From: Anaerolineae bacterium
GTDB lineage: Bacteria > Chloroflexota > Anaerolineae > Aggregatilineales > Ch27
Length of the DNA: 64,000 nucleotides
Assembly: GCA_013178165.1 (NCBI GenBank)
Contig: JABLXG010000032.1
Coordinates: 1 to 64,000 of the forward strand
Reading direction: 5' to 3'
Below are positions 1-64,000 of the stretch, piece after piece; position 1 is the stretch's first letter; each line of letters starts with the position of its first letter. The notes under the pieces are model-generated. The model was not told the DNA's origin, ran no database searches, and saw nothing but the letters and a program-made list of their open reading frames with translations. The translations under genes were made by a program, and so were the position numbers.

Positions 1-324
1 GACTTCCAGACAAGACCGAGCTCAACACGGCCTACTACATCAGCAGCTTGCCCGCTGAGGCTGAACCCCTCCTGGATGCCACGCGCTTCCACTGGGCGGT
101 TGAAAATAGTCTTCACTGGGTCCTGGATGTCATCTTCAGAGAGGACGATGCCCGGGTCCGCCTCGGGCACGCCGCCCACAACATGGCGATCTTGCGACAA
201 CTGGCGCTCAACATTATCAAAAAGGACTCTTCCAAGGGAAGTATCCGCACCAAACGCTTCAAGGCTGGCCTTGATATCACCTTCCTTGAACGGTTACTGG
301 AACATATTTGATGCAATCGCCCTG
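1..324 (+). mobile_element. ISAs1-family insertion sequence, 3' end fragment cut by the window edge
   Basis: This stretch matches 25671-25993 of the second IS copy with about six differences, one of them an indel, so the copies are about 98% identical. Similarity stops abruptly after the right inverted repeat at about position 324 (gatgcaatcgccctg), which marks the IS end. The left part lies outside the window. Unlike the copy at 24784-25993, the 3' reading frame is intact here. Both copies point the same way and so flank about 24.5 kb as direct repeats. Confidence 0.9.
3..311 (+). CDS. ISAs1-family transposase, C-terminal part (partial)
   Basis: This is the C-terminal 102 residues of a DDE transposase; the N-terminus lies before the window. 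The segment with motif ENSLHWVLDVIFRED carries the conserved Glu and the Trp-rich context typical of ISAs1/H-repeat transposases. The protein ends in LRQLALNIIKKDSS...LLEHI and stops 13 bases before the IS end. Compared with the copy at 24846-25980, this frame has one extra C (position 198), which keeps the last 38 codons in frame. It is therefore the better template for the ancestral protein end. Whether the missing part is intact cannot be judged. Confidence 0.88.
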   Translation, partial: LPDKTELNTAYYISSLPAEAEPLLDATRFHWAVENSLHWVLDVIFREDDARVRLGHAAHNMAILRQLALNIIKKDSSKGSIRTKRFKAGLDITFLERLLEHI

Positions 325-343
325 CCGACTGGCTTGCTTTCCC

Positions 344-372
344 TTCGACCTATGGCGCCGGCGTGTTATAAT
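344..372 (+). promoter_or_regulatory. Predicted extended -10 promoter for the glycan-assembly gene block
   Basis: A perfect extended -10 element, TG-t-TATAAT, lies at 364-372. A poor -35 (ttcgac, 344-349) sits 17 bases upstream. Transcription would start near 379, about 25 bases before the ATG at 404. This supports 404 over the in-frame ATG at 371, which overlaps the -10. The promoter lies only 20-40 bases outside the IS end. Confidence 0.55.
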
Positions 373-403
373 GGTGCGTCGTTTTGTCGGGATTGGGTGT
401 CCA

Positions 404-1429
404 ATGCGCCAGCGCACGACCATCATAATTGGCTTGTTCATCAGCGCCGCCCTGATCGGGGCGGTGCTTTCTGGCGTTGATCTGGGGCGTGTGCAGAGCG
501 CGCTTTCCGGCGCCCGCTACGGGTATGTCTTTCCGGCGGTGGCCCTGCTGGGGGTGGGGCTGCTGACGCGCGCCATGCGCTGGCGGGTGTTGCTCCACGG
601 ACGGCTGCCGCTGGAACATGCTTTTCACATCCTCAACATCAGCTACCTGTTCAACGGGGCGCTGCCATTCCGGCTGGGTGAGCTAGCGCGCATCTTTCTG
701 GCGACGCGCGTTCCGCAGGCAGTGCCCGCTTTTACCACCCTGAGTACGATTCTGGTCGAGCGTCTGCTCGATCTGCTGGTGGTGACGGGGATGCTGGGGC
801 TGGTGCTGGCCCTGATGGATGTTCCGGATGCCGTGGCCTCCGCCGGGCTGATCCTGGGTCTGGGGGCGCTGGCTGGACTGATCGGGCTGGCTGTGCTGGC
901 CCACCGGCCAGGATGGGCTTTTTGCCTGGTGTCATCATTTCAGCAGGCTATTCCAGGGCTGGCTCGCTGGCGTTTGCAGGATGTACTGAACCGTTTTGTG
1001 GACGGGCTGGCACCGCTGGCGGATTGGCGGGGACTGGTGCTGGCAGTGGTCTGGTCACTGGTTTCGTGGGTGCTTTCGGTGGCGGCGGGCTATGTGCTGA
1101 TGTACGCGTTCTTCCCGGCGGCGAGCTGGATCGCCACGCTGTTGTTTATTGCTCTGGCGTCGCTGGCGGTCTCGGTACCCTACGCGCCTGGGGCGGTAGG
1201 GCCGTATGAAGCCGGTGTCGTGCTGGCGCTGGGCCTGACCGGCTATGATCAGCCAGAAGGCGCGGCGGTGGCCTTTGCCATTGTGTTGCATGTGATGACC
1301 ACAGGTGTGTTTGTCGTGATGGGTACACTGGGGCTGTTGCAGGAGGGGATCAGCCTGGGGCAGGTGATGCATGGCGCGCGGCAGGTGAACGGCGCGGAAG
1401 CAAAGTCTGCGCCGGGGATCGTGGAGTAG
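404..1429 (+). CDS. Lysylphosphatidylglycerol-synthase-TM / AglD-like (UPF0104) membrane protein
   Basis: This is a 341-residue polytopic membrane protein with about eight predicted helices. It has the family hallmarks: an early TRAMRWRVLL segment, then FRLGELARIFLATR, then VERLLDLLVV. Proteins of this flippase-like family act in the membrane with lipid-linked glycan or phospholipid pathways. The substrate here is unknown. The start at 404 follows the predicted promoter; an ATG at 371 is the alternative. It opens a co-directional run of glycosyltransferase genes, with the next gene about 30 bases downstream. A role in translocating or handling a polyprenyl-linked saccharide is inferred from this context. 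The soluble lysyl-transferase domain of full MprF is absent. Confidence 0.8.
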   Translation: MRQRTTIIIGLFISAALIGAVLSGVDLGRVQSALSGARYGYVFPAVALLGVGLLTRAMRWRVLLHGRLPLEHAFHILNISYLFNGALPFRLGELARIFLATRVPQAVPAFTTLSTILVERLLDLLVVTGMLGLVLALMDVPDAVASAGLILGLGALAGLIGLAVLAHRPGWAFCLVSSFQQAIPGLARWRLQDVLNRFVDGLAPLADWRGLVLAVVWSLVSWVLSVAAGYVLMYAFFPAASWIATLLFIALASLAVSVPYAPGAVGPYEAGVVLALGLTGYDQPEGAAVAFAIVLHVMTTGVFVVMGTLGLLQEGISLGQVMHGARQVNGAEAKSAPGIVE

Positions 1430-1459
1430 TCGACAGGACAACGAAGGATTGTGGCATTC

Positions 1460-2635
1460 GTGGTGAACGAGGGCAAACATCCTGATCGGTTGAAGATTCT
1501 GATTGCGCTGCTGTACTATGTCCCGCATCGCACCGGGCTGACGTTGCACGTGCAACGTGTGGCCGAAGAGCTGGTCCGGCGCGGGCATGAGGTGACCGTG
1601 CTGACCGCCCGTTACCGGATGGATTTGCCCCGCGACGAGACGGTGGTCAATGGGGTGCGGGTGGTACGCCTGTGGGCGCCGATCCGGATGAGCCGGGGCA
1701 TGATCATGCCGGCTTACCCCTGGGCAGCCTGGGGCCTGATCCGACAGCATGATGTGGTGTGGGTCAATGTGCCCCTGTTGGAGACGGCGTTGATCGCTTT
1801 CCTGGCCGAGCGGCTGGGCAAGAAGATCGTGGCCACCCATCACGGTGACCTGATCTTGCCACGCAGCCCGCTCAACGCCGTGATCACCTGGACGATGTAC
1901 AGGCTCTATCGCTATATGGCCCGGCGGGCAGGGCGGCTGATCGGCTACAGTCACGACTACGCCGATGTTTCTTACTATCTGATGCCCTTCCGCGACAAGG
2001 TGTCGATCATCTACCCGCCGGTGCAAATTCCTGAACCGCAGCCGGAAAAAGTGGCTGCTTTGCGCGCCATGTGGAATCCCAACGGCGGGCCGATCATCGG
2101 CTATGCCGGACGGTTCGTGGAGGAAAAACGGCCAGATTTGCTCATCCGGGCGCTGGACACGATCAACCAGAAGCATCCTGACACGCGGGTGATCTTCGCC
2201 GGGGAATACGATATCCCGTATGAATCTACCTGGCAGCGCCAGCAGGCGCTCGTTCAGCAGTACCGTGACCAGCTCATCTTCCTGGGCCTGATCGACAACA
2301 TGCAGGATATGGCTAACTTCTACGCCGCCTGCGATGTTCTGGTGCTGCCCAGCGGCACAGAATGCTTTGGGCTGGTGCAGGTGGAAGCTATGCTGTGCGG
2401 CACACCGGTGGTGATGACCGACATCCCCGGCGCGCGGGTGGTCGTGCGGGAGACAGGCATGGGGCGCATTGTGCCGCCCGGAGATGCCGCCGCTATCGGG
2501 CGGGCTGTGCTGGAGATACTGGCCGACCCGGCGGCATACATCAAACCGCGCCAGGAGATCGAGCGCAAGTTCAGTTTCACCGAAACCGTGGATCGCTACG
2601 AGCGGCACTTCCGCGCCAATGCCGTCAGGAGCTAG
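1460..2635 (+). CDS. Glycosyltransferase family 4 (GT-B fold)
   Basis: A 391-residue cytoplasmic or membrane-associated GT-B glycosyltransferase. The N-terminal acceptor domain begins LKILIALLYYVPHRTG and includes the loop HHGDLI. The C-terminal nucleotide-sugar domain contains GYAGRFVEEKRPDLLIRAL and the EX7E motif in GTECFGLVQVEAMLCG. These are GT4 features; donor and acceptor cannot be read from sequence. The GTG at 1460 is preferred because the AAGGA at 1444-1448 is too close to the GTG at 1451; an ATG start is not available nearby. It is separated by only 3 bases from the methyltransferase gene. It probably adds a sugar to a lipid-linked intermediate in the same pathway. Confidence 0.88.
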   Translation: MVNEGKHPDRLKILIALLYYVPHRTGLTLHVQRVAEELVRRGHEVTVLTARYRMDLPRDETVVNGVRVVRLWAPIRMSRGMIMPAYPWAAWGLIRQHDVVWVNVPLLETALIAFLAERLGKKIVATHHGDLILPRSPLNAVITWTMYRLYRYMARRAGRLIGYSHDYADVSYYLMPFRDKVSIIYPPVQIPEPQPEKVAALRAMWNPNGGPIIGYAGRFVEEKRPDLLIRALDTINQKHPDTRVIFAGEYDIPYESTWQRQQALVQQYRDQLIFLGLIDNMQDMANFYAACDVLVLPSGTECFGLVQVEAMLCGTPVVMTDIPGARVVVRETGMGRIVPPGDAAAIGRAVLEILADPAAYIKPRQEIERKFSFTETVDRYERHFRANAVRS

Positions 2636-2638
2636 GAC

Positions 2639-3487
2639 ATGGTCGACGAGGCGACGCTGGCGCTGATGACCCGTAATGAGGCCGATATGGCCTTCAAGCG
2701 GCGGGTGCGCACGATCTTTGAGTGGATTGATCCGCAGAACGCTCATGTCATCCTGGATTGCGCCTGTGGACGTGGCTTCTACCTGAACATGCTCCGCTAT
2801 GCTGGCAAGGCCCGGCTGGTGGGGCTGGAACTGGAAGGAGCGATTATCCGCCGGGCGCACAGCAATGTCGGTCATCTGGACGACATCCTGCTCACGCAGG
2901 GAGACATCTACCGCCTGCCCTTTGCCAATAACACGTTCGATTCGGTGATCCTCTCGGAGATTCTGGAACACGTCACTGACGACCTGGCCGGTCTGCGCGA
3001 GGTGTACCGCGTCTTGAAACCGGGCGGGGTGGTGGCGATCACCGTGCCCAATGCCAATTACCCGTTCCTGTGGGACCCGATCAACAAGACGCTGGAAACA
3101 CTGTTCGGCGTGCACATTCAACACGGGCTGCTGGCAGGTATCTGGGCCAACCACGTCCGCCTGTACGAGCGCGACCGGCTACGGGCGGTAGTGGAAAAAG
3201 CGGGCTTCCTGGTGGAGGCTGAACGCGCCTTCACTCATTACAGCTTTCCATTCATTCACAATATCGTCTACGGGCTGGGCAAGCCACTGCTGGAAAGCGG
3301 TTTGTTGCCGGAGCAACTGGCTTTGGCTGCCGACCGCACCACGTTCGCGCGGAATAACGGCAGCCTGCTCAACCCGATCAACCTGGGTCTGGCGATCTTC
3401 AATGCCATCGATCGGCTGAACCGCACCAACGAACCGGAGGGCCGGTCGACGGTCAATCTGTGCATCAAGGGGCGCAAACCGGCATGA
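2639..3487 (+). CDS. Class I SAM-dependent methyltransferase
   Basis: A 282-residue Rossmann-fold methyltransferase. Motif I is ILDCACGRGFYLN, the acidic end of strand 2 is GLELEG, and motif II/III regions are QGDIYRLPFANNTFDSVILSE followed by LREVYRVLKPGG. The substrate is not evident. Its place between GT4 and GT-C genes suggests sugar methylation or lipid-carrier modification. The ATG at 2639 lies 3 bases after the preceding stop. Its stop overlaps the start of the next gene in an ATGA arrangement, so translational coupling is likely. Confidence 0.88.
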   Translation: MVDEATLALMTRNEADMAFKRRVRTIFEWIDPQNAHVILDCACGRGFYLNMLRYAGKARLVGLELEGAIIRRAHSNVGHLDDILLTQGDIYRLPFANNTFDSVILSEILEHVTDDLAGLREVYRVLKPGGVVAITVPNANYPFLWDPINKTLETLFGVHIQHGLLAGIWANHVRLYERDRLRAVVEKAGFLVEAERAFTHYSFPFIHNIVYGLGKPLLESGLLPEQLALAADRTTFARNNGSLLNPINLGLAIFNAIDRLNRTNEPEGRSTVNLCIKGRKPA

Positions 3488-6000
3488 GTGCGATTCCGCC
3501 CGAAGAGATCACCACCGGGCAAGCGGCATCTACGCCGCCTGAAGTCCCCGGCGCCACCTCCGATTTCGCCGATCTGACGCTGCTGGATGTGCTGGCGGCG
3601 GCCCGGCGCGCACCGCGCCTGACCTGGCGGCGCTTCTGGGAGGCGCTGAACACACCGCAAGTCCCGGTGCAAGTGCCGGTCCCGCTCTCTGCAGCGGGCG
3701 TGCCCAGGACAGCAGAAGCTGTTGCGCCCAGGTCGACGCCCTCCGTCCCGTTGTTCGAGGCAACACGGGCGCTGCCGCTGGCGCTGATGGCGGTGGGAGT
3801 CATCCTGGGGCTGATGGGATCGGCGATCATGGCTTCGGGGACCAGCCGCGCTGAGACGCGCGAACTGCACCGGGGCGCGCCGTGGTTGCTGGCCGGGTTT
3901 GTCCTGTGGCTGGTGGCAGGAGTCGCGCTTTACCGGTATGAACTGGCTCGCTGGTGGGTGCGTCGTCGTGAAAGGCGCGCTGCAGCGACGATCTCAGTTG
4001 CGGGAGCGGGAGCGGCACGGGCGAGCTTGTCGCTGGCAGCCTGGGCAGACGCTCAGGCGGGGCGGCTGGCGCTGGCGGCGGCTGGTCTGATGCTCAGCCT
4101 GGCGGCCTACCTGTTCAACGGCGGCAATACGTTCACTCTGCCAGGGGTGATCGCCTGGGCGGCCAGCATCGCCGTCTGGCTGGGGGCGCTGGCGCCGGAC
4201 GGCTTCTCGGCGCGGCGGTGGCTGGCTCGCGCCGGGGATCGGCTGCGCGGATTGCTGCGGCTGGAATGGCGCATCCGGCTTTCCTGGACGGCGCTGGCCC
4301 TGCTGGGCATCCTGGCGGTGGGCGCCTACTTCCGGCTGGCGGCGCTGGATAGCGTCCCGCCGGAGATGACCAGCGACCACGTGGAAAAACTGCTGGATGC
4401 CCAGCGTGTGCTGGATGGCACGCATCAGGTGTTCTTCCCCAACAACGGCGGGCGCGAGCCGCTGCAGATGTACCTGGTGGCGATTTTCTCCGTGGTCAGC
4501 GGCCTGGGGATGCAGTTCCTGACGCTCAAGTGGGTTTCGGCGCTGGAAGGGTTGATCACGCTGCCGATCCTGTGGTGGATGGGACGGGAGATCATCGGGG
4601 AGGAACAGCCGCAACTGGGCAATACGGTCGGCCTGTTGCTGGCGTCCCTCGTAGCGGTCAGCTACTGGCATGTGGCGCTTTCCCGGCTGGCGCTGCGCAT
4701 CGTGCTAACGCCGCTGGTGATGGCGCTGGTGTTGATCTTTCTGGCGCGGGCAATGCGCTACAACCGCCGGGCGGATTTCCTGAAGGCGGGCGTGGCGCTA
4801 GGTGTGGGGGTGTACTGCTATCAGGCCGTGCGGATGGTGCCAGTGGTGGTGGTTCTCGGCGTGGCGTTGGCCCTGTTTTTCCGGCTGCGGCGGTGGGCGG
4901 ATCGCCGCCGGATGCTCGGCAATCTGGCAGCGCTGGCAATCATCTCGATGGCGATCTTCGTGCCGCTAGGCCGCTTCATGGTCGAATACCCGAATCTGTT
5001 CTGGATGCGGACGGCAGGGCGGCTGTTTGGCGATGACGTGATCATGGAGACGAACCCGGAAACCGGCGTGATCACGGAGCGCAACGCTACGCTGGAAGAC
5101 CGGTTGAATGCGTTCAACGCCAACCTGCCAGTGCTTGGTCAGAACATCCGTAATGTTCTGCTGATGTTCAACTGGAAGGGCGACGTGGCCTGGATCAACG
5201 GCGCGCCGAACGAACCGGCGATGGACCCGGTCGCCGGGACATTCCTGATCCTTGGGCTAGCGGCCTGGACCGTGCGCCTGGTCCGGCGGCGGGATGTGGT
5301 CGACTGGCTGATCGTGCCCGCGCTGTTCATCATGCTGCTGCCGTCGGCGCTTTCGATCGCCTTCCCGGTGGAGAATCCGAGCGCGACACGCACCAGTGGG
5401 GCGTTGCCGTTGGCCTATTTGCTGGTTGCCTATGGCATGGCGGCGCTCCTGGCGCTGTTGCCGCGCGCGGTGCAAAGGCCCTGGGTGCGCACACTCAGCC
5501 TGGGCCTGGCGATCGTCTTGCTGGCGGTGAGCTTCAGCGCCAACAGCAGCCTGTATTTCGGCGAATACCGCGAACGGTATGACATTGCGGCCCAGCCTTA
5601 CAAACTGACGGGGCGTATCCTGCGCGGTTTCGCCGAGAGCAGCGGTAGCTACGGCAATGCCTTCATGGTGGCGTATCCGTACTGGTTCGACCACCGGGCG
5701 ATGGGCATCGAAGCCGGGCGGATCGACTGGCCGAATGGGCTGCTGGCGATCGGCGACCTGGCGCAGAAGATCCGGGAGAATGCCGGCGGACCGTATGCCT
5801 TCGACCCTGAGCGGGCGGTGCTGTTCTTCTACAACGCTGCTGACGCGGAGACGCTGGCCACCCTGCAGGAGTGGTTCCCGGAGGGGATCAGCATCCTGCA
5901 GATGACGGATTACCCAGCCAAGGATTTCTACACGTTCACTGCGCCACCGCCGGGTGAGGCATGGCTGGCCGATTTCCTGGCCGCCCATCCCGCTGAGTAG
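3484..6000 (+). CDS. GT-C fold glycosyltransferase of the GT39/ArnT-like superfamily (membrane)
   Basis: An 838-residue integral membrane protein. The first ~90 residues are Pro/Ala-rich and hydrophilic. Four or more helices follow, then a second membrane block starting near residue 265 with YFRLAALDSVPPEMTSDHVEKLL. The acidic residues in this first extracytoplasmic loop occupy the catalytic-loop position of dolichol/undecaprenyl-phosphate-sugar-dependent GT-C enzymes. About 12 helices precede a C-terminal soluble domain (from about residue 690) that probably faces outward. The exact donor is unknown. The start at 3484 overlaps the preceding stop by 4 bases. It belongs to the same operon-like run. 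Confidence 0.78.
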   Translation: MSAIPPEEITTGQAASTPPEVPGATSDFADLTLLDVLAAARRAPRLTWRRFWEALNTPQVPVQVPVPLSAAGVPRTAEAVAPRSTPSVPLFEATRALPLALMAVGVILGLMGSAIMASGTSRAETRELHRGAPWLLAGFVLWLVAGVALYRYELARWWVRRRERRAAATISVAGAGAARASLSLAAWADAQAGRLALAAAGLMLSLAAYLFNGGNTFTLPGVIAWAASIAVWLGALAPDGFSARRWLARAGDRLRGLLRLEWRIRLSWTALALLGILAVGAYFRLAALDSVPPEMTSDHVEKLLDAQRVLDGTHQVFFPNNGGREPLQMYLVAIFSVVSGLGMQFLTLKWVSALEGLITLPILWWMGREIIGEEQPQLGNTVGLLLASLVAVSYWHVALSRLALRIVLTPLVMALVLIFLARAMRYNRRADFLKAGVALGVGVYCYQAVRMVPVVVVLGVALALFFRLRRWADRRRMLGNLAALAIISMAIFVPLGRFMVEYPNLFWMRTAGRLFGDDVIMETNPETGVITERNATLEDRLNAFNANLPVLGQNIRNVLLMFNWKGDVAWINGAPNEPAMDPVAGTFLILGLAAWTVRLVRRRDVVDWLIVPALFIMLLPSALSIAFPVENPSATRTSGALPLAYLLVAYGMAALLALLPRAVQRPWVRTLSLGLAIVLLAVSFSANSSLYFGEYRERYDIAAQPYKLTGRILRGFAESSGSYGNAFMVAYPYWFDHRAMGIEAGRIDWPNGLLAIGDLAQKIRENAGGPYAFDPERAVLFFYNAADAETLATLQEWFPEGISILQMTDYPAKDFYTFTAPPPGEAWLADFLAAHPAE

Positions 6001-6082
6001 CATGTGACTCCCCCGGCGTGCTGAGGAATCAGGCTGCTCATTGTGTAAGTGAGCATGATCACTGGATGCTGACGAGCGACTT

Positions 6083-9000
6083 ATGACTGAATACCCGACG
6101 GTATCGTCTCTGTCCCCTGAACCACCCGCTGAACCGCGCAAAGCCACCCGGCGCGTTGACCGGCAGGGCGTTCTGATCGCCCTGCTGCTCCTGCTGGTGA
6201 TGGGGTCGGGCGCTTATTTTCGCTTTATCGGGCAGAACTGGGATGACTTCACCCATCTGCACCCGGACGAGCGTTTCCTGACCCAGGTGGTCACCAGCAT
6301 CGCGCCGGTGTCAGGCATCGGCGAGTATTTCAATACTGCGGAAAGCAGCCTGAATCCCAACAATCGCGGGGCGGGCTTTTATGTCTACGGCACGTTGCCT
6401 CTGTTTATTGTCAAGGCGGCGACAGGGATAGTAGCCCAGGCTACCGGCGATTACTCGTGGGTTGGTTATAACGGCGCCCATCTGGTGGGCCGGACTGTCT
6501 CGGCGGTCGCGGACCTGCTGACTATCCTGTTTGTGTTCCTGATCGGGCGGCGGCTGTATGACCGCTGGATCGGGTTGCTGGCGGCAGCGCTGTATGCCTG
6601 GGCTGTGCTTCCGATTCAGCTGGCGCACTTCTGGACGATGGACGCTTTCACCGGCCTGGCGGTGACGGTAGCGGTCTGGCTGGGTGTTCGTATCCTTGAC
6701 GAGGGCGGCTGGGGCAATTACGCCGGGTTCGGTCTGGCGCTGGGTGCGGCAGTCGCCAGCCGGATCAATGTTGCACCGCTGGCAATTGTTGCGGCGCTGG
6801 CCGCGCTGGTGCGGGTGCTGCCAGCTCTTGAGGCAGACTATCCCCTGCCGGAGCGCCGGGACCTGCTGGTTCGTGAGGGCGGGGGGCTGGTGCTGGCCGC
6901 GCTGGTCAGCGTGGTTGTATTCCGGCTGGCGCAACCCTATGCCTTTGCCGGGCCATCGATCTTCGGCATCCTGCCCAACATGGACTGGTGGCGGCAGATG
7001 CAGGAGGTCAACCGCCAGGTTTCCGGTCAGGCCGACTTCCCGCCGAATCACCAGTGGGCGTCGCGGATTCCATACCTGTTCTCCTGGCAGAATATGGTGC
7101 TGTGGGGCATGGGGTTGCCGCTGGGTCTGACCGCGTGGGTTGGCTGGGCCGCCGCCGGCTGGCAGATTCTGCGCGGACGTCGCCAGTGGATGCGGCACTT
7201 GCTACCGTTTTGCTGGGTGGTGGTGTATTACGGCTGGCAGGGTGGCGGCTGGGTGATGACCATGCGCTACTACATGCCGCTGTATCCGCTGTTGGCGCTG
7301 TTCGCGGCGTGGGCGTTGATCACGCTGGTGCGATGGGCGTGGGTGCGGCATGGATCGACCCTGCTGGCGCGGGGCGGGGCGCTGGCGCTATTGAGCCTGG
7401 TGACCGTTTTCACGCTGGTGTGGGCTTTTGGTTTCACCCGGATTTATACCCGCCAGCTCACCCGCGTGCAGGCTTCACACTGGATCCTGCAGAACATCCC
7501 GGCGGATTTCTCCTTCACGATCACGGCTGAAGATGGGCGGACGCGGATGATCAACGTTGGCCTGCCCAACGACAGTGTGACGCACACCAGTGCGCTGGTA
7601 GCTAACGCGACGCGCTACTTCATGGACGGCGATGCACGGACAGGGCGGTTCATCCTCCCGGACGGTTTCAGCGGGACGGTGACGCACATTCACGCCGAGC
7701 ACCTGGGCGACCCCAATCGGGATTCCGGGGAAGAGACGCTGTGGGTGGGCATTGTCGATGCATTGGCCGATGAGGTGGTGGCGGAAGGCCGGATCACCGC
7801 TGACTTCAGCCAGGGCGATTCCCCGCTGGGGCAGGCCTATGACATCCCCCTGGATAACCCGGTGACGCTGGTCGCTGGCCGTCATTACGAATTCCGCAGC
7901 CGGGCTGAGGGCGGGGCGCCGATCATTGTGGCCGGGGCGGCCATCGCCACGGAAGGCCCCTGGGATGACCCGATCCCGTGGAAGGTGTGCGCCCTGCCAG
8001 ATCAGATGGCCTGGTCGGAAGACCTGCCGCCAGGGCTGGTCAACCTGCAGGAGTGCAACGGGATCGATGGCTTTGGCATGGGCTACTACCAGGGTCTGGA
8101 ACTGTACATGGCCGCCGAAGATAACGAGCAGAAGCGGGCGACCATGCAGGAGGTGCTGGACGGCGCCGACTACCTGACGATCAGCAGCAATCGCTTCTAC
8201 GACTCGCTTTCGCGCTTGCCGATGCGCTTCCCGATGAGCCTGCGCTATTACCGGGCACTTTTCAGCGGAGAACTGGGCTTTGAACTGGTCCGAACGTTCG
8301 AGTCAACGTTCACGTTCGGCAACCTGGTCATCTCCGATCAGGTGCTGCCCACGTATGATGTACCGGCCTGGCTGAACGAATTTGAGGCGGAGGAGGCCTT
8401 TCACGTCTACGATCACCCGGTCGTGTTCGTTTTCCACAAGAGGGATGACTACGATCCAGCGCTGGTGGCGCGGGTGCTCAACGAAGTCTCCCTGGCCTCG
8501 TCTGCTGACCAGAGCGCCTGGCTGGACCCGACCCGCCCGGTCGGGGTGATCCAGTGGAACGCCAAACAGGCCAGTGCCGCGCCCACGGCGCTGATGTTCA
8601 CCGACACCATGCGGGAGATTCAGTATTCCAGCGGGACATGGTCGGAGCTGTACGATGCGAACGCGCTGATTAACCGCAGCCAGCTGGCGGCGGTAGTGGC
8701 GTGGTGGGGACTGCTGGTCATTATCGGCTGGGCGACCTGGCCGCTGCTGTTTGCGCTGCTTCCGGCGCTGCCGGATCGGGCTTTCCCCCTGGCGAAGGTG
8801 GCCGGGTTGCTACTGGTATCGTGGCTGGCCTGGCTGGGCGCCAGCCTGCGCCTGCCTACATGGTCGCGGGGCGGGCTGCTGCTGGCGCTACTGCTGGTGC
8901 TGATCGCCAGCGCGGCGCTGGGCTGGCGGCGGCGGGGGGCGCTGGCTGTCTACGTACGGGCATACTGGCGGCAAATGTTGATCCTTGAGGGACTGGCTGC

Positions 9001-11215
9001 GCTGCTCTTCCTGGTTTTTCTGGGCGTGCGGCTGGGCAACCCGGACCTGTGGCACCCCAACTTCGGCGGCGAACGTCCGATGGATTTTGCCTACCTCAAC
9101 GGTGTACTGCGTAGCACGATCTTCCCGCCGATCAATCCCTGGTTCTCCGGGGGATACATCAACTACTACTATTACGGTTTCGTGCTGGTGGGCGTACCGA
9201 TCAAACTGCTGGGCCTTTTCCCTTCAGTGGCTTTTAACCTGATTCTGGCGACGCTATTTTCCCTGACCGGGATGGCCGCGTTCTCCGTTGCTTTCAACCT
9301 GGTCGGGAGCTGGCGGAAGTGTACTGAGGATGGTCGGCCCGGCGCGCTGTGGGGCAATCCGTGGGTGGCGGGTGGCGCGGCCATGCTGCTGGCAGTGATG
9401 CTGGGCAACCTGGACGACATCCGTCTAATCATCACTGCACTGGCGCGCACGGGTGGATGGCGCCCGGTCACCGGCGAGGAGTTCCTGCCGCCACTCGGCG
9501 CGATCCTGGGTGGGGTCGGCAACCTGCTCAGCGGCCAGCCGCTCAATTTCAGCACGCACTGGTGGTACTGGAATCCAACGCGCGTGATGGCTCATACCGG
9601 TAACGCGATCACGGAGATCCCGTACTTCACGTTTCTCTATGGCGACCCCCACGCACATGCTATCGCCATGCCGCTGACGCTGCTAGTCATGGGCTGGCTG
9701 ATCCATGAAGTCCTGGTGGCCGGGCAGGCAGGCGCGCGTTCCCGGCTGGAAAGCGGGCTGGCACTGGCTTTCGGCGCGCTGGCGGTAGGCATCCTGCAGG
9801 CGACCAACTTCGCCGATTGGGTAACGTACCTGGTGTTGTCGCTGTTCATGTTGAGCGTTGCACACTACCTGGCGCTGCGTGCCGCGCACAGCAATCCCCG
9901 TGGGACGGTCGCTATCCCGGAGCCGGGGGGAGGCTGGCGGGCGCTGGGGATGGTGGGCGGCGCGCCGCTGTACCTGGCCTGGCAGGCTGTCCGCAACTGG
10001 CCGCTAACCTGGGCGGATGTAGGCCGCTGGGCCGCGCGGCTGGGGGCGTTTGTGGCGCTGGGTGCGCTGTTCCTGGCCCCCTACACGTACTGGTACGCTA
10101 CCGCCGACGCCGTGCCGGAACTGTGGCAGGGTCCCCGGACGCCGCTGTGGGCTTATCTTGACCTGAACGGCCTGTTCCTGTTCCTGGTGGTTTCGCTGTT
10201 GATCTGGGATACGGCGCGCTGGCTGCGGACGATTCATGTGCGGGACCTGGCCGGGCGGCCAGGGCTGATCCTGATCGTGTTTGCCGCACTGGCTTGGGCC
10301 GGTTTGATCATCGTCGTTGCGGCGCTGCTGGGCTATACGATCGCGCTGATCGCATTGCCGGTGGCACTCTGGGCGGCGATCCTGTTCTTCCGACCGGGGC
10401 AGGCCAGGCCGATGCGTGTGGTCTGGGCGCTGGTGGTGCTGGCAGTCGGGCTGACTTTCGTGGTCGACGTGGTGGTCTGGGCTGGCGATATCGGGCGGCA
10501 GAACACCGTCTTCAAGTTCTACATGCAGGTGTGGCTGTTGCTGAGCGTGGTGGGCGGGGCGGCGCTGGCCTGGTTGCTGCGTGCCAGTGCGGACTGGCCG
10601 ACGGGACGGCAAGGCCTCTGGCGCGGGGTGGCGCTGGTACTGCTGACCATCGCCGGCATGTACCCGCTGCTAGCGACGCAGGCCAAGTTCATCGACCGCA
10701 TGGCTCCAGAAGCGCCGCACACGCTGGACGGCATGGCCTTCATGCCCTATGCCACGCAGGGCGAGCACGGCGCATGGTTCTCCCTGGCGGAGGATTACGA
10801 CCTGATTCGCTGGATGCAGGCTAATATCAAGGGTACGCCGGTGGTGCTGGAGGGGCAGAGCGAGCGCGAATATCTGTGGGGTGGGCGGATCTCGGTCTAT
10901 ACCGGCCTGCCGACGATCATCGGGTACAATTTCCACCAGCGCCAGCAGCGTACACTGGAGCCGCTGTCGCGGCTGGTCGGCCAGCGCATCCAGCAGGTTA
11001 ACACGATCTACGATACGACCGATATCGCTCTGGCCTGGCGATTGCTGCAGGTGTTTGACGTCTCTTACATCGTGGTTGGCCAGCTGGAGCGGGCGTACTA
11101 TCTGCCAGCAGGCCTGGACAAATTCGAGCAGATGGCGCAAGCCGGGCTGCTGGAACTGGTTTATCAAGCGGGCGACACGCGGTTGTATGCCGTGCGGCGG
11201 AATGCTGCGCTGTGA
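6083..11215 (+). CDS. Giant GT39-like + Chlor_Arch_YYY (DUF2298) fusion membrane protein
   Basis: A 1710-residue protein made of two membrane modules. Residues about 1-470 form a GT-C/GT39-like module with the loop motif HLHPDERFLTQV near residue 57. Residues about 480-860 are a mainly hydrophilic, beta-rich region, presumably extracytoplasmic. Residues about 866-1710 are a Chlor_Arch_YYY module with the eponymous YINYYYYG near residue 1025 and a later GDPHAHAIAMPL segment. The YYY module is paralogous along its length to the whole next protein: shared WPL...LP.LPDR near the start, VFKFYMQVW versus VFKFYYQVW, and the C-terminal LDKF region. The YYY family is known mainly from Chloroflexi and Archaea and is thought to be a glycosyltransferase. 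Transfer of a lipid-linked sugar is inferred. Confidence 0.82.
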   Translation: MTEYPTVSSLSPEPPAEPRKATRRVDRQGVLIALLLLLVMGSGAYFRFIGQNWDDFTHLHPDERFLTQVVTSIAPVSGIGEYFNTAESSLNPNNRGAGFYVYGTLPLFIVKAATGIVAQATGDYSWVGYNGAHLVGRTVSAVADLLTILFVFLIGRRLYDRWIGLLAAALYAWAVLPIQLAHFWTMDAFTGLAVTVAVWLGVRILDEGGWGNYAGFGLALGAAVASRINVAPLAIVAALAALVRVLPALEADYPLPERRDLLVREGGGLVLAALVSVVVFRLAQPYAFAGPSIFGILPNMDWWRQMQEVNRQVSGQADFPPNHQWASRIPYLFSWQNMVLWGMGLPLGLTAWVGWAAAGWQILRGRRQWMRHLLPFCWVVVYYGWQGGGWVMTMRYYMPLYPLLALFAAWALITLVRWAWVRHGSTLLARGGALALLSLVTVFTLVWAFGFTRIYTRQLTRVQASHWILQNIPADFSFTITAEDGRTRMINVGLPNDSVTHTSALVANATRYFMDGDARTGRFILPDGFSGTVTHIHAEHLGDPNRDSGEETLWVGIVDALADEVVAEGRITADFSQGDSPLGQAYDIPLDNPVTLVAGRHYEFRSRAEGGAPIIVAGAAIATEGPWDDPIPWKVCALPDQMAWSEDLPPGLVNLQECNGIDGFGMGYYQGLELYMAAEDNEQKRATMQEVLDGADYLTISSNRFYDSLSRLPMRFPMSLRYYRALFSGELGFELVRTFESTFTFGNLVISDQVLPTYDVPAWLNEFEAEEAFHVYDHPVVFVFHKRDDYDPALVARVLNEVSLASSADQSAWLDPTRPVGVIQWNAKQASAAPTALMFTDTMREIQYSSGTWSELYDANALINRSQLAAVVAWWGLLVIIGWATWPLLFALLPALPDRAFPLAKVAGLLLVSWLAWLGASLRLPTWSRGGLLLALLLVLIASAALGWRRRGALAVYVRAYWRQMLILEGLAALLFLVFLGVRLGNPDLWHPNFGGERPMDFAYLNGVLRSTIFPPINPWFSGGYINYYYYGFVLVGVPIKLLGLFPSVAFNLILATLFSLTGMAAFSVAFNLVGSWRKCTEDGRPGALWGNPWVAGGAAMLLAVMLGNLDDIRLIITALARTGGWRPVTGEEFLPPLGAILGGVGNLLSGQPLNFSTHWWYWNPTRVMAHTGNAITEIPYFTFLYGDPHAHAIAMPLTLLVMGWLIHEVLVAGQAGARSRLESGLALAFGALAVGILQATNFADWVTYLVLSLFMLSVAHYLALRAAHSNPRGTVAIPEPGGGWRALGMVGGAPLYLAWQAVRNWPLTWADVGRWAARLGAFVALGALFLAPYTYWYATADAVPELWQGPRTPLWAYLDLNGLFLFLVVSLLIWDTARWLRTIHVRDLAGRPGLILIVFAALAWAGLIIVVAALLGYTIALIALPVALWAAILFFRPGQARPMRVVWALVVLAVGLTFVVDVVVWAGDIGRQNTVFKFYMQVWLLLSVVGGAALAWLLRASADWPTGRQGLWRGVALVLLTIAGMYPLLATQAKFIDRMAPEAPHTLDGMAFMPYATQGEHGAWFSLAEDYDLIRWMQANIKGTPVVLEGQSEREYLWGGRISVYTGLPTIIGYNFHQRQQRTLEPLSRLVGQRIQQVNTIYDTTDIALAWRLLQVFDVSYIVVGQLERAYYLPAGLDKFEQMAQAGLLELVYQAGDTRLYAVRRNAAL

Positions 11216-11249
11216 GCGGGATGGACTTGCACCAGGGGCATGAAGCGGC

Positions 11250-13745
11250 ATGATACAGGCAATCATCGACTGGCTAAGCCATGAAGGAGGGCTGGTCTTT
11301 ACCTGGTGGCTGCTGATGACAGTGGCCGGGGCCGCGGCATGGCCGCTGACCTTCCGGCTGTTACGCGGCCTGCCCGATCGGGGATATACGCTGGCCCGCT
11401 CAGTCGGGCTGGTGATTGTCGGCTATGCCTTCTGGCTGCTGGCGTCGCTGGGATTTTTGCGCAATAGTGCCGGGAGCATCGCCCTGGCCGCGCTGATTGT
11501 GCTGGCGGCGGGCCTGATGATCCTTGAGCGAGCGGCGATGGTGGAGTGGTTCCGGCGCAACTGGAAGTACGCGCTGGCGGTGGAAGCCCTTTTTGCCGCG
11601 CTGTTCTTCGGCTGGGTGGCGTTCCGGGCGCTGAACCCTGCACTGACCGGCACCGAGAAGCCGATGGAGGTGGCCTTCACCAGCGCCATCCAGCGTAGCG
11701 CAACCTTCCCGCCAAACGATCCCTGGATGAGTGGTTATCCTATCAGCTACTACTACTTTGGTTATGTGTTGGCTGCTGCGCTGGGTAAGTTGAGCGGCGT
11801 TTCTGGCGCGGTAGCCTTCAACCTGATGGTGCCGTTGCTCTTTGCTCTGACCGGGATTGGGGCGTTCGGGCTGGTCTACAACCTGCTGCGGGCGCGCTTT
11901 CTGGGCCACCGGCGCAAAGGCGCGGTACAGCCGACGCCGCGCTCCACGGCAATGCTTTTTGCCCTGCTGGGGTTGGTATTCGTTGTCCTGCTTGGCAACT
12001 TGCATACACTCTTTGTCGAAGTGCCATATGAGCAGGGCTGGGCTTCGCCGGAATACCTGGCCTTCTGGGATCAGGAGCAGCGCGACGTGCCCCGCGTCAG
12101 CGCGGCGGCAGGGGTGGAGGGCTGGGAGTTCTGGTGGTGGTTCCGGGCCAGCCGCGTGATCCGTGACTACGATCTCAACGGTCTGCCCAGCGCGGTACAG
12201 CCGATTGACGAATTTCCGGCCTTCAGCTTCATCCTGGCGGATATGCATCCGCATGTACTGGCGCTGCCGTTTGCCGTGCTGGCGCTGGCGATCGCGCTGG
12301 GACGCGCCCTGAGCCATGACGCACCAACGCGCTTTGAGTGGGCGCTGTACGGGCTATGCCTGGGGGCGCTGATTTTCCTGAATACGTGGGACGGGCCAAT
12401 TGCCATGGCCGTGCTGGTTGGTGCGGAGGGTCTGCGGCGCCTGGCTCACAATCGCAACGGGCGGCTGACCCGCACCGATTGGCTGGCTATGCTCAAGCTG
12501 GGCGCGATTGTGGCCGGGCTGGCTATCCTGCTCTACCTGCCGTTCCTGATCGGTTTTCGCTCCCAACTTGGCGGTGTGTTGCCAAACGTCGTTCATCCCA
12601 CGCGCCTGCACCAGTTCTTCCTGATGTTCGGGCCATTCCTGCTGATCCTGTTGTTCTTCCTGGCTGTAGAGACCTGGCGCGGGCAGGAGGAGATGGCCTG
12701 GCAGCTGGCCGGGTCGGTAATCGCTGCGGCGTTGCTGGGGCTGGTGCTGATCCTGGTGGCGCTGGGCGTGGTGGCCTGGCTGCGTCCGGAGATTCGCGGC
12801 GTAGTCTATTCGGTGGTGGAAGCAGCGGGCGGTCTGGGAGCGCTGCTGGGCGATGTTCTGACCCGGCGGCTGGGTGGGTTGCCGCTGGCGGCGCTGTTGC
12901 TGGCGGTAATTGCGGTGGTGGTGGCACGGCTATTTGGGCGGCCATCGGTTGCAGAAGACGAAATGCCCTACGCCGTGCCGACCGGCTTCGCCCTGCTGCT
13001 GGTAGGCGCGGGGGCGGTGCTGGCACTGCTGCCGGACTTCCTGTATTTGCGCGACAATTTCGGCGTGCGGATCAACACCGTGTTCAAGTTCTACTATCAG
13101 GTCTGGCTGCTGTGGGCGATCGCCAGCGCCTATGCCGCCTACACGATCCTGATTGATGTGGAGTGGCACATCCGGCCCGGTACGGTGACGCGGGCGGCTT
13201 TCGGCGGGTTGCTGGCGGTTATTCTCGTTGCTGGGTTGCTCTACCCGGCGCTGGCAATCTACACGCGGACAGTTGTTGAGACCGGGCGGCTGAACAGCGC
13301 AGTGCCGCTGACGCTAGATGGCGGGCCGATGCTGGCCACCCCGGACGATTACGCTGCGCTGCGCTGCCTGGAGGCTCTGGTTGGCGATGAGCCGGTGACT
13401 CTGGTGGAAGCGGTTGGCTCGGCTTACCACCCGGAGCAGGGTGGGCGGGTCTCCGCGCTGACGGGTATCCCGACGGTGCTGGCCTGGGAAGGCCATGAGC
13501 GGCAGTGGCGTGGGGCGACGTATGACCAGGTCGCTGGTACGCGTGCCCAGGATGTCCAGCGGCTATACAACGATCCTACCTGGATGCCCGCCGAGGAAGT
13601 GATCTATCGTTACGGGATTGATTACGTTTTCGTTGGCTCGGCGGAACGCCGTGCCTTCGATTCGTTCGGGCTGGACAAGTTTGTTGCGAACCTAACCCTG
13701 GTCTGCCAGAGTGGGGATAGCCTGGTTTTCCAGACCGGGCGTTGA
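11250..13745 (+). CDS. Chlor_Arch_YYY / DUF2298 family membrane protein (stand-alone)
   Basis: An 831-residue polytopic membrane protein corresponding in full to the C-terminal module of the preceding 1710-residue protein. Recognisable family elements are ISYYYFGYVL near residue 166, ILADMHPHVLALPF near residue 327, VFKFYYQVWLLWA near residue 612, and a C-terminal soluble domain ending in a YVFVGSAERR segment. DUF2298 proteins are membrane proteins of probable glycosyltransferase function, named for the tyrosine run. It lies 34 bases after the fusion gene. The tandem arrangement points to duplication followed by divergence. Substrate unknown. Confidence 0.85.
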   Translation: MIQAIIDWLSHEGGLVFTWWLLMTVAGAAAWPLTFRLLRGLPDRGYTLARSVGLVIVGYAFWLLASLGFLRNSAGSIALAALIVLAAGLMILERAAMVEWFRRNWKYALAVEALFAALFFGWVAFRALNPALTGTEKPMEVAFTSAIQRSATFPPNDPWMSGYPISYYYFGYVLAAALGKLSGVSGAVAFNLMVPLLFALTGIGAFGLVYNLLRARFLGHRRKGAVQPTPRSTAMLFALLGLVFVVLLGNLHTLFVEVPYEQGWASPEYLAFWDQEQRDVPRVSAAAGVEGWEFWWWFRASRVIRDYDLNGLPSAVQPIDEFPAFSFILADMHPHVLALPFAVLALAIALGRALSHDAPTRFEWALYGLCLGALIFLNTWDGPIAMAVLVGAEGLRRLAHNRNGRLTRTDWLAMLKLGAIVAGLAILLYLPFLIGFRSQLGGVLPNVVHPTRLHQFFLMFGPFLLILLFFLAVETWRGQEEMAWQLAGSVIAAALLGLVLILVALGVVAWLRPEIRGVVYSVVEAAGGLGALLGDVLTRRLGGLPLAALLLAVIAVVVARLFGRPSVAEDEMPYAVPTGFALLLVGAGAVLALLPDFLYLRDNFGVRINTVFKFYYQVWLLWAIASAYAAYTILIDVEWHIRPGTVTRAAFGGLLAVILVAGLLYPALAIYTRTVVETGRLNSAVPLTLDGGPMLATPDDYAALRCLEALVGDEPVTLVEAVGSAYHPEQGGRVSALTGIPTVLAWEGHERQWRGATYDQVAGTRAQDVQRLYNDPTWMPAEEVIYRYGIDYVFVGSAERRAFDSFGLDKFVANLTLVCQSGDSLVFQTGR

Positions 13746-13789
13746 AGCCTGCGGGTTTGCGGTGAGCATGAAGGGCAGGTTGACTCACG

Positions 13790-15658
13790 ATGACCCATGT
13801 CGCTGAACGCACTGATTCCGCTATTGCGTTGCTGGAATACGCGCCGCTACGGCTGACCGTCACCATGGAGGCGATCGTGTACCTGGCGATCGGCGCTCTG
13901 GCGCTGGCGACCCGCCTGGCCGGCCTGGGCACGATTGCGCTGAGCCATGCCGAGGCCCGGGAAGCACTGGCGGCCTGGCATGCCATGTTTCCGCAGGTAT
14001 CTGGTACGGCTCCGCTGGCCAGCAGTCCGCTGGCGTTCCTGGCCAACAGCGCTGTGATGGGCCTGCTGGGTGGGTCAGAGTTGACAGCGCGGCTGGCGAC
14101 GGCGCTCGGTGGCGTGGCACTGGTGCTGCTGCCGGCGCTCTTCCGGCCAGCGCTGGGGCGCATCGCCGCCCTGGCGACATCAGCGCTGCTGCTGATCTCG
14201 GTGACGGCGCTGGTTGGCGCGCGGACGATGAGCCCTGCGGTATGGTCGCTATTACTGGCCGGGATTGCGCTGTGGCTGACCTGGCGCTTTGTAGAAGGTA
14301 GCCGCCCGGCGGAAGCCGTCCTGGCGGCGACGCTGGCTGCCGCTATCGCCCTGCTGGCCGATCCGGCGGGATTCGTGCTGCTGGCGATCCTGGCGGCGGC
14401 GTGGGGGATAGCGTTGCGGCTCAGCATGGACGAGGCGCCCGCTGATCAGCCCGGGCCGCGGCTGCGGGAAGCACTGGCCAGGTGGCCGTGGCGCGATTCC
14501 CTGCTGGCGATCGGAGGAACGGTCGCCCTGGTTGGGACAGCTTGCTTCCTGTATCCTGCCGGACTGGCTCAGGTGGGCGAATTGCTGGCGCGCGGAATCA
14601 GCGGCTTATTCACCCGGCCAGCCAGCCAGCCGTTTGCCTTTCCGCTACTGGTGACGTTGCTGTACGAACCGGCGCTATGGTTCCTGGGTGCGCTGGGCGT
14701 GGCCCGGACGCTGGCGGAGGGCGATTTCACAGACCGCTTTCTGGTCGGCTGGCTGGCCGCAGGATTGGCTGCTGCGCTGCTGTATGCCGGGGCTGGCCCG
14801 GATTACGGGCTTTGGATCGTGGTGCCGCTGGCGGCGCTGGGCGGGCGCTCGTTAGCCCGGACGCTGGCCCCGGCGCGTGAGTCTTACTGGCAGGCTCCCC
14901 GCTGGGCGCTGGCCGTGTTGACCGGCGGCCTGCTGGCGCTGCTGTTTGTGACTTCGACGAATCTGGTTTTTGTGGCGCGGTCGCTGAGCGGGGTCGTGCC
15001 GGGGGCCAGTGCATCGGTTCCGCCACTGCGGCTGATGCTGGCCGGCATGTCCGCCCTGCTGTTGATGATTCTGTACTTCCTGGGCGGGAGTCTGTGGGGG
15101 CCACGGATCGCCCGGCGGGGGTTGGTGCTGGCGTTGACGGCGTTCCTGGCTGTGTATGGTCTGTCCTGCGCCTGGCGGGTGGCGGTCACCCATGCCGGCG
15201 ATCCGCGCGAGTTGTGGCATGTGCAGCCGGTTGACCCGGAGTTGACTCTGCTGCGCCAGACGCTGATCGAGGTCTCAGAGAGGCAGACGGGCCGCCCGGA
15301 TGAAGTGCCTGTCGTCGCTTCGGTGCCGTACGATGACGCGGTCGCCTGGCAACTGCGCGATTTTCGTTTTGTAACCTACACCCCCGCTATCGATCGCTGG
15401 GAGGCCCGCCCGGTGATTGTCGCTCCGGCGGCTTTCCGTCCGGAGACGCTGGGAGCGCGGTATGTGGGCCAGGATTTCGTGGTGACGCGGGTATGGGATA
15501 TGAGCCAGTTCCGCCCGGAAGACATCCTGGTCTGGCTGATGTATGGAGAAGCTCAGCTTCCCGCACGGGTTGATGAGCGGGTGATCGTCTGGGTGCGGGA
15601 GGATGTCTACGGGCTGCCTCCGGCCCCCATTGGCAGTAGTGAGGAAGCGGCCGGTTGA
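13790..15658 (+). CDS. Agl23-like / GT-C fold membrane protein with a degenerate catalytic loop
   Basis: A 622-residue membrane protein with about 11-12 helices and a C-terminal soluble tail. The N-terminal layout (helix, then a short loop with SHAEAREALAAW, then helices) parallels the 1334-residue protein at 16909, whose loop reads SHDESLHTKFSW. The Asp of the usual His-Asp-Glu is replaced by Ala here, so catalysis may be lost or altered. It lies 44 bases after the stand-alone YYY gene. Assignment to the family annotated as flippase-activity-associated Agl23 (TIGR03663) is tentative; a generic GT39-like call is the alternative. Confidence 0.65.
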   Translation: MTHVAERTDSAIALLEYAPLRLTVTMEAIVYLAIGALALATRLAGLGTIALSHAEAREALAAWHAMFPQVSGTAPLASSPLAFLANSAVMGLLGGSELTARLATALGGVALVLLPALFRPALGRIAALATSALLLISVTALVGARTMSPAVWSLLLAGIALWLTWRFVEGSRPAEAVLAATLAAAIALLADPAGFVLLAILAAAWGIALRLSMDEAPADQPGPRLREALARWPWRDSLLAIGGTVALVGTACFLYPAGLAQVGELLARGISGLFTRPASQPFAFPLLVTLLYEPALWFLGALGVARTLAEGDFTDRFLVGWLAAGLAAALLYAGAGPDYGLWIVVPLAALGGRSLARTLAPARESYWQAPRWALAVLTGGLLALLFVTSTNLVFVARSLSGVVPGASASVPPLRLMLAGMSALLLMILYFLGGSLWGPRIARRGLVLALTAFLAVYGLSCAWRVAVTHAGDPRELWHVQPVDPELTLLRQTLIEVSERQTGRPDEVPVVASVPYDDAVAWQLRDFRFVTYTPAIDRWEARPVIVAPAAFRPETLGARYVGQDFVVTRVWDMSQFRPEDILVWLMYGEAQLPARVDERVIVWVREDVYGLPPAPIGSSEEAAG

Positions 15659-15674
15659 GCCGTGTATTAGGACT

Positions 15675-16280
15675 ATGAACGGGACGATGCAGGCGGATGC
15701 TCCGCTGGAGGAGTTGTTAGCAGCCTGTAAGGCAGGCGATCAGGCGGCCTACGCGGCGCTTTATGAGCGTTATGCCGCCGGGTTGTACCGCCTGGCTTAC
15801 AGCATCCTGCTTGATGCCCAGGATGCCGAGGATGTGCTGCAGGAGGCGTTCATCTACGCCTTCCGGAACCTGGATCACTTTGATCCGACGCGAGGGGAGT
15901 TCCGCACCTGGCTCTATACGATCACGGTCAGCCGCTGCCGCAATATGCGCCGCCGCAAGCTCCTGCCTACTATTGACCTGAGCAACCTGCTGGCGCTGGG
16001 CCAGGAACCGCCCGGCCCACACCGCGAGACGCCGGAAGCGGCGCTGGCGCGCTCACAGGTGCGGGATGCGCTGGGCAGGGCGCTGGCGGCGCTCTCGCCG
16101 CGCCTGCGGGAAGCGGTGGCTCTGCGCTACGGTCAGGGGCTGACCTTTCGAGAGATGGCGGAGGTGCTCGATTGCCCGCCCAAGACGGCTGAGAGCCGGA
16201 TACGCCTGGCTCATGAGGCGCTCAGCCGGGCGCTGGGGCCATCCGGCGCAGTGCTGCTTGAGGAGTTGTGGAGCTTCTGA
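15675..16280 (+). CDS. ECF-type RNA polymerase sigma-70 factor
   Basis: A 201-residue sigma factor with only regions 2 and 4. Region 2 shows YRLAYSILLDAQDAEDVLQEAFIYAFRNL and TWLYTITVSRCRNMRRRK. Region 4 shows ALSPRLREAVALRYGQGLTFREMAEVL followed by KTAESRIRLAHEAL. This is standard ECF architecture for directing transcription of a small regulon. The start at 15675 is 16 bases after the preceding stop; an ATG at 15687 is also possible. The anti-sigma gene follows 70 bases later. Its position inside the glycan block suggests that surface-stress or envelope signals control this block, but target promoters were not identified. Confidence 0.93.
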   Translation: MNGTMQADAPLEELLAACKAGDQAAYAALYERYAAGLYRLAYSILLDAQDAEDVLQEAFIYAFRNLDHFDPTRGEFRTWLYTITVSRCRNMRRRKLLPTIDLSNLLALGQEPPGPHRETPEAALARSQVRDALGRALAALSPRLREAVALRYGQGLTFREMAEVLDCPPKTAESRIRLAHEALSRALGPSGAVLLEELWSF

Positions 16281-16350
16281 AGAAAAGGCGCGTCCCGTGC
16301 CTTGGTGGTAAGCAAGGGGCGCGGGCCGGTGAAGCAAGGAAGCGGGTACT

Positions 16351-16872
16351 ATGAACGGACACGTCACGCGATGGCTGACTGCTTACCTGCATGGTGAGCT
16401 GGCGCCGCACCTGCGGGAACGGGTGAGCCGCCACGTTCGCGAATGTGACGAATGCTATGCGGCGCTGCGCCGTGAGCAGGAGCTGGCCCGCGAACTGGGC
16501 GACAGCATGCCCGTCTTTGGCGCGCCCAGGAACGAGCAACTGGCCCGCGTACTTTCTGGCATCCTGGCCGAAGCTGGTAACCATCAGGGCATGGCAGCTT
16601 TCCGGGTGCCACGGGCGGGGGTGGCCCTGTTGCTCAGCCTGTTGCTGGTGTTGTTGCCGGCGCTGGTGATGCCGCGCGCGGCGGTTTCCGCGCCGGATCA
16701 ACCTGCCCCGTACATGATCGCGGCAACGGCAACCCAGAGCAGCACTGATGCGCCGACAGGCCTCGTCATTGCGTTGCCGACGGCGATCGCCGCCCGCCAG
16801 CCCCTGCCGACCGAGCCGCCAGCTTTCAATCCGTCTCCGGTCCCGGTCGTGGGCGACGCCTTGCCCTATTGA
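16351..16872 (+). CDS. Zinc-finger (zf-HC2) transmembrane anti-sigma factor
   Basis: A 173-residue single-pass protein. The N-terminal cytoplasmic domain has the ZAS motif, RHVRECDECYAALRREQELA (HxxxCxxC near residues 29-36), which binds zinc and holds ECF sigma factors. A strongly hydrophobic helix (residues about 90-108, VALLLSLLLVLLPALV) is followed by a Thr/Pro/Ala-rich extracytoplasmic tail of about 60 residues. Pairing with the sigma factor 70 bases upstream is strongly expected from gene order. No signalling domain is visible outside the membrane, so release may depend on proteolysis of the tail; this is inference. Confidence 0.88.
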   Translation: MNGHVTRWLTAYLHGELAPHLRERVSRHVRECDECYAALRREQELARELGDSMPVFGAPRNEQLARVLSGILAEAGNHQGMAAFRVPRAGVALLLSLLLVLLPALVMPRAAVSAPDQPAPYMIAATATQSSTDAPTGLVIALPTAIAARQPLPTEPPAFNPSPVPVVGDALPY

Positions 16873-16908
16873 GTGGCTTTTGCTCCCTGCTTGGAGATGT
16901 TGTGAGGA

Positions 16909-19900
16909 ATGGCACCCTTGGAAAACGTACCTGCTGATCGCAACACCCACGCTCTGGATCGTGTTTTGAAGTACGCGTATGTCGTGAACTGGGAAGTCAT
17001 TGCCTATGCAGTGCTATTTGTGCTGGCGGTCGCTACCCGCTTCGTCAACCTTGGCGTGCGGGTGATGAGCCATGACGAGAGCCTGCACACCAAGTTCTCC
17101 TGGGACCTGTACCGCAACGGCTACTTCCAGCACACGCCGCTGATGCATGGGCCGCTGCTCTTCCACATGACGGCCTTCTTCTACCTGCTGTTTGGTGACA
17201 ATGACTTCACGGCGCGTATCTATTCGGCTGTAGTCGGCGTGGCGGTGGTAATGATGCCGGTGCTCTTCCGGCGCTGGCTGGGGCGCGTGGGGGCCTTGCT
17301 GACTTCACTGCTGTTCCTGATCTCGCCGCTGCTGATGTACTACAGCCGCTATATTCGTGAAGATATGCCGGCCATTCTTTACACACTGATCATGGTCTAC
17401 GCCACCTTCCAATATCTGGATGGGCCAGAGGAGACCCGGCGCAAACCCCGCTGGCTGATCCTGCTGGCCGCGGCCATGATCCTGATGCTGGCCTCCAAGG
17501 AAGTTGCCTTCATTTACATCGCGATATTTGGGAGTTTCTTGACGCTGTACTGGGTCGTAAGCCTGGCGCAGCAATACCTGAAGCAGGCGCGCAATGGCCG
17601 TACCCTGTTCGGTCTGATCGCAACAGGCATGATCATCGGCGTTATCGCGGCGCTGGCGATGATTGCTCTGGTGTCGATCATCCCGCCGGGCGATCTGGAC
17701 GCCGACGGCGTGGCCAATGCCAGCGATAACTGCACCAATGTCGCCAATCCGCTGCAACTGGATGATAACGGCGACGGGCTAGGAAATGATTGCCAGTTTA
17801 ACCCCGGCCCGGTGCTGGCAGCGCGCCTGGCAGCCTGGACACTATTGATCTTCGGCGGGCTGGGCGTGGCGCTGATCGGCACGGCGCAGTGGGTGATGCG
17901 CCGCAACAGCCATCCCTTCCCCTGGCGGGAAGTCGTCCTGATCATGTTGATCGCGGTAGTCGCCTGTGGCTTCTTCCTGGTGGTGGAAGAAGCTACGCGC
18001 AAGGAACCGGTGACGGCCACACCGCTTGATCCCAACGCCCAGGAAAGCACGGCCACCGGCAACATCAATCTGACGCCGATTGTGCTGGCCTGGGTGGTGG
18101 GCGTGGCAGTGGTGGCGCTGTCCATCGCCGGACGTCGCTTCGGGTTCTGGGAGGAGATGCGCCGCTTTCCGGTGTTTGATGTGCTGATCATCATGGGGAC
18201 GCTGATCCTGCCCTGGCTGACGGCATTCGTGATCTATCTGACCGGCGCGCATCCTACCGATTACTCTCCCCAGGGGATCGTGCGGGCGGCGCTGGCGCTG
18301 GTGCCATTTGCGGCGGTGGCGGTAGCCGTCGGATTGACCTGGAACTGGCGCGTGTGGCTGGCGGCGACCGGCGTGTTTATGGCTATCTTTGTGTTCTTCT
18401 TCACCACCATGTTCACCAACGGCCAGGGCCTGGCCAGCGGGATGGTGGGGAGCCTGGGGTACTGGCTGGAACAACAGGGTGTGCGGCGCGGCAACCAGCC
18501 GCAGTACTACTACACCCTGCTGATGATACCCTTCTATGAATTTTTGCCGTTGATCGGCGCGGTGGCAGCCGGTTTACTCGGCCTGACCGAATGGTGGCGT
18601 TTTCGCCATGCCCGGATGATCGAACAGGCCGCTGCAACCGACGATCTGGAGCAGGCGCTGATGGCGGCGGCAGAGGAGGCTGCCGCCCGCGAAGGGTTGT
18701 TGGAAGGGGCGGAGCAGGGCGTCCCGGTGGCAAGCCGGGATAACCCCGGCGCTCCGGTGGTCGCCGGGAAGCGGGACGCATCCTTGCTGGTTGACCAGAT
18801 TCCGGCCATGGAGCGGCTCACCACGGTACCCTTCCTGGCGTTTGTTGGCTACTGGGCGGTATTCAACATCTACGCCTACACCCTCTCCGGGGAAAAGATG
18901 CCCTGGCTGACCACCCATCTGACCGTGCCGCTGGCCATGCTTGCCGGCTGGTTTGGCGGGCGGGTGATCGCCCGCATCTCCGGGGAATCGTTCCGCGCTC
19001 TGGGCTGGCGGTTGCTGCTGCTTATCCCGCTGTTGGTAGCGGCGCTGGCGCGGGTGTTCGGGGCGTTTCTGTTTGGCCGCTACCCCTTCCAGGGGGTGAG
19101 CAAGCTTGAGCTGGACCGTACGCTGGCCTGGCTGGCGGCAGTGCTGGTAGCCGCCGGGGCAGCCTATGTCATCGCCCGCATCTGGCGGCGCATTGGCTGG
19201 GGGCAGGTGTGGCGGCTGAGTGTCCTGGCCGGGGGGCTTCTGCTGGCGCTGCTCACCGCGCGATCGGCCTTCATGGCCTCGTTCATCAACTACGATCTGG
19301 CGACTGAGTATCTGGTTTACGCCCATTCCGGGCCGGCCCATACCACGATCTTCAACACCCTGAAAGAAATCAGCCAGCGGGTCACCGGCGGTATGGACCT
19401 GCGGGTGGCCTACGACTATAAGATGTCATGGCCGGGAAGCTGGTACTTCCGCGAATTCCCGAACGCAGTCTACTTTGACCGCAATCCCAGCGTCCAGGTA
19501 CTGGACGAGGCGGTGGCGGTGGTGATCGGCTCGGAGTCGCGGGCGCAGGTGGAGCCACTGCTGGGCGACCGCTACTATCATCAGGAATTTGTGCGGATGT
19601 GGTGGCCGATGCAGGACTACTTCAACCTGACGGCGGCCCGGATCGACAATGTTTTCGACTTTAACCCTGCTAACAGCAATGCGGCGTTGCTACGCCGGGG
19701 GCTGTGGGATATCTGGTGGAACCGCGACTATACCGCCTATGGCCAGGCGACCGGCGGCAACTTCTCGCTGGGGCAGTGGCCGGTCTCCGATCGCATGCAC
19801 TTCTACGTGCGCAAGGATGTGGCCGCCCAGATCTGGGACTTGGGCGTGGGGGCGGAAGTGGTCAGCGAGTTTGATACGTCGCTGGCTGATTTGTGGACTA

Positions 19901-20913
19901 CCCGCGCAGCCTCAATTGTCTGGGGGCAAGAAGGATCCGCCGAAGGCCAGCTGAACCACCCGCGCGGTCTGGCGATCGGGGTGGATGGTACGCTCTATGT
20001 CGCCGACAGCCTGAACCACCGCATCCAGGCGTTCGACGCCGATGGCAATTACCTGTTCGGCTGGGGCACCTACGAAGTGGGCGAATATGGCACGGCGGCT
20101 GGCGGCAACTTCAACCAGCCATGGGGCGTCGCGGTCGGCCCGGATGGCAATGTCTACGTAGCCGATACGTGGAATCACCGCGTTCAGGTCTTTACGCCAG
20201 ATGGGCAGTTCCTGCGGGCATGGGGGCAACTCGGCCAGCTTGATGCCGCCCGCGATCCGGATGACTTCTGGGGGCCGCGCGCGATCGCTGTCGACAAAGA
20301 GGGGCTGGTTTACGTGGCAGATACCGGCAACAAGCGTATCCGCGTGTACACCGCTGAGGGGCAGTGGCTGCGCGATATCGGCAGCGGCGGCACGGCTGCC
20401 GGGCAGCTCAATGAACCGGTCGGCCTGGCCATCCACCCTGACGGACGTATCTTCATCGCCGATACCTGGAATCGACGTATCCAGGTTTTCAACACGATGG
20501 GTCAGTATCTGACAAGCTGGGTGATTCCGGCCTGGTATGGCGACCAGGGCAACCGACCATACCTGGCGCTGGACGTGCAGCGCGGTCATCTGTATGTGAC
20601 CGACCCGGATGCCGCGCGCCTGATCGTCTATGATTTCAATGGCACGCTGCTGGGGAGCTTCGGCCAGCCGGGGTCCAAGGAAGCGCCGATGAACGCAGCC
20701 CAGATCAATGTGGTCGGCGGCGTCGCTATTGACGCCCAGGGCCGGGTGTTTGTGGCTGACGCCGGGGCCGGGCGCATCCTGCGCTTCCCACCCTGGGACG
20801 AGATCGCCGTTGCGCCGCTGATCACTCAGGAAGAAGCGCCTGCCGGTGATTCCGGGCAGGAAGCCGGACAGGATATCCCGGCGCTGGAAGCGACGCCCAC
20901 ACCGGCAGGCTAA
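16909..20913 (+). CDS. Agl23-like (TIGR03663) membrane protein fused to an NHL-repeat beta-propeller
   Basis: A 1334-residue three-part protein. Residues about 25-560 and 640-840 are membrane segments, with the GT-C style loop MSHDESLHTKFSW near residue 49. A short cysteine-containing insert (residues about 261-297) reads like a thrombospondin type-3/EF-hand calcium loop, with DLDADGVANASDNC and DDNGDGLGNDC, located between membrane helices. Residues 564-638 form an Ala/Glu-rich loop. Residues about 1004-1300 contain five or so NHL repeats, each with a variant of GLAIGVDGTLYVADSLNHRI, predicted to fold as a beta-propeller outside the membrane. A GT-C enzyme tethered to a protein- or glycan-binding propeller is the likely design. 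Start 16909 lies 36 bases after the anti-sigma gene. It is the last gene of the glycan block. Confidence 0.82.
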   Translation: MAPLENVPADRNTHALDRVLKYAYVVNWEVIAYAVLFVLAVATRFVNLGVRVMSHDESLHTKFSWDLYRNGYFQHTPLMHGPLLFHMTAFFYLLFGDNDFTARIYSAVVGVAVVMMPVLFRRWLGRVGALLTSLLFLISPLLMYYSRYIREDMPAILYTLIMVYATFQYLDGPEETRRKPRWLILLAAAMILMLASKEVAFIYIAIFGSFLTLYWVVSLAQQYLKQARNGRTLFGLIATGMIIGVIAALAMIALVSIIPPGDLDADGVANASDNCTNVANPLQLDDNGDGLGNDCQFNPGPVLAARLAAWTLLIFGGLGVALIGTAQWVMRRNSHPFPWREVVLIMLIAVVACGFFLVVEEATRKEPVTATPLDPNAQESTATGNINLTPIVLAWVVGVAVVALSIAGRRFGFWEEMRRFPVFDVLIIMGTLILPWLTAFVIYLTGAHPTDYSPQGIVRAALALVPFAAVAVAVGLTWNWRVWLAATGVFMAIFVFFFTTMFTNGQGLASGMVGSLGYWLEQQGVRRGNQPQYYYTLLMIPFYEFLPLIGAVAAGLLGLTEWWRFRHARMIEQAAATDDLEQALMAAAEEAAAREGLLEGAEQGVPVASRDNPGAPVVAGKRDASLLVDQIPAMERLTTVPFLAFVGYWAVFNIYAYTLSGEKMPWLTTHLTVPLAMLAGWFGGRVIARISGESFRALGWRLLLLIPLLVAALARVFGAFLFGRYPFQGVSKLELDRTLAWLAAVLVAAGAAYVIARIWRRIGWGQVWRLSVLAGGLLLALLTARSAFMASFINYDLATEYLVYAHSGPAHTTIFNTLKEISQRVTGGMDLRVAYDYKMSWPGSWYFREFPNAVYFDRNPSVQVLDEAVAVVIGSESRAQVEPLLGDRYYHQEFVRMWWPMQDYFNLTAARIDNVFDFNPANSNAALLRRGLWDIWWNRDYTAYGQATGGNFSLGQWPVSDRMHFYVRKDVAAQIWDLGVGAEVVSEFDTSLADLWTTRAASIVWGQEGSAEGQLNHPRGLAIGVDGTLYVADSLNHRIQAFDADGNYLFGWGTYEVGEYGTAAGGNFNQPWGVAVGPDGNVYVADTWNHRVQVFTPDGQFLRAWGQLGQLDAARDPDDFWGPRAIAVDKEGLVYVADTGNKRIRVYTAEGQWLRDIGSGGTAAGQLNEPVGLAIHPDGRIFIADTWNRRIQVFNTMGQYLTSWVIPAWYGDQGNRPYLALDVQRGHLYVTDPDAARLIVYDFNGTLLGSFGQPGSKEAPMNAAQINVVGGVAIDAQGRVFVADAGAGRILRFPPWDEIAVAPLITQEEAPAGDSGQEAGQDIPALEATPTPAG

Positions 20914-20949
20914 TGCCCGGCAGGCCGGGATTCCGGTAGTGGCAGTTTC

Positions 20950-20977
20950 GTGAGGCCCGGTATCCGCCGGGCCTCAC
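20950..20977 (+). terminator. Strong hairpin after the glycan block (possible terminator)
   Basis: A perfect 11-bp stem (gtgaggcccgg / ccgggcctcac) closes a 6-base loop, 37 bases after the stop at 20913. There is no U-tract behind it, so intrinsic termination is uncertain. It is the only strong structure at the end of the gene block. Confidence 0.45.
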
Positions 20978-21073
20978 TTGCAGGGAATGCCCGCAAAGTG
21001 GGGGTATGCACGGCGCGATAGTGTGCGATGATGGAATAGACATCATGGAGGGTTCACCACAGGGGGGCAGGAT

Positions 21074-21751
21074 ATGACACCGGCGGTTTTCAGGCCATCA
21101 CCCCGGCTGCAAACCAAGCTGTTCGTTGTCACGGCTCTGGCGGGTATTCTGGCCGTGGTCGGGCTGGCGCTGTTCGTCTGGCTGGTTGCCAGGGATGAGG
21201 GTGCGCCTGACCCGGCGGGACTGGCTCTGGTCGTCGCGATTCTGGTGAATGTCGCGTGGGTGATTCCCGTGAGTGTGCTGATTCCGCTGTACTGCCGCAG
21301 CCTGGTCTATGAGGCGCGTGAAGACGAAGTCATTGTGCACGTAGGTGTGATTAACCGTTCGGTAAAGCATGTGCCGTACCGGGCGGTGACCAATCTTGAG
21401 GTTACCCGCGGGCCTTTCGACCGGCTATTTGGGCTGGGCACACTGAAGGTGCAGACGGCTGGCATGAGCGGCCAGCGGGGCGCAGAGGAAAGCCTGATCG
21501 GGTTGCCCAACGTGGATGAAGTCTATGATCGCGTGGCGGGGGCGCTGCGCTGTTTCCATGGAGACACAGGCCCGGATCAGGCCAGCGTGGAGCTAGTTGC
21601 CGCAGCGCCGCTGCCCGTTGCTCCTGCCAACGCGATCCCACCTCTGCTGACGCCGCAGGACATCCGGGTGACGATCGATAACCGCGAAGTGCTGGCGCTT
21701 ATCAAGGAGATTCTCAAAGAAGTGCGGATTATCCGCCACAATGTTCAGTAG
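21074..21751 (+). CDS. Bacterial PH-domain (bPH2/YdbS-like) membrane protein
   Basis: A 225-residue protein with two N-terminal membrane helices (residues about 17-36 and 48-74). A bPH2-type (PF03703) domain follows, recognisable from VYEAREDEVIVHVGVINRSVKHVPYRAVTNLEV and GLGTLKVQTAG. A variable hydrophilic tail ends with a helical EVLALIKEILKEVRII segment. The biochemical role of these proteins is not established. A purine-rich stretch (ggggggcagg) precedes the ATG. It is separated from the glycan block by a 160-base gap with a hairpin, so it is probably its own unit. It is convergent with the radical SAM gene. Confidence 0.8.
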   Translation: MTPAVFRPSPRLQTKLFVVTALAGILAVVGLALFVWLVARDEGAPDPAGLALVVAILVNVAWVIPVSVLIPLYCRSLVYEAREDEVIVHVGVINRSVKHVPYRAVTNLEVTRGPFDRLFGLGTLKVQTAGMSGQRGAEESLIGLPNVDEVYDRVAGALRCFHGDTGPDQASVELVAAAPLPVAPANAIPPLLTPQDIRVTIDNREVLALIKEILKEVRIIRHNVQ

Positions 21752-21758
21752 GCCCACC

Positions 21759-22961
21759 CTACAGCGCAAAACCTTCGACGTAGTATGGTGCGACACGGGT
21801 CCGGGGAAAGCGCTGGCGCAGCGCGGTCTGCAGAGTCTGCTGCTGCGCTGCTTCCTCTTCCGGAGTCAGCGGGCGGATGCCGGCCTGTTCAGCCAGAGTC
21901 GGGTATTCGGTGCCGGGGGCCGAGCAGTAGACTGACAGGTAGATGACATCCCGCCCATCCAGCGGCATCGCCCCGATCACAGCCAGCGTCTCTTGCACAT
22001 GCTGAGCAGCGAAGCGATCCCCGCCCAGGCCAACCATGGCAATCACACCGACAGCCAGACCGGCGGCTTTGAGGTCATGCACGGCGGCCAGGGCATCGGC
22101 AGCGCGGCCTGGCTTGCGGACAAACCGTAATAGCTCGTCGGAACCGGTTTCCAGGCCGATATACACCCGCGCCAGGCCGCGGTCCCGCAGCGCCATCCAG
22201 TCCTGGACGGTTTTGTGCTGGGCGTCAAAGGCGCTGATGAAAGAGAACACGGGGAGTGGCGGCTGGCCGGGCTGCCCAAAGACCTCCTGCACAATTTCCA
22301 GCAGAGTCAACAGGCGCGGCTGGGGCACGGTCAGCGCGTTGGCATCAGCCAGGAAGACACCCCGCCGCAGGCTCAACCCGGCCCCAAAGAAGTCTCGCAC
22401 TGCCCGGCAGTGGGCGCGGAACTCATCAGCACCCCGGACGCGGAAGCCCCGATCGCGGTACAGGCCGCAGAATGTGCAGCGATTCCACGAACAGCCAATG
22501 GTCGCCTGCACCACCAGTGCCAGATACTGATCCGGCGGCAGAATGCTCACGGGCAGGAACAGGCGGCGGTAGGCTTCTGCGTCGGCTTCCAGGGCTTCCG
22601 GCGGCATGGCCAGCACGGTGTCCAGTGCATCGGCCAGGCAGGTCTGATCGGCGGGGGATAGCGTCAATTCCGGCAGGACTGCACGCAAATCGTGCAGGGT
22701 GGCAAACAGCCGCTTCAGGAGGGCGTCCCGTTCGTCGGGCGATAGCTCCAGGCGGCGGACTGCGCCGGCTTTGTTGCGGATAAGAAAGCGGTGATCGAGC
22801 GTGCGCTGGATGCTGCGCCCGTCGACAAACAGGCTGAGCAGCCGCCCGGCGCGATCGAAGCTATAGCTTTCGCCGTAACGCGGTGAGATCACGATAACCT
22901 GCGGCTGCAGGTTGGCAGTGACGCGCTCACCGTTGCGGGGGTGGGTGAACGTGATTGGCAT
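21759..22961 (-). CDS. Radical SAM protein
   Basis: A 400-residue enzyme. An N-terminal accessory region of about 150 residues precedes the radical SAM core, which starts at the iron-sulfur motif TIGCSWNRCTFCGLY (residues about 154-168). The cysteines are spaced CX4CX2C rather than the usual CX3CX2C, a spacing found in some subfamilies with a GCxxNxCxFC signature. Later core elements are VYIGLETGSDELL and GLAVGVIAMVGLGG. The reaction cannot be assigned. The stop lies only 7 bases from the convergent PH-domain gene's stop; upstream it is divergent from proS. Confidence 0.82.
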   Translation of the reverse strand: MPITFTHPRNGERVTANLQPQVIVISPRYGESYSFDRAGRLLSLFVDGRSIQRTLDHRFLIRNKAGAVRRLELSPDERDALLKRLFATLHDLRAVLPELTLSPADQTCLADALDTVLAMPPEALEADAEAYRRLFLPVSILPPDQYLALVVQATIGCSWNRCTFCGLYRDRGFRVRGADEFRAHCRAVRDFFGAGLSLRRGVFLADANALTVPQPRLLTLLEIVQEVFGQPGQPPLPVFSFISAFDAQHKTVQDWMALRDRGLARVYIGLETGSDELLRFVRKPGRAADALAAVHDLKAAGLAVGVIAMVGLGGDRFAAQHVQETLAVIGAMPLDGRDVIYLSVYCSAPGTEYPTLAEQAGIRPLTPEEEAAQQQTLQTALRQRFPRTRVAPYYVEGFAL

Positions 22962-22997
22962 AGCCTGATTATGCCGCGGGTGGGGCAGCTTTGCCCA

Positions 22998-23026
22998 TTG
23001 TTGGGGTCGTAGAATCCTGTTACCAT
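22998..23026 (+). promoter_or_regulatory. Predicted proS promoter (-35 ttgttg, extended -10 TG-t-TACCAT)
   Basis: A -35 at 22998-23003 and a TACCAT at 23021-23026 preceded by TG at 23018 are separated by 17 bases. Transcription would begin near 23033. This puts the ATG at 23064, not the in-frame start at 23031, inside the transcript. Confidence 0.4.
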
Positions 23027-23063
23027 CCCTTTGGTGACCGCTGGGGGAGGGGGGAGGGGCAAG

Positions 23064-24773
23064 ATGCGCTTTCAGGAGCTATTCGGTCGTACCCTGCGCG
23101 AGGCGCCGGCAGATGCAGAACTGACCAGCCATCGGTTGGCCCTTCGCGCCGGGTTGATCAGGCCGCTGGGGGGTGGCATCTACGCCTGGCTGCCGCTGGG
23201 CCTGTGGGTATTGCGCCGGGTGGAAGCAATCGTGCGAGCTGAACTGGCTGCTCTGAACGGGCAGGAGATGCTGCTGCCGGGGTTGTTGCCAGTGGAATTG
23301 CTGCAGGAAAGCGGGCGCTGGCAGCCGGGCTTGAACGAAGTGCTGCTGAAGTGCCAGAACCGTGACGGTCGCCACTACGTGCTGGCGGCGGACTTTCAGG
23401 AGGCGCTGGCCGCAATGATGGCGCATGAGATCGAGAGCTACCGCGATCTGCCCCGGCTGGTCTACCAGATCCGCAGCCAATACCAGGATATTGCCCGTCC
23501 GCGTGGCGGCTTGATTGGCCTGCGTGAGTTCACGGTGGCGGAAGCGTACAGCCTGGGGCGGACTCCCGCCGAGCTTGACACGGCGTATGACCGTGTTCTT
23601 GCCGCCTGGCAACGGGTGTTTGCCCGCGTGGGGCTGCATCCGCTGTTGGTGGAGGCGCCCGGCGGCCACGAGTTCGCCATACTTCATCCGCAGGGGGAAG
23701 AGGCGGTCGCCCGTTGTGATCGGTGCGGCTATACGGCGCGGGTGGAGATCGCCCAGGCTCGCTTGCCGGCTGGCCCCTCCGGGACGCCTGAGGTGCTGGC
23801 GAAAGTCTCCACGCCGGATTGCAAGACAATTGAGGATGTAGCCCACTTCCTCGGTGTGGAGACCCATCAGACGCTGAAGGCCGTCTTTTTCATCCGGGAC
23901 GAAACCGAACTGGTGTTCGTTCTTCTGCGGGGCGATCTGGAAGTCAGTGAGGCCAAGCTGATCCAGGCGCTGGGCGGGGGGACGTTGCGGGCGGCAACCG
24001 AAGCGGAAATCCGCGCTGTGGGCGCGGAGCCGGGCTATGCCTCTCCGGTCGGGCTGGCGGTACGGACGACGGATCAGCCGGACGGTGTGACCGTGGTGGC
24101 CGATATCTCTGTGCAGGCGGGCGTCAACTTTGTGGCTGGAGCCAATGAGGCGGGCTTTCATCTGACCGGCGTCAACTACCCGCGGGACTTTGTCGTGACC
24201 CTGCTGGCCGACATTGCTGCTGTGGCGGATGGCGCAACCTGTGGACAATGTGGCGCGGGTGCTTTACACGTTGAACAGGCCATTGTCGTTGGGTATTGCC
24301 GCAAGCCGGCCGGGCGGCTGAGCGAGAGACTAGGGGTGCGATTCCTGACTGAAGGGGGACAGGCGCAGCCGGTGTTGATGGGATATTACGGTCTGATGCT
24401 GGAGCGGTTGATCGCAGCCATCATCGAGGCCCATCATGACGCGGCGGGTATTGTCTGGCCGCGCAGCGTAGCACCTTTTGCCGTGGAGATTGTTACGCTG
24501 GGCAAGGAACCACTTTATCATGAGCAGGGGCGGGCGCTGTATGCGGAACTGAAGCGGGCCGGGCTGAATGTCCTGCTGGATGACCGGGATGAGCGCCCCG
24601 GCGTCAAATTCGCTGACGCCGATTTGGTTGGCGCTCCGCTGCGGGTGACGGTCAGCCAGCGCGCTCTGGAGCGCGATGTGCTGGAAGGCAAATGGCGACA
24701 TAGCGAAGAACGATTCGATATTCCGGTAGTGGGGGCAGCAGCGGCTATTGTGCGTCTGGTCGGGGGAGAATGA
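23064..24773 (+). CDS. proS: Prolyl-tRNA synthetase (bacterial type with editing domain)
   Basis: A 569-residue class II aminoacyl-tRNA synthetase that charges tRNA-Pro. Motif 1 region: RAGLIRPLGGGIYAWLPLG. Motif 2 region: FQEALAAMMAHEI through YQIRSQYQDIARPRGGLIGLREFTVAEAYSL. The YbaK-like editing insertion lies at residues about 220-370, with VETHQTLKAVFFI and an EVSEAKLIQALGGG segment. Motif 3 and the anticodon-binding domain follow: VWPRSVAPFAVEIV and LLDDRDERPGVKFADADLVG. Length and layout fit the long bacterial form. The start at 23064 has a GGGAGGGG ribosome-binding region and lies inside the predicted transcript. An ISAs1 element is inserted immediately after its stop codon without affecting the coding region. 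Confidence 0.96.
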   Translation: MRFQELFGRTLREAPADAELTSHRLALRAGLIRPLGGGIYAWLPLGLWVLRRVEAIVRAELAALNGQEMLLPGLLPVELLQESGRWQPGLNEVLLKCQNRDGRHYVLAADFQEALAAMMAHEIESYRDLPRLVYQIRSQYQDIARPRGGLIGLREFTVAEAYSLGRTPAELDTAYDRVLAAWQRVFARVGLHPLLVEAPGGHEFAILHPQGEEAVARCDRCGYTARVEIAQARLPAGPSGTPEVLAKVSTPDCKTIEDVAHFLGVETHQTLKAVFFIRDETELVFVLLRGDLEVSEAKLIQALGGGTLRAATEAEIRAVGAEPGYASPVGLAVRTTDQPDGVTVVADISVQAGVNFVAGANEAGFHLTGVNYPRDFVVTLLADIAAVADGATCGQCGAGALHVEQAIVVGYCRKPAGRLSERLGVRFLTEGGQAQPVLMGYYGLMLERLIAAIIEAHHDAAGIVWPRSVAPFAVEIVTLGKEPLYHEQGRALYAELKRAGLNVLLDDRDERPGVKFADADLVGAPLRVTVSQRALERDVLEGKWRHSEERFDIPVVGAAAAIVRLVGGE

Positions 24774-24783
24774 ACGTTGTGCG

Positions 24784-25993
24784 CAGGGCAATCGCATCAA
24801 AAGTGCTGATAGGGAATAATAGGATGCCTCTAACCAGGAGGCACTATGTCAGACGAAAACCCGATCAGCTTACTCATCAGTTTTCGGGACCTGCCCGATC
24901 CCCGAGTGGGGGGCGTTGCGATCACAAGCTCATCGATATCATCGTGATAACGGTGTGCGCCGTTATTGCGGGAGCGGAGAGCTGGGTGGATGTGGAGAGC
25001 TTCGGTAAAGCGAAGCAAGAATGGTTGCACACTTTTCTCGACCTGCCGCATGGGATACCGTCGCACGACACGTTCGGGCGCTTTTTCGCGGCGTTGGATG
25101 CTGAGGCATTTCAGACGGCGTTCATGCGCTGGGTGGAAGGGGTCTTTCGGGTGAGTAGAGGTCAAGTCATTGCGATTGACGGCAAGACAGCACGGCGCAG
25201 CCATAACCGAAGCCTCGGCAAAGACGCCATCCATATGGTCAATGCGTGGGCCACGCACAACGGCATTGCCTTGGGGCAGTGGAAGACAGACGCGAAATCG
25301 AATGAAATCACGGCGATTCCGCCGCTGCTACGCCAGTTGAAAGTGGCGGGCTGTATTGTCACGGTCGATGCGATGGGTGCTCAAACCAAGATCGCCCAGG
25401 CGATTCGCGATGAAAAGGCCGACTACGTGCTGCGGGTCAAAGACAATCAGGGGCACTTGCACCAGGACATTCAAGACTGGTTCGCGCATGCGGACAACGT
25501 GCAATTCGCTCAGATGCCACACAGCTATGCCGAAACCATCAATAAAGGCCATGGACGCATCGAAATTCGGCGGTGCTGGGCCATCAGTGACCCCCTGGCC
25601 TTCGAATACCTCCGCAATTATGAGGGTTGGACTGATTTGCAGACCATTATACGGGTGCAACGTGAGCGACGACTTCCAGACAAGACCGAGCTCAACACGG
25701 CCTACTACATCAGCAGCTTGCCCGCTGAGGCTGAACCCCTCCTGGATGCCACGCGCTTCCACTGGGCGGTTGAAAATAGTCTTCACTGGGTCCTGGACGT
25801 CATCTTCAGAGAGGACAATGCCCGGGTCCGCCTCGGGCACGCCGCCCACAACATGGCGATCTTGCGAAACTGGCGCTCAACATTATCAAAAAGGACTCTT
25901 CCAAGGGGAGTATCCGCACCAAACGCTTCAAGGCCGGCCTTGATATCACCTTCCTTGAACGGTTACTGGAACAAATTTGATGCAATCGCCCTG
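24784..25993 (+). mobile_element. ISAs1-family insertion sequence, complete but with a frameshifted transposase
   Basis: The element is about 1210 bp. Its ends are imperfect inverted repeats: cagggcaatcgcatcaaaa at 24784-24802, and cagggcgattgcatcaaat as the reverse complement of the right end at 25975-25993. Flanking direct repeats cgttgtgcg(c) at 24775-24783(4) and 25994-26002(3) are the 9-10 bp target duplication. This agrees with the 8-10 bp known for ISAs1. The insertion point lies 2-10 bases after the proS stop and about 9 bases before the -35 of the nusA promoter, so it separates the two units without breaking either. Confidence 0.92.
24846..25980 (+). pseudogene. ISAs1-family DDE transposase with two -1 frameshifts
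   Basis: The ATG at 24846 gives MSDENPISLLISFRDLPDPR, the expected family N-terminus. The frame is then lost in a run of six Gs (24908-24913); one more G would restore it to the main frame reading HKLIDIIVITVCAVIAGAESW. The main frame contains catalytic-region motifs VIAIDGKTARRSHNR and VTVDAMGAQTKIA, and ENSLHWVLDVIFRED with the Glu. A second one-base deletion follows 25867 (a C present in the copy at 1-324), which scrambles the last 38 codons. The first shift lies on an in-phase G_GGG_GGC heptamer, so programmed slippage is conceivable. The second looks like decay or a sequencing error. Confidence 0.85.
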
Positions 25994-26011
25994 CGTTGTG
26001 CGCATTTGACC

Positions 26012-26041
26012 TTGCCAAGCTCAGGGCGCGCGTGGTATACT
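26012..26041 (+). promoter_or_regulatory. Predicted promoter of the nusA-infB operon
   Basis: TTGCCA at 26012-26017 (5 of 6 matches to the -35 consensus) and TATACT at 26036-26041 (5 of 6) are 18 bases apart. A TG at 26033-26034 gives an extended -10. Transcription would start near 26048. The IS target duplication ends 9 bases upstream. Confidence 0.65.
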
Positions 26042-26063
26042 ATTGGTAGTAGATCCTCTTTGC

Positions 26064-26088
26064 AAAAAGTGGGAAGCCCCCACTTTTT
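26064..26088 (+). promoter_or_regulatory. Terminator-like hairpin in the nusA leader (candidate attenuator)
   Basis: A perfect 10-bp stem (aaaaagtggg / cccacttttt) closes the loop aagcc and ends in five Ts, like an intrinsic terminator. It lies about 16-41 bases downstream of the predicted start and 87 bases before the nusA ATG, so transcription of the operon must pass it. Similar terminator-bearing leaders are known ahead of rimP-nusA operons in other bacteria. No rimP is present here. A second weaker hairpin (26133-26158, gcttg / caagc around cccc-atgt-gggg) precedes the ribosome-binding site. Confidence 0.55.
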
Positions 26089-26174
26089 GTGTTATATGCG
26101 GTTACAGATCACGACCGTCTAACCAGTAGAGCGCTTGGCCTCCCCATGTGGGGCAAGCCGGAGTAGAGAGCAGG

Positions 26175-28154
26175 ATGAAAAACGAGTTTGTCCTGGCAAT
26201 TAACGAGATCGTTGATGAGCGGGCGCTGCCGCGCGAGATCATCTTGGAAGCGCTGCGTTCCGCGCTGGTCACAGCATACCGGCGCGATGTCAGTGTAGGC
26301 GGCCAGAATGTGGACGCCGAGATTGATATGACGAACGGCAGGGTCGTCATCCTGGTGGAAAAAGAGGTGGTGCAGTCGGTACAGGACCCGCGCACTGAGA
26401 TCACCCTGGAAGCGGCCAGAGAGATCAACCCGAACGTCACCATTGGCGATACGATCATGGTGCCGTTCGAGGATACCACCCGCAAGTTTGGTCGTATCGC
26501 GGCGCAGACCGCCAAACAGATCATCCTGCAGAAGATTCGTGAAGCGGAACGCAAGACGCTCTATGAGGAATATATTGAACGGCAGGGCGATCTGATCTCC
26601 GGCACGGTGCAGAGTGTGACGCCACAGGGCCTGACTGTCAGCCTGGGGCGCGCCGAGGCATTGCTGCCACGCGCGCACATGATCCCCAAAGAGACTTACA
26701 AGCCTCATGACAAGGTGCGGGCCATTCTGTTGGAAGTCAAGCCGGGCAATCGCGGGCCGCAGATCATCCTCAGCCGCAGCCATCGCAACATGCTGCGCCG
26801 CCTGCTGGAGTACGAAGTGCCGGAAATCTTCAACGGCCAGGTGGAGATCAAGAATATCGCCCGTGAGGCCGGTTATCGTTCCAAAGTCGCTGTTGCGGCG
26901 CTGCAGGAAGGCGTCGATCCGGTAGGCGCTTGCGTGGGGATGCGCGGCATCCGCATCCAGAACATCGTGCGGGAGCTGAGCGAAGAAAAGATCGACGTGA
27001 TTGAATGGAGTCCGGACCCGGCGACCTTCATCACCAAAGCGCTCAGCCCGGCGCGGGTAGCAGGCGTTTTCCTGGACGAATATGCGGACAGTGGCAGCCG
27101 CGGCGGGATGGGCACGGCCACGGTGATTGTGCCGGATGATCAGCTTTCGCTAGCGATCGGACGCGAGGGCCAGAATGCTCGCCTGGCCGCCAAGCTAACC
27201 GGCTGGCGCATTGACATCAAGAGTGTGACCGAGTCTGTGACCTCGGCGCTTCAGAACACGGAGTCGCCGGCGCTGGCAGCGTTCAACCGCGAACATGCCG
27301 ATCTGCTGGCCGAAGTGCGACGGATCATGGAAAAGCGAGAGGCTAACCGCCCGGTGATGCCGGAGGAATTCCAGACTCTGGCCCAGTACGCTCGCCAGGT
27401 TGAGAGCGTGCTGCTCAACGAGCGCCGTGCAGTGAACAAGCGTCATCAAGACCATCTGCAGGCCGTGCGGGCCACGCTGCCGGAAGGCGCGTTCCAGGTG
27501 CCAGTTACAGACCTGGATATTCCGGCCCCGCTGGTGCGGGCGCTGGCTACGCGGTTTGAGACGGCCGGTGAAGTGATGCTGTATCTGATTGTCGACGAGG
27601 ATCGCGTTCGTAAGGCACTGAAGCGCGCTCAGGAAGACGATGAGGACGCGCTGGCAGTGGTCAAGCGCGCGCTGGACAGGCTGGTTATCCCTGCGCCGGT
27701 TGCTGAGCCTGAGGTGACGGCTGAAGTTGCGGAAGCAGCGACGGAGGCGGAAACTACGCTGGTTGAGCCAGTTGAAGTTGAGGCGCCAGCTGCTGAGCCA
27801 GCGATGGCTGAAGCTGCGGGGGAAGAGGAAGTATTGCCGGCCATTCTCGAACCGGAACTGGAAGAAGAGACTCCGGTGGAGGCGCGCCCGGTAGTAGCGC
27901 CGAAGCCTGTGGTCGACCTGGAGCCGGAGTTCGAGCCGGTTGCCCCGTATGTGCCGCGGCGACCTGTCTTTGAGCCGGAAGAGGAAGAGGAACTCCCGCG
28001 CTTCCAGCCAGCCGGTAAGAAGAGCAAGAAGGGTAAGGGCGCCAAGCGCGAGCTGATCTTCGATGAAGAGACCGGCAAGATGGTGGCGCGGCGCAAGCGC
28101 AAGGGCAGCCGCCGGCGCTCGTCCTTCTTTGATGACTTTGAGGACGAAATCTAG
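26175..28154 (+). CDS. nusA: Transcription termination/antitermination factor NusA with a long acidic-basic C-terminal extension
   Basis: A 659-residue RNA polymerase-binding factor. The N-terminal domain (1-130) starts [20 protein letters not shown]. The S1 domain is at about 136-202 ([20 protein letters not shown]). KH1 and KH2 span about 203-350, with [19 protein letters not shown] and [19 protein letters not shown]. Beyond the usual core there is a helical region (about 360-510), then a Glu/Val/Pro-rich acidic stretch (about 515-620) and a Lys/Arg-rich end ([13 protein letters not shown]...[12 protein letters not shown]). This extension is unusual. The start at 26175 has a gagagcagg ribosome-binding region; upstream in-frame ATG 26148 falls in the second leader hairpin. 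First gene of the translation operon. Confidence 0.96.
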
Positions 28155-28169
28155 CGGCAGGGTATCATC

Positions 28170-28493
28170 ATGGCGCGGCAGGAGCCAAACCGTAAGCAGC
28201 GGGGGCCTGGCCGCCCCCGCCACATCCCCCAGCGCACCTGTGTGGTGTGCCGGCGTACGCTGGACAAACGCGCTCTGGTGCGGATTGTCCGTACGCCTGA
28301 CGAAGGAGTGATCGTGGACCCGACGGGCAAGCGGGCCGGGCGTGGTGCTTACCTGTGCCATGAGGATCAGTGCTGGGAACAGGCATTCAAGACGCATGTG
28401 CTGGATCGCGCCCTGCGTGCCGAATTGACAGACACTGATCGGGCGCGGTTGCGTGAACAGCGCCCGTGCCCGGCCAGCAACGGAAATACATGA
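28170..28493 (+). CDS. ylxR: YlxR family RNA-binding protein (DUF448)
   Basis: A 107-residue small basic protein with the family signature RTCVVCRRTLDKRALVRIVR, then VDPTGKRAGRGAYLC. YlxR proteins are encoded between nusA and infB in many bacteria. They are nucleic-acid-binding; links to RNase P and transcription control have been reported for homologues. It starts 15 bases after the nusA stop. An extension of about 15 residues precedes the conserved domain. The classical neighbour, an L7Ae-like protein gene, is missing between this gene and infB. Confidence 0.92.
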   Translation: MARQEPNRKQRGPGRPRHIPQRTCVVCRRTLDKRALVRIVRTPDEGVIVDPTGKRAGRGAYLCHEDQCWEQAFKTHVLDRALRAELTDTDRARLREQRPCPASNGNT

Positions 28494-28605
28494 ATCCTGG
28501 GAATGGATGTTGGCGTGTCTACAGCGAGGCACAAGAGAATGCCTATGTGAACGGGTCGCTGTAAGCCAGCCATCTATTGCCTGAGCAGTAGGCATGGAGG
28601 TGCTT

Positions 28606-30387
28606 ATGGCTAAAGAGAAACAAATCTTCGAAATCCCCGAGTATCTGAGCGTGCGCGATCTGGCTGAACTGATCGGAGCCAGCCCGATCGATGTGATGAA
28701 ACTGCTCATCAGCAACGGGATCATGGCCTCGATTAACCAGCAGATTGACTACGATACGGCGGCGATTGTGGTCGAGGAAATGGGGCATGAGGCTCGTCCC
28801 GTTACCCCCGTCGCCAAAGAAGTTGAGCAGGCCGAACTGCCCAAGTGGCGGCACTTCTACGATAATCAATCTCCGGAAAGTCTGAGGCCTCGCCCGCCAG
28901 TCGTGACCATCCTGGGCCATGTGGACCATGGCAAGACATCGTTGCTGGATGTGATCCGGCAGTCTCATGTTCAGGAAAACGAAGCGGGCGGCATTACCCA
29001 GCATATTGGCGCGTATCAGGTCGAACATAACGGGCGGAAGATCACCTTCCTGGATACCCCCGGCCATGAGGCTTTCACGGCGATGCGTGCTCGTGGCGCT
29101 CAGGGAGCTGACATTGCCGTCCTGGTAGTCGCCGCCGATGATGGCGTTATGCCCACGACGAAGGAAGCGCTGGCCCATGTGCAGGCGGCCCATGTCCCGG
29201 TCGTGGTGGCTCTCAACAAGATCGACCGCCCTAACGCCAACCCGGAGCGAGTCAAGCGTCAGCTGGCAGATATTGGCCTGGTCCCTGATGAATGGGGTGG
29301 GAACGTGCTGGTGGTGCCGGTTTCCGCCAAGGAAAAGATCGGCCTGGAGGATCTGCTGGAAGCCATCCTGCTCGTAGCGGACGAAACGGAAATTGTCGCT
29401 GATCCGACCGCACCGGCGGCGGGAACCGTGCTGGAAGGCAGGCTGGATCGCAGCCGCGGGCCGGTGGCGACCCTGCTGGTGCAGAACGGTACGCTCAAGC
29501 AGGGCGATATCGTTGTCGCCGGGATGAGCTATGGGCGTATCCGCGCCATGTTTGATGAGTATGGCGCGCCGGTCAAGCAGGCCGAACCTTCCCAGCCGGT
29601 CACGGTTACCGGTCTGAGCGAAGCGCCCGAACCGGGCGATACCTTCACCGTGGTCGCCAAGGAGAAAGAAGCACGCGCTATTGTGGCGGAGCGCAAGCAG
29701 AAGGCCGAAGCTGCTTCGCGGCGCGGCCCGCAGACCCTCTCCCTGGATGAGATTTTTGCCCAGTTCCAGGCCGGGGATGTCAAGGAACTGAACCTGATTG
29801 TCAAGGTTGACGTAGCCGGTTCGCTGGAGCCGATCGTCAACTCGCTTGAGGACCTGAATGTCAGCGATATCGGTGTGCATATTCTGCATGCTGAAGTGGG
29901 CAACATCACCGAAAGCGACATCATGCTGGCGATTGCCTCCGGCGCAATTGTCCTGGGCTTTAACGTGCGCGTTGACCCGGCGGCGCAGGCGCTGGCGGAA
30001 AGCAACGGCATCGACATTCGCACCTACGATGTGATCTACAAGATGATCGAGGATGTGGAACTGGCGCTGAAAGGCATGCTGGAGCCGGTGTATGAGGATG
30101 TAGTCATCGGCACGGCGGAGGTGCGCGCTGTGTTCAAAGTGCCGCGCAGCGGGAAGGTCGCCGGCTGCTATATCCGTGAGGGCGAGGCCCGGCGCAATGC
30201 TCAGGCTCGCGTCAAGCGTAAGGGCCAAATCATTTACGAAAATGGCACGGTTAGCTCGCTGCGGCGCTTCGACGAAGATGTTCGGGAAGTTCGGGCTGGC
30301 TTTGAATGCGGTGTTGGCCTTTCCGGCTTTGATGCCTTTCAGGAAGGGGATGTGATCGAGTTCACCGTTCGCCAGCGAGTGAACTGA
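28606..30387 (+). CDS. infB: Translation initiation factor IF-2
   Basis: A 593-residue GTPase that brings initiator tRNA to the 30S subunit. There is only about a 100-residue N-terminal part, with one IF2N-like domain ([27 protein letters not shown]), so this is a short form. G motifs: GHVDHGKTS near residue 103 (G1), DTPGHEAF (G3), NKID (G4) and SAK (G5). Domains II-IV follow, with the C-terminal tRNA-binding domain ending in [13 protein letters not shown]. The start was set at 28606 because GGAGGT (28596-28601) lies directly upstream; the ATG at 28594 overlaps that site. It is 112 bases after ylxR and 11 bases before rbfA. Confidence 0.97.
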
Positions 30388-30398
30388 GGCAAGCAGCT

Positions 30399-30809
30399 AT
30401 GTCAGTCAAGCAGAAGCGCATGGAGGATCGCATCCGCGACATCCTGAGCGGATTGCTGCAGCTTGAAGTCCGCGATGCCCGGTTGAAGAACGTCACGGTC
30501 ACGCGGGTGATGCTGGATCGCGAACTGCAGATGGCCGATGTCTATGTCAACGCCATGGGTGAGGAATCCCGCCGCCAGGAAGTCATGGCCGGTCTTGACC
30601 GGGCCAAGGGCTTCCTGCGGCGGGAGCTGGCTGCCCGCGTACGTCTGCGGACCGCGCCCGATCTGCAGTTTCACTGGGACCTGAACCTGGAGCACGGGGA
30701 GCGGATCAACCGCTTGCTGGATGGCCTGGAAATTCCGCCGGGAGATGTCCCCGTCGCCGATGACGATCTCGACCTTGAGGATCTCCTAGATGATGATGGA
30801 ATGGGATAA
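30399..30809 (+). CDS. rbfA: Ribosome-binding factor A
   Basis: A 136-residue KH-fold protein for 30S maturation. Recognisable segments: RMEDRIRDILSGLLQLEVRDARL, VTVTRVMLDRELQMADVYVNAMG, and LRRELAARVRLRTAPDLQFHWD. An acidic Asp/Glu-rich tail of about 20 residues follows the domain. The last 20 bases overlap the start of the nrnA-like gene, implying translational coupling. Confidence 0.96.
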   Translation: MSVKQKRMEDRIRDILSGLLQLEVRDARLKNVTVTRVMLDRELQMADVYVNAMGEESRRQEVMAGLDRAKGFLRRELAARVRLRTAPDLQFHWDLNLEHGERINRLLDGLEIPPGDVPVADDDLDLEDLLDDDGMG

Positions 30810-31773
30810 AGCGGCGGCGCTGCTGAGCCAGGCGCAGTATATCGTGATCGTCACCCATGTTGGGCCGGATGGCGACGCGATCGGGTCGCTGCTGGGGCTG
30901 ATGTGGGCATTGCGCCGGCTGGGCAAGCGGGTTGTCCCGGCGGTTGACGAGGGGGTCCCGCCGGAATTCACTTTCCTGCCGGGGGCGGAGGAGGTGCGTG
31001 CTGCCCTTGGTGATGTACAGCCCGATCTGGTCATTGCCGTGGATTGTGGCGATCCTGGCCGGATGGGTAAGGCTGGCGAGGCGGCGCGGGCAGCGGGCGC
31101 GCCGCTGATCAATCTCGATCACCACATTACCAATACCCGCTTTGGAGACGCGAACCTGGTCGATCCGGCAACGGTGGCTTCCGCCGAAGGTGTGCTGGAC
31201 TGGCTGGATCGGCTGGGAGTTGCGCCGGACCGGCAGATCGCCACCTGTCTGCTGACCGGTATTGTGACTGACACCCTGTGCTTCCGCACGGATAACGTCA
31301 GCGCGGCGGTGTTTGGTAAGGCCCAGCGCCTGATCGAAGCAGGCGCCCCCTACAGCGAAATCACCCAGCGCACAGTGATGCGCATGTCGTTTGAGGCGCT
31401 TGGCCTGTGGGCGGCAGTGTTACCCCGTATGCGCCTTGAGGAGGAGGGCATCCTGTGGGTGGCCATTGACCGGCCGACCCGCCAGGCGCTCAACTACAAT
31501 GATGCACGGGATGGTGGGCTGGTCAGCCTGCTGATCTCGGCAGATCGGGCCAGGATCGCCGCTGTCTTCCGTGAGAAGGATGACGGAAAAGTTGAGATCG
31601 GGTTCCGGGCTGTGCCTGGCTATGATGTCGCTACGGTCGCTGCCCGGCTGGGCGGCGGCGGGCATGCCCTGGCTGCCGGTTGCACGATTGACGGACCGCT
31701 GGAGGAAGCGGTGGCGCGGACGCTGGCGCTGTTGCGGGAGGCCGCTCGTGAAGGAGCGCCGGTTGTCCCCTGA
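30790..31773 (+). CDS. nrnA: DHH/DHHA1 phosphoesterase, NrnA-like oligoribonuclease/pAp phosphatase
   Basis: A 327-residue two-domain protein. The DHH domain carries THVGPDGDAIGSLLGL, VDCGDPGRMG and NLDHHITN, which bind the two Mn ions. The DHHA1 domain ends with the GGGGHALAAG substrate-binding loop. NrnA degrades short RNAs and dephosphorylates pAp in Bacillus and relatives. Placement between rbfA and truB is common for this gene. Two ATGs in a row start it (30790 and 30793). It overlaps rbfA by 20 bases and truB by 26 bases. Confidence 0.92.
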   Translation: MMMEWDKAAALLSQAQYIVIVTHVGPDGDAIGSLLGLMWALRRLGKRVVPAVDEGVPPEFTFLPGAEEVRAALGDVQPDLVIAVDCGDPGRMGKAGEAARAAGAPLINLDHHITNTRFGDANLVDPATVASAEGVLDWLDRLGVAPDRQIATCLLTGIVTDTLCFRTDNVSAAVFGKAQRLIEAGAPYSEITQRTVMRMSFEALGLWAAVLPRMRLEEEGILWVAIDRPTRQALNYNDARDGGLVSLLISADRARIAAVFREKDDGKVEIGFRAVPGYDVATVAARLGGGGHALAAGCTIDGPLEEAVARTLALLREAAREGAPVVP

Positions 31774-32656
31774 GCGTGTTTCGGGTTTGCTCAACATCCA
31801 TAAGCCGGTTGGCCCGACCAGCCATGATGTGGTGGCGCGCATCCGCCGCCTGACGCGCATCAGGCAGGTGGGGCATGCCGGCACCCTCGATCCGCTGGCT
31901 GAAGGCGTGCTGATCATCTGCCTGGGGCAGGCTACGCGCCTGAGTGAGTACGCCATGCGCTCGCCCAAGCAGTACCTTGCCCGCGTGCGGCTGGGGGTCA
32001 GCACCGACACCTACGACCGCGAAGGGCGGATTGTTGAGGAGCGCCCCCTGGGCGATCTGAGTGCTCATTGCATCGCTGAGGCGCTGGAGCAGTTCCAGGG
32101 CGAGATTCTACAGATACCGCCGATGTATAGCGCCATCCAGCAGGAAGGCCAGCGGCTGTACGATCTGGCCCGGCAGGGCCGGGAAGTCCCGCGCCAGCCG
32201 CGCCGGGTGACCATCAGCGCCATCCGGCTGGTTGCGTGGATGCCACCGGAAGTGACGCTGGAGGTTACCTGCTCCCCGGGGACGTATATCCGCAGCCTAG
32301 CCCACGATCTGGGTGTTGCGCTGGGGGTAGGGGGGCATCTGGCCGGGCTTGTCCGGCTGGCCAGTGGCAGCTTTCACCTTGCGGAAGCAATCCCGTTGGC
32401 AGCATTTGAGGAAGCTGTTGACGCCGGAATCTGGCAGCAGTACCTGTTGCCACCGGAACGAGCGCTGGCCGGTCTGCCGATCGTGCAACTGACGGCAGAC
32501 GAAGCCCGGCGGATTCAGCACGGCGGCGCTATTCCGGCCCCGCCGGAGGCAGCGGGTGAAGCCGGCGCTCGCGGACCGGCGGGGGAACTGCTGGCGATCT
32601 TGAGGGCGATGGAAGGCCGCTGGCAGCCTGTAAAGGTCTTCCCGCCTGGGGGCTGA
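31748..32656 (+). CDS. truB: tRNA pseudouridine-55 synthase
   Basis: A 302-residue enzyme that isomerises U55 in the T-loop of tRNAs. Catalytic motif HAGTLDPLAEGVL contains the nucleophile Asp. Other family segments are LLNIHKPVGPTSHDVV, IQQEGQRLYDLARQG and CSPGTYIRSLAHDLG. Two non-ATG starts are plausible: GTG at 31748 with GGGAGG 6 bases upstream, or TTG at 31763 with AAGGAG (31751-31756) 6 bases upstream. Both overlap the nrnA end. The reading frame lacks a nearby ATG. Confidence 0.95.
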   Translation: MKERRLSPERVSGLLNIHKPVGPTSHDVVARIRRLTRIRQVGHAGTLDPLAEGVLIICLGQATRLSEYAMRSPKQYLARVRLGVSTDTYDREGRIVEERPLGDLSAHCIAEALEQFQGEILQIPPMYSAIQQEGQRLYDLARQGREVPRQPRRVTISAIRLVAWMPPEVTLEVTCSPGTYIRSLAHDLGVALGVGGHLAGLVRLASGSFHLAEAIPLAAFEEAVDAGIWQQYLLPPERALAGLPIVQLTADEARRIQHGGAIPAPPEAAGEAGARGPAGELLAILRAMEGRWQPVKVFPPGG

Positions 32657-32730
32657 TCGGGTTGTAGTATCGTGCCCCGAACGATGAGTGGATCGAGGGC
32701 TTTGCTTTCGATGGGCGGAGGAGCGGGCGC

Positions 32731-33678
32731 GTGAGCGGGCATATCTACTCGCTGAAGGATATTAACCTGACGACGCCGTCGATTGTCACTATTGGCGTGT
32801 TTGATGGTGTACATCTGGGCCATCAGCGGCTGGTCCGGCAGTTGGTACAGGAGGCGCGGGAAAGCAATCGAACCAGCGTTGTGCTGACCTTCTTCCCACA
32901 TCCGGATGTAGTCCTTAGGGGGGTAACCGGCCGCTACTACCTGACCAGCCCGGAAGTCAGGGCCAGGCTGTTGCTGGATATGGGGGTTGACCTGGTTATC
33001 ACCCATGCTTTCAACCGGGAGATCAGCCAGATTCGCGCCGCCGATTTTGTGGAGCAATTGTGTGCGCACCTCAAGATGGCGGTGCTATGGGTGGGGCCTG
33101 ACTTTGCCCTGGGGTACAGGCGCGAGGGCAATGTGCCGTTCCTGCGGGCGCAGGGGGCGGTGCGCGGCTTTACTGTCGAGACCGTGGAACTGCGCCTGAC
33201 CACCGGCGGAAGTGTGATCAGCAGTTCCAGCATCCGCGAGGCGCTGGCCGCCGGGCATGTTGAGCAGGCGGCAGCCTGGCTGGGTCGCCCCTATCGCATC
33301 GCCGGTGAGGTGGTCGTCGGCGATCGTCGCGGTCGTACCATCGGTTTTCCTACCGCTAATCTGCGCGTGTGGGAGGAGCAACTGCTGCCCGCCAATGGCG
33401 TCTATGCTGGCTGGGCTTACTGGCGCGGCGAACGGCTGATGGCGGTGGCTAACCTCGGCATCCAGCCAACCTTTGATGGGGCGCAGATGAAGGTCGAAGC
33501 TCACCTGCTGGACTTTGACCGGGACATTTACGGGGAGACGCTGGAACTCGCGTTTGTCCGGCGGCTCCGTGCTGAGCAGCGCTTCAACAGCGTGGCCGAC
33601 CTGGTTGAACAGATTCAACACGACGTCGTCAGCGGGCGGGCGATCCTGGAACCGCTCATGGCGCAGGAACAGCGCTAG
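32731..33678 (+). CDS. ribF: Bifunctional riboflavin kinase/FAD synthetase
   Basis: A 315-residue enzyme making FMN and then FAD. The N-terminal adenylyltransferase domain has GVFDGVHLGHQRLV and VGPDFALGYRREGN, then ISSSSIREALAAG. The C-terminal kinase domain has GEVVVGDRRGRTIGFPTANL and GVYAGWA. It starts with GTG, 7 bases after a strong GGAGGAG (32717-32723). It is the last gene of the translation operon; ribF following truB is a common order. Confidence 0.96.
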   Translation: MSGHIYSLKDINLTTPSIVTIGVFDGVHLGHQRLVRQLVQEARESNRTSVVLTFFPHPDVVLRGVTGRYYLTSPEVRARLLLDMGVDLVITHAFNREISQIRAADFVEQLCAHLKMAVLWVGPDFALGYRREGNVPFLRAQGAVRGFTVETVELRLTTGGSVISSSSIREALAAGHVEQAAAWLGRPYRIAGEVVVGDRRGRTIGFPTANLRVWEEQLLPANGVYAGWAYWRGERLMAVANLGIQPTFDGAQMKVEAHLLDFDRDIYGETLELAFVRRLRAEQRFNSVADLVEQIQHDVVSGRAILEPLMAQEQR

Positions 33679-33775
33679 GCTGCAGCAGATGGCGTCCGGG
33701 TCACCGCTGGCGTTCACGAGGCAGCGCCGATCTTGGCCCAGCCCAGTACGGATGCCGGAAAAGGCGATCTTCAGT

Positions 33776-34981
33776 TCAGGAAACACCGGTCAGGCGGTAG
33801 AGTGTTTGCCGCAATTCAGCGCGGACGGCTAGCGCTTCCTCGACCGGGGTCTTGAGACGGTCATGGAATGCCGTCTCCAACGCTGTGGTATGGTCAACCA
33901 TGGTCTGAGCCGGGGCGATCAGGTTAGCGCTGATCGGATTGACGACTTCAGCAACCAGGCCCTTGTCGCTGTCGACGCTGATCCATTGCCGCAGTGGGGT
34001 GATCAGCATCGTGTTGATGCTCCCCACCAGCTCCGGGATGTGTGTCAGGATCAGGCCGATAGCTTCCAGCCCGGCGCGGATATTCTGCCCCACGCCAAAA
34101 GGCAGGATATCCAGCACCTGGCCGATGAAATCCCCGATCTGCTGGGCAACAGGCTTGACCGGTTCCACCAGCCCGCTCAACGTATCTTCAAATGCCTGCA
34201 GGGTGGCAGCCAGCTGGTTGATCTGCGTTTCCAGCCATAGCAGGCCCTCAGCGATAACTGGCGCCTGCAGCTCGATTCCAGCCAGCAGGCCCGCCGCCTG
34301 ATTCACACCCGCCTGCAGTAAGCCGCGCGCAGTCCCGAGGGCGAGCAGAGCCAGGTTGAGGGGCGTGAGGCCGGCCATCACCCGGTCGTCCAGCTCTGCC
34401 GCTTCCATCTGCTGGTACAGGGTGATGACCTGCTGCAAGTAGGCGATATCATTGGTGCGCGCCTGCAGATCGGCGGCAAGGGCGGCATTGTCGGCGCGTG
34501 TGGTCTCCAGATCAACGAGGGCTGTTTCCAGTTCTGCGCGGCTGGACTCCAGATCGGTGCGGAGCGTCTCAAGCTGGGCGCGCAACCCGATCCGTTCTGA
34601 GCGCAGGGCGGCCAACTCCGCCTGGAGGCTGCCAGGGTCGGTGTCCGCTTGCGGTGCAGTAAGTGTTCCCGTGATGGCGTCGCCGTGCAACACAGCGGTC
34701 GGAATCGCCGGTTTGGCTGCTCCCGATGGATTCCCGGCCAGTAGCAAGGCTGCGCCGCCGGTAGCGGTGATCACGCCACCTGCCAGAAACCATAGCAGGA
34801 ATGCACGTCTGCTCAGTTTTTCGGGCGCGACTGTCGCTTCATCAACAAACTCGAAGCCGCCACCGGAAGCAACCAGAGCATCTAGCTCGGCCAGGGACTG
34901 ATCATCGAGGTGTTGCAGTTGCCGGTACAGACGGTCAAGTATGGCGGCCCGTGTGCGTGAGGAAGGGGAAATGGTGGTCAT
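33776..34981 (-). CDS. Single-pass membrane protein with long coiled coil, function unknown
   Basis: A 401-residue protein I do not recognise. Residues 1-50 are cytoplasmic and helical (LYRQLQHLDDQSLAELDALV). A membrane helix at about 52-76 (FLLWFLAGGVITATGGAALLLAG) follows a basic SRR. Residues about 117-195 have strong heptad character rich in Leu, Glu, Arg and Ala: LRSERIGLRAQLETLRTDLE and so on. The rest is amphipathic helix, with LEAIGLILTHIPELVGSIN and a possible helical bundle. The start ATG at 34981 was chosen because upstream codons lack hydrophobic or conserved character. It is convergent with ribF and upstream of nothing on its strand; the era gene on the same strand ends 148 bases away. 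Confidence 0.72.
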   Translation of the reverse strand: MTTISPSSRTRAAILDRLYRQLQHLDDQSLAELDALVASGGGFEFVDEATVAPEKLSRRAFLLWFLAGGVITATGGAALLLAGNPSGAAKPAIPTAVLHGDAITGTLTAPQADTDPGSLQAELAALRSERIGLRAQLETLRTDLESSRAELETALVDLETTRADNAALAADLQARTNDIAYLQQVITLYQQMEAAELDDRVMAGLTPLNLALLALGTARGLLQAGVNQAAGLLAGIELQAPVIAEGLLWLETQINQLAATLQAFEDTLSGLVEPVKPVAQQIGDFIGQVLDILPFGVGQNIRAGLEAIGLILTHIPELVGSINTMLITPLRQWISVDSDKGLVAEVVNPISANLIAPAQTMVDHTTALETAFHDRLKTPVEEALAVRAELRQTLYRLTGVS

Positions 34982-35129
34982 GGCGGTGTTGTACGCTACC
35001 TCGCCAGAATGATGGTATCGGACATTAAGCGCGGGGATGGAGACGGCAGTGCTACACATGCATACGTACAGATGTTCGAGGTGTTGCGCCGATGAACCTC
35101 CCGTGTTTGCCTGAGGAAGCCGGGCGCCT

Positions 35130-36116
35130 TCAGCGGATGCGGTAGCCCAGCCGTTTGAGCAGCGCTTCATCCTGTCGCCAGTTGGGCAGGACCTTCACCC
35201 ACAGTTCCAGGAATACGCGGCTCTCCGTCAGCCCTTCGATTTCGCGGCGGGCGGCGGCGCCAATGCGCTTAAGCATCTGGCCGCCCTTGCCAATGATGAT
35301 GGACTTTTGCGATTCACGCTCGATATAGATGGTGGCCGCAATGTAGATCACATTGTTCTCGCGCTCTTTGAACTCGTTGATCTCCACGGCAACAGCGTGC
35401 GGAACCTCGTCATGGGTATTCAAGAGTACCTGCTCGCGGATCATCTCCGCGGCGATGTGGCGGGTATAGGTCTCAGTGACCTGATCTGGCGGGTAGTAGC
35501 GCGGTCCTTCCGGCAGGAGGGCGATCAGGCGTTTCCGCAGATCGTCGACGCCAGCGCCGTGCAGGGCACTGATGGCGACCCAATCGACGGGCGAGACCAG
35601 CGCCAGGTAAGCGTCCACGTGAGCCTGCAACTTGTCCGGCGGGGTCAGGTCGATCTTGTTGATGGCCAGGACGATCGGCGCTTTTGAGGCAGCGTCGCGG
35701 AGCTGCCGGGCGATCATGATATCACCGGGGCCGGGGGGCAGATTCGCCTCCACGATCAGCAGGATCACATCGGCGTCCACCAGCGCCTGCTGGGCGGTTT
35801 CCACCATGAAGCGCCCCAGTTCGTGGCGTGGCTTATGCAGGCCAGGGGTGTCCACAAACACGATCTGGGCCTCATCGGTGGTCAGGATGCCCAGTTGGCG
35901 GACGCGAGTCGTTTGTGGGCGCGGGGAGACGATGGCGATCTTCTGCCCCAGAATCTGGTTGATCAGGGTGGATTTGCCCACATTCGGGCGACCGATGACC
36001 GCGACGAAACCGGACCGGTGGCCGGGCGGAACAACGTCCAGGGCGCTTTCGGCGCGATGGGCAGCTTCTATGTCGTCGTCAGCGGGCAGTGGCGGATAGG
36101 ATTCAGAGTCGGTCAT
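35130..36116 (-). CDS. era: GTPase Era
   Basis: A 328-residue GTPase that binds 16S rRNA and helps 30S assembly. G1: GRPNVGKSTLINQILG; G2 region: SPRPQTTR; G3: DTPGLHKP; G4: NKID; G5: SAL. The C-terminal KH domain contains SQKSIIIGKGGQMLKRIG and the end LGYRIR. An N-terminal extension of about 30 acidic/proline-rich residues precedes the G domain. The start overlaps the stop of ttuA by 4 bases, so it is translationally coupled to the tRNA-thiolation genes. Confidence 0.96.
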   Translation of the reverse strand: MTDSESYPPLPADDDIEAAHRAESALDVVPPGHRSGFVAVIGRPNVGKSTLINQILGQKIAIVSPRPQTTRVRQLGILTTDEAQIVFVDTPGLHKPRHELGRFMVETAQQALVDADVILLIVEANLPPGPGDIMIARQLRDAASKAPIVLAINKIDLTPPDKLQAHVDAYLALVSPVDWVAISALHGAGVDDLRKRLIALLPEGPRYYPPDQVTETYTRHIAAEMIREQVLLNTHDEVPHAVAVEINEFKERENNVIYIAATIYIERESQKSIIIGKGGQMLKRIGAAARREIEGLTESRVFLELWVKVLPNWRQDEALLKRLGYRIR

Positions 36117-37069
36117 GCCGGGGTCGTTGCAGCCTCCTGAGCTTTGAGCATGCGGACGCGATCCCACATCCGGCAGAATGTACAGTCGCCATTGTTGGTG
36201 GTGGCCTGGCCGCAGGTCGGGCAGGCGCGCAGCGTCAGTCCTTCTTCTTCCGGCAGGAAATCCGGGTGCTGCTCCCGCGCCCGCAGGAAGTTCAGATAAA
36301 AGCGGAGCTTGGAACCGGGGCTATCCTGTTCCAGGGCGTTAAGCAGTTCTTTGTAGCGCAAGCTGGTTGCATCTGCTGCGAATGGGCATTCCTCATAGAT
36401 GTAGTCAATGCCGCGCAGCAGAGCGTACGCAGCCGTCTCCCGTTCGTAAAAACGGCAGAGCGGCTTGACCTTACGCACCAGGCCGGCTTCGCCGGGAGGG
36501 AGCACCGGTCCCTGTCGACGCAGGTATTCCACCGACCAGGAGAGCGTATTGCCCAGCAGGGTGGCGGCTTCGTCGTCCAGATTATGGCCGGTGGCTAGCA
36601 CGGGATAGCCTTCATCACCGGCGACGCGATTCATGATGTGCCGCTTGGCGAGGCCACAGCTTGAGCATGGCTTGCCACGATGAAAGACCTGCGCGGCCTC
36701 AGGGATTGATGCGCCGTATACAGCGGCGACATCCACGGTGTGCAGGACGGCTTCGGGGTGGCGCGCGGCAAAGGCGCGGACATACGCATACGATGCCTCA
36801 GAATAGGCAGTTCCCTCATCGATGCCGAGGCTGATGTACAGCCCATCGGCGCGGTAGCCCAGCGCCAGGAGGATGTCCCACAACGCCAGGCTGTCTTTGC
36901 CGCCGGAAACAGCGACCAGTACCCGTTCGTCACGGGTGAACATCCGGTAGTGGTGAATGGACCGCTCCGTCTGTTCCTGCATCCAGGTGACGAAGTGGGT
37001 CTTGCACAGGGCCAGTTTGTGCTGCCGCATGTTGATGACGGCGCGGGCGCTGCACTTGCGGCATTTCAT
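36113..37069 (-). CDS. ttuA: tRNA 2-thiolation enzyme of the TtuA/Ncs6/TtcA family
   Basis: A 318-residue PP-loop ATPase. An N-terminal zinc site (MKCRKC plus LCKTH, CxxC...CxxH) and a C-terminal zinc site (CPTCGQ...CTFC) frame the catalytic part. The PP-loop is VAVSGGKDSLALWD. CSSC (HRGKPCSSCGLAKR) and a third Cys in EECPFA are placed like the three Cys that hold the iron-sulfur cluster in TtuA. TtuA makes 2-thio-ribothymidine at tRNA position 54, a thermostability modification, using the sulfur carrier TtuB. The adjacent upstream gene encodes a Gly-Gly-ending carrier, which strongly favours TtuA over the cytidine-32 enzyme TtcA. Operon order: ttuB, ttuA, era. Confidence 0.87.
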   Translation of the reverse strand: MKCRKCSARAVINMRQHKLALCKTHFVTWMQEQTERSIHHYRMFTRDERVLVAVSGGKDSLALWDILLALGYRADGLYISLGIDEGTAYSEASYAYVRAFAARHPEAVLHTVDVAAVYGASIPEAAQVFHRGKPCSSCGLAKRHIMNRVAGDEGYPVLATGHNLDDEAATLLGNTLSWSVEYLRRQGPVLPPGEAGLVRKVKPLCRFYERETAAYALLRGIDYIYEECPFAADATSLRYKELLNALEQDSPGSKLRFYLNFLRAREQHPDFLPEEEGLTLRACPTCGQATTNNGDCTFCRMWDRVRMLKAQEAATTPA

Positions 37070-37117
37070 GGCAGTGGTTGTCTCCTGTGTTGATTGTCCG
37101 GCATGTCTACGGCGTGG

Positions 37118-37330
37118 TCAGCCGCCGGAAATCACCGCGACGAGCCTGATCCGGTCGCCGGGCTGAAGCTGAACATCATCGGTAAGTAGCTCGCCCTCCC
37201 GGACGATCAGAACCATCTCCGGGTTCAGGCGGCACCTGAGAATAGCGTCACGGGCGCTCATGCCGGCGGGCACTTCAAAGGTCTGGTGGCGGAAGTGCAG
37301 GGTGGCAGTGGCAGAGTCTGATGCGGCCAT
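37118..37330 (-). CDS. ttuB: Ubiquitin-like sulfur carrier protein (TtuB/ThiS/MoaD family)
   Basis: A 70-residue beta-grasp protein ending in VAVISGG; the C-terminal Gly-Gly is where a thiocarboxylate would be formed. Strand and helix pattern includes TLHFRHQTFEVPAGMSARDAIL and GDRIRLV. Short length and GG end fit ThiS/MoaD/TtuB. The neighbouring TtuA-type gene makes TtuB the best assignment. The start at 37330 was chosen over the upstream in-frame ATG because the -10/-35 pair at 37367-37395 would put that ATG at the -35. It is separated from ttuA by 48 bases. Confidence 0.82.
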   Translation of the reverse strand: MAASDSATATLHFRHQTFEVPAGMSARDAILRCRLNPEMVLIVREGELLTDDVQLQPGDRIRLVAVISGG

Positions 37331-37366
37331 CGTTGCTGGTTCTCCCGTTTCGGACGGTAGAACGCG

Positions 37367-37395
37367 ATTGTAGCGCAGGGCAGTCCTCATGTCGA
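37367..37395 (-). promoter_or_regulatory. Predicted promoter of the ttuB-ttuA-era operon
   Basis: On the minus strand TCGACA (37390-37395) and TACAAT (37367-37372) are 17 bases apart, matching 5 of 6 consensus positions each. Transcription would begin near 37360, about 30 bases before the ttuB start. Confidence 0.55.
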
Positions 37396-37442
37396 CTGCA
37401 CCGGACGGGCGGAATGGCGGTGATCCACCGGGCAGGCAGAGT

Positions 37443-37946
37443 TCACTGCTCCTGGCCGGGTGGAACTGACCAGCGTGGCAGGTAGGCAGCCAGCAGCTCA
37501 GGCAACGGTGGGGCCTCCGGACTAACCCAGCACGCGGTCAGCGGGGCCAGGGGCAGGCGATCTGCCACCGACGCATAGGCCCACACTTCTACACCGCGCC
37601 CGAAGTCCAGCTCGCGGAGCATCACCTGGGCGGGTTGGCCGTCGATTCCAATGCCCACCAGATCGGCGCGGGGATGCAGATTGCTGTGCGCCAGGGCATA
37701 GTCCCAGGCTTCCCGACCCACCAGCATCGCCCCATATTCCGAGGCGAACAGACCGGGCACAATCGAGGCTTCACGGTGCAGGTAGGGCAGGGCATAACGG
37801 ACGGTCAGCGGTCCGGCAGGGCGCAGCAAGACCAGTTCCGGCCAGGCGGGCGCTACCCCCACGACCAGAAGCGTGGCCTCGGCAATACAGTACAGGCTGG
37901 CGGAGAGCGTATCGCCGATCAGTTCCGGTTCAGGAATCCGTGACAT
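37443..37946 (-). CDS. Hypothetical protein, no recognised family
   Basis: A 167-residue soluble protein that I cannot assign. It has alternating strand-like segments (SASLYCIAEATLLVVGVAPAW, VELVLLRPAGPLTV) and a helix-rich end (LPELLAAYLPRW), with few charged clusters, no signal peptide and no membrane helix. Codon use matches its neighbours. It is expressed in the same direction as the ttuB operon but lies upstream of its promoter, and it is divergent from the histidine phosphatase gene. It could be a lineage-specific protein. Confidence 0.6.
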   Translation of the reverse strand: MSRIPEPELIGDTLSASLYCIAEATLLVVGVAPAWPELVLLRPAGPLTVRYALPYLHREASIVPGLFASEYGAMLVGREAWDYALAHSNLHPRADLVGIGIDGQPAQVMLRELDFGRGVEVWAYASVADRLPLAPLTACWVSPEAPPLPELLAAYLPRWSVPPGQEQ

Positions 37947-38056
37947 AACTTTTGCCAGGACAACCCTTCATGCTGCGGCTCGAACAGCGGGATGCTGGCG
38001 GGAAGAAGACTGGAAATCACCGCGCTGTTTGCCGCCAAGGATAGCATATTCCGGGC

Positions 38057-38062
38057 TATAAT
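38057..38062 (+). promoter_or_regulatory. Consensus -10 box upstream of the histidine phosphatase gene
   Basis: A perfect TATAAT at 38057-38062 precedes the GTG start by about 52 bases. No good -35 at 16-18 bases was found; ttgccg at 38029-38034 is 22 bases away. Confidence 0.35.
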
Positions 38063-38114
38063 GGGCGCGTTTTGCTGTAAATGAGCATATCCACCGGTTC
38101 AAGGAGTGTAACTG

Positions 38115-38795
38115 GTGAGCAGTGGCGCGGACACCATCTTAACGCTGGTGCGTCATGGGCATACCGAATGGAATGGGCTGGGGCGCTACCAGGGTCTGGC
38201 GCCGGTGCCGTTAAGCGAGCGGGGACGCCTTCAGGCGGAACACTTAGCGCAGGCGTTAGCGCCAGGTGACCCGATGGGCGACCCGGTGAGCAGGCCGATT
38301 CAGGCCATCTACAGCAGCGATCTGCTGCGCTGCCGGCAAACCGCGGCGCCGATTGCGGCAGCGCTGGGTCTACCCGTCCAGTTCGATCCTCGCCTGCGCG
38401 AGGCGGATTACGGGCACTGGCAGGGTCTCACGCGGGAAGAGGCTGCTCGCTGGGATCCGGAGGCTTACGCAGCCTATCGAGCCGATCCGGACGGCGTGGC
38501 GATCCCCGGCGGGGAGAGTCACCAGATGCTAGCAAACCGCGTGCTGGCGGCGTTGGCGGATGTGCTGGCCCGGCACGGCGGGGAGCATGTCTTGCTGGTC
38601 ACTCATGGCGGTCCGCTGCGGGCCATCCTGGAGCATTATGATCTCTGGCAGGGCGGGCATCCGCCTGGTAATGCCTCGCGGACGGTGATCGCAGTGTCGC
38701 CTGCTGGCAGGGCAGAGGTGCTGCTGATGGGCGATGTGGCCCACCTGCCAGCGGCGCTGCAACCGGACCGGTCAGGGACGACGTTCATCGCGTGA
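38115..38795 (+). CDS. Histidine phosphatase family protein (phosphoglycerate-mutase-like)
   Basis: A 226-residue branch-1 histidine phosphatase. The phospho-accepting RHG motif is in LVRHGHTEWNGLGRYQG; the acid catalyst region is LREADYGHWQGL; the second catalytic His is in LLVTHGGPLRAIL. Substrate is not evident. Cofactor-independent or broad phosphatase roles are more likely than glycolytic mutase given the short C-terminal end. GTG start with AAGGAG 8 bases upstream (38101-38106). Confidence 0.9.
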   Translation: MSSGADTILTLVRHGHTEWNGLGRYQGLAPVPLSERGRLQAEHLAQALAPGDPMGDPVSRPIQAIYSSDLLRCRQTAAPIAAALGLPVQFDPRLREADYGHWQGLTREEAARWDPEAYAAYRADPDGVAIPGGESHQMLANRVLAALADVLARHGGEHVLLVTHGGPLRAILEHYDLWQGGHPPGNASRTVIAVSPAGRAEVLLMGDVAHLPAALQPDRSGTTFIA

Positions 38796-38819
38796 TGGCG
38801 GTCAGAGTCGCCATGACGG

Positions 38820-38850
38820 TTAACGCAGAATTGGAGTGAGATGATATACT
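38820..38850 (+). promoter_or_regulatory. Predicted mdh promoter (extended -10)
   Basis: TG-a-TATACT at 38842-38850 is a strong extended -10; ttaacg at 38820-38825, 19 bases upstream, is a weak -35. Transcription would start near 38857, giving a leader of about 105 bases before mdh. Confidence 0.5.
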
Positions 38851-38962
38851 TTATCTGTAAACTCAATCACAGGTGACCCCGGGGCATGATTGTGCATCTA
38901 AATGGTCAGACTGTGATGTCTTTACAGGGCGCTTACCTGTTCAGCAGAAGGAGATTTCGGTT

Positions 38963-39949
38963 GTGAAGAACCCGATTCGTGTAGCCGTCACCGGCGGCGC
39001 TGGCCAGATCGCTTACAGCCTGTTGTTCCGGATCGCTTCCGGGGAGACCTTTGGCCCCGACCAGCCGGTCATCCTGCAGATCATCGAAATCCCGGAAGCG
39101 ATGGGTGCGCTCAAGGGTGTCCGGATGGAACTGGATGACTGCGCTTTCCCGCTGTTGCAGGATGTCATCCTGACCGACGATCCGAGAGTCGGCTTCAGGG
39201 ATGCGAACTGGGCGCTGTTGACTGGCGGCAAGCCACGCACCGCCGGGATGAACCGCGCCGACCTGATCTCAGCAAACGGCCGAATCTTTGTGGAACAGGG
39301 CCGCGCTATCAATGACTACGCGGCGCGCAACATCCGTGTGCTGGTGGTGGCCAACCCGTGCAACACCAACGCGCTGGTGGCTCACCGCAACGCGCCGGAT
39401 ATTCCCGCTGATCGCTGGTTTGCCATGACTCGCCTGGATGAAAACCGCGCCAAGGCTCAGATTGCCGCCAAAGCGGGTGTTTCTGTCGGTGCGGTGACCA
39501 ATATGGCGGTGTGGGGCAACCACAGCGATACACAGTTCCCCAACTTTGAAATGGCGCGCGTTAACGGACGCCCATTGCTGGAAGTCATCCCCGACCGGCA
39601 GTGGCTGGAAAACGATTTCCTGAAGACAAACCAGCAGCGCGGTAAGGCGATTATCGACGCGCGGGGCAAGAGCAGCGCTGCCAGCGCCGCTAACGCTGCG
39701 ATTGACACCGTCCATAGCCTGTTGCACCCCACACCGGCGGGGGACTGGTTCAGCGCGGCAGTTGTCTCCGATGGCAGCTATGGCGTTCCGGAGGGGCTGG
39801 TGTTCTCGTACCCGTTGCGTTCCCGGGGCGGCGGCGAATACGAGATCGTGCAGGGGCTGGAACTGAGCGCGTATGCCCGCCAGAAGCTACAGCTTTCCTG
39901 GCAGGAATTGCTTGAGGAAAAGGCGGCGGTGGCCGACCTGATTGGCTAG
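38963..39949 (+). CDS. mdh: Malate dehydrogenase
   Basis: A 328-residue NAD-dependent enzyme of the MDH type 2 subgroup, converting malate and oxaloacetate. The Rossmann motif is [17 protein letters not shown]; substrate-binding and catalytic elements appear in [41 protein letters not shown] and [12 protein letters not shown] (catalytic His). GTG start at 38963 with AGAAGGAG 9 bases upstream; the in-frame ATG further upstream would add 30 residues without family similarity. Confidence 0.95.
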
Positions 39950-39997
39950 CGGAGGCTGCGCAGCGGGGATATTCACCCCTGGTTGGCAGGCAGATTG

Positions 39998-40041
39998 TGC
40001 TATCATAGGGAGCGTTCGCGGTTGCGCGACGCTCCCTGTTC
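39998..40041 (+). promoter_or_regulatory. Extended -10 element followed by a leader hairpin
   Basis: TG-c-TATCAT at 39998-40006 is a likely extended -10. An inverted repeat follows (agggagcg / cgctccct, with an inner cgcg stem). If transcribed, the downstream phosphoesterase mRNA would begin at or within this hairpin. Confidence 0.35.
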
Positions 40042-40074
40042 TTGCCAAGGCTGACCTGAGAAGGAGTGCGCCTG

Positions 40075-41079
40075 TTGACCCGGCGTGTGGTTGATCTGAC
40101 TGACGGCGTGGCCATGGTCGTGACTGACCTGCACGGTAACGGTGAAGCGTATGAAGCCTATCGCGATCGTTTCCTGGCCCTCCGCGCTGCCGGACAGGTG
40201 GACCGACTGATTTTGTGCGGCGATCTGATCCATAACAACGGCTCAGCCCGCCCTGACCGTAGCCTGGAGATGCTCCTGGACGTGATCCGCCTGCAGGAGG
40301 CTTATGGCGCTGAGGCGGTGATCTTACTGCTGGGCAACCATGAGTTGCCCCACCTGTACAGCCTGACGCTCAGTCGGGGGGAGGTTGACTACACGCCGGG
40401 CTTTGAAGCAGCGCTGAGTGCGGCGGGGGCTGCCGTCCGCGAGCAGGTGATGGCGTTTCTTGATCAGCTGCCGTTTGTGGTGCGTACAGCGGCGGGAGTC
40501 CTGATCAATCACTGCGGGGCGTCCCCACTGGCAGCCATGCCCGGCAACTACAACCGGCTGATCGCATTCGATCACCGGGCGTTGCTGGATCGCGTTGATC
40601 GGGTGCTGGCGGCGCAGGACCTGGCTGTGTTGCGGGACTACTATGAGCAGACCAGCGGCAAGTCGTACGACGAAGCGGCTCGCTACTACCTGGCAGTCAG
40701 CGGTCCTGACGATCCCCGCTACAACCATCTGTTGCGCAGCCTGGTGCTCAACCGCTCTGATTCCAGCTTTGATCTACTGTGGGATACCTTCTTCACCCGC
40801 AATGAGCGCGAGCATGGCGACGAGGCATATGGCTATATGCTGACGCAGTACCTGCGGGTCTGGTCAGCCGGGGCGCCCGCGCCGCAGCGTTTTCTGGTCA
40901 GCGGCCACATCCCGGTCGCCGGAGGGTATGCCATCGTGTGCGGTCAACAACTGCGGCTGGCCAGTCACGCCCACGCTAATCCGCCTGGGGCGGGCCTGTA
41001 CCTGCGTCTGGATTGTGCCAGTCCGATCGATACCATGGACAGGCTGGTAGCTGGCCTGGGAAATGCGTTTGCTCCATGA
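40075..41079 (+). CDS. Calcineurin-like metallophosphoesterase
   Basis: A 334-residue phosphoesterase with the ordered metal-binding motifs VTDLHGNGEAYEAY (D-x-H), LCGDLIHNNG (GD), LLGNHELPHL (GNHE), INHCGA and VSGHIPV (GH). Such folds hydrolyse phosphodiesters or phosphomonoesters; the substrate is unknown. TTG at 40075 was chosen because AAGGAG (40061-40066) is 8 bases upstream; the alternative GTG at 40066 overlaps that site. The stop overlaps the ATG of the LarA-like gene (ATGA). Confidence 0.86.
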   Translation: MTRRVVDLTDGVAMVVTDLHGNGEAYEAYRDRFLALRAAGQVDRLILCGDLIHNNGSARPDRSLEMLLDVIRLQEAYGAEAVILLLGNHELPHLYSLTLSRGEVDYTPGFEAALSAAGAAVREQVMAFLDQLPFVVRTAAGVLINHCGASPLAAMPGNYNRLIAFDHRALLDRVDRVLAAQDLAVLRDYYEQTSGKSYDEAARYYLAVSGPDDPRYNHLLRSLVLNRSDSSFDLLWDTFFTRNEREHGDEAYGYMLTQYLRVWSAGAPAPQRFLVSGHIPVAGGYAIVCGQQLRLASHAHANPPGAGLYLRLDCASPIDTMDRLVAGLGNAFAP

Positions 41080-42347
41080 CCTCGCCCCGTTACGAAGTCC
41101 CTTTTGGCCGTGGCACGCTATCCATCCAGCCGCCGGAGGGGTGGATGGTAGATGTGGCGGATGGGGCAGGCCGCCTGCCCGGAGCGCCGCCGCAGCCCGT
41201 TGCACCGCCCCAGATGTTTGATGCGCTGGTTCGCCGGGCGCGGCAGGTGATCATTGTCTTCACCGACGCTACGCGGCCAGGCCCTGACCGGGTGCTGGCA
41301 GAGCGTGCACTGGCTGATCTGCGGGTGGCGGGTTTTCCACTGGAGCGTGTGTCCTTTCTCTGTGCGACGGGGATGCATCGGGCCAGTACGCCTGAGGAGA
41401 AGCGCGAGAAACTGGGCGAGGCGATCCTCAACCGGCATGAGGTGGTCGATCATCGCCCGGCTGACGCTGCAACCGTCGGGGATATCGATGGAATCCCGGT
41501 ACAGGTCAACCGGCGATTGACTGTGCCGGGAACGCTGACGATCGCGCTGGGCGTGGTGGAGCCGCACCAGTTCGCTGGTTATTCTGGCGGGGCCAAGACG
41601 GTGGTGATCGGCTGTGGTGGGGCCGAAACCATCGCTGCGACGCACGGGCCGCGCTTTCTGGGGCGGGATGGGGTTCGCCTGGGGCAGGTGGATGGCAACC
41701 CTTTTCAGGTTTTCATCCGGCAAGCCGGACGCCTGACCGGGCCGCAGTGGGTCTACAACGTCGTTCTGGATCAGGACTACCGGGTGGTGAACCAGTTGAG
41801 CGGGCCGCCTGACGCTGTGCACGATGCGCTGGTCGGTCAGGCGCGGCGGCTGTACGAACTGCCGGTTCAGGCGCCATACGATGTAGTGCTGGCCGGTGTA
41901 GGCGCTCCCAAGGATGTCAATCTCTATCAGGCCTCGCGGGCGGCGACTTATCTGGGCTTGAGCGCCCGGCCGGTTATCCGTCCCGGTGGGGTGATCATCC
42001 TGCCTGCACCTATCCCGGAGGGAGCAGGCCAGGGTCCCGGCGAGCAGAATTTCATCACGGCACTGCGGGGACAGGCCGATCTGGCAGGTATGGCAGCCCG
42101 CATGGAGATGCAGGGTTGCCAACCGGGTGAACAGCGGGCCTACCTGATCGCCCGGCTGTTGCGTCGTTACCGCGTAATTGTGGTGGGCGCCGAGCATCCT
42201 GGCGTGGCCAGGGATGCTCATCTGGCGCCAGTGCCAACGATGGACGAGGCTTTTGCCCTGGCGCGGGTGTGGTGCGGAGCGCGCCAGGCAGCACCGCGCC
42301 TGTTGATCGTTCCGCACGCTTTGCAGACGATCCCGGTTCCAGCCTAA
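41076..42347 (+). CDS. LarA-like (DUF2088) nickel-dependent racemase/epimerase family protein
   Basis: A 423-residue protein with the LarA signature: TDATRPGPD near residue 63, CATGMHRAS with the first His, HQFAGYSGGAKTVVIG with the second His and the Lys used for the nickel-pincer cofactor, and ATHG with the third His. LarA homologues interconvert 2-hydroxy acids with a covalently bound Ni-pincer nucleotide. Cofactor genes larB, larC and larE are not in this window, so cofactor supply must be elsewhere. It overlaps the preceding phosphoesterase by 4 bases, and its stop overlaps that of the convergent fmt gene by 4 bases. Confidence 0.85.
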   Translation: MTSPRYEVPFGRGTLSIQPPEGWMVDVADGAGRLPGAPPQPVAPPQMFDALVRRARQVIIVFTDATRPGPDRVLAERALADLRVAGFPLERVSFLCATGMHRASTPEEKREKLGEAILNRHEVVDHRPADAATVGDIDGIPVQVNRRLTVPGTLTIALGVVEPHQFAGYSGGAKTVVIGCGGAETIAATHGPRFLGRDGVRLGQVDGNPFQVFIRQAGRLTGPQWVYNVVLDQDYRVVNQLSGPPDAVHDALVGQARRLYELPVQAPYDVVLAGVGAPKDVNLYQASRAATYLGLSARPVIRPGGVIILPAPIPEGAGQGPGEQNFITALRGQADLAGMAARMEMQGCQPGEQRAYLIARLLRRYRVIVVGAEHPGVARDAHLAPVPTMDEAFALARVWCGARQAAPRLLIVPHALQTIPVPA

Positions 42348-43276
42348 CCCAGACGCGCGCCGAGGATGGCGCTGTTGCCGCGCAGAAAATCCGTCGCGCT
42401 GACGGCTTTCCTCCCCGCAAGCTGGACTGTCTCCGGCACGTATAGTCCGTCGCCCGTGCCGATGGCGAATGCTTCTGCCCGTGGGATAACCCGCCCTGGC
42501 TCGGTGTCACCGGCTGCCGGATGGCCGGCAACGATCTTGAGCAGTTGGCCGTTCCAGTGGGTGAAAGTTCCCGGCCAGGGAGTAAAAGCGCGTACCAACC
42601 GATCGATGGCTACTGCACTCTGGTTCCAGTCAATGGCGCCATCTTCTTTTTTGATCTGTCCGGCATAGGTGATCAGCGATTCGTCATCTGGCTGCGGATG
42701 GGGTGTGAGTGTCCCGGCCAGGTAAGCGGGCAGGGTTTCCAGCAGCAGTTCTCCGCCGAGTGTGGCCAGCCGATCATGCAGGCTCTGGCCAGTCTCCCGC
42801 GGGCCGATCGGAATGGCTCGCTGGGCGAGTATTGGACCGGTGTCCAGCCCGGCGTCCATGCGCATGATGGTGATGCCGGTCTCGGTATCCCCGGCGCGGA
42901 TGGCGGCCTGGATCGGCGCTGCGCCGCGCCAGCGGGGCAGCAACGAGGCATGGACGTTGATGCAGCCATAGGGAGGGAGATCCAGTACGTTCTGGCGCAG
43001 GATTTGCCCGAAGGCTGCCACAACGATCAGATCGGGTTTCCAGCCTGCCAGGTGGGTGAAGGCTTCCGGGGTGCGTAGTGTGGGGGGCTGGAAGACCGGC
43101 ACCCCTGCCACTTGGGCCACCAGCTTGACCGGCGAAGGACGCAGGTCCTGGCCGCGACCGGCAGGGCGATCGGGCTGAGTGACGACGCCCACCACCTCGA
43201 AGTCAGAGGCCTCGATCAGGGCGCGGAGCGCGGGCACGGCGAAGTCTGGCGTACCCATAAAAACAACACGGGTCAT
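42344..43276 (-). CDS. fmt: Methionyl-tRNA formyltransferase
   Basis: A 310-residue enzyme formylating initiator Met-tRNA. Family motifs: VFMGTPDFAVPALRAL, QPDRPAGRGQ, ASLLPRWRGAAPI (the SLLPxWRGAAPI signature) and MDAGLDTGPI. The C-terminal tRNA-binding domain includes RLVRAFTPWPGTF and ATDFLRGN. It is convergent with the LarA-like gene and divergent from recJ. No peptide deformylase gene is adjacent. Confidence 0.96.
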   Translation of the reverse strand: MTRVVFMGTPDFAVPALRALIEASDFEVVGVVTQPDRPAGRGQDLRPSPVKLVAQVAGVPVFQPPTLRTPEAFTHLAGWKPDLIVVAAFGQILRQNVLDLPPYGCINVHASLLPRWRGAAPIQAAIRAGDTETGITIMRMDAGLDTGPILAQRAIPIGPRETGQSLHDRLATLGGELLLETLPAYLAGTLTPHPQPDDESLITYAGQIKKEDGAIDWNQSAVAIDRLVRAFTPWPGTFTHWNGQLLKIVAGHPAAGDTEPGRVIPRAEAFAIGTGDGLYVPETVQLAGRKAVSATDFLRGNSAILGARLG

Positions 43277-43403
43277 CGGCGTTCCTCCACAAGCAGAGGT
43301 CGGTGCTCCTGTATCGTAGCGTAGCGAGGAAGGGGCGGCAAGGTTTGTCTGACAGTGGCGGACGTGTTACTCTAATCTCCGTATTCTCATGACTGGAGCA
43401 GGC

Positions 43404-45131
43404 ATGATCGGTTCTGTGATGAACCAGACCCAGGCCAAACGCTGGCGAATCTCGCCGGTGATCCCGCCGTCGGTGCAGCGCCAGCTGGGCGAGTTCCATC
43501 CGGTGGTGGCGCAGGTGCTCTACAACCGGGGGATCAACACGGCGGCGGAGGCGCAGCAGTTCCTGGGAGATGGAACGCTTGACGCCAATCCGTTCGATCT
43601 GGCCGATATGAGCAAAGCGGTAGCCCGCATCCGGCAGGCTATCCGCAATCAGGAGCCGATCGCCGTATATGGCGATTTTGATACCGATGGTGTGACGGCG
43701 ACAGCGTTGCTGGTGCAAGCCCTGCGCGCTCTGGGTGCGATCGTCGAGCCGTACATCCCACACCGGGTGGAAGAAGGCTACGGCCTGAACACCACGGCCC
43801 TGAGTATGCTGGCGCAGGATGGCTTCCGGCTGGTGATCACCGTCGACTGTGGTATCCGCGATCTGGATGCGGTGGCCGACAGCGTCTCTTTGGGGCTGGA
43901 TATGATCGTGACCGATCATCATTCGGTCGGGCCGATCCTGCCTGCTGCGCTGGCAGTCATCGATCCCAAACGGGAAGACTGCCAGTTTCCGGAGAAGATG
44001 CTGGCCGGGGTCGGGGTGGCATACTTTCTGGCGGATGCGTTGCTGCGGGTCGCCCACCAGCTGAACGAGCCGGTCGCCCTGGATGCCGAGGACCTGCTGG
44101 ATCTGGTGGCGATTGGTACGGTGGCCGACCTGGTGCCGCTGGATCGCCCGCTGAACCGGGCGCTGGTACGGCGTGGACTGAAGGTACTCAACACCGCCCG
44201 GCGTCCCGGCCTGTATGCGCTGATCGAAGCGGCGGGATTGCGTCCCGGCCAGGTGAACTCCACCAGCATTGGCTTTGCCCTGGGGCCGCGCCTGAATGCT
44301 GCAGGCCGGCTGGAGAGCGCCAGTCAGGCCTGTGAGCTGCTGACCACGTCCGATCTGAGCGAGGCGGTGGCGCTGGCGGCGGAGTTGAACGCCCTGAATA
44401 TACGCCGCCAGGATGAAACGCGCCTGGCCCAGATCAAGGTCCGCGAACTGGCGCTGACAGAGCTGGAAGGCGACCTGCCGCTGATCTTTGCCGCGGATCG
44501 GTCGTTTCCATCAGGGCTGGTCGGGCTGGTGGCTGGGCGGCTGGCCGAGGAATTCTACCGCCCGGCAGTGGTCATTGAAGTGGGCGAGGATGAGTGCCGG
44601 GGGTCATGCCGCAGTATCCCGGAATTTGATATTGTGCGGGCACTGGATGCGTGTGCAGACCTGCTGATCCGGCATGGCGGCCATTCCCAGGCGGCGGGCT
44701 TTTCCGTCCGCCGGGAGAATCTGTTTGACCTCAAGGATCGGTTGTTCCATCTGGCGGAGCAACAGTTGCGCGGGCAGGAATTGCGCCCGGCCCTGATGAT
44801 CGACGCCGAAGTGCCAATGGAGCAGATCACGCTGGAACTGGCGCAGGCGCTCGGTCAGCTGGAGCCGTTCGGACACCGCAATCCGCAGCCGCTTCTGATG
44901 ACGGGCAATGTGCAGGTGCTGGATGCGCGGCGGGTGGGCAAGGATGGTGCGCATCTCAAACTGACGCTGGGGGAGATGGGCTTCCGGATTGACGCCATCG
45001 CCTTTCGCAGTGGTGAGCAGATGGACAGCCTACCTCGGCGGGTGGATGTGGCGTATCATCTTGAGGTGAATGAATGGAACGGACGCCTGAAGCCCCAGCT
45101 TAATGTGCGGGACATTCGACCGGCGAATTAA
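43404..45131 (+). CDS. recJ: Single-stranded-DNA exonuclease RecJ
   Basis: A 575-residue DHH-family 5'-3' exonuclease. Motifs: YGDFDTDGVTATALLVQAL, VITVDCGIRDLDA, VTDHHSVG (DHH), GTVADLVPL, GPRLNAAGRLESA and RHGGHSQAAGFSV. The C-terminal OB-fold domain lies after about residue 460 and ends RLKPQLNVRDIRPAN. GGAG at 43395-43398 favours the ATG at 43404 over 43389. It has no extra C-terminal domain beyond the usual one. Role: recombination and mismatch repair, with mutS also in the window. Confidence 0.94.
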   Translation: MIGSVMNQTQAKRWRISPVIPPSVQRQLGEFHPVVAQVLYNRGINTAAEAQQFLGDGTLDANPFDLADMSKAVARIRQAIRNQEPIAVYGDFDTDGVTATALLVQALRALGAIVEPYIPHRVEEGYGLNTTALSMLAQDGFRLVITVDCGIRDLDAVADSVSLGLDMIVTDHHSVGPILPAALAVIDPKREDCQFPEKMLAGVGVAYFLADALLRVAHQLNEPVALDAEDLLDLVAIGTVADLVPLDRPLNRALVRRGLKVLNTARRPGLYALIEAAGLRPGQVNSTSIGFALGPRLNAAGRLESASQACELLTTSDLSEAVALAAELNALNIRRQDETRLAQIKVRELALTELEGDLPLIFAADRSFPSGLVGLVAGRLAEEFYRPAVVIEVGEDECRGSCRSIPEFDIVRALDACADLLIRHGGHSQAAGFSVRRENLFDLKDRLFHLAEQQLRGQELRPALMIDAEVPMEQITLELAQALGQLEPFGHRNPQPLLMTGNVQVLDARRVGKDGAHLKLTLGEMGFRIDAIAFRSGEQMDSLPRRVDVAYHLEVNEWNGRLKPQLNVRDIRPAN

Positions 45132-45175
45132 TGTGTTCGGCGCGGGATGTAATGCGTGAGAGAGTGTAGAGGACG

Positions 45176-46234
45176 ATGAAGAAGCTTGCATGGCAGCAGA
45201 CTTTCAGGCGAATCCTTGTGGCCAGCGCGGCGACGCTTTTCAGCGGGGTGGCGGCGGAAAGTGAACTATCCCCCAGCGCTACCATGGAGAAGAAACCGCT
45301 CAAGTTCTCCTATGGCGGGCAGGCGGTGATGGAAGGGGTGATGATGCGCGGGGCGCACAGCGTCGCCGTGGCCGTCCGTAACCCCAAGGGCGAGATCGTC
45401 GTTCATGAGCAGCCAGTTAATGCGGCGTTGTATCGTGGGCCGATCAGCCGTATTCCGTTTCTGCGGGGCATGACGCTGCTGTGGGATGCGCTGGGGCTGG
45501 GCACACGGGCGCTGATGTGGTCAGCAGATGTTGCCCTGGGCGAGGAAGACAATGTGAGCTTCAGCGGTCCGCTTGGCATCGGGACGGTGCTCTTCGCCCT
45601 GGTGTTCGGGATTGGGCTGTTCTTCCTGTTGCCGGCGGCTGCTGCGGGCGGCTTGGAAAGCGTATTGGGCCTTGAACACAGCGAACTGCTGACCAATATT
45701 GTGGAGGGAGTCATCCGCCTGCTCCTGATCATCGGCTACATCTGGGCCATTGGCCGGATGCCCGATATCGCCCGCATCTTTCAGTATCACGGCGCGGAAC
45801 ACAAGACGATCAACGCCTATGAAGCGGGTGCACCGCTCACCCCGGAGAGCGTGGCCCGCTTCCCGCTGGAGCATCCGCGTTGTGGGACGGGGTTCCTGCT
45901 GGTGGTAGCGGTGATCAGCGTGCTGGTCTTCTCGCTGCTGGGTCGCCCTCCGCTAGTCTGGTTGCTGCTTTCCCGCGTGCTGCTGATTCCGGTGATCGCG
46001 GGCATCGCCTATGAGTACATCAAGTTCACTGCGGCGCGGATGAACCGGCGCTGGATCCGGGCGCTGGTCGCACCCAGCCTGGCATTGCAGAAACTGACGA
46101 CCAACGAACCGACGCCGGATATGCTCGAGGTCAGCATCCTGGCGCTACAGCGGGTCCTGGCGGCGGAGAAGGCGCACCAGCCTGGCGCAGCAGTCGAGTC
46201 TGAGGCGGAGGAAGTCGCGGCTGTTGCGCGGTGA
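45176..46234 (+). CDS. DUF1385 (YqhQ-like) membrane protein
   Basis: A 352-residue membrane protein with the family signature YGGQAVMEGVMMRG near residues 47-60. Conserved elements YHGAEHKTINAYEAG and HPRCGTGFLL follow. Four to six membrane helices are predicted, and the function of the family is unknown. A stretch of about 36 residues precedes the signature and could be a signal or accessory helix; an ATG at 45284 is the alternative start but has no ribosome-binding site, whereas 45176 follows agagga. It starts 44 bases after recJ. Confidence 0.85.
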   Translation: MKKLAWQQTFRRILVASAATLFSGVAAESELSPSATMEKKPLKFSYGGQAVMEGVMMRGAHSVAVAVRNPKGEIVVHEQPVNAALYRGPISRIPFLRGMTLLWDALGLGTRALMWSADVALGEEDNVSFSGPLGIGTVLFALVFGIGLFFLLPAAAAGGLESVLGLEHSELLTNIVEGVIRLLLIIGYIWAIGRMPDIARIFQYHGAEHKTINAYEAGAPLTPESVARFPLEHPRCGTGFLLVVAVISVLVFSLLGRPPLVWLLLSRVLLIPVIAGIAYEYIKFTAARMNRRWIRALVAPSLALQKLTTNEPTPDMLEVSILALQRVLAAEKAHQPGAAVESEAEEVAAVAR

Positions 46235-46305
46235 ATCCACTGTGCCCGGCTGGAGAAACGGGGAGCGAGCAGCGTCTCGCCCCCCGTTGTCGTGCTTAGC
46301 CAGCA

Positions 46306-46755
46306 TCAGTCGTAGCGAATGTCGCAGTAGGCAAAGCCTGTGGCAGCACGCGCCTCCTGATATGCGATCCAGGCGTGCAGACCGAGGTCTTTCAGCCGCA
46401 ACCCGTCAGCGATCAGGGTAGGGTAGCGGGCGGCCAGGGTGTTGATATGCTCGCAGGGGTAATCTTCGCATAGCGGGCAGACGGTGATCCCGCGTTCGAC
46501 GGCGCAGCGGCGAATCGCGCAATCGGGGTTGCCACAGGCGCCGCTGCGACAACCCAGGCACTGCCGGCTTTCGTCTGCCAGGTCGGCCAGAAACTGCCAG
46601 AAGGCCTCAAAGCCGGGAATCGCTTGGCCCCAGAACGGATACCCCTCCCGATCCATAGACTCGCGCAGGCGCTGTGCCTGCCGGGGAATGCGTCCACACT
46701 GAGCGCACAGCCGGCAGTACAGCCCGCAATACGTGACAAGCTTCAGGTCGTCCAT
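46306..46755 (-). CDS. DUF3795 family cysteine-rich protein
   Basis: A 149-residue soluble protein with many cysteines: TYCGLYCRLCAQCGR near the start, CLGCRSGACGNPDCAIRRCAVERGI and CPLCEDYPCEHI. This spacing and length fit DUF3795, a probable metal- or zinc-binding family of unknown function. It is 70 bases downstream of the FmdB-like gene on the same strand, so co-transcription with fmdB and mutS is possible. Confidence 0.85.
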   Translation of the reverse strand: MDDLKLVTYCGLYCRLCAQCGRIPRQAQRLRESMDREGYPFWGQAIPGFEAFWQFLADLADESRQCLGCRSGACGNPDCAIRRCAVERGITVCPLCEDYPCEHINTLAARYPTLIADGLRLKDLGLHAWIAYQEARAATGFAYCDIRYD

Positions 46756-46825
46756 CGCTGGTATCCCTTTGGTGCTTGCGGATGCCGCCGGGAAGCCGTA
46801 CGGCGGGCGCGCCTGCTGCCGGGCG

Positions 46826-47056
46826 TCAGTGTGCGCACGTGCTGCAACTGCCGCCAGCGCAGCCGCTACAGCCGCCGCTATGGCTGTGGCCGTTGCCGCC
46901 TGTCTCGGTGATGAAGTGGATCCGGCTCAATCCGCGTTCGCAATCCGCGCTGCCGCAATCCGGGCAGACAGGGTGGGCGGTATCCACCTCGGCGTAGGAA
47001 AGGCGGACCTCGAAGCGGTTGGCGCAGGTATGGCAAATGTAGTTGTACTTTGGCAT
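46826..47056 (-). CDS. FmdB-family zinc ribbon protein
   Basis: A 76-residue protein. The zinc ribbon is YICHTCANRFEVRLSYAEVD followed by HPVCPDCGSADCERG, with four cysteines. The C-terminal tail is Gly/Ser/His/Cys-rich (GCSGCAGGSCSTCAH), typical of FmdB-like regulators in which extra cysteines follow. Target unknown. It starts 5 bases after the mutS stop, so it is likely part of the mutS operon. Confidence 0.88.
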   Translation of the reverse strand: MPKYNYICHTCANRFEVRLSYAEVDTAHPVCPDCGSADCERGLSRIHFITETGGNGHSHSGGCSGCAGGSCSTCAH

Positions 47057-47061
47057 ACCGT

Positions 47062-49668
47062 TTAGCTCTCCTCTGTAGCCAGACGCTTCAGTTCGTAGAG
47101 TTTGGTGATCGCGTCCAGTGGCGTTAGCTCATCGATCTTCAGTTCGCGCAGGATGCGGATGACTTCCGGTGGTTCTATGGAAAACAGGCTAAGCTGGGTG
47201 GGCGCGCCGGGCTGCCGGGACTTGATAGTGAAGTCGCTGCCGGCTTCCTCCAGTTCGGCCAGAATTTCGTTGGCGCGATTGATCACGCCTTTGGGGATGC
47301 CGGCCAGCTTGGCGACGTGGATGCCATAGGAGCGGTTGGCCCCGCCGGGCAATACCTTGTGCAGGAAGACCACGTTATCCCCTTCTTCAGCCACCGCCAC
47401 ATTGTAATTGCGGACGCGGGGCAGGATGTTAGCCAGTTCGGTCAGTTCGTGGTAATGGGTGGCGAAGAGTGTCTTACAGCCCAGATGAGGACTGTTGTGC
47501 AGGTACTCGACCACGGCGCGGGCAATGGCCATGCCATCGTAGGTGCTGGTACCGCGCCCGACTTCGTCAAGGATGACCAGGCTGCGCCGTGTGCCACCGG
47601 AAAGGATACGCGCTGTTTCCACCATCTCCACCATGAAGGTGCTCTGCCCGGCGTGGATTTCGTCCTGGGCGCCGATGCGGGTGAAGATGCGGTCAACCAG
47701 GCCGATCGTGGCGCTTTCCGCCGGGACAAAGCTGCCGATCTGGGCCATCAGTGTGATCAGAGCGACCTGGCGGATGAAGGTGCTCTTGCCGGACATATTC
47801 GGCCCGGTGATGATCAGCAGGCGTTGGTCGGCGTCAAAGGTCACGTCGTTGGGGACGTAACGCTCTTCCCGCAGCAGCTTTTCCACCACGGGGTGGCGGC
47901 CCTGGCGAATGATCAGTACGTCATCCTCGGTGAGCGTGGGGCGCGTGTAACCTTCGCGGGCAGCGACCTCAGCCAGCGCGGCGAAGACATCCAGGTGAGC
48001 CAGGGCATTGGCGGTACGCAGCAGGCGGTCACTGTGGCTGGCGACGACCTGCAGCACTTCCCGGAACAGGCGGGATTCGACCTCCAGGATGCGCTCCTCA
48101 GCATTGAGGATCAGCGATTCGTATTCTTTGAGTTCCGGCGTGATATAGCGCTCGCTGTTGACCAGCGTCTGCTTGCGGATGTATTCTGACGGGGCGTTCT
48201 TGCTCTGTGCCTTGCTGATCTCGATGTAGTAGCCAAAGACTTTGTTGAAGCCGACCTTGAGCGTCTTGATGCCGGTGCGTTCGCGTTCGACCGATTCGAG
48301 GCTGGCAACCCAGGCTTTGGCATCCCGACTGGAGGCGTGGATGCCGTCCAGTTCTGGCGAATAGCCGGGACGAATCACGCCAATGGTGTTGAGGGTGGCC
48401 GGGGGATCGTCGGCGATGGCACGCCTGATCAGATCCGCTACCTCGTCGGATGGGTCCAGGGCATCATGCAGGGAGGCCAGCGCGGGCAGGGAGACGATCA
48501 GGGCGCGGAGGGCGGGGATCGCTTCCAGGCTCTGCCGTAGGGCCACCAGATCGCGCGGGCCAGCGTTGCCGCCGATGACGCGATTGGTCAGGCGCTCCAG
48601 ATCGGCCACGCCTTTGAGTGTCGCCAGGACTTCATTGCGAATGCTGACGTGCTGAAAGAGGGCTTCGATGGCGTCCTGCCGGGCAACCAGTTGCTTGAGA
48701 TCAAGCAGCGGCTGGCCAAGCCAGCGCCGCAGCAGTCGCCCACCCATCGGGGTGACGGTGCGGTCCAGCACACCCAGCAGGCTGCCCTGGGTCTCGCCCG
48801 TGCGGATGGTCTCGGTCAGTTCCAGGTTACGGCGCGTGGCCCGGTCAAGCAGCATGAACGACTCGGTGGAGTAGGCGCGCAGGGTAGCCAGTTGCCTGAG
48901 CGCATTGCGCTGGGTATCGGCCAGGTATTGCAGGATGGCGCCGGCAGCATTGACGGCCAGCGGGCGGCTTTCCAGGTCAAAGCCGTGCAGATCGCGTATG
49001 CCAAAATGACTCAGCAGCGCCTGCCGGGCATTGCCGGTTTCAAAGTGCCAGTCAGAGAACGGCGTCAGGTGGGAGCCGGGCGGCAGGGTGATGCCGCGCT
49101 CGGCCCAGCTTTGCGGGAAAATCACCTCCCGCGGGGCCAGGCGAGCCAGTTCCTCCATCACGCTGACCGGCGTTTGCTCGCCTTCAAGCTGGGTAGCGGC
49201 AAATTCGCCGGTCGTGATGTCCACGTAGGCCAGCCCGGCGCGTGTCCAGCTGCCGTGCTTGTCCCGTTCCGGATACACGGCCAGCAGGTAGTTGTTGCGG
49301 CGCTCGGCCAGGAGTCCCGGTTCGATGACCGTGCCGGGCGTGATCACACGGGTGACTTCCCGTGGGACGAGGCCGTTGATCGGCGTGGTGCCCATTTGTT
49401 CGCAGATGGCTACGTGATACCCCTTTTCGATCAGCCGCGCCACGTAGTTTTCCACGGCATGGTAGGGGATGCCCGCCATGGGAACGCGCTGATGCTTGGA
49501 GACCGGGCGGCTGGTCAGCACCAGGTCAAGTTCGCGGGCGGCGACTTCGGCATCCTGATCGAAGGTTTCGTAGAAGTCGCCCAGCCGGAAGAAGACAATG
49601 GTGTCAGGATACTGGCTCTTGATGTCCAGGTACTGGCGACGCACCGGGGTGATGGTTGACTTGGCCAT
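47062..49668 (-). CDS. mutS: DNA mismatch repair protein MutS
   Basis: An 868-residue ATPase that recognises mismatches. The N-terminal mismatch-binding domain contains FFRLGDFYETFDQDA with the conserved Phe-x-Glu. The core and clamp domains lie in the middle. The ATPase has the Walker A GPNMSGKSTFIRQVALI, Walker B LVILDEVGRGTSTYDGMAIA, and FATHYHELTEL. The C-terminal helix-turn-helix dimerisation part follows. No mutL gene is adjacent. The likely order of transcription is mutS, fmdB-like, DUF3795. Confidence 0.97.
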   Translation of the reverse strand: MAKSTITPVRRQYLDIKSQYPDTIVFFRLGDFYETFDQDAEVAARELDLVLTSRPVSKHQRVPMAGIPYHAVENYVARLIEKGYHVAICEQMGTTPINGLVPREVTRVITPGTVIEPGLLAERRNNYLLAVYPERDKHGSWTRAGLAYVDITTGEFAATQLEGEQTPVSVMEELARLAPREVIFPQSWAERGITLPPGSHLTPFSDWHFETGNARQALLSHFGIRDLHGFDLESRPLAVNAAGAILQYLADTQRNALRQLATLRAYSTESFMLLDRATRRNLELTETIRTGETQGSLLGVLDRTVTPMGGRLLRRWLGQPLLDLKQLVARQDAIEALFQHVSIRNEVLATLKGVADLERLTNRVIGGNAGPRDLVALRQSLEAIPALRALIVSLPALASLHDALDPSDEVADLIRRAIADDPPATLNTIGVIRPGYSPELDGIHASSRDAKAWVASLESVERERTGIKTLKVGFNKVFGYYIEISKAQSKNAPSEYIRKQTLVNSERYITPELKEYESLILNAEERILEVESRLFREVLQVVASHSDRLLRTANALAHLDVFAALAEVAAREGYTRPTLTEDDVLIIRQGRHPVVEKLLREERYVPNDVTFDADQRLLIITGPNMSGKSTFIRQVALITLMAQIGSFVPAESATIGLVDRIFTRIGAQDEIHAGQSTFMVEMVETARILSGGTRRSLVILDEVGRGTSTYDGMAIARAVVEYLHNSPHLGCKTLFATHYHELTELANILPRVRNYNVAVAEEGDNVVFLHKVLPGGANRSYGIHVAKLAGIPKGVINRANEILAELEEAGSDFTIKSRQPGAPTQLSLFSIEPPEVIRILRELKIDELTPLDAITKLYELKRLATEES

Positions 49669-49722
49669 GCGTTTTTAACTCTAGCCACAACTGCCGGAGA
49701 CGGGTTACAATCCCGGACAGCA

Positions 49723-49751
49723 ATTCTAACATGCTATTGACGGCACACAAC
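49723..49751 (-). promoter_or_regulatory. Predicted mutS promoter (extended -10)
   Basis: On the minus strand TG-t-TAGAAT occupies 49723-49731, with a TTGTGT-like -35 about 16 bases upstream. Transcription would begin near 49716, about 47 bases before the mutS start at 49668. Confidence 0.4.
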
Positions 49752-49868
49752 TGCCGGATGTGAGCGGGGCCAGTCCAGGCAGCAGGTAGGATACGACCAG
49801 TACGGAGGCTGGTGATCAGGTCACTACATCGCCTGAGACTGGCTAAACCAGGATAGGTGCTGGAGTCT

Positions 49869-50825
49869 ATGCGCATTGTGGGTGTGGATCTGGGGGGGAC
49901 ACGCATCCGTGTTGCTCTCCTCGATGAGTCATATACCCTGTTGAAGCGGGTTGAGGAACCGACCCGTTCCTGGGAGGGGCCGGCGGTAACCATCCCGCGC
50001 ATTCTGAATCTGATCGCCGGGATCATTGACGCGAGCGACGAGCCGGTGCAGGCAATCGGTATCTCCTCGCCGGGGCCGATCGACCCGGTTACCGGGCGGA
50101 TTGTCTCCCCGCCGAACCTGCAGGGCTGGGTAGATGTCCCGCTGGGACGGATTGCTCAGGAGCGCTTTCCGGGCATCCCCACCTACATTGGCAATGATGC
50201 CAATGTCGCCGCCCTGGCGGAGGTGTACAACGGCGCGGCGCGCGGGCACACGCATGCCATCTACATCACCGTCAGTACCGGCATTGGCGGTGGCATCGTC
50301 ATCGATGGGAAGCTCTTCACTGGCGCTCACGGGCTGGCGGGCGAGCTAGGCCATACCGTGATTCTGGTAGATGGCGAGCGCGTTTCCACGCTGGAGATTG
50401 AAGCATCCGGGCCTGGGCTGGCCCGCTATGTGGCCCGGCGCATCCGCGAAGGAGCGCAGTCGCTGGTGACGGAGATGGTCAACGGCGACCTGGATGCGAT
50501 CACCGGCAAGACGGTCGGCCAGGCGGCGCAGGCTGGCGACCCGCTGGCACTGGAGGCGGTGACGCGCTCCGGACGCCTGATCGGGTACAGCATTGCCAGC
50601 CTGATGCACCTGTTTAACCCGACCATCTTTGTGGTAGGCGGCGGGGTGAGTAACCTCGGCGAGTTGTTGTTTGAGCCAATGCGTCAGGCGGCCCGCGCGC
50701 ATGTGATTGACCCTGCCTATTATGAGCAAGCCGCCATCGTCCCGGCGGCTCTCGGGGAAGATGTGGCCATCATTGGCGCTGCGGCGTTGGCTATCCAGGA
50801 GTTGGAGGCTGCCGGACGAAACTAA
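49869..50825 (+). CDS. ROK-family sugar kinase-like protein lacking the zinc motif
   Basis: A 318-residue actin-like ATPase-fold protein. VGVDLGGTRIRVALLD is the phosphate-1 loop, ISSPGPIDPVTG and GNDANVAALAE carry the catalytic Asp, and VSTGIGGGIVIDG is the phosphate-2 loop, then GELGHTV. The usual zinc-binding cysteines after this point (CxCGxxGCxE) are absent; that stretch reads DGERVSTLEIEASGPGLARY. ROK proteins phosphorylate glucose or other sugars, and zinc loss is known in some members. The ATG at 49869 is only 3 bases past a GGAG; GTG 49857 is an alternative. An aminotransferase gene follows after 36 bases. Confidence 0.82.
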   Translation: MRIVGVDLGGTRIRVALLDESYTLLKRVEEPTRSWEGPAVTIPRILNLIAGIIDASDEPVQAIGISSPGPIDPVTGRIVSPPNLQGWVDVPLGRIAQERFPGIPTYIGNDANVAALAEVYNGAARGHTHAIYITVSTGIGGGIVIDGKLFTGAHGLAGELGHTVILVDGERVSTLEIEASGPGLARYVARRIREGAQSLVTEMVNGDLDAITGKTVGQAAQAGDPLALEAVTRSGRLIGYSIASLMHLFNPTIFVVGGGVSNLGELLFEPMRQAARAHVIDPAYYEQAAIVPAALGEDVAIIGAAALAIQELEAAGRN

Positions 50826-50860
50826 GAGAGGTCTCTGGTTCACAAACATGGAGGAAGCAT

Positions 50861-52189
50861 ATGAGTAACATCGTGCTTACGCCAGGGCCTAGGGCCAAGG
50901 CGATCATTGAGCGTGATCAGAAGGTGATCACGCCATCGTACATGCGGGATTACCCTTTCGTCATTGACCACGGAAAAGGCTGTGAAGTCTGGGATGTGGA
51001 CGGCAACCGGTATATTGATTTCACCAGCGGTATAGCTGTGCTCTCGACCGGTCACGCCCATCCCCGCGTGGTCAAAGCTGTCCAGGAACAGGCCACCCGT
51101 TACCTGCATATGTCCGGCACGGACTTTTACGAGCCGATGGGCGTCAAGCTGGCCGAAAAGCTGGACGAGATTGCGCCCTTTCAGGAACAGGCGCGGGTCT
51201 ATTTCTGTAATTCTGGCACGGAGGCTGTCGAGGCCGCCCTCAAGCTGGCCCGCTATTATACCGGGCGCGCGCAGTTCATTGGTTTCATTGGCGGGTTCCA
51301 TGGCCGCACGATGGGCGCGCTGGCCTTCACCAGCAGCAAATTCAAACAGCGCGCCGATTATTTCCCGATGATGCCGGGGGTTACTCACGTCCCCTATCCT
51401 GATCCTTACCGCCCCCTGCTCAATCTTGACGGCCAGAAGGATTACGGCGAGCGCGTGCTCGAATATATTGAAGGGACGATCTTCCGCACGATTGTCCCGG
51501 CTGAGGAAGTGGCGGGCATCCTGGTAGAACCGATTCAGGGCGAAGGTGGCTATATTGTGCCTCCGGATAGTTTCCTGCCCGGTTTGCGTGCGTTGTGTGA
51601 CCGGCACGGCATCCTGCTGATTGTCGATGAAGTACAGAGCGGGATGGGCCGGACGGGCAAATGGTGGGCCGTGGAGCACTGGGGTGTGGAACCAGACATC
51701 GTTTGCAGCGCCAAGGGGATTGCCAGTGGGATGCCGCTGGGCGCAGTGATCGCCCGCGAGAGCGTGATGACCTGGGGGCGCGGGGCGCAGGGCAGCACCT
51801 TTGGCGGCAACCCGGTGGCCTGCGCAGCTGCCCTGGCGACGATCGAGTTGCTGGAAGAAGGCTATATCGCCAATGCGGCAGAAATGGGCGAGTTCCTGAT
51901 GGACGGTCTGGAGGAGCTGATCCCCCGCCATCCCAGCATCGGCCAGGTGCGCGGCAAAGGCTTGATGGTCGGGATTGAGCTGGTGAAGTCCCGGAAGACC
52001 AAAGAGCCGGCGCCCGATTTGATGCACGAGGCCATCCTGCACAGCTTTGATGAAGGGCTGCTGTTGCTGAGCTGTGGCGTCAGCGCGCTGCGCTTTATGC
52101 CGCCGCTTAACCTGACCAGGGAGATCGCCACCGAGGCGTTGCAGATATTTGACCGGGCACTCAGCAAGGCGGAAGCCGCGCTGCTCTGA
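50861..52189 (+). CDS. Class III aminotransferase (acetylornithine/4-aminobutyrate type)
   Basis: A 442-residue PLP enzyme. PLP-site elements: FCNSGTEAVEAALKLARYYTG, IVDEVQSGMGRTGKWWA, and the Schiff-base Lys in CSAKGIASGMPLGAV, then STFGGNPVACAAAL. Substrate specificity (4-aminobutyrate, ornithine derivative or omega-amino acid) cannot be decided from motifs. Length fits the gabT/argD group. It has a ggaggaag ribosome-binding site just upstream. A strong terminator hairpin follows. Confidence 0.9.
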   Translation: MSNIVLTPGPRAKAIIERDQKVITPSYMRDYPFVIDHGKGCEVWDVDGNRYIDFTSGIAVLSTGHAHPRVVKAVQEQATRYLHMSGTDFYEPMGVKLAEKLDEIAPFQEQARVYFCNSGTEAVEAALKLARYYTGRAQFIGFIGGFHGRTMGALAFTSSKFKQRADYFPMMPGVTHVPYPDPYRPLLNLDGQKDYGERVLEYIEGTIFRTIVPAEEVAGILVEPIQGEGGYIVPPDSFLPGLRALCDRHGILLIVDEVQSGMGRTGKWWAVEHWGVEPDIVCSAKGIASGMPLGAVIARESVMTWGRGAQGSTFGGNPVACAAALATIELLEEGYIANAAEMGEFLMDGLEELIPRHPSIGQVRGKGLMVGIELVKSRKTKEPAPDLMHEAILHSFDEGLLLLSCGVSALRFMPPLNLTREIATEALQIFDRALSKAEAALL

Positions 52190-52208
52190 GCCTGCGCCCA
52201 GATGATGC

Positions 52209-52245
52209 AGGAGGCACAGCACCGCGCTGTGCCTCCTGTTGTGTC
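52209..52245 (+). terminator. Intrinsic-terminator-like hairpin after the aminotransferase
   Basis: A perfect 12-bp stem (aggaggcacagc / gctgtgcctcct) with loop accgc at 52221-52225 is followed by gttgtgt. It lies 19 bases after the stop. The tail is only moderately U-rich. Confidence 0.7.
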
Positions 52246-52328
52246 TGCCGCCGGAGGATGTATTAGAAGTGCGCAAGAAACTGGCGGAGCGGCTTACCTG
52301 CCTCAGGCGGCCATGCTAGAATAACATC

Positions 52329-53939
52329 ATGTTTCTGCTACCTGACTATCGCGTCCGACAGCGCGACTTTCTCCTTGAAATCACGCGGGCCATGACCTCC
52401 CAGCTTGATCTGGGCGAGGTCCTGCGCCTGATTCTGCGTGCTTCAGTTTCTATGCTGGCCGGAGAAGTCGGGCTGATGGCCCTGCGCGAGGGGGAGGATG
52501 GCGCGTTGCGGGTGCGGGCGCTGATTGGCGCTGCCCCGGAGGATGTGGCGGTCTTCACCCCGTTGCTGACAGGTGTTACCGATAGCGGCGAGGGGATCGT
52601 TATTGCCGATTTTGAGGCCAAGCTGCGCCGTGTGGCGGAAAGACTGCAGCTTCCGCTACGCCAGATGATCGCCCTGCCGATGATGCTCGGCCAGGAATTT
52701 GTCGGCGTGATCTATGTTTTTCGCTCGTTCACCGCAGCGACGACGCTCAACGACCGCCGCGTCCTGCAGAGTTTTGCTGACCAGGCCGCCATTGCCGTGC
52801 ACAATGCCCGGCTATACCAGGCCGTCAACCAGGAACGCCAGCGGCTGGCCCGCATCTTGGAAAATAGCGCCGATGGGGTGATGATCCTGGATGGCGGGCG
52901 GACGATCCAGACCTTCAACAAGGCGATGGCCCGCATGACTGGCTGGACGCCGGATCATGTGGTCGGCAAGCCCTATGACGTGGTGATCCGCTGGGCAGGC
53001 CGTCCACAGGGCCAGGACCTGGTGGACGCCATGCAGGCTGGTTGGCCATGGCCAAGCGCCAACAGAGCCTCTGAGACGCTGTACGTGGAAGGCGATCTGC
53101 TTCGTGCAGACGGCACGGTGCTCGGTGTCGGGATGACCTGCGCGCCGTTGATCGATAACGAAGGACGCCTGATCAACATCATCATCAACGTGCGGGATAT
53201 CTCGCACTTCCGCGAAGCGCAGAAGATGAAGTCCACTTTCATCTCCGTGATCTCGCATGAGCTGAAGACGCCCGTAGCGCTGATCAAGGGCTACGCGGAA
53301 ACGCTGCTGCGCGAAGACGCCAAATGGGATGAACAGGTAGTTCGCAACGGCCTGCAGGTGATCGGGGAAGAAGCTGACCGGTTAACGGAACTGATCGAGA
53401 ACCTGCTGGCGGCTTCTAAATTGCAGGCGGAAGGCATGGTCCTCAAGTACGAGGAGGTCATGCTTGACGAGCTGGCCCAAGCGGTGGTGGAACGCTTCAG
53501 GACACAGACGGATAAACACCGATTTGTGGTGGAGTTTCCCCGTGATTTCCCGGCGGTGCCGGGTGACGCCAGCCGCCTGCGGCAGGTGATTGACAACTTG
53601 GTCAGCAATGCGGTCAAGTATTCGCCGCGGGGAGGCGAGGTGCGCATCAGCGGCACGTATACCCCCGGTGAGGTGCGGATCGCCGTGCAGGATCAGGGGG
53701 TGGGCATTCCACAGGAGGAGTGGGAGCGCATCTTCGACCGGTTCTACCGCGTGGATGATGCGTTGACCCGTAAGACGCAGGGAACCGGCCTGGGGCTGTA
53801 TCTGGCGCGGGCTGTCGTGGAAGCGCATGGCGGCAAGATCGGCGTACACAGTGTGCCGGGGCAGGGTTCGACATTCTATTTCACCATACCGCGCCGCCAG
53901 GTATACCAGCATCAAGAAAGAGATCGGAGCGCAACATGA
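52329..53939 (+). CDS. Orphan sensor histidine kinase (GAF-PAS-HisKA-HATPase)
   Basis: A 536-residue cytoplasmic-looking kinase with no membrane helix. A GAF domain spans about 8-165, a PAS domain about 172-295 (RLARILENSADGVMILDGG...), HisKA about 300-365 with the phospho-His in ISHELKTPVALIKG (residue about 310), and HATPase_c about 410-525 with NLVSNAVKYS (N box), DQGVGIPQEEWERIF (G1) and GTGLGLYLARAVVEAHGG (G2). Input is unknown. No response regulator is adjacent. Its stop overlaps the CpXC gene start (ATGA), so the CpXC protein is the only obvious partner. Confidence 0.94.
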   Translation: MFLLPDYRVRQRDFLLEITRAMTSQLDLGEVLRLILRASVSMLAGEVGLMALREGEDGALRVRALIGAAPEDVAVFTPLLTGVTDSGEGIVIADFEAKLRRVAERLQLPLRQMIALPMMLGQEFVGVIYVFRSFTAATTLNDRRVLQSFADQAAIAVHNARLYQAVNQERQRLARILENSADGVMILDGGRTIQTFNKAMARMTGWTPDHVVGKPYDVVIRWAGRPQGQDLVDAMQAGWPWPSANRASETLYVEGDLLRADGTVLGVGMTCAPLIDNEGRLINIIINVRDISHFREAQKMKSTFISVISHELKTPVALIKGYAETLLREDAKWDEQVVRNGLQVIGEEADRLTELIENLLAASKLQAEGMVLKYEEVMLDELAQAVVERFRTQTDKHRFVVEFPRDFPAVPGDASRLRQVIDNLVSNAVKYSPRGGEVRISGTYTPGEVRIAVQDQGVGIPQEEWERIFDRFYRVDDALTRKTQGTGLGLYLARAVVEAHGGKIGVHSVPGQGSTFYFTIPRRQVYQHQERDRSAT

Positions 53940-55300
53940 CCCTGAATCAAATGGGCAGGGGCAACATGGTCACCTGTCCCAATTGCCGCCAGCCTTACCC
54001 GGCCCAGGTCGAGCAGATCATTGATGTTGGCCGCGATCCTTCGGCCAAGGCACGTTTCCTCTCCGGCCAGAGTGGCACAGCGACATGTCCCCATTGCGGC
54101 TACCGTGTCGGCCTGCTCGCGCCGCTGCTGTACCACGATCCAGCCAAGGAATTGCTGCTGGTCTATGTGCCGATGGAGCTTGGTTTGCAGAGGCAGGATC
54201 AGGAGCGCGTGATCGGCCAGCTGGTCAAGGTGGTGATGAATGGCACCCCGCCGGAACAGCGACGCGGGTATATGTTCCAGCCACGCACAATGCTGAGCCT
54301 GCAGGGGTTGATCGAAGCGGTTCTGGCGGCGGATGGCATTACGCCGGAAATGCTGGAGGCGCAGCGGGCCAGGCTGCGGCTGGTGGAGATGTTCCTTCAG
54401 ACAGATGAAGAGCAGATTCCGGCGCTGGTGCAGCAGTATGATAGCCAGATCGACCGGGAGTTCCTGGAAATCCTGTCAGTGGCCGCAGAAAACGCCCAGC
54501 TGAGCGGACGGCAGGACCTGGCCGCTCATGCCATGATGGTGCGCGATCAGGTGGTCACCCTTTCCAGTGCGGGCAAAGAGCTGCTGCAGCAGGCAGAAGC
54601 TCAGGACAGGGCGATTGAGGCGGCTGTTCGGGACCTGCAGGCGCTGGGCGAACGGCCTACCCTGGACGCGTTTGTCGACCTGGTGATCCGCAGCGCAGGC
54701 GATGATGACCGGTTGCAGGCGCTGGTCGGCTTGCAGTACCCGGCCTTTGACTACCGCTTCTTCCAGGAGTTGACCGAACGCATCGACGCTGCTGTGGAGC
54801 CGGAAAAGGTGCAGCTGGAGGCACTGCGCAGCCGCCTGACGGAATTAACGGAGACCATCCGGAAGCAGCAGGAGGCACGTGCCGAGACCGCGGCGGCTAT
54901 CCTCAGCCAGATCGTGCATAGTGAGAATATGGAAGAGGCCCTGCTGCGCAACCTGGCCTATGTAGATGAGGTGTTCATGGCCCTGCTGGACGCCAATCAG
55001 CGGGCAGCCGAGGAGCGCGGTGACCAGGCGCTGGCGGAGAAGCTCAAGCAGGTCGGGGAGACGATTACCCGGCTGGCGCAGGAGAGTATGCCGGCGGAAC
55101 TACGTTTTATCCGTGAACTGCTGCGTCAGGAGTCGCTGGAAGCGGCACGGGCCAAAATCGATGCCGAGGCCGCTCAGTACGGCCAGAAGCTGCTGCCGAT
55201 CATGGACTCGTTGCTGGAGCAATTACGTGGGCAGGGAGATAAAGCCCTGACTGAATACGTCCAGGCGCTGCGGGCTTATACCGCCGCTGCGATTGGTTGA
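53936..55300 (+). CDS. CpXC-domain protein with a helical C-terminal part
   Basis: A 454-residue protein. The N-terminal CpXC domain (about 12-85) has CPNCRQPYPAQVEQIIDVGR and CPHCGYRVGLLAPLLYHDPAKELLLVYVP, giving two CxxC pairs expected to bind zinc. The remainder (about 90-454) is almost all helical, with Leu/Glu/Gln-rich coiled-coil stretches such as VQLEALRSRLTELTETIRKQQ. Function is not known. It is translationally coupled to the histidine kinase through a 4-base overlap, implying a joint role. A terminator follows the stop. Confidence 0.85.
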   Translation: MTLNQMGRGNMVTCPNCRQPYPAQVEQIIDVGRDPSAKARFLSGQSGTATCPHCGYRVGLLAPLLYHDPAKELLLVYVPMELGLQRQDQERVIGQLVKVVMNGTPPEQRRGYMFQPRTMLSLQGLIEAVLAADGITPEMLEAQRARLRLVEMFLQTDEEQIPALVQQYDSQIDREFLEILSVAAENAQLSGRQDLAAHAMMVRDQVVTLSSAGKELLQQAEAQDRAIEAAVRDLQALGERPTLDAFVDLVIRSAGDDDRLQALVGLQYPAFDYRFFQELTERIDAAVEPEKVQLEALRSRLTELTETIRKQQEARAETAAAILSQIVHSENMEEALLRNLAYVDEVFMALLDANQRAAEERGDQALAEKLKQVGETITRLAQESMPAELRFIRELLRQESLEAARAKIDAEAAQYGQKLLPIMDSLLEQLRGQGDKALTEYVQALRAYTAAAIG

Positions 55301-55324
55301 CGCTGCCTGACGGTGGCCGCTGGG

Positions 55325-55360
55325 ACGCCTCGCCGGTCGTTCAGACTGGCGGGGCGTTTT
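55325..55360 (+). terminator. Rho-independent terminator of the histidine kinase/CpXC operon
   Basis: A 13-bp stem (acgcctcgccggt with actggcggggcgt, two wobble pairs) closes a 7-base loop and runs into TTTT. It lies 24 bases after the CpXC stop and abuts the stop of the convergent PBP-like gene. Confidence 0.8.
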
Positions 55361-56798
55361 AGCGTCTGGTGGCCGGGGATGGCCCGTAGAAGCGGGCTGC
55401 TGTGTCCAGAATCAGCCCCCCGGCGCGGGCTGCCTCATCGACGGCAGGCGTATCTTCAAGGACGACGACCGTAACTACCGCCGTACCATTCGGGAAGACG
55501 ATCGTGCCGGCAAACCACTGTAGCGGCCTGGCCTCTGGCCCGGCGTAAGCTGTGGCGGCATGGCCGAGGATGGGAAAGCTGCTCATGTCTTGCGCTGCGG
55601 TTGCGGCGCCTTCGGCCACAGCTGCAGCCATGTAGCCCTGCATCAGGTGGGCATTCTCGCGGGTGAGCAAGGCGCGGGAGAGTCCACTCGGCGGGACGGA
55701 CTGCCAGGCATCTTCGCCGGGCAGGCGAATGGCGTCAACCAGGCGGAAGAGCGGGGCGTTGCCGTTGTTGGCGATGGCGGCGACCAGCTCCAGAACCTGC
55801 AGCGGCGTTACTGTCAGTGGCCCCTGGCCAACCAAGCTGGCGATGACAGCGTCCCGCGTTTCCTGTAACGAAAGCGGCATTGGCGAATCGGCGGTGGCCG
55901 TGCCCAGGCCCAGCAGTTCCGGCGGGGTGAGCAGGCCAAAACGCCACAGGGCGCCATCGATCCGGTTAGTCTCCAGCAGGGTGGTTAGCCGGGCGAAAGC
56001 GCCGGGGCAGCCATACTGGTAGGCTTCCGGCAGGGTGAGTCCTTCGCGGGGGGCGGTGGCGCCGCAGGAGAGTTCCAGGCCATTGACACTGACCGTTTCG
56101 GTGGCGGTTGGCACGATGCGATCGATCGGGCTGCGCTCCGCCAGCAGGGCCGCCAGCAGGGCCGTCTGCAGTATACCGCCCGGCTGGTATAGACCCTGAG
56201 TCACCCGGTTGAGTAGCGGTGCATCCGGCGACTGGATCAGTACCGGCCAGTCTTCATCCAGAAAGTTAGGGTCATAGCTGGGGGCGCTGGCCAGCGCCCG
56301 GACACCGCCATCCGGCACCGTGATCACGACCGCTGCCCCGCTGCGGTTCGCCAGGGCTTGCATGGCTGCCTGTTGCACCTGCAGGTTCAGGGTCAATCGG
56401 ACATCGCCGCCGACGGCTGGCTGGTGAAGCAGGCCGCGCAGGGCGGTATCCAGCGGCCCGGGGCCGATTTCCCCGCGTAGCAGCGCATCATAGGTGGTTT
56501 CGATGCCGGCAGTGCCATAGCGCAGACTGTAATAGCCAACCGGCGGGGCGGCTTCCGGATGTGGATACAGGCGGCGTAGCCCGCGCCCATTGTAGTCGGT
56601 GCTTGTCTCGGCCAGGAGCATCCCATGCTCGTCGTAGATTCGCCCGCGCTGGAGAACCCGTTCGGCCTCGATCAGGCGCGGGTTGTCTGCTCTACGGAGC
56701 AGATCGTCGCTACGGATGATGCCCCAATAGGTGGCTGCCAGTGCCATGACCAGGAAGGCCAGCAACACGCCGCCTGTAACCCGGCGCAGCTCGGTCAT
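55359..56798 (-). CDS. Degenerate class B penicillin-binding protein (PbpA-like, catalytic motifs lost)
   Basis: A 479-residue single-pass protein with an N-terminal membrane helix (GGVLLAFLVMALAATYWGIIRS). The class B dimerisation domain is clear (ADNPRLIEAERVLQRGRIYDEHGMLLAE...RRLYPHPE). The transpeptidase domain keeps the overall order but lacks every active-site motif: the SxxK position reads GGILQ (about residue 205; normally GSTFK), the SxN position reads GCP (about residue 260), and KTG reads HAA (about residue 411, in GHAATAYA). It cannot cross-link peptidoglycan by the known mechanism. Start 56798 overlaps the rodA-like stop (ATGA), as in active rodA-pbpA pairs. A regulatory or scaffold role is inferred. 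Confidence 0.83.
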   Translation of the reverse strand: MTELRRVTGGVLLAFLVMALAATYWGIIRSDDLLRRADNPRLIEAERVLQRGRIYDEHGMLLAETSTDYNGRGLRRLYPHPEAAPPVGYYSLRYGTAGIETTYDALLRGEIGPGPLDTALRGLLHQPAVGGDVRLTLNLQVQQAAMQALANRSGAAVVITVPDGGVRALASAPSYDPNFLDEDWPVLIQSPDAPLLNRVTQGLYQPGGILQTALLAALLAERSPIDRIVPTATETVSVNGLELSCGATAPREGLTLPEAYQYGCPGAFARLTTLLETNRIDGALWRFGLLTPPELLGLGTATADSPMPLSLQETRDAVIASLVGQGPLTVTPLQVLELVAAIANNGNAPLFRLVDAIRLPGEDAWQSVPPSGLSRALLTRENAHLMQGYMAAAVAEGAATAAQDMSSFPILGHAATAYAGPEARPLQWFAGTIVFPNGTAVVTVVVLEDTPAVDEAARAGGLILDTAARFYGPSPATRR

Positions 56799-58087
56799 AG
56801 CGCCCTGTCCTCCTGCTGCCAGCGTGGCGGGGCGGAGAGCATCAGCAGCAGCCCGATCAGGCCGAAGTTCATCAACAGTGAACTGCCGCCGTAACTCATG
56901 AAGGGCAGGGTAACGCCGGTCAGAGGGATCACCTTGAGCACGCCGCCTATGATCAGCAGGCTCTGGGTGGCCAGCTGGACGCTGAGACCGGCGGCCAGCA
57001 GGGTGCGGAAATGCGACTCCGGCCACAGAGCCGCCAGCTGCATGCCGCGAACCACCAGTACGGCCAGAAAGGCGATGACCGCCAGCGTGCCTACCAGCCC
57101 CCATTCTTCGGCGATAGCCGCAAAGATGAAATCGGAGTGCACGACGGGCACATAAACGGGCAGGCCAAGGCCGATTCCCTGGCCGAGCACGCCGCCGGAT
57201 GCTACCGCCAGCAGACTTTGCACGATCTGGAAGGCCCGATCGCTGGCTTCCGGCCAGGGATTCAGCCAGACTTCAATGCGCAGTTCCACCACGCTGAACA
57301 GCCGGTAAGCTACCACAACGGCCAGCAGGAGCAACAGCAGGCCGAAAATCACATAGGTGATCTGGCCGGTGGCGATGTAGAGCAGCGTCAGAAAAACCAC
57401 GAAGAGCATGGTCGCCGCGCCCAGATCCTGCTGCCACACGGTGACGATGATGCAGATGCCCCACATCAGGAGCAGTGGCCCGAACGGGCGGAGTGACGGC
57501 AGCTTTCTGGCGAAGCCGTTGGGGTTTCGCAGGTCATCGCGGTAGTCGGCCATATAGCTGGCCAAGAAGATAACCAACGCCAGCTTGAGCAATTCGGAGG
57601 GCTGGAAATACAGTCCCCACGCTCCCAGCCACAGGCGCGGCCCCGCGCCGGAAGGGTTGACCCCCAGGATGATGCTGACCAGCAACAGCGCCAGGCCGCC
57701 CAGTAACCACGTGTAGCGGTAGCGGCGCAGCCAGCGCATGTGGATCGGCAGGGTGCTGATAGCCAACATCGCCAGGATGCTCAGCAGCAGCCAGATCGCC
57801 TGCCGCCAGGCAAAGTTTGGCGCCAGACGCTGGATCGTCAGCAGTCCCCAGCCGCTCAGCAGCATGGCAATGGCGAAGATCAGGGGATCACGCTGAGGCA
57901 GCAGACGATCCAGTGTCTGGTGCCCGAAGACGGCGGCGGCCAGCCATACGCCAAAGAGCACCAGCGCCCACCCGTTGTTCGCCGCCACGCTGAGCGTCAC
58001 AGCCGCAACTAACAGGAACAACCCGCCCAGAATAAGCAGGTTGCGCTCACGCAGGTGGGCGTTGTGGGTGACCCTGGCGAAAGTCAT
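56795..58087 (-). CDS. rodA: RodA/FtsW-family SEDS glycosyltransferase-like membrane protein
   Basis: A 430-residue protein with about ten membrane helices. SEDS features include LSGWGLLTIQRLAPNFAWRQ near helix 3-4, QPSELLKLALVIFLASYMADY, QQDLGAATMLFVVFLTLLYIATG, and TGVTLPFMSYGGSSLLMNF near the end. These are peptidoglycan-polymerising glycosyltransferase motifs known for RodA/FtsW. It forms the classical pair with the downstream class B PBP gene, which it overlaps by 4 bases. It follows mtnP by 15 bases on the minus strand. Confidence 0.92.
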   Translation of the reverse strand: MTFARVTHNAHLRERNLLILGGLFLLVAAVTLSVAANNGWALVLFGVWLAAAVFGHQTLDRLLPQRDPLIFAIAMLLSGWGLLTIQRLAPNFAWRQAIWLLLSILAMLAISTLPIHMRWLRRYRYTWLLGGLALLLVSIILGVNPSGAGPRLWLGAWGLYFQPSELLKLALVIFLASYMADYRDDLRNPNGFARKLPSLRPFGPLLLMWGICIIVTVWQQDLGAATMLFVVFLTLLYIATGQITYVIFGLLLLLLAVVVAYRLFSVVELRIEVWLNPWPEASDRAFQIVQSLLAVASGGVLGQGIGLGLPVYVPVVHSDFIFAAIAEEWGLVGTLAVIAFLAVLVVRGMQLAALWPESHFRTLLAAGLSVQLATQSLLIIGGVLKVIPLTGVTLPFMSYGGSSLLMNFGLIGLLLMLSAPPRWQQEDRAL

Positions 58088-58102
58088 GGCTGGCGCTTTC
58101 GA

Positions 58103-58978
58103 TCAACTGAAGTACTTGCCGATGATCGGACGCAGGCGTTCCACCACCCCGGCAGGCACGACCTCGCGGTTGGTGATGAAGGCCGCCTTCAGGGCGTTGG
58201 TGATCTCTTCTTCAGTGTAAGCGTCAGGATTGGCACCCAGCTCGGCGACGGCGTGAGCGACGGCTTGCTGGGCGACGGCAATGCTCCGCTGCATGGTGGC
58301 AACCACCATCTCCACCGTCACCGGTTCTTCGCTCTCGTGCCAGGAGTCGTAGTCGGTGACATGCCCGATGACGGCGTAATGCATTTCGGCTTCGCGGGCT
58401 AGGTAGGCTTCCGGGCTGGTGGTCATGCCGATAAGGCCCATCCCCCACTGACGGAAGACGAAACTCTCCCCCCTGGTGCTGAAGCGCGGTCCTTCCACGG
58501 TGAGGAAGGTGCCGCCGCGGTGGGCGATCCCGCCAACGGCACGTACAGACTCGTACAACAACTGGCTAAGCCGGTGAGCAAAGGGTTCGGCAACCGAGAC
58601 GTGGGCGACTAGACCGTCGCCGAAGAAGGTGCGCGGACGGCCATAGGTCAGGTCAACAAGCTGGTCGGGGATGACCATGTGGCCGGGCGCATAGGTAGCC
58701 TGTAGCGAGCCGCAGGCGCTGACGCCAATGATGTGGGTGACACCCATAAGCTTGAGAGCAAAGATATTGGCGCGGTAGGGGACCTCTGAAGGCATGTAGC
58801 GATGGCCGATCCCATGACGGGGGATGAAGGCGACGCGGTGACCGCGCAGTGTGCCAACCACGATCGGCGCACTGGGTTTGCCGAATGGCGTCTCCAGGTC
58901 ATAGGTTCTGAGATCGGTCAGTTCCTCCATCTTGTAGAGGCCCGATCCGCCGATCACACCGATTCGTACCGATTCCAT
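58103..58978 (-). CDS. mtnP: S-methyl-5'-thioadenosine phosphorylase
   Basis: A 291-residue purine phosphorylase. VRIGVIGGSGLYKMEEL, FIPRHGIGHRYMPSEVPYRANI, VSACGSLQ, and the specificity region MTTSPEAYLAREAEMHYAVIGHVTDYDSW match the MTAP side of the family rather than guanosine/inosine phosphorylases. It cleaves methylthioadenosine to adenine and methylthioribose-1-phosphate in polyamine/methionine salvage. The start at 58978 follows a purine-rich stretch; upstream in-frame codons are not conserved. Its position inside a cell-wall cluster is odd and may simply be co-transcription. Confidence 0.92.
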   Translation of the reverse strand: MESVRIGVIGGSGLYKMEELTDLRTYDLETPFGKPSAPIVVGTLRGHRVAFIPRHGIGHRYMPSEVPYRANIFALKLMGVTHIIGVSACGSLQATYAPGHMVIPDQLVDLTYGRPRTFFGDGLVAHVSVAEPFAHRLSQLLYESVRAVGGIAHRGGTFLTVEGPRFSTRGESFVFRQWGMGLIGMTTSPEAYLAREAEMHYAVIGHVTDYDSWHESEEPVTVEMVVATMQRSIAVAQQAVAHAVAELGANPDAYTEEEITNALKAAFITNREVVPAGVVERLRPIIGKYFS

Positions 58979-59047
58979 GCATCCTTCTCCTTGAGTAACG
59001 GTTGTTGCTATCCGGAACGCGCAGACGTGTTGCAAGCGAGGCGGCAG

Positions 59048-59839
59048 CTAAAGCGCCGCCAGAATCGCACCGCCATCAACCGGGATCATCGCTCCATGAA
59101 TGTAGGATGCCGCCGGGGAGCACAGAAAAGCCGCTACGCGGGCGAACTCCTCCGGCTCAGCCATACGGCGCAGCGGGATGGCCGCCACCTGCGCGGCGAT
59201 CTCCGTTTCGATGTCGGTGCCTTTTTGCCGGGCGCGGGCCTCCATCAGTTCGGTCACGCGCTCGGTGCGTGTCCAACCTGGCATGATGCTGTTCACCCGG
59301 ATACCCTCCGGGCCAAGCTCGCTGGCCAGCGTCTTCGTGAGGCCGATAACAGCCGCACGCAGGCTGTTGGACAGCACCAGGTTGGGAATGGGTTGCTTGG
59401 CCGAATAGGAGGTCAGAGTCAGGATGGCCGGATACCGGGAGGTACGCAGATGGGGCAGCGCGGCCTGGATCAGGTGCACCGCACTCAGCAACGTGGTCTG
59501 CACTGCGGCTTCCCAGGCATCAGCACCCAGCGCCACAAAGGGGCCGGATGGCGGGCCGCCGGCGTTGGTGATCAGGATGTCCAGGCCGCCCAGTGCGTCG
59601 ACTGCCTCGGCCACCAGCTGTGTCGCCGCCTGCGGATCGCTGACATCAGCGGTCAGCGGGATCACCCGCTGGCGGCTTTCGGCACTGATGCGGGCCGCGG
59701 TAGCCGCGATGCGCTCAGAATCGCGGCTGCAGATGGCTACCTGCGCGCCTTCCAGGCTGAGTTGCCGGGCGGTGGCAGCGCCCAGGCCGCGGCTGGCGGC
59801 TGTGACCAGCGCTCGCAGACCCTGAAGATCTAACTCCAT
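59048..59839 (-). CDS. Short-chain dehydrogenase/reductase with non-canonical active site
   Basis: A 263-residue SDR. Cofactor motif VTAASRGLGAATARQL, strand motif LITNAGG and the C-terminal PGWTRTERV and VDGG are typical. The usual active-site Tyr-x-x-x-Lys is missing: the aligned stretch LSNSLRAAVIGLTKTL has Ser and Arg at the Tyr and Lys positions. Such a deviation is family-like in some SDR groups rather than random, because the flanking sequence is well preserved. Substrate unknown. A good aggaggaag site precedes the ATG at 59839. Confidence 0.85.
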   Translation of the reverse strand: MELDLQGLRALVTAASRGLGAATARQLSLEGAQVAICSRDSERIAATAARISAESRQRVIPLTADVSDPQAATQLVAEAVDALGGLDILITNAGGPPSGPFVALGADAWEAAVQTTLLSAVHLIQAALPHLRTSRYPAILTLTSYSAKQPIPNLVLSNSLRAAVIGLTKTLASELGPEGIRVNSIMPGWTRTERVTELMEARARQKGTDIETEIAAQVAAIPLRRMAEPEEFARVAAFLCSPAASYIHGAMIPVDGGAILAAL

Positions 59840-59913
59840 CGATTTCTTCCTCCTGTTTTCCTCAGGCAATATCGCAGCAGGATTGCTTCGCTACACAGAA
59901 AGTCCCTGGCGGC

Positions 59914-60351
59914 CTACTCCAGTTGCAGGCGCAATGTTACACGTCCGATGCCGATCAGGTCGCCGCTGCTCAGGATGACCGGCTCACGGACGCGCGAGCC
60001 GTTCAGAAAGGTGCCGTTGCTGCTTCCCCGATCCTCCAGCCACCAGTTGCCTTCACGGTAGGTGATCAGGGCGTGTTCGTTACTGGCGAATGTATCGGCC
60101 AGATGCACAGTGTTAGTGGGGGCGCGTCCCAGGCTGGTGAGCGGGAGCAGCGGGAACTCGGTGTCCAGCGGAACTTCGTCGCTATCTGAGGCCAGGACGA
60201 TCAGCCGCCCGCGCGGGATGCGTCGCTGTTCGATCTCCCGCGTGGTGACCTGGTAATCCCGCCAGAGCAACAGGAGCAGGGCGCCAACAAACAGGAGGAG
60301 TAACCCGGCTGCGCTCAGCCGCAGGATGAGGAGCAATACCGCTTCGTTCAC
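59914..60351 (-). CDS. fhaB: Membrane-anchored FHA-domain protein (FhaB/FipA-like)
   Basis: A 145-residue protein. An N-terminal membrane helix (LRLSAAGLLLLFVGALLLLLWRDYQV) is followed by a linker and an FHA domain (residues about 68-143) with TSLGRAPTNTVHLAD, NEHALITYREGNWWLEDRGSSNGTFLNG. It binds phosphothreonine peptides. FhaB of actinobacteria is a substrate reader for the PASTA kinase and sits next to rodA-pbpA there. The start overlaps the fhaA stop (ATGA). Confidence 0.88.
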   Translation of the reverse strand: MNEAVLLLILRLSAAGLLLLFVGALLLLLWRDYQVTTREIEQRRIPRGRLIVLASDSDEVPLDTEFPLLPLTSLGRAPTNTVHLADTFASNEHALITYREGNWWLEDRGSSNGTFLNGSRVREPVILSSGDLIGIGRVTLRLQLE

Positions 60352-61145
60352 GGGGTCGATCCTTCAGGCGGTTGGGGCGGATGCAGGTCAAGCTGGGTGT
60401 CGGCCATCGTGCGGTCCGGCTGCTCGTCATCCAGGTAAAGCAGGGAGACTCCCCCAATCCGGATGACATCGCCTGAAGAGAGGATGTGCTCGCTGGTACG
60501 CTGGCCGTTGACGTAAGTGCCGCTCCGGCTATGACGGTCGTAGAGCACATAACGGCCCTGGCGCAGTCGAATCTGGAGATGATGGCGGGAGACGCGCAGG
60601 TCTTCCAGAATCAGATCGTTGTCCGGATGCCGGCCCACGTTGAAGACTTCAAGGTTCAGGGCGACGATTCGCTTGCCGTCCACAATCAGTTGCGCTCCTG
60701 CCGGGGGCGACGCCATGACCGGTAGGCCGGGCTGAACCGGCTCCAGAATCTGGGTAGTGTCATGCTTGCGTGCGCGGTGCTGGGCAGTGATCTGCACCTG
60801 CTGGCGTGGGATGTCCGCGTCAGCCAGCAGGCTGACTTCCGGCGTGCTGAGCAGGATCAGCCGGGCTTCCTGGCAATATGTCACCACCTGGCGGGCCAGT
60901 TGTCCCCCCAGATCGGGCATCTCTGCCAGCAGGAGGCGGTGATCGTGCGGGTTAAGCCGGATCTGGTACTGGGTCGGGGCTAACTCGCGCTCTTCCGGGC
61001 CAGCCAGAAGGTTGTCCTCAATGGCATGGGCCAGTTGCACGGCCACTTCCCGCGGGTGCACTGACGCGCGGAAGAGGCGGGAGAACCCGCCTTCGATCAG
61101 CCGCTCCAGCCGTTCTTCAAGCTGGTTGATTCGTCGCCTGGTCAT
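60348..61145 (-). CDS. fhaA: FhaA-like protein (DUF3662 + FHA domain)
   Basis: A 265-residue soluble protein. The N-terminal DUF3662 region (about 1-120) begins RINQLEERLERLIEGGFSRLFRASVHPREVAVQLAHAIEDN. A linker follows, then an FHA domain (about 165-245) with FNVGRHPDNDLILEDLRVSRHHLQIRLRQGRYVLYDRHSRSGTYVNG. In actinobacteria FhaA binds phosphorylated MviN/RodA-cluster proteins and regulates peptidoglycan synthesis. No kinase gene is in this window. The start at 61145 lies about 1 base after the predicted transcription start, so the mRNA may be leaderless. Confidence 0.88.
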   Translation of the reverse strand: MTRRRINQLEERLERLIEGGFSRLFRASVHPREVAVQLAHAIEDNLLAGPEERELAPTQYQIRLNPHDHRLLLAEMPDLGGQLARQVVTYCQEARLILLSTPEVSLLADADIPRQQVQITAQHRARKHDTTQILEPVQPGLPVMASPPAGAQLIVDGKRIVALNLEVFNVGRHPDNDLILEDLRVSRHHLQIRLRQGRYVLYDRHSRSGTYVNGQRTSEHILSSGDVIRIGGVSLLYLDDEQPDRTMADTQLDLHPPQPPEGSTP

Positions 61146-61152
61146 GCGGTGG

Positions 61153-61180
61153 ATTATAGCCTGCCTGAGGGGCGCGGCAA
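61153..61180 (-). promoter_or_regulatory. Predicted promoter of the fhaA-fhaB-SDR-mtnP-rodA-pbp unit
   Basis: On the minus strand a perfect TATAAT (61153-61158) and TTGCCG (61175-61180) are 16 bases apart. Transcription would begin at 61146-61147, right at the fhaA ATG (61145), giving a leaderless message. Confidence 0.5.
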
Positions 61181-61445
61181 AGCCCCGCTCGCTGGTGGTG
61201 GGCGGGCAAGCCCTTTCAGCAACGATGGTGACGATCAGACAGGCCGCCTTCAAAGGCAAAGATGGGAGGCCGGAAGGGCACCGGAGGGGGATGGCGCAGT
61301 ACTCCCGGTTACTGGCTGCCACTTTGCAGATCGTGTGGGGCGGGTTAAAGTCGTAGGCGAGTGCACAGCCAGGGCGCGAATCGGGCTGCCGATCCGATCT
61401 GCCGCGATGGCGTGAAGGCACCTGGCAATCCTGGGAGAAAAACAG
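61181..61445 (+). other. Divergent intergenic region between fhaA and selD
   Basis: About 300 bases between the fhaA start and the selD start hold the fhaA promoter and, near 61433-61437, the GGGAG ribosome-binding site of selD. No tRNA or gene was seen in it. A weak ttgcag/ttaaag pair at 61324-61350 could serve selD but its spacing is poor. Confidence 0.5.
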
Positions 61446-62510
61446 ATGGCCAATCTGAACCGCCACGAAATCAGACTGACAGCGCTGGCAAGCTGCGCAG
61501 GCTGAGCGTCTAAGCTCGGCCCGAACGAGCTGGCGCACGTGTTGCGCCCGTTGCAGCAGATCTTTTTGCCTCAGGACTACCCCGATCTGATCATCGGCCT
61601 GAACCAGCCTGATGATGCGGCGGTGTACCGCCTGGATGATCAGCTCGCGCTGGTGGTGACAACGGACTTCTTCCCACCAGTGGTCGATGATCCGTATGAC
61701 TATGGGGCGATCGCCGCCGCGAACGCCATGAGCGATGTGTTCGCCATGGGCGGACGGGTGCTGTTTGCGTTGAACATCGCGGCTTTCCCTGCCAGCCTGC
61801 CGGCGGAAGTTCTGAGCGAGATCATGCGCGGTGGGGCGGAAAAGGTGCGGGAGGCCGGCGCCGCGATCGCCGGAGGGCACACGATCAAGGATGACGAACC
61901 CAAATATGGGCTGGTGGTCATCGGGTTGGTTGATCCTGGCCGTGTGCGCAGTAAGGCGGGTGCTCAGCCGGGCGATGCGCTGGTGCTCAGTAAGCCGCTT
62001 GGCGCAGGGGTGGTCACCACCGCGCTCAAGAAGGGCAAAGCCGAGCCGGATCACGTTGCTGCGGCGGTCGCCAGCATGACCCGGCTGAACCGTGCCGCGG
62101 CGGAGGCAGCCAATCGTGCCGACGCGCACGCTGTCACTGACATCACCGGCTACGGGCTGCTGGGCCACTGCCATGAGCTGGCGGAGTTGAGCAGGGTTGA
62201 CCTGGAGATCGATCTGAGAATGATTCGCTGGCTACCGGGAGCCGAAGAATACGCAGCAGCCTGGATCTTCCCCGGCGGTATGGCTGACAATCGCCTGTAT
62301 TATGAGCAGTGGGTGGACTTTGATCCGGGTATCCCTGAAGAGAAGCGCGCCCTGCTTTTTGACCCGGAAACTTCCGGTGGATTGCTGATCGCTGTTGCTC
62401 CGGAGCGGGTCGATGCGCTGATGCGCGATCTGGTAGCGGCCGGTGATGTGCCGCAGCGCATCGGTCAGGCAGTTGCCGGGACTGGGCGTCTGCGCGTCCG
62501 CGCCAGCTGA
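61446..62510 (+). CDS. selD: Selenide, water dikinase with in-frame UGA selenocysteine codon
   Basis: A 354-residue enzyme making selenophosphate. The obvious start is GTG 61539, but reading upstream in the same frame from ATG 61446 gives MANLNRHEIRLTALASCAG, then TGA (61503-61505), then ASKLGPNELAHVLRPLQQ. This is the SelD N-terminus, with the catalytic Cys/Sec position in the UGA and a Cys three residues before it. GGGAG (61433-61437) lies 8 bases ahead of the ATG. The rest is typical: DDAAVYRLDD, TTDFFPPVVDD, AAANAMSDVFAMGG, AIAGGHTIKDDEP, and ETSGGLLIA. A selenoprotein SelD requires SelA, SelB and tRNA-Sec elsewhere in the genome. The stop is also UGA, inside a target duplication. Confidence 0.9.
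61506..61535 (+). ncRNA. Candidate bacterial SECIS element in selD mRNA
   Basis: Directly after the UGA the RNA can fold into a lower 5-bp stem (gcgtc / ggcgc, 61506-61510 with 61532-61536), a two-base left bulge t-a (61511-61512), an upper 6-bp stem (agctcg / cgagct, 61513-61518 with 61526-61531) and a 7-base loop gcccgaa. Length and position fit SelB-dependent UGA decoding in bacteria. The exact loop consensus was not verified. Confidence 0.6.
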
Positions 62511-62513
62511 TCG

Positions 62514-62731
62514 GGGTGCATTCCAAATTTGGGGCAGGATCAAGCCGCCACAGCCCAGAGGTCATCGAAGTCATGGCTTAAGCCAAACCAAACGCAGCAC
62601 GAATATCTGCTCAACACGGGGGGATCAGGGCATTCTCGGAACCAGCCGGGCGAGTATTGTTTCCAATTGCCCATCCCTCCTCAGTGTTCCGCCAGCTTCT
62701 CGTTTTTTTGCCCCCAATCTGGAATGCACCC
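62514..62731 (+). mobile_element. 218-bp MITE-like element with 23-bp inverted repeats
   Basis: The left end 62514-62536 begins gggtgcattccaaattt; the right end 62709-62731, reverse-complemented, begins gggtgcattccagattg. They match at 21 of 23 positions. Both are flanked by the identical 8-bp direct repeat gctgatcg (62506-62513 and 62732-62739), a target-site duplication. No open reading frame of transposase size fits inside. The ends do not match the ISAs1 ends in this window. The left target copy includes the selD stop codon TGA. Confidence 0.82.
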
Positions 62732-62888
62732 GCTGATCGGCTGTCTTTTGCGCCAGATGGATTTGCTCGTACAATGGCGGATAGCGTAAGCTGCTGCGCC
62801 GGTCAGGATTTCCCGCCTGGCAGCGGAAGGCAGGTGAACGCCCGCCTATCCGGGAGAGGGAGTGGCGGGCAGATGGCGGCGGCGGGGT
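62732..62888 (+). other. Intergenic region between the MITE and the terminal gene
   Basis: About 157 bases with the right copy of the target duplication at its start and the region ahead of the ATG at 62889. No gene or clear promoter was recognised. Confidence 0.5.
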
Positions 62889-64000
62889 ATGACGGGCGAG
62901 GCCGGGAGGTGGCAGGTCGTGCTGCAGGGCAAGGGCATCTTCATCTGGCAGGTGCAGAAGTGTGACCAGGGCGATCCACAGCGTCTGGTCGCGCTGGCCC
63001 GCGCCGCGCAGATCAGCCATGTGATTTTCAAGCTGTCAGAAGGTGCATACGACTTTCCGCAGCCAGCGCAGGACCCGGGAGGGCGGTATGAACTGCTGAC
63101 CGATGGCGCCATCCGCGCTCTGCGGGGGGCCGGGATCGCTGTATGGGCGCTGGCGCATATCCAAGGACAGGATCCGGTCATGGAGGCGCACCGCGCTGCG
63201 GCGCGTGTGCTCAAGTGGCGGCTGGATGGGCTGGTCATTGGCCCGCAGAGCCAGTATGTCGGCCAGCATGAGCGCGCCCGCGAGTTCATGGCGACGATCC
63301 GGCACGACCTGGGCAGCGAGCGCCCGCTGGCCTTTAGTCTATTCCTGAACCCCGATACCCAGGATCCGCCGGGCTGGCCGCTTTCGCGCCGCTTTCCGAT
63401 CGATGAATTTGTAGCCGGGTGCGATCTGATCATGCCTCAGGTGTACTGGATCGCGCGGGATGGCGGGGACCCGGCGGCGACTTTGCGGGAGAACTACGAT
63501 CAGTATGCCCGCCGGTATCCCGGCAAGCCGTATATCCCGACTGGGGCTGCTTTCGGAGAGCAATACGGCACGTTGCAGTGGACGGCTACTCCGGCGCAAA
63601 TCGGGATGTTCCTGAACCAGGCGCGTGCACTGGGCTTGCCTGCAGCTAACTTCTGGAGCTGGCAACATGCCCGCAATGATGCTGGTAATCCCCGTTATAC
63701 GGCTACCCAGCTCTGGGACGCTATCGCTGCTTACCCCTGGCCGCTGGAAGGCCCGGAACCTCTTCCGGAGCCACCGGTCGAGGATGATCCGTTCACCGAT
63801 CGGGTGGAGATCATCCCGCCGGGCGATCGGCGTTATCTGGACGGCATCTATGATCGTACCGGCGCGACGCGCTTCACTGTGATGAGCAGTGCGCACGGGC
63901 CGGTCAAGTACAGCGCCACCCAGCCGGCGCGCAGCACCCTGTGGGCGCAATGGGTGCCCGGCATCCGGCAGTCCGGGCGCTACGAGATCGCCGTCTGGGT
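62889..64000 (+). CDS. TIM-barrel glycoside-hydrolase-like protein with golvesin-like C-terminal domain (partial)
   Basis: An open frame from ATG 62889 runs off the window after 370 codons. Residues about 12-280 look like a beta/alpha barrel of the GH25-like or putative-glycoside-hydrolase type: WQVQKCDQGDP, SHVIFKLSEGAYDFPQ, GLVIGPQSQYVG, LIMPQVYWIARDGG, PTGAAFGEQYGTLQW, ANFWSWQHARND. A proline-rich linker follows, then a domain resembling golvesin C-terminal modules (TGATRFTVMSSAHG...WAQWVPGIRQSGRYEIAVW). No signal peptide is seen at this start. A cell-wall or extracellular glycan role is inferred. Confidence 0.6.
   Translation, partial: MTGEAGRWQVVLQGKGIFIWQVQKCDQGDPQRLVALARAAQISHVIFKLSEGAYDFPQPAQDPGGRYELLTDGAIRALRGAGIAVWALAHIQGQDPVMEAHRAAARVLKWRLDGLVIGPQSQYVGQHERAREFMATIRHDLGSERPLAFSLFLNPDTQDPPGWPLSRRFPIDEFVAGCDLIMPQVYWIARDGGDPAATLRENYDQYARRYPGKPYIPTGAAFGEQYGTLQWTATPAQIGMFLNQARALGLPAANFWSWQHARNDAGNPRYTATQLWDAIAAYPWPLEGPEPLPEPPVEDDPFTDRVEIIPPGDRRYLDGIYDRTGATRFTVMSSAHGPVKYSATQPARSTLWAQWVPGIRQSGRYEIAVW

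Follow-up and report, generated by a model that had tools for sequence, protein, structure and literature searches.

Known SEDS-bPBP systems

The gene order fhaA-fhaB-rodA-pbpA is known in Actinobacteria. How class B penicillin-binding proteins (bPBPs) control SEDS polymerases beyond cross-linking is an open question, which has been studied through point mutants and engineered fusions. Allosteric control of the SEDS partner by a bPBP is described for PBP2 acting on RodA (PMC6207328, PMC10257715). The transmembrane (TM) helix of PBP2, when fused to RodA, is enough to stimulate its glycosyltransferase activity in vitro (PMC10449877). In B. subtilis, division still proceeds with the catalytically dead PBP2B S309A as long as the cell has PBP3, which is related to S. 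aureus PBP2A (PMC5656894). Contrary evidence comes from E. coli: the S330C variant of PBP2 is dominant negative, and wild-type interaction with RodA is not obtained with the TM helix by itself (PMC7793260). RagB interacts with B. subtilis RodA and is proposed to stimulate it (PMC12457691).

Natural SEDS-PBP fusions have also been noted, with the Rhodococcus RHA1 genome cited, and the available passages of that report contain nothing on dead ones (PMC10449877). Such fusions and engineered dead bPBPs are already known, whereas the literature search, which did not cover many subscription papers, yielded no account of a bPBP family that is dead in nature, of dead fusions, of TM-only partners or of RodA-PBP work in Chloroflexota.

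Composition of the locus

The locus lies in a 64,000-nucleotide stretch of DNA from an Anaerolineae bacterium, referred to here as the window, and comprises a rodA gene and a gene for a PbpA-type bPBP without catalytic residues, the pseudo-PBP (Table 1). The pseudo-PBP frame is open from the ATG at 56798 to the stop ending at 55359 on the reverse strand, and its ATG overlaps the rodA TGA (ATGA). The Pfam matches to Transpeptidase (PF00905, E 4e-15) and PBP_dimer_2 (PF21922, E 2e-8) are both above cut-off, and a full-length alignment to solved PbpA-type proteins was obtained. The N-terminal TM helix, the pedestal or dimerisation domain and the transpeptidase (TP) fold that define the class B PBP architecture are thus all present. 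This agrees with the first-pass annotation, which had described a dimerisation domain and a TP fold kept in order within an intact frame overlapping the rodA stop. An AlphaFold prediction from two alignment rows reached a pLDDT of 33 and is too poor for use. A gene for a CpXC-domain protein (window 53936-55300 (+)) follows a sensor histidine kinase-like gene (52329-53939) and is convergent with the pseudo-PBP gene.

Table 1. Positions of the pseudo-PBP, its parts, neighbouring genes and related loci (window coordinates unless a locus is named)
Feature	Position (strand)	Basis
pseudo-PBP (479 aa), PbpA-type class B PBP lacking catalytic residues	55359..56798 (-)	
Predicted TM helix of pseudo-PBP; part retained in the shortest homologues	56712..56780 (-), bounds approximate	sequence
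RADNPR juxtamembrane motif	56676..56693 (-)	
PBP_dimer_2 (pedestal) domain	56463..56648 (-)	Pfam
TP-fold domain (PF00905), non-catalytic	55446..56339 (-)	Pfam
Former SxxK, now G-I-L-Q	56166..56177 (-)	alignment
Cys246, invariant; probable disulfide partner of the GCP Cys	56064..56066 (-)	
Former SxN, now G-C-P; C and P invariant (98/98)	56004..56012 (-)	alignment
Former KTG, now H-A-A	55554..55562 (-)	alignment
rodA, SEDS glycosyltransferase, 430 aa; retains the VHSDF catalytic Asp and further key residues	56795..58087 (-)	
FHA-domain protein, FhaB-like; upstream, same gene group	59914..60351 (-)	Pfam, synteny
FhaA-like protein (FhaA_N and FHA); exact start uncertain (61127 or higher)	60348..61127 (-)	Pfam, synteny
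Dead RodA-PBP fusion loci	L054-L058, L067, L069, L073, L076-L078, L091, L093, L105-L109, L133, L135, L136	
Active RodA-PBP fusion locus	L101	
TM-only genes of genus g34	L179 (about 2925-3104), L188, L189	

The neighbouring RodA matches FTSW_RODA_SPOVE in Pfam (E 1e-72). It retains the catalytic Asp of VHSDF and the Pro before it, the Trp of LWL, QPSE..K and DLG. Alignment and visual comparison match these to the key E. coli RodA residues D262, P257, W102, E114/K117 and D159 (PMC10449877). The locus matches a SEDS-bPBP synthase pair in that its bPBP gene is tied to a SEDS gene and the SEDS protein keeps its catalytic Asp and key residues; binding and activation of the polymerase by the bPBP are inferred from precedents. 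Of the 151 genomes of the order, 137 have a rodA of this type and 131 have the PBP; 130 have both and 13 neither, and several exceptions coincide with contig ends. The pseudo-PBP adjoins rodA or is fused to it in most loci, and this near-constant association, together with joint loss (13/151), bears out the earlier proposal that a dead PBP is paired with RodA. Some genomes of the order do without the pair, which is therefore not essential everywhere. Genes for FhaA- and FhaB-like proteins are found upstream, both here in the window and, by synteny, in dead and active relatives alike, which indicates that active and dead loci are the same locus.

Loss of the catalytic motifs

In a profile alignment of the pseudo-PBP against the solved PbpA-type PBPs 4MNR, 4N1X and 4RA7, PG-STFK (or PG-SSFK) aligns with PG-GILQ, SxN with GCP, and GKTG with GHAA. 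The order was sampled with 98 genomes from eight families, namely that of the window and 97 others. The SxxK Lys is absent from all of these orthologues (98/98), and a Ser stands at the SxxK Ser position in 17 of the 98, always without the Lys, so that the complete Ser and Lys pair occurs in none (0/98). SxN is replaced by xCP throughout (98/98) and K[TS]G is never found (0/98). The order orthologues accordingly fail the motif requirement for a class B PBP enzyme. In contrast, all three motifs are intact in 55 of the 56 orthologues counted as active elsewhere in the phylum, the single exception probably being a row with a broken or partial frame. Among the families of this class, active proteins occur in f14, f40, f44 and f53 and dead ones in f11, f12, f17, f23, f28, f34, f42 and f54, while f64, in another class, is one further dead case. 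The closest named relative is a Chloroflexi MAG whose pseudo-PBP protein is 90% identical.

At the level of sequence, the catalytic loss in the pseudo-PBP is established, and the first-pass reading of SxxK, SxN and KTG as GILQ, GCP and HAA holds against the solved proteins. That reading had left to an alignment of Chloroflexota PbpA homologues whether the loss extends through the lineage. With 98/98 order orthologues dead and 55/56 active elsewhere, the loss, as inferred from these motifs, is lineage-wide and old.

The same contrast rules out sequencing error or chance as the source of the motif changes. Relocated catalytic residues have no conserved candidate in the pseudo-PBP family: profile alignment and conservation across the order revealed no alternative conserved Ser/Lys pair. 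Such a pair was one of the findings by which the original interpretation could have been refuted.

The number of losses is undecided, since the trees of RodA and of the PBP conflict. On the RodA tree a minimum of two changes is required, one for the class-level group and one for f64, which lies inside a well-supported active clade; an AU test on this tree rejects a single dead clade (p 0.011), for a group that was named after the data had been seen. In the PBP tree, built after masking the motif columns, all dead proteins fall on one side of a branch (100/94), and f64 also carries the GCP form. This grouping is not decisive, since loss of function can itself draw dead sequences together. Either one or two catalytic losses are possible.

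Maintenance of the pseudo-PBP

Against the 90% identical relative, the dN/dS (omega) of the pseudo-PBP is 0.104. By part, it is 0.086 for the TM helix with the pedestal and 0.098 for the TP domain, compared with 0.041 for rodA, and the TP domain of the window's genus is thus not relaxed relative to the pedestal. Since it is constrained as strongly as the pedestal in this genus, the dead TP domain is probably more than idle, though its role is unknown. Across the full-length dead proteins, conservation is highest in the juxtamembrane segment with DNPR (mean entropy 1.52 vs 1.8-2.1 elsewhere), and the RADNPR residues R37, D39, N40 and R42 are conserved in 84-86 of 86 sequences of the order.

A retained fold, clade-wide loss of the catalytic residues and purifying selection are the marks of a pseudoenzyme. 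An intact frame and an omega of 0.10 do not fit a pseudogene, a reading that is ruled out by these values and by the 98 genomes. The earlier view of a maintained protein is therefore sustained. In one genome (L184, G023) the pseudo-PBP is split in two frames, which represents either an assembly frameshift or real decay.

Fused, shortened and TM-only relatives

RodA and PBP share one open frame at 22 loci, of which 21 are dead and one (f100) is active; these fusions occur in f6, f11, f12, f17, f34, f42, f54, f64 and f100. In f11, f23 and f34, the TP part is reduced to ~190-250 aa and the SxN region is gone. Three species of genus g34 have a protein of only 57-60 aa directly after rodA, which consists of the TM helix and R-x-DNPR followed by a stop. 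These TM-only proteins score 36-42 bits with the N-terminal HMM, against a background maximum of 15. Purifying selection acts on their TM and DNPR part (omega 0.16-0.25); in the only pair measured, and on very few changes, the short tail shows no constraint. The g34 RodA lacks the Trp loop, so its activity is uncertain. At L185 (G032), the PBP retains only the TM helix and RQDNPR, followed by ~80 unrelated residues.

The RodA of L180 and L181 (f32) and of L190 (G404) carries an extra C-terminal hydrophobic helix at the position where the PBP would start, with no PBP after it. Homology to the PBP helix is not shown for the f32 helix (G084, G118), its score being within the background of other helices, and is borderline for the G404 helix.

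Judged by sequence comparison, this natural series suggests that the part of its partner which RodA requires is the membrane-proximal one.

Proposed function and alternatives

The pseudo-PBP is likely to be a pseudo-transpeptidase that has kept its fold and its partnership with RodA and does not undergo acylation; most likely it is the membrane partner that RodA needs, with cross-links made in trans. The partner would be a third RodA, of the Actinobacteria type. From the motif loss, the pseudo-PBP is inferred to be unable to acylate on stem peptides or beta-lactams. Its TM helix and juxtamembrane or pedestal part would dock on RodA, and the docked protein would keep the polymerase on or switch it on, both binding and stimulation being inferred. 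Activation of RodA by a dead partner is an inference by analogy, with precedent in E. coli and B. subtilis. The earlier suggestion of allosteric RodA activation by a dead PBP is thus supported in its non-catalytic and RodA-tied part, while activation itself rests on precedents only.

Strands made by this RodA may be cross-linked in trans by other enzymes of the cell. The genome has two canonical SEDS-bPBP pairs with intact motifs, in an MreB/MreD-PBP2-MinCD-RodA cluster and in FtsI-MraY-MurD-FtsW (PBP, SEDS and MreB were assigned from Pfam matches; MreD, MinCD, MraY and MurD from sequences and gene order). Intact motifs are also found in an orphan MecA_N-type bPBP and in three class A PBPs, whereas the TP domain of a fourth class A PBP is degenerate. 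The genome further encodes four YkuD L,D-transpeptidases. Given the active PBP2, FtsI, MecA_N-type bPBP and three class A PBPs, any of which may serve these strands, cross-linking is available elsewhere in the cell. This inventory of other PBPs and L,D-transpeptidases, which the first-pass annotation had called for, favours one half of its proposal that cross-linking is done elsewhere or is absent; absence does not fit. The degenerate class A PBP (L050:2081-5065 (-), contig C14 of the window's genome, G000) has SMLR for SxxK and no KTG, and its glycosyltransferase domain still matches its family.

The MecA_N-type bPBP was considered as a compensating enzyme. It is present in 39 of 41 dead genomes vs 16 of 39 active ones, an association that is phylogenetically confounded and remains a suggestion only: the RodA tree offers just two independent contrasts, which do not support the link, and the dead f64 genome lacks this bPBP.

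A wider evolutionary reading is possible but held more tentatively. One RodA lineage may have uncoupled glycan polymerisation from its own transpeptidase, passing from enzyme to pseudoenzyme and then, in side branches, to fused or TP-shortened forms and lastly to one TM helix with DNPR. If true, this uncoupling would be a natural experiment showing that the one job a bPBP cannot give up is keeping its SEDS polymerase active through the membrane helix.

Among the alternatives, the former active site could act as a sensor or dock, in which the TP fold binds a stem peptide, lipid II, another PBP or an FHA-linked regulator non-covalently, so that RodA would be regulated by a ligand and not simply activated. 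The purifying selection on the TP domain (omega ~0.10), its own invariant residues (C246, C265, P266, Q326 and W429) and the presence of FhaA and FhaB at the locus are consistent with this. It is nevertheless unlikely, as the TP part was shortened in f11, f23 and f34 or lost in g34 while RodA stayed, and a TP-borne signal is therefore not generally required.

It is very improbable that the locus is a relaxed relic, a third RodA-PBP pair that is disappearing, with catalysis lost first and the fold persisting for a time. The pair is absent in many families of the class and in certain genomes of the order, one copy (G023) is split, and relatives show stepwise truncation, all of which could be read in this way. 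Against it stand the omega of 0.10 without excess in the TP domain, the old loss, which the 98 genomes checked (8 families) have in common along with invariant residues, and the constraint that persists even in the TM-only form (omega 0.16-0.25).

Conservation analysis of the order sequences found no other conserved Ser/Lys/His set in the TP domain. The only invariant candidates in the former active-site region are two cysteines, which co-vary like a disulfide. Cys246, Cys265 and Pro266 are invariant in 98/98 order orthologues; among the sampled dead sequences, both cysteines are present in 53 and absent in 13, and never occur singly, and active relatives display all four combinations. The co-occurrence in dead sequences suggests a putative Cys246-Cys265 disulfide that stabilises the fold. 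New chemistry, with a nucleophile such as the invariant Cys265 at the centre of the former SxN or His414, which replaces the KTG Lys in 62/98, for a different acyl transfer, is hardly credible, since Cys265 tracks Cys246 and many active relatives already have it as the x of SCN, as fits an inherited disulfide, while His414 is not conserved and no conserved Ser/Lys pair exists.

Comparison with known systems

The preferred reading, a non-catalytic membrane partner, suggests that this RodA depends on its dead PBP for switching or scaffolding, not for enzymatic activity. Evolution has split the two jobs of a bPBP, with full-length dead, fused, TP-shortened and TM-only partners among related bacteria, and this natural series is directly comparable in lipid II polymerisation assays. 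If acylation is absent as inferred, dead bPBP partners should be blind to beta-lactams.

The pseudo-PBP has the same full-length domain order, with PBP_dimer_2, as the PbpA-type bPBPs paired with RodA (M. tuberculosis PbpA, PDB 3LO7/3UN7; 4MNR, 4N1X, 4JBF). The PbpA systems and the window locus also share an adjoining rodA and fhaA/fhaB in the gene group. Unlike the active PbpA relatives, which have all three motifs, the pseudo-PBP lacks SxxK, SxN and KTG.

It resembles B. subtilis PBP2B S309A, a dead bPBP that supports a synthase complex while PBP3 cross-links (PMC5656894), and the window's genome likewise has a MecA_N-type bPBP. However, PBP2B S309A is a laboratory point mutant of the divisome, whereas the pseudo-PBP is natural, old, lineage-wide and paired with RodA. 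RagB is also a proposed RodA stimulator but, unlike the pseudo-PBP, is not described as a PBP and is not a cognate bPBP (PMC12457691). The E. coli RodA-PBP2 fusion and the RodA-TM-helix fusion are mirrored by the natural RodA-PBP frames and the TM-only partners; the E. coli fusions are engineered, and the full fusion has an active TP domain (PMC10449877).

Follow-up and report, generated by a model that had tools for sequence, protein, structure and literature searches.

An in-frame UGA, very probably read as selenocysteine, at the catalytic codon of selD in a Chloroflexota bacterium

The selenophosphate synthetase (selenide, water dikinase) gene selD of an Anaerolineae bacterium (Chloroflexota; Aggregatilineales) is almost certainly functional and encodes a product with selenocysteine (Sec) at the catalytic position, its in-frame UGA being recoded by means of a bacterial SECIS hairpin. 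The gene occupies positions 61446..62510 (+ strand) of the window, by which we mean the whole stretch of 64,000 nucleotides analysed here (contig JABLXG010000032.1). Among named records, the closest are a Chloroflexi MAG (91% identity) and Aggregatilineales MAGs (70-73%), which places the organism in Chloroflexota. The selD frame runs from the ATG at 61446 to the TGA at 62508-62510 and contains one internal TGA, codon 20, at 61503..61505 (+ strand), so that its 355 codons comprise the stop and 354 residues, the twentieth of which is Sec. A first-pass annotation, made from the letters of the sequence, had already proposed a UGA at codon 20 of a selD beginning at this ATG, preceded by a ribosome-binding site, and the sequence is as it described; the putative site is a Shine-Dalgarno-like GGGAG within tcctgggagaaaaacagATG (approximately 61430..61437, + strand), identified by its position a short distance 5' of the start codon.

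The identity of the read-through product is supported by highly significant similarity on both sides of the UGA, as had also been claimed. It matches TIGR00476 with an E-value of 3e-113 and 378 bits (cut-off 125), covering model positions 1-310 of 311, and contains the AIRS and AIRS_C domains (PF00586, PF02769). Its best match in the PDB is 3u0o, which we take to be the Cys-containing SelD of Escherichia coli (E=2e-76); the alignment extends over residues 6-346 and thus spans the UGA. Across codon 20 the alignment with solved SelD proteins is ungapped, Sec20 facing Cys17 of 3u0o and Lys23 facing Lys20, two residues with a catalytic role. The product therefore has what is expected of a SelD, namely a catalytic Cys or Sec (here U20) and, three residues further on, a Lys (K23), and its N-terminus aligns with Cys- and Sec-containing SelD proteins alike; the E. 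coli enzyme differs in having a Cys at this position and in needing no recoding. Comparison of codons 1-19 with a same-genus relative showed five synonymous and no amino-acid changes, indicating that the segment 5' of the UGA is coding, conserved, and under purifying selection.

Independent support for the Sec reading, absent from the first-pass annotation, comes from a SECIS hairpin located at 61532..61548 (+ strand), which we identified by folding, conservation, synonymous shuffles, and covariation. It is made of a 6-bp stem (GGCGCA/UGCGCC) and an apical loop, CGUGU, at 61538-61542, 32 nt past the UGA; counting the T of the TGA as 1, positions 30-35 pair with positions 41-46 (61532-61537 with 61543-61548), leaving 36-40 as the loop. 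In the published bacterial SECIS (bSECIS) consensus, the first or second base of the loop is a G with a U after it, and the UGA-to-loop distance is 16-37 nt (PMC13188914, Fig. 2). The selD hairpin agrees with it in its stem, its 5-nt loop with G at the second position and then U, its 32-nt spacing, and its minimum free energy (MFE) of -9.9 kcal/mol (below the published limit of -7.5), and it lies 3' of the UGA as in a Sec-encoding gene. Taken alone, this hairpin has a dinucleotide-shuffle z-score of only -2.0. Among the 35 UGA-containing selD genes of our sample (described below), the only wobble positions conserved at more than 90% within the 69 nt past the UGA are 30, 33, and 42, all of which belong to the stem; in genes with a Cys codon these positions fall below that level and the hairpin is largely lost. 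Moreover, the hairpin is stabler than the mean of synonymous shuffles in 35/35 UGA genes. The pair 36-40, which closes the loop, brings together the third base of a Gln codon and the first of a Leu codon, so that changes at both positions are silent; it is G-C in 18 genes, A-U in five, and mixed in none (p=3e-5, a value inflated by shared ancestry). In the genome under study these positions are C and U and do not form the N1-N2 pair that commonly closes the loop; the first and last loop bases are thus unpaired, whereas they are paired in most relatives, and C36 could pair with G39 instead. One UGA gene (L044, from genome G040) differs in sequence from the common SECIS and apparently relies on another hairpin. 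An Rfam scan of the whole window found no RNA family, and a tRNA search of the same 64,000 nucleotides found no tRNA.

Between the UGA and the SECIS, folding and synonymous shuffles point to an accessory hairpin (GCUCG...CGAGC in this genome; 61514..61530, + strand), whose register shifts between lineages. It is stabler than synonymous shuffles in 34/35 UGA genes versus 2/11 Cys genes. We tentatively consider, as a rather unlikely possibility, that recoding in the UGA-containing selD genes of the order depends on a signal of two hairpins, selection acting on the register-shifting one as well as on the SECIS; if true, the bacterial SECIS would exist here in a lineage-specific variant.

Conventional ORF finding places the start of the gene at a GTG (61539..61541, + strand), the sole ORF listed in this frame with table 11 being one of 323 aa. 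Translation might accordingly begin there, making the UGA irrelevant and the product a shortened SelD-like enzyme, and the frame is indeed open from this GTG to the stop. However, the GTG lies within the SECIS loop, so that the conventional ORF would begin past the Sec codon and lack the catalytic loop, as the first-pass annotation had pointed out, along with the Lys that follows the catalytic residue. In addition, codons 1-19 are conserved across families, with synonymous changes only in the nearest relative, the Cys-containing relatives read uninterrupted through the same region, and in close relatives the coding sequence ahead of the UGA is retained, as is the UGA itself, in place of a start at the GTG. 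A downstream start is thus very improbable, and we do not regard this GTG as the real start of selD. To retain the catalytic residue, an annotation of this gene must begin at 61446 and give codon 20 as Sec.

We compared the catalytic codon in this genome and 60 related genomes, in which 46 SelD genes were readable across it. The codon is TGA in 35 of them, a Cys codon in 11, and nothing else in any; the in-frame UGA is thus aligned with Cys in homologues, as in known selenoproteins. Its presence at the same codon in so many genes, together with the purifying selection acting on the upstream codons, indicates that this UGA is more than a chance occurrence. The assembly being a draft in 52 contigs, the UGA could have been put down to a sequencing error or to mutation in a pseudogene, but its recurrence in independent assemblies and an otherwise intact frame under purifying selection make this explanation highly implausible.

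The distribution of the Sec-decoding machinery parallels that of the catalytic codon. SelB is present in all 35 genomes with a UGA-containing selD and in three of the 11 with a Cys codon (Fisher p=6e-7, inflated by relatedness), and tRNA-Sec and SelA show almost the same pattern. In a SelD tree with the Sec/Cys column masked, at least three Sec/Cys changes are needed. For the study of Sec/Cys exchange in SelD, the order provides a natural, if small, data set, in which Cys forms mostly accompany SelB loss. One genus contains both states: G031 has a UGA-containing selD, SelB, and tRNA-Sec, and G010 has a Cys-encoding selD and neither SelB nor tRNA-Sec, which, judged from these gene contents, is a Sec/Cys exchange accompanied, within a single genus, by loss of the Sec machinery. 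A TAG flagged in the G010 match was rejected as another Sec codon, because its position is 5' of the start codon and the codon for the catalytic residue is TGC; a TAA was flagged in the match of G027, whose catalytic codon is also TGC. The UGA gene of G040 with the different downstream hairpin is nested by sequence among Cys-encoding genes, and may either have reverted from Cys to Sec or have kept Sec throughout. Three genomes (G020, G032, and G047), as well as the more fragmentary G025 and G024, possess SelA, SelB, and tRNA-Sec, yet no SelD above the family cut-off; by eye, the best weak hits in two of these, G020 and G024, resemble proteins of the HypE/AIRS type. Because G032 and G047 share one genus, the absence of SelD may exceed a draft gap, and these two may decode Sec without a recognizable selenophosphate synthetase. 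Finally, G046 has a SelA (503 bits) but no SelB, tRNA-Sec, or SelD above cut-off.

The first-pass annotation had suggested searching the genome itself (4.19 Mb, 98.6% complete) for the Sec machinery, and all three components expected of an organism that makes selenoproteins were found: SelA (545 bits for a cut-off of 268), SelB (353 bits for a cut-off of 242), and a tRNA-Sec (73.6 bits with Rfam, UCA anticodon by ARAGORN). Further selenoproteins were sought by family only. The formate dehydrogenase FdhA of this genome (C3, L048) is a second selenoprotein: its frame contains a single internal TGA (L048:1885), located within the motif HCARL-U-H at the known Sec site; this rules out SelD as the sole selenoprotein of the genome. 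A hairpin with the loop CGUGC, similar to the SECIS loop of selD, is located 23 nt 3' of the FdhA UGA; a longer FdhA stretch folded no better than shuffles. A role in selenouridine formation as the reason for keeping SelD is unsupported, since no match to the selenouridine synthase mnmH/YbbB was found in this genome or its 60 relatives (0/61).

The selD frame alone would be compatible with a genome-wide reassignment of UGA to an amino acid such as Trp, Gly, or Cys, the residue then not being Sec. This can be set aside with near certainty given the presence of tRNA-Sec, SelA, and SelB, the absence of internal UGA in SelA, SelB, and the other elongation-factor matches of the genome, and the use of UGA as the commonest terminator in the window, where it ends 19 of 35 retained long ORFs, selD included (shadow frames are among these ORFs).

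We therefore favor Sec at codon 20; its actual insertion and the activity of the enzyme are inferred from sequence. Ribosomes would start at the ATG at 61446 and, on reaching the UGA at 61503, SelB bound to Sec-tRNA-Sec and to the hairpin at 61532-61548 would bring about Sec insertion in place of termination. The finished SelD would convert selenide and ATP to selenophosphate, from which SelA would produce further Sec-tRNA-Sec to serve both SelD and FdhA.

Sec-containing SelD has long been known in many bacteria and is widespread, being the second most widespread selenoprotein family of prokaryotes; the present gene is thus a further, well-supported member of a known family. It resembles the Sec-SelD/SPS2 proteins of the Haemophilus influenzae type (TIGR00476) in its fold family, its N-terminal catalytic Sec, and a SECIS located just 3' of the UGA within the coding region. 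It differs from them in coming from a Chloroflexota lineage and in its motif, CAG-U-ASK versus GAG-U-GCK (GAGCGCK in E. coli), in which the second Cys is replaced by Ser and a Cys is found three residues before Sec. The gene is divergent to two consecutive FHA-domain genes (59914-61145, - strand), of which the upstream one carries an FhaA N-terminal domain; this pair adjoins ORFs at 55359-58087 which, judged by eye from the ORF list, are penicillin-binding-protein-like and FtsW-like.
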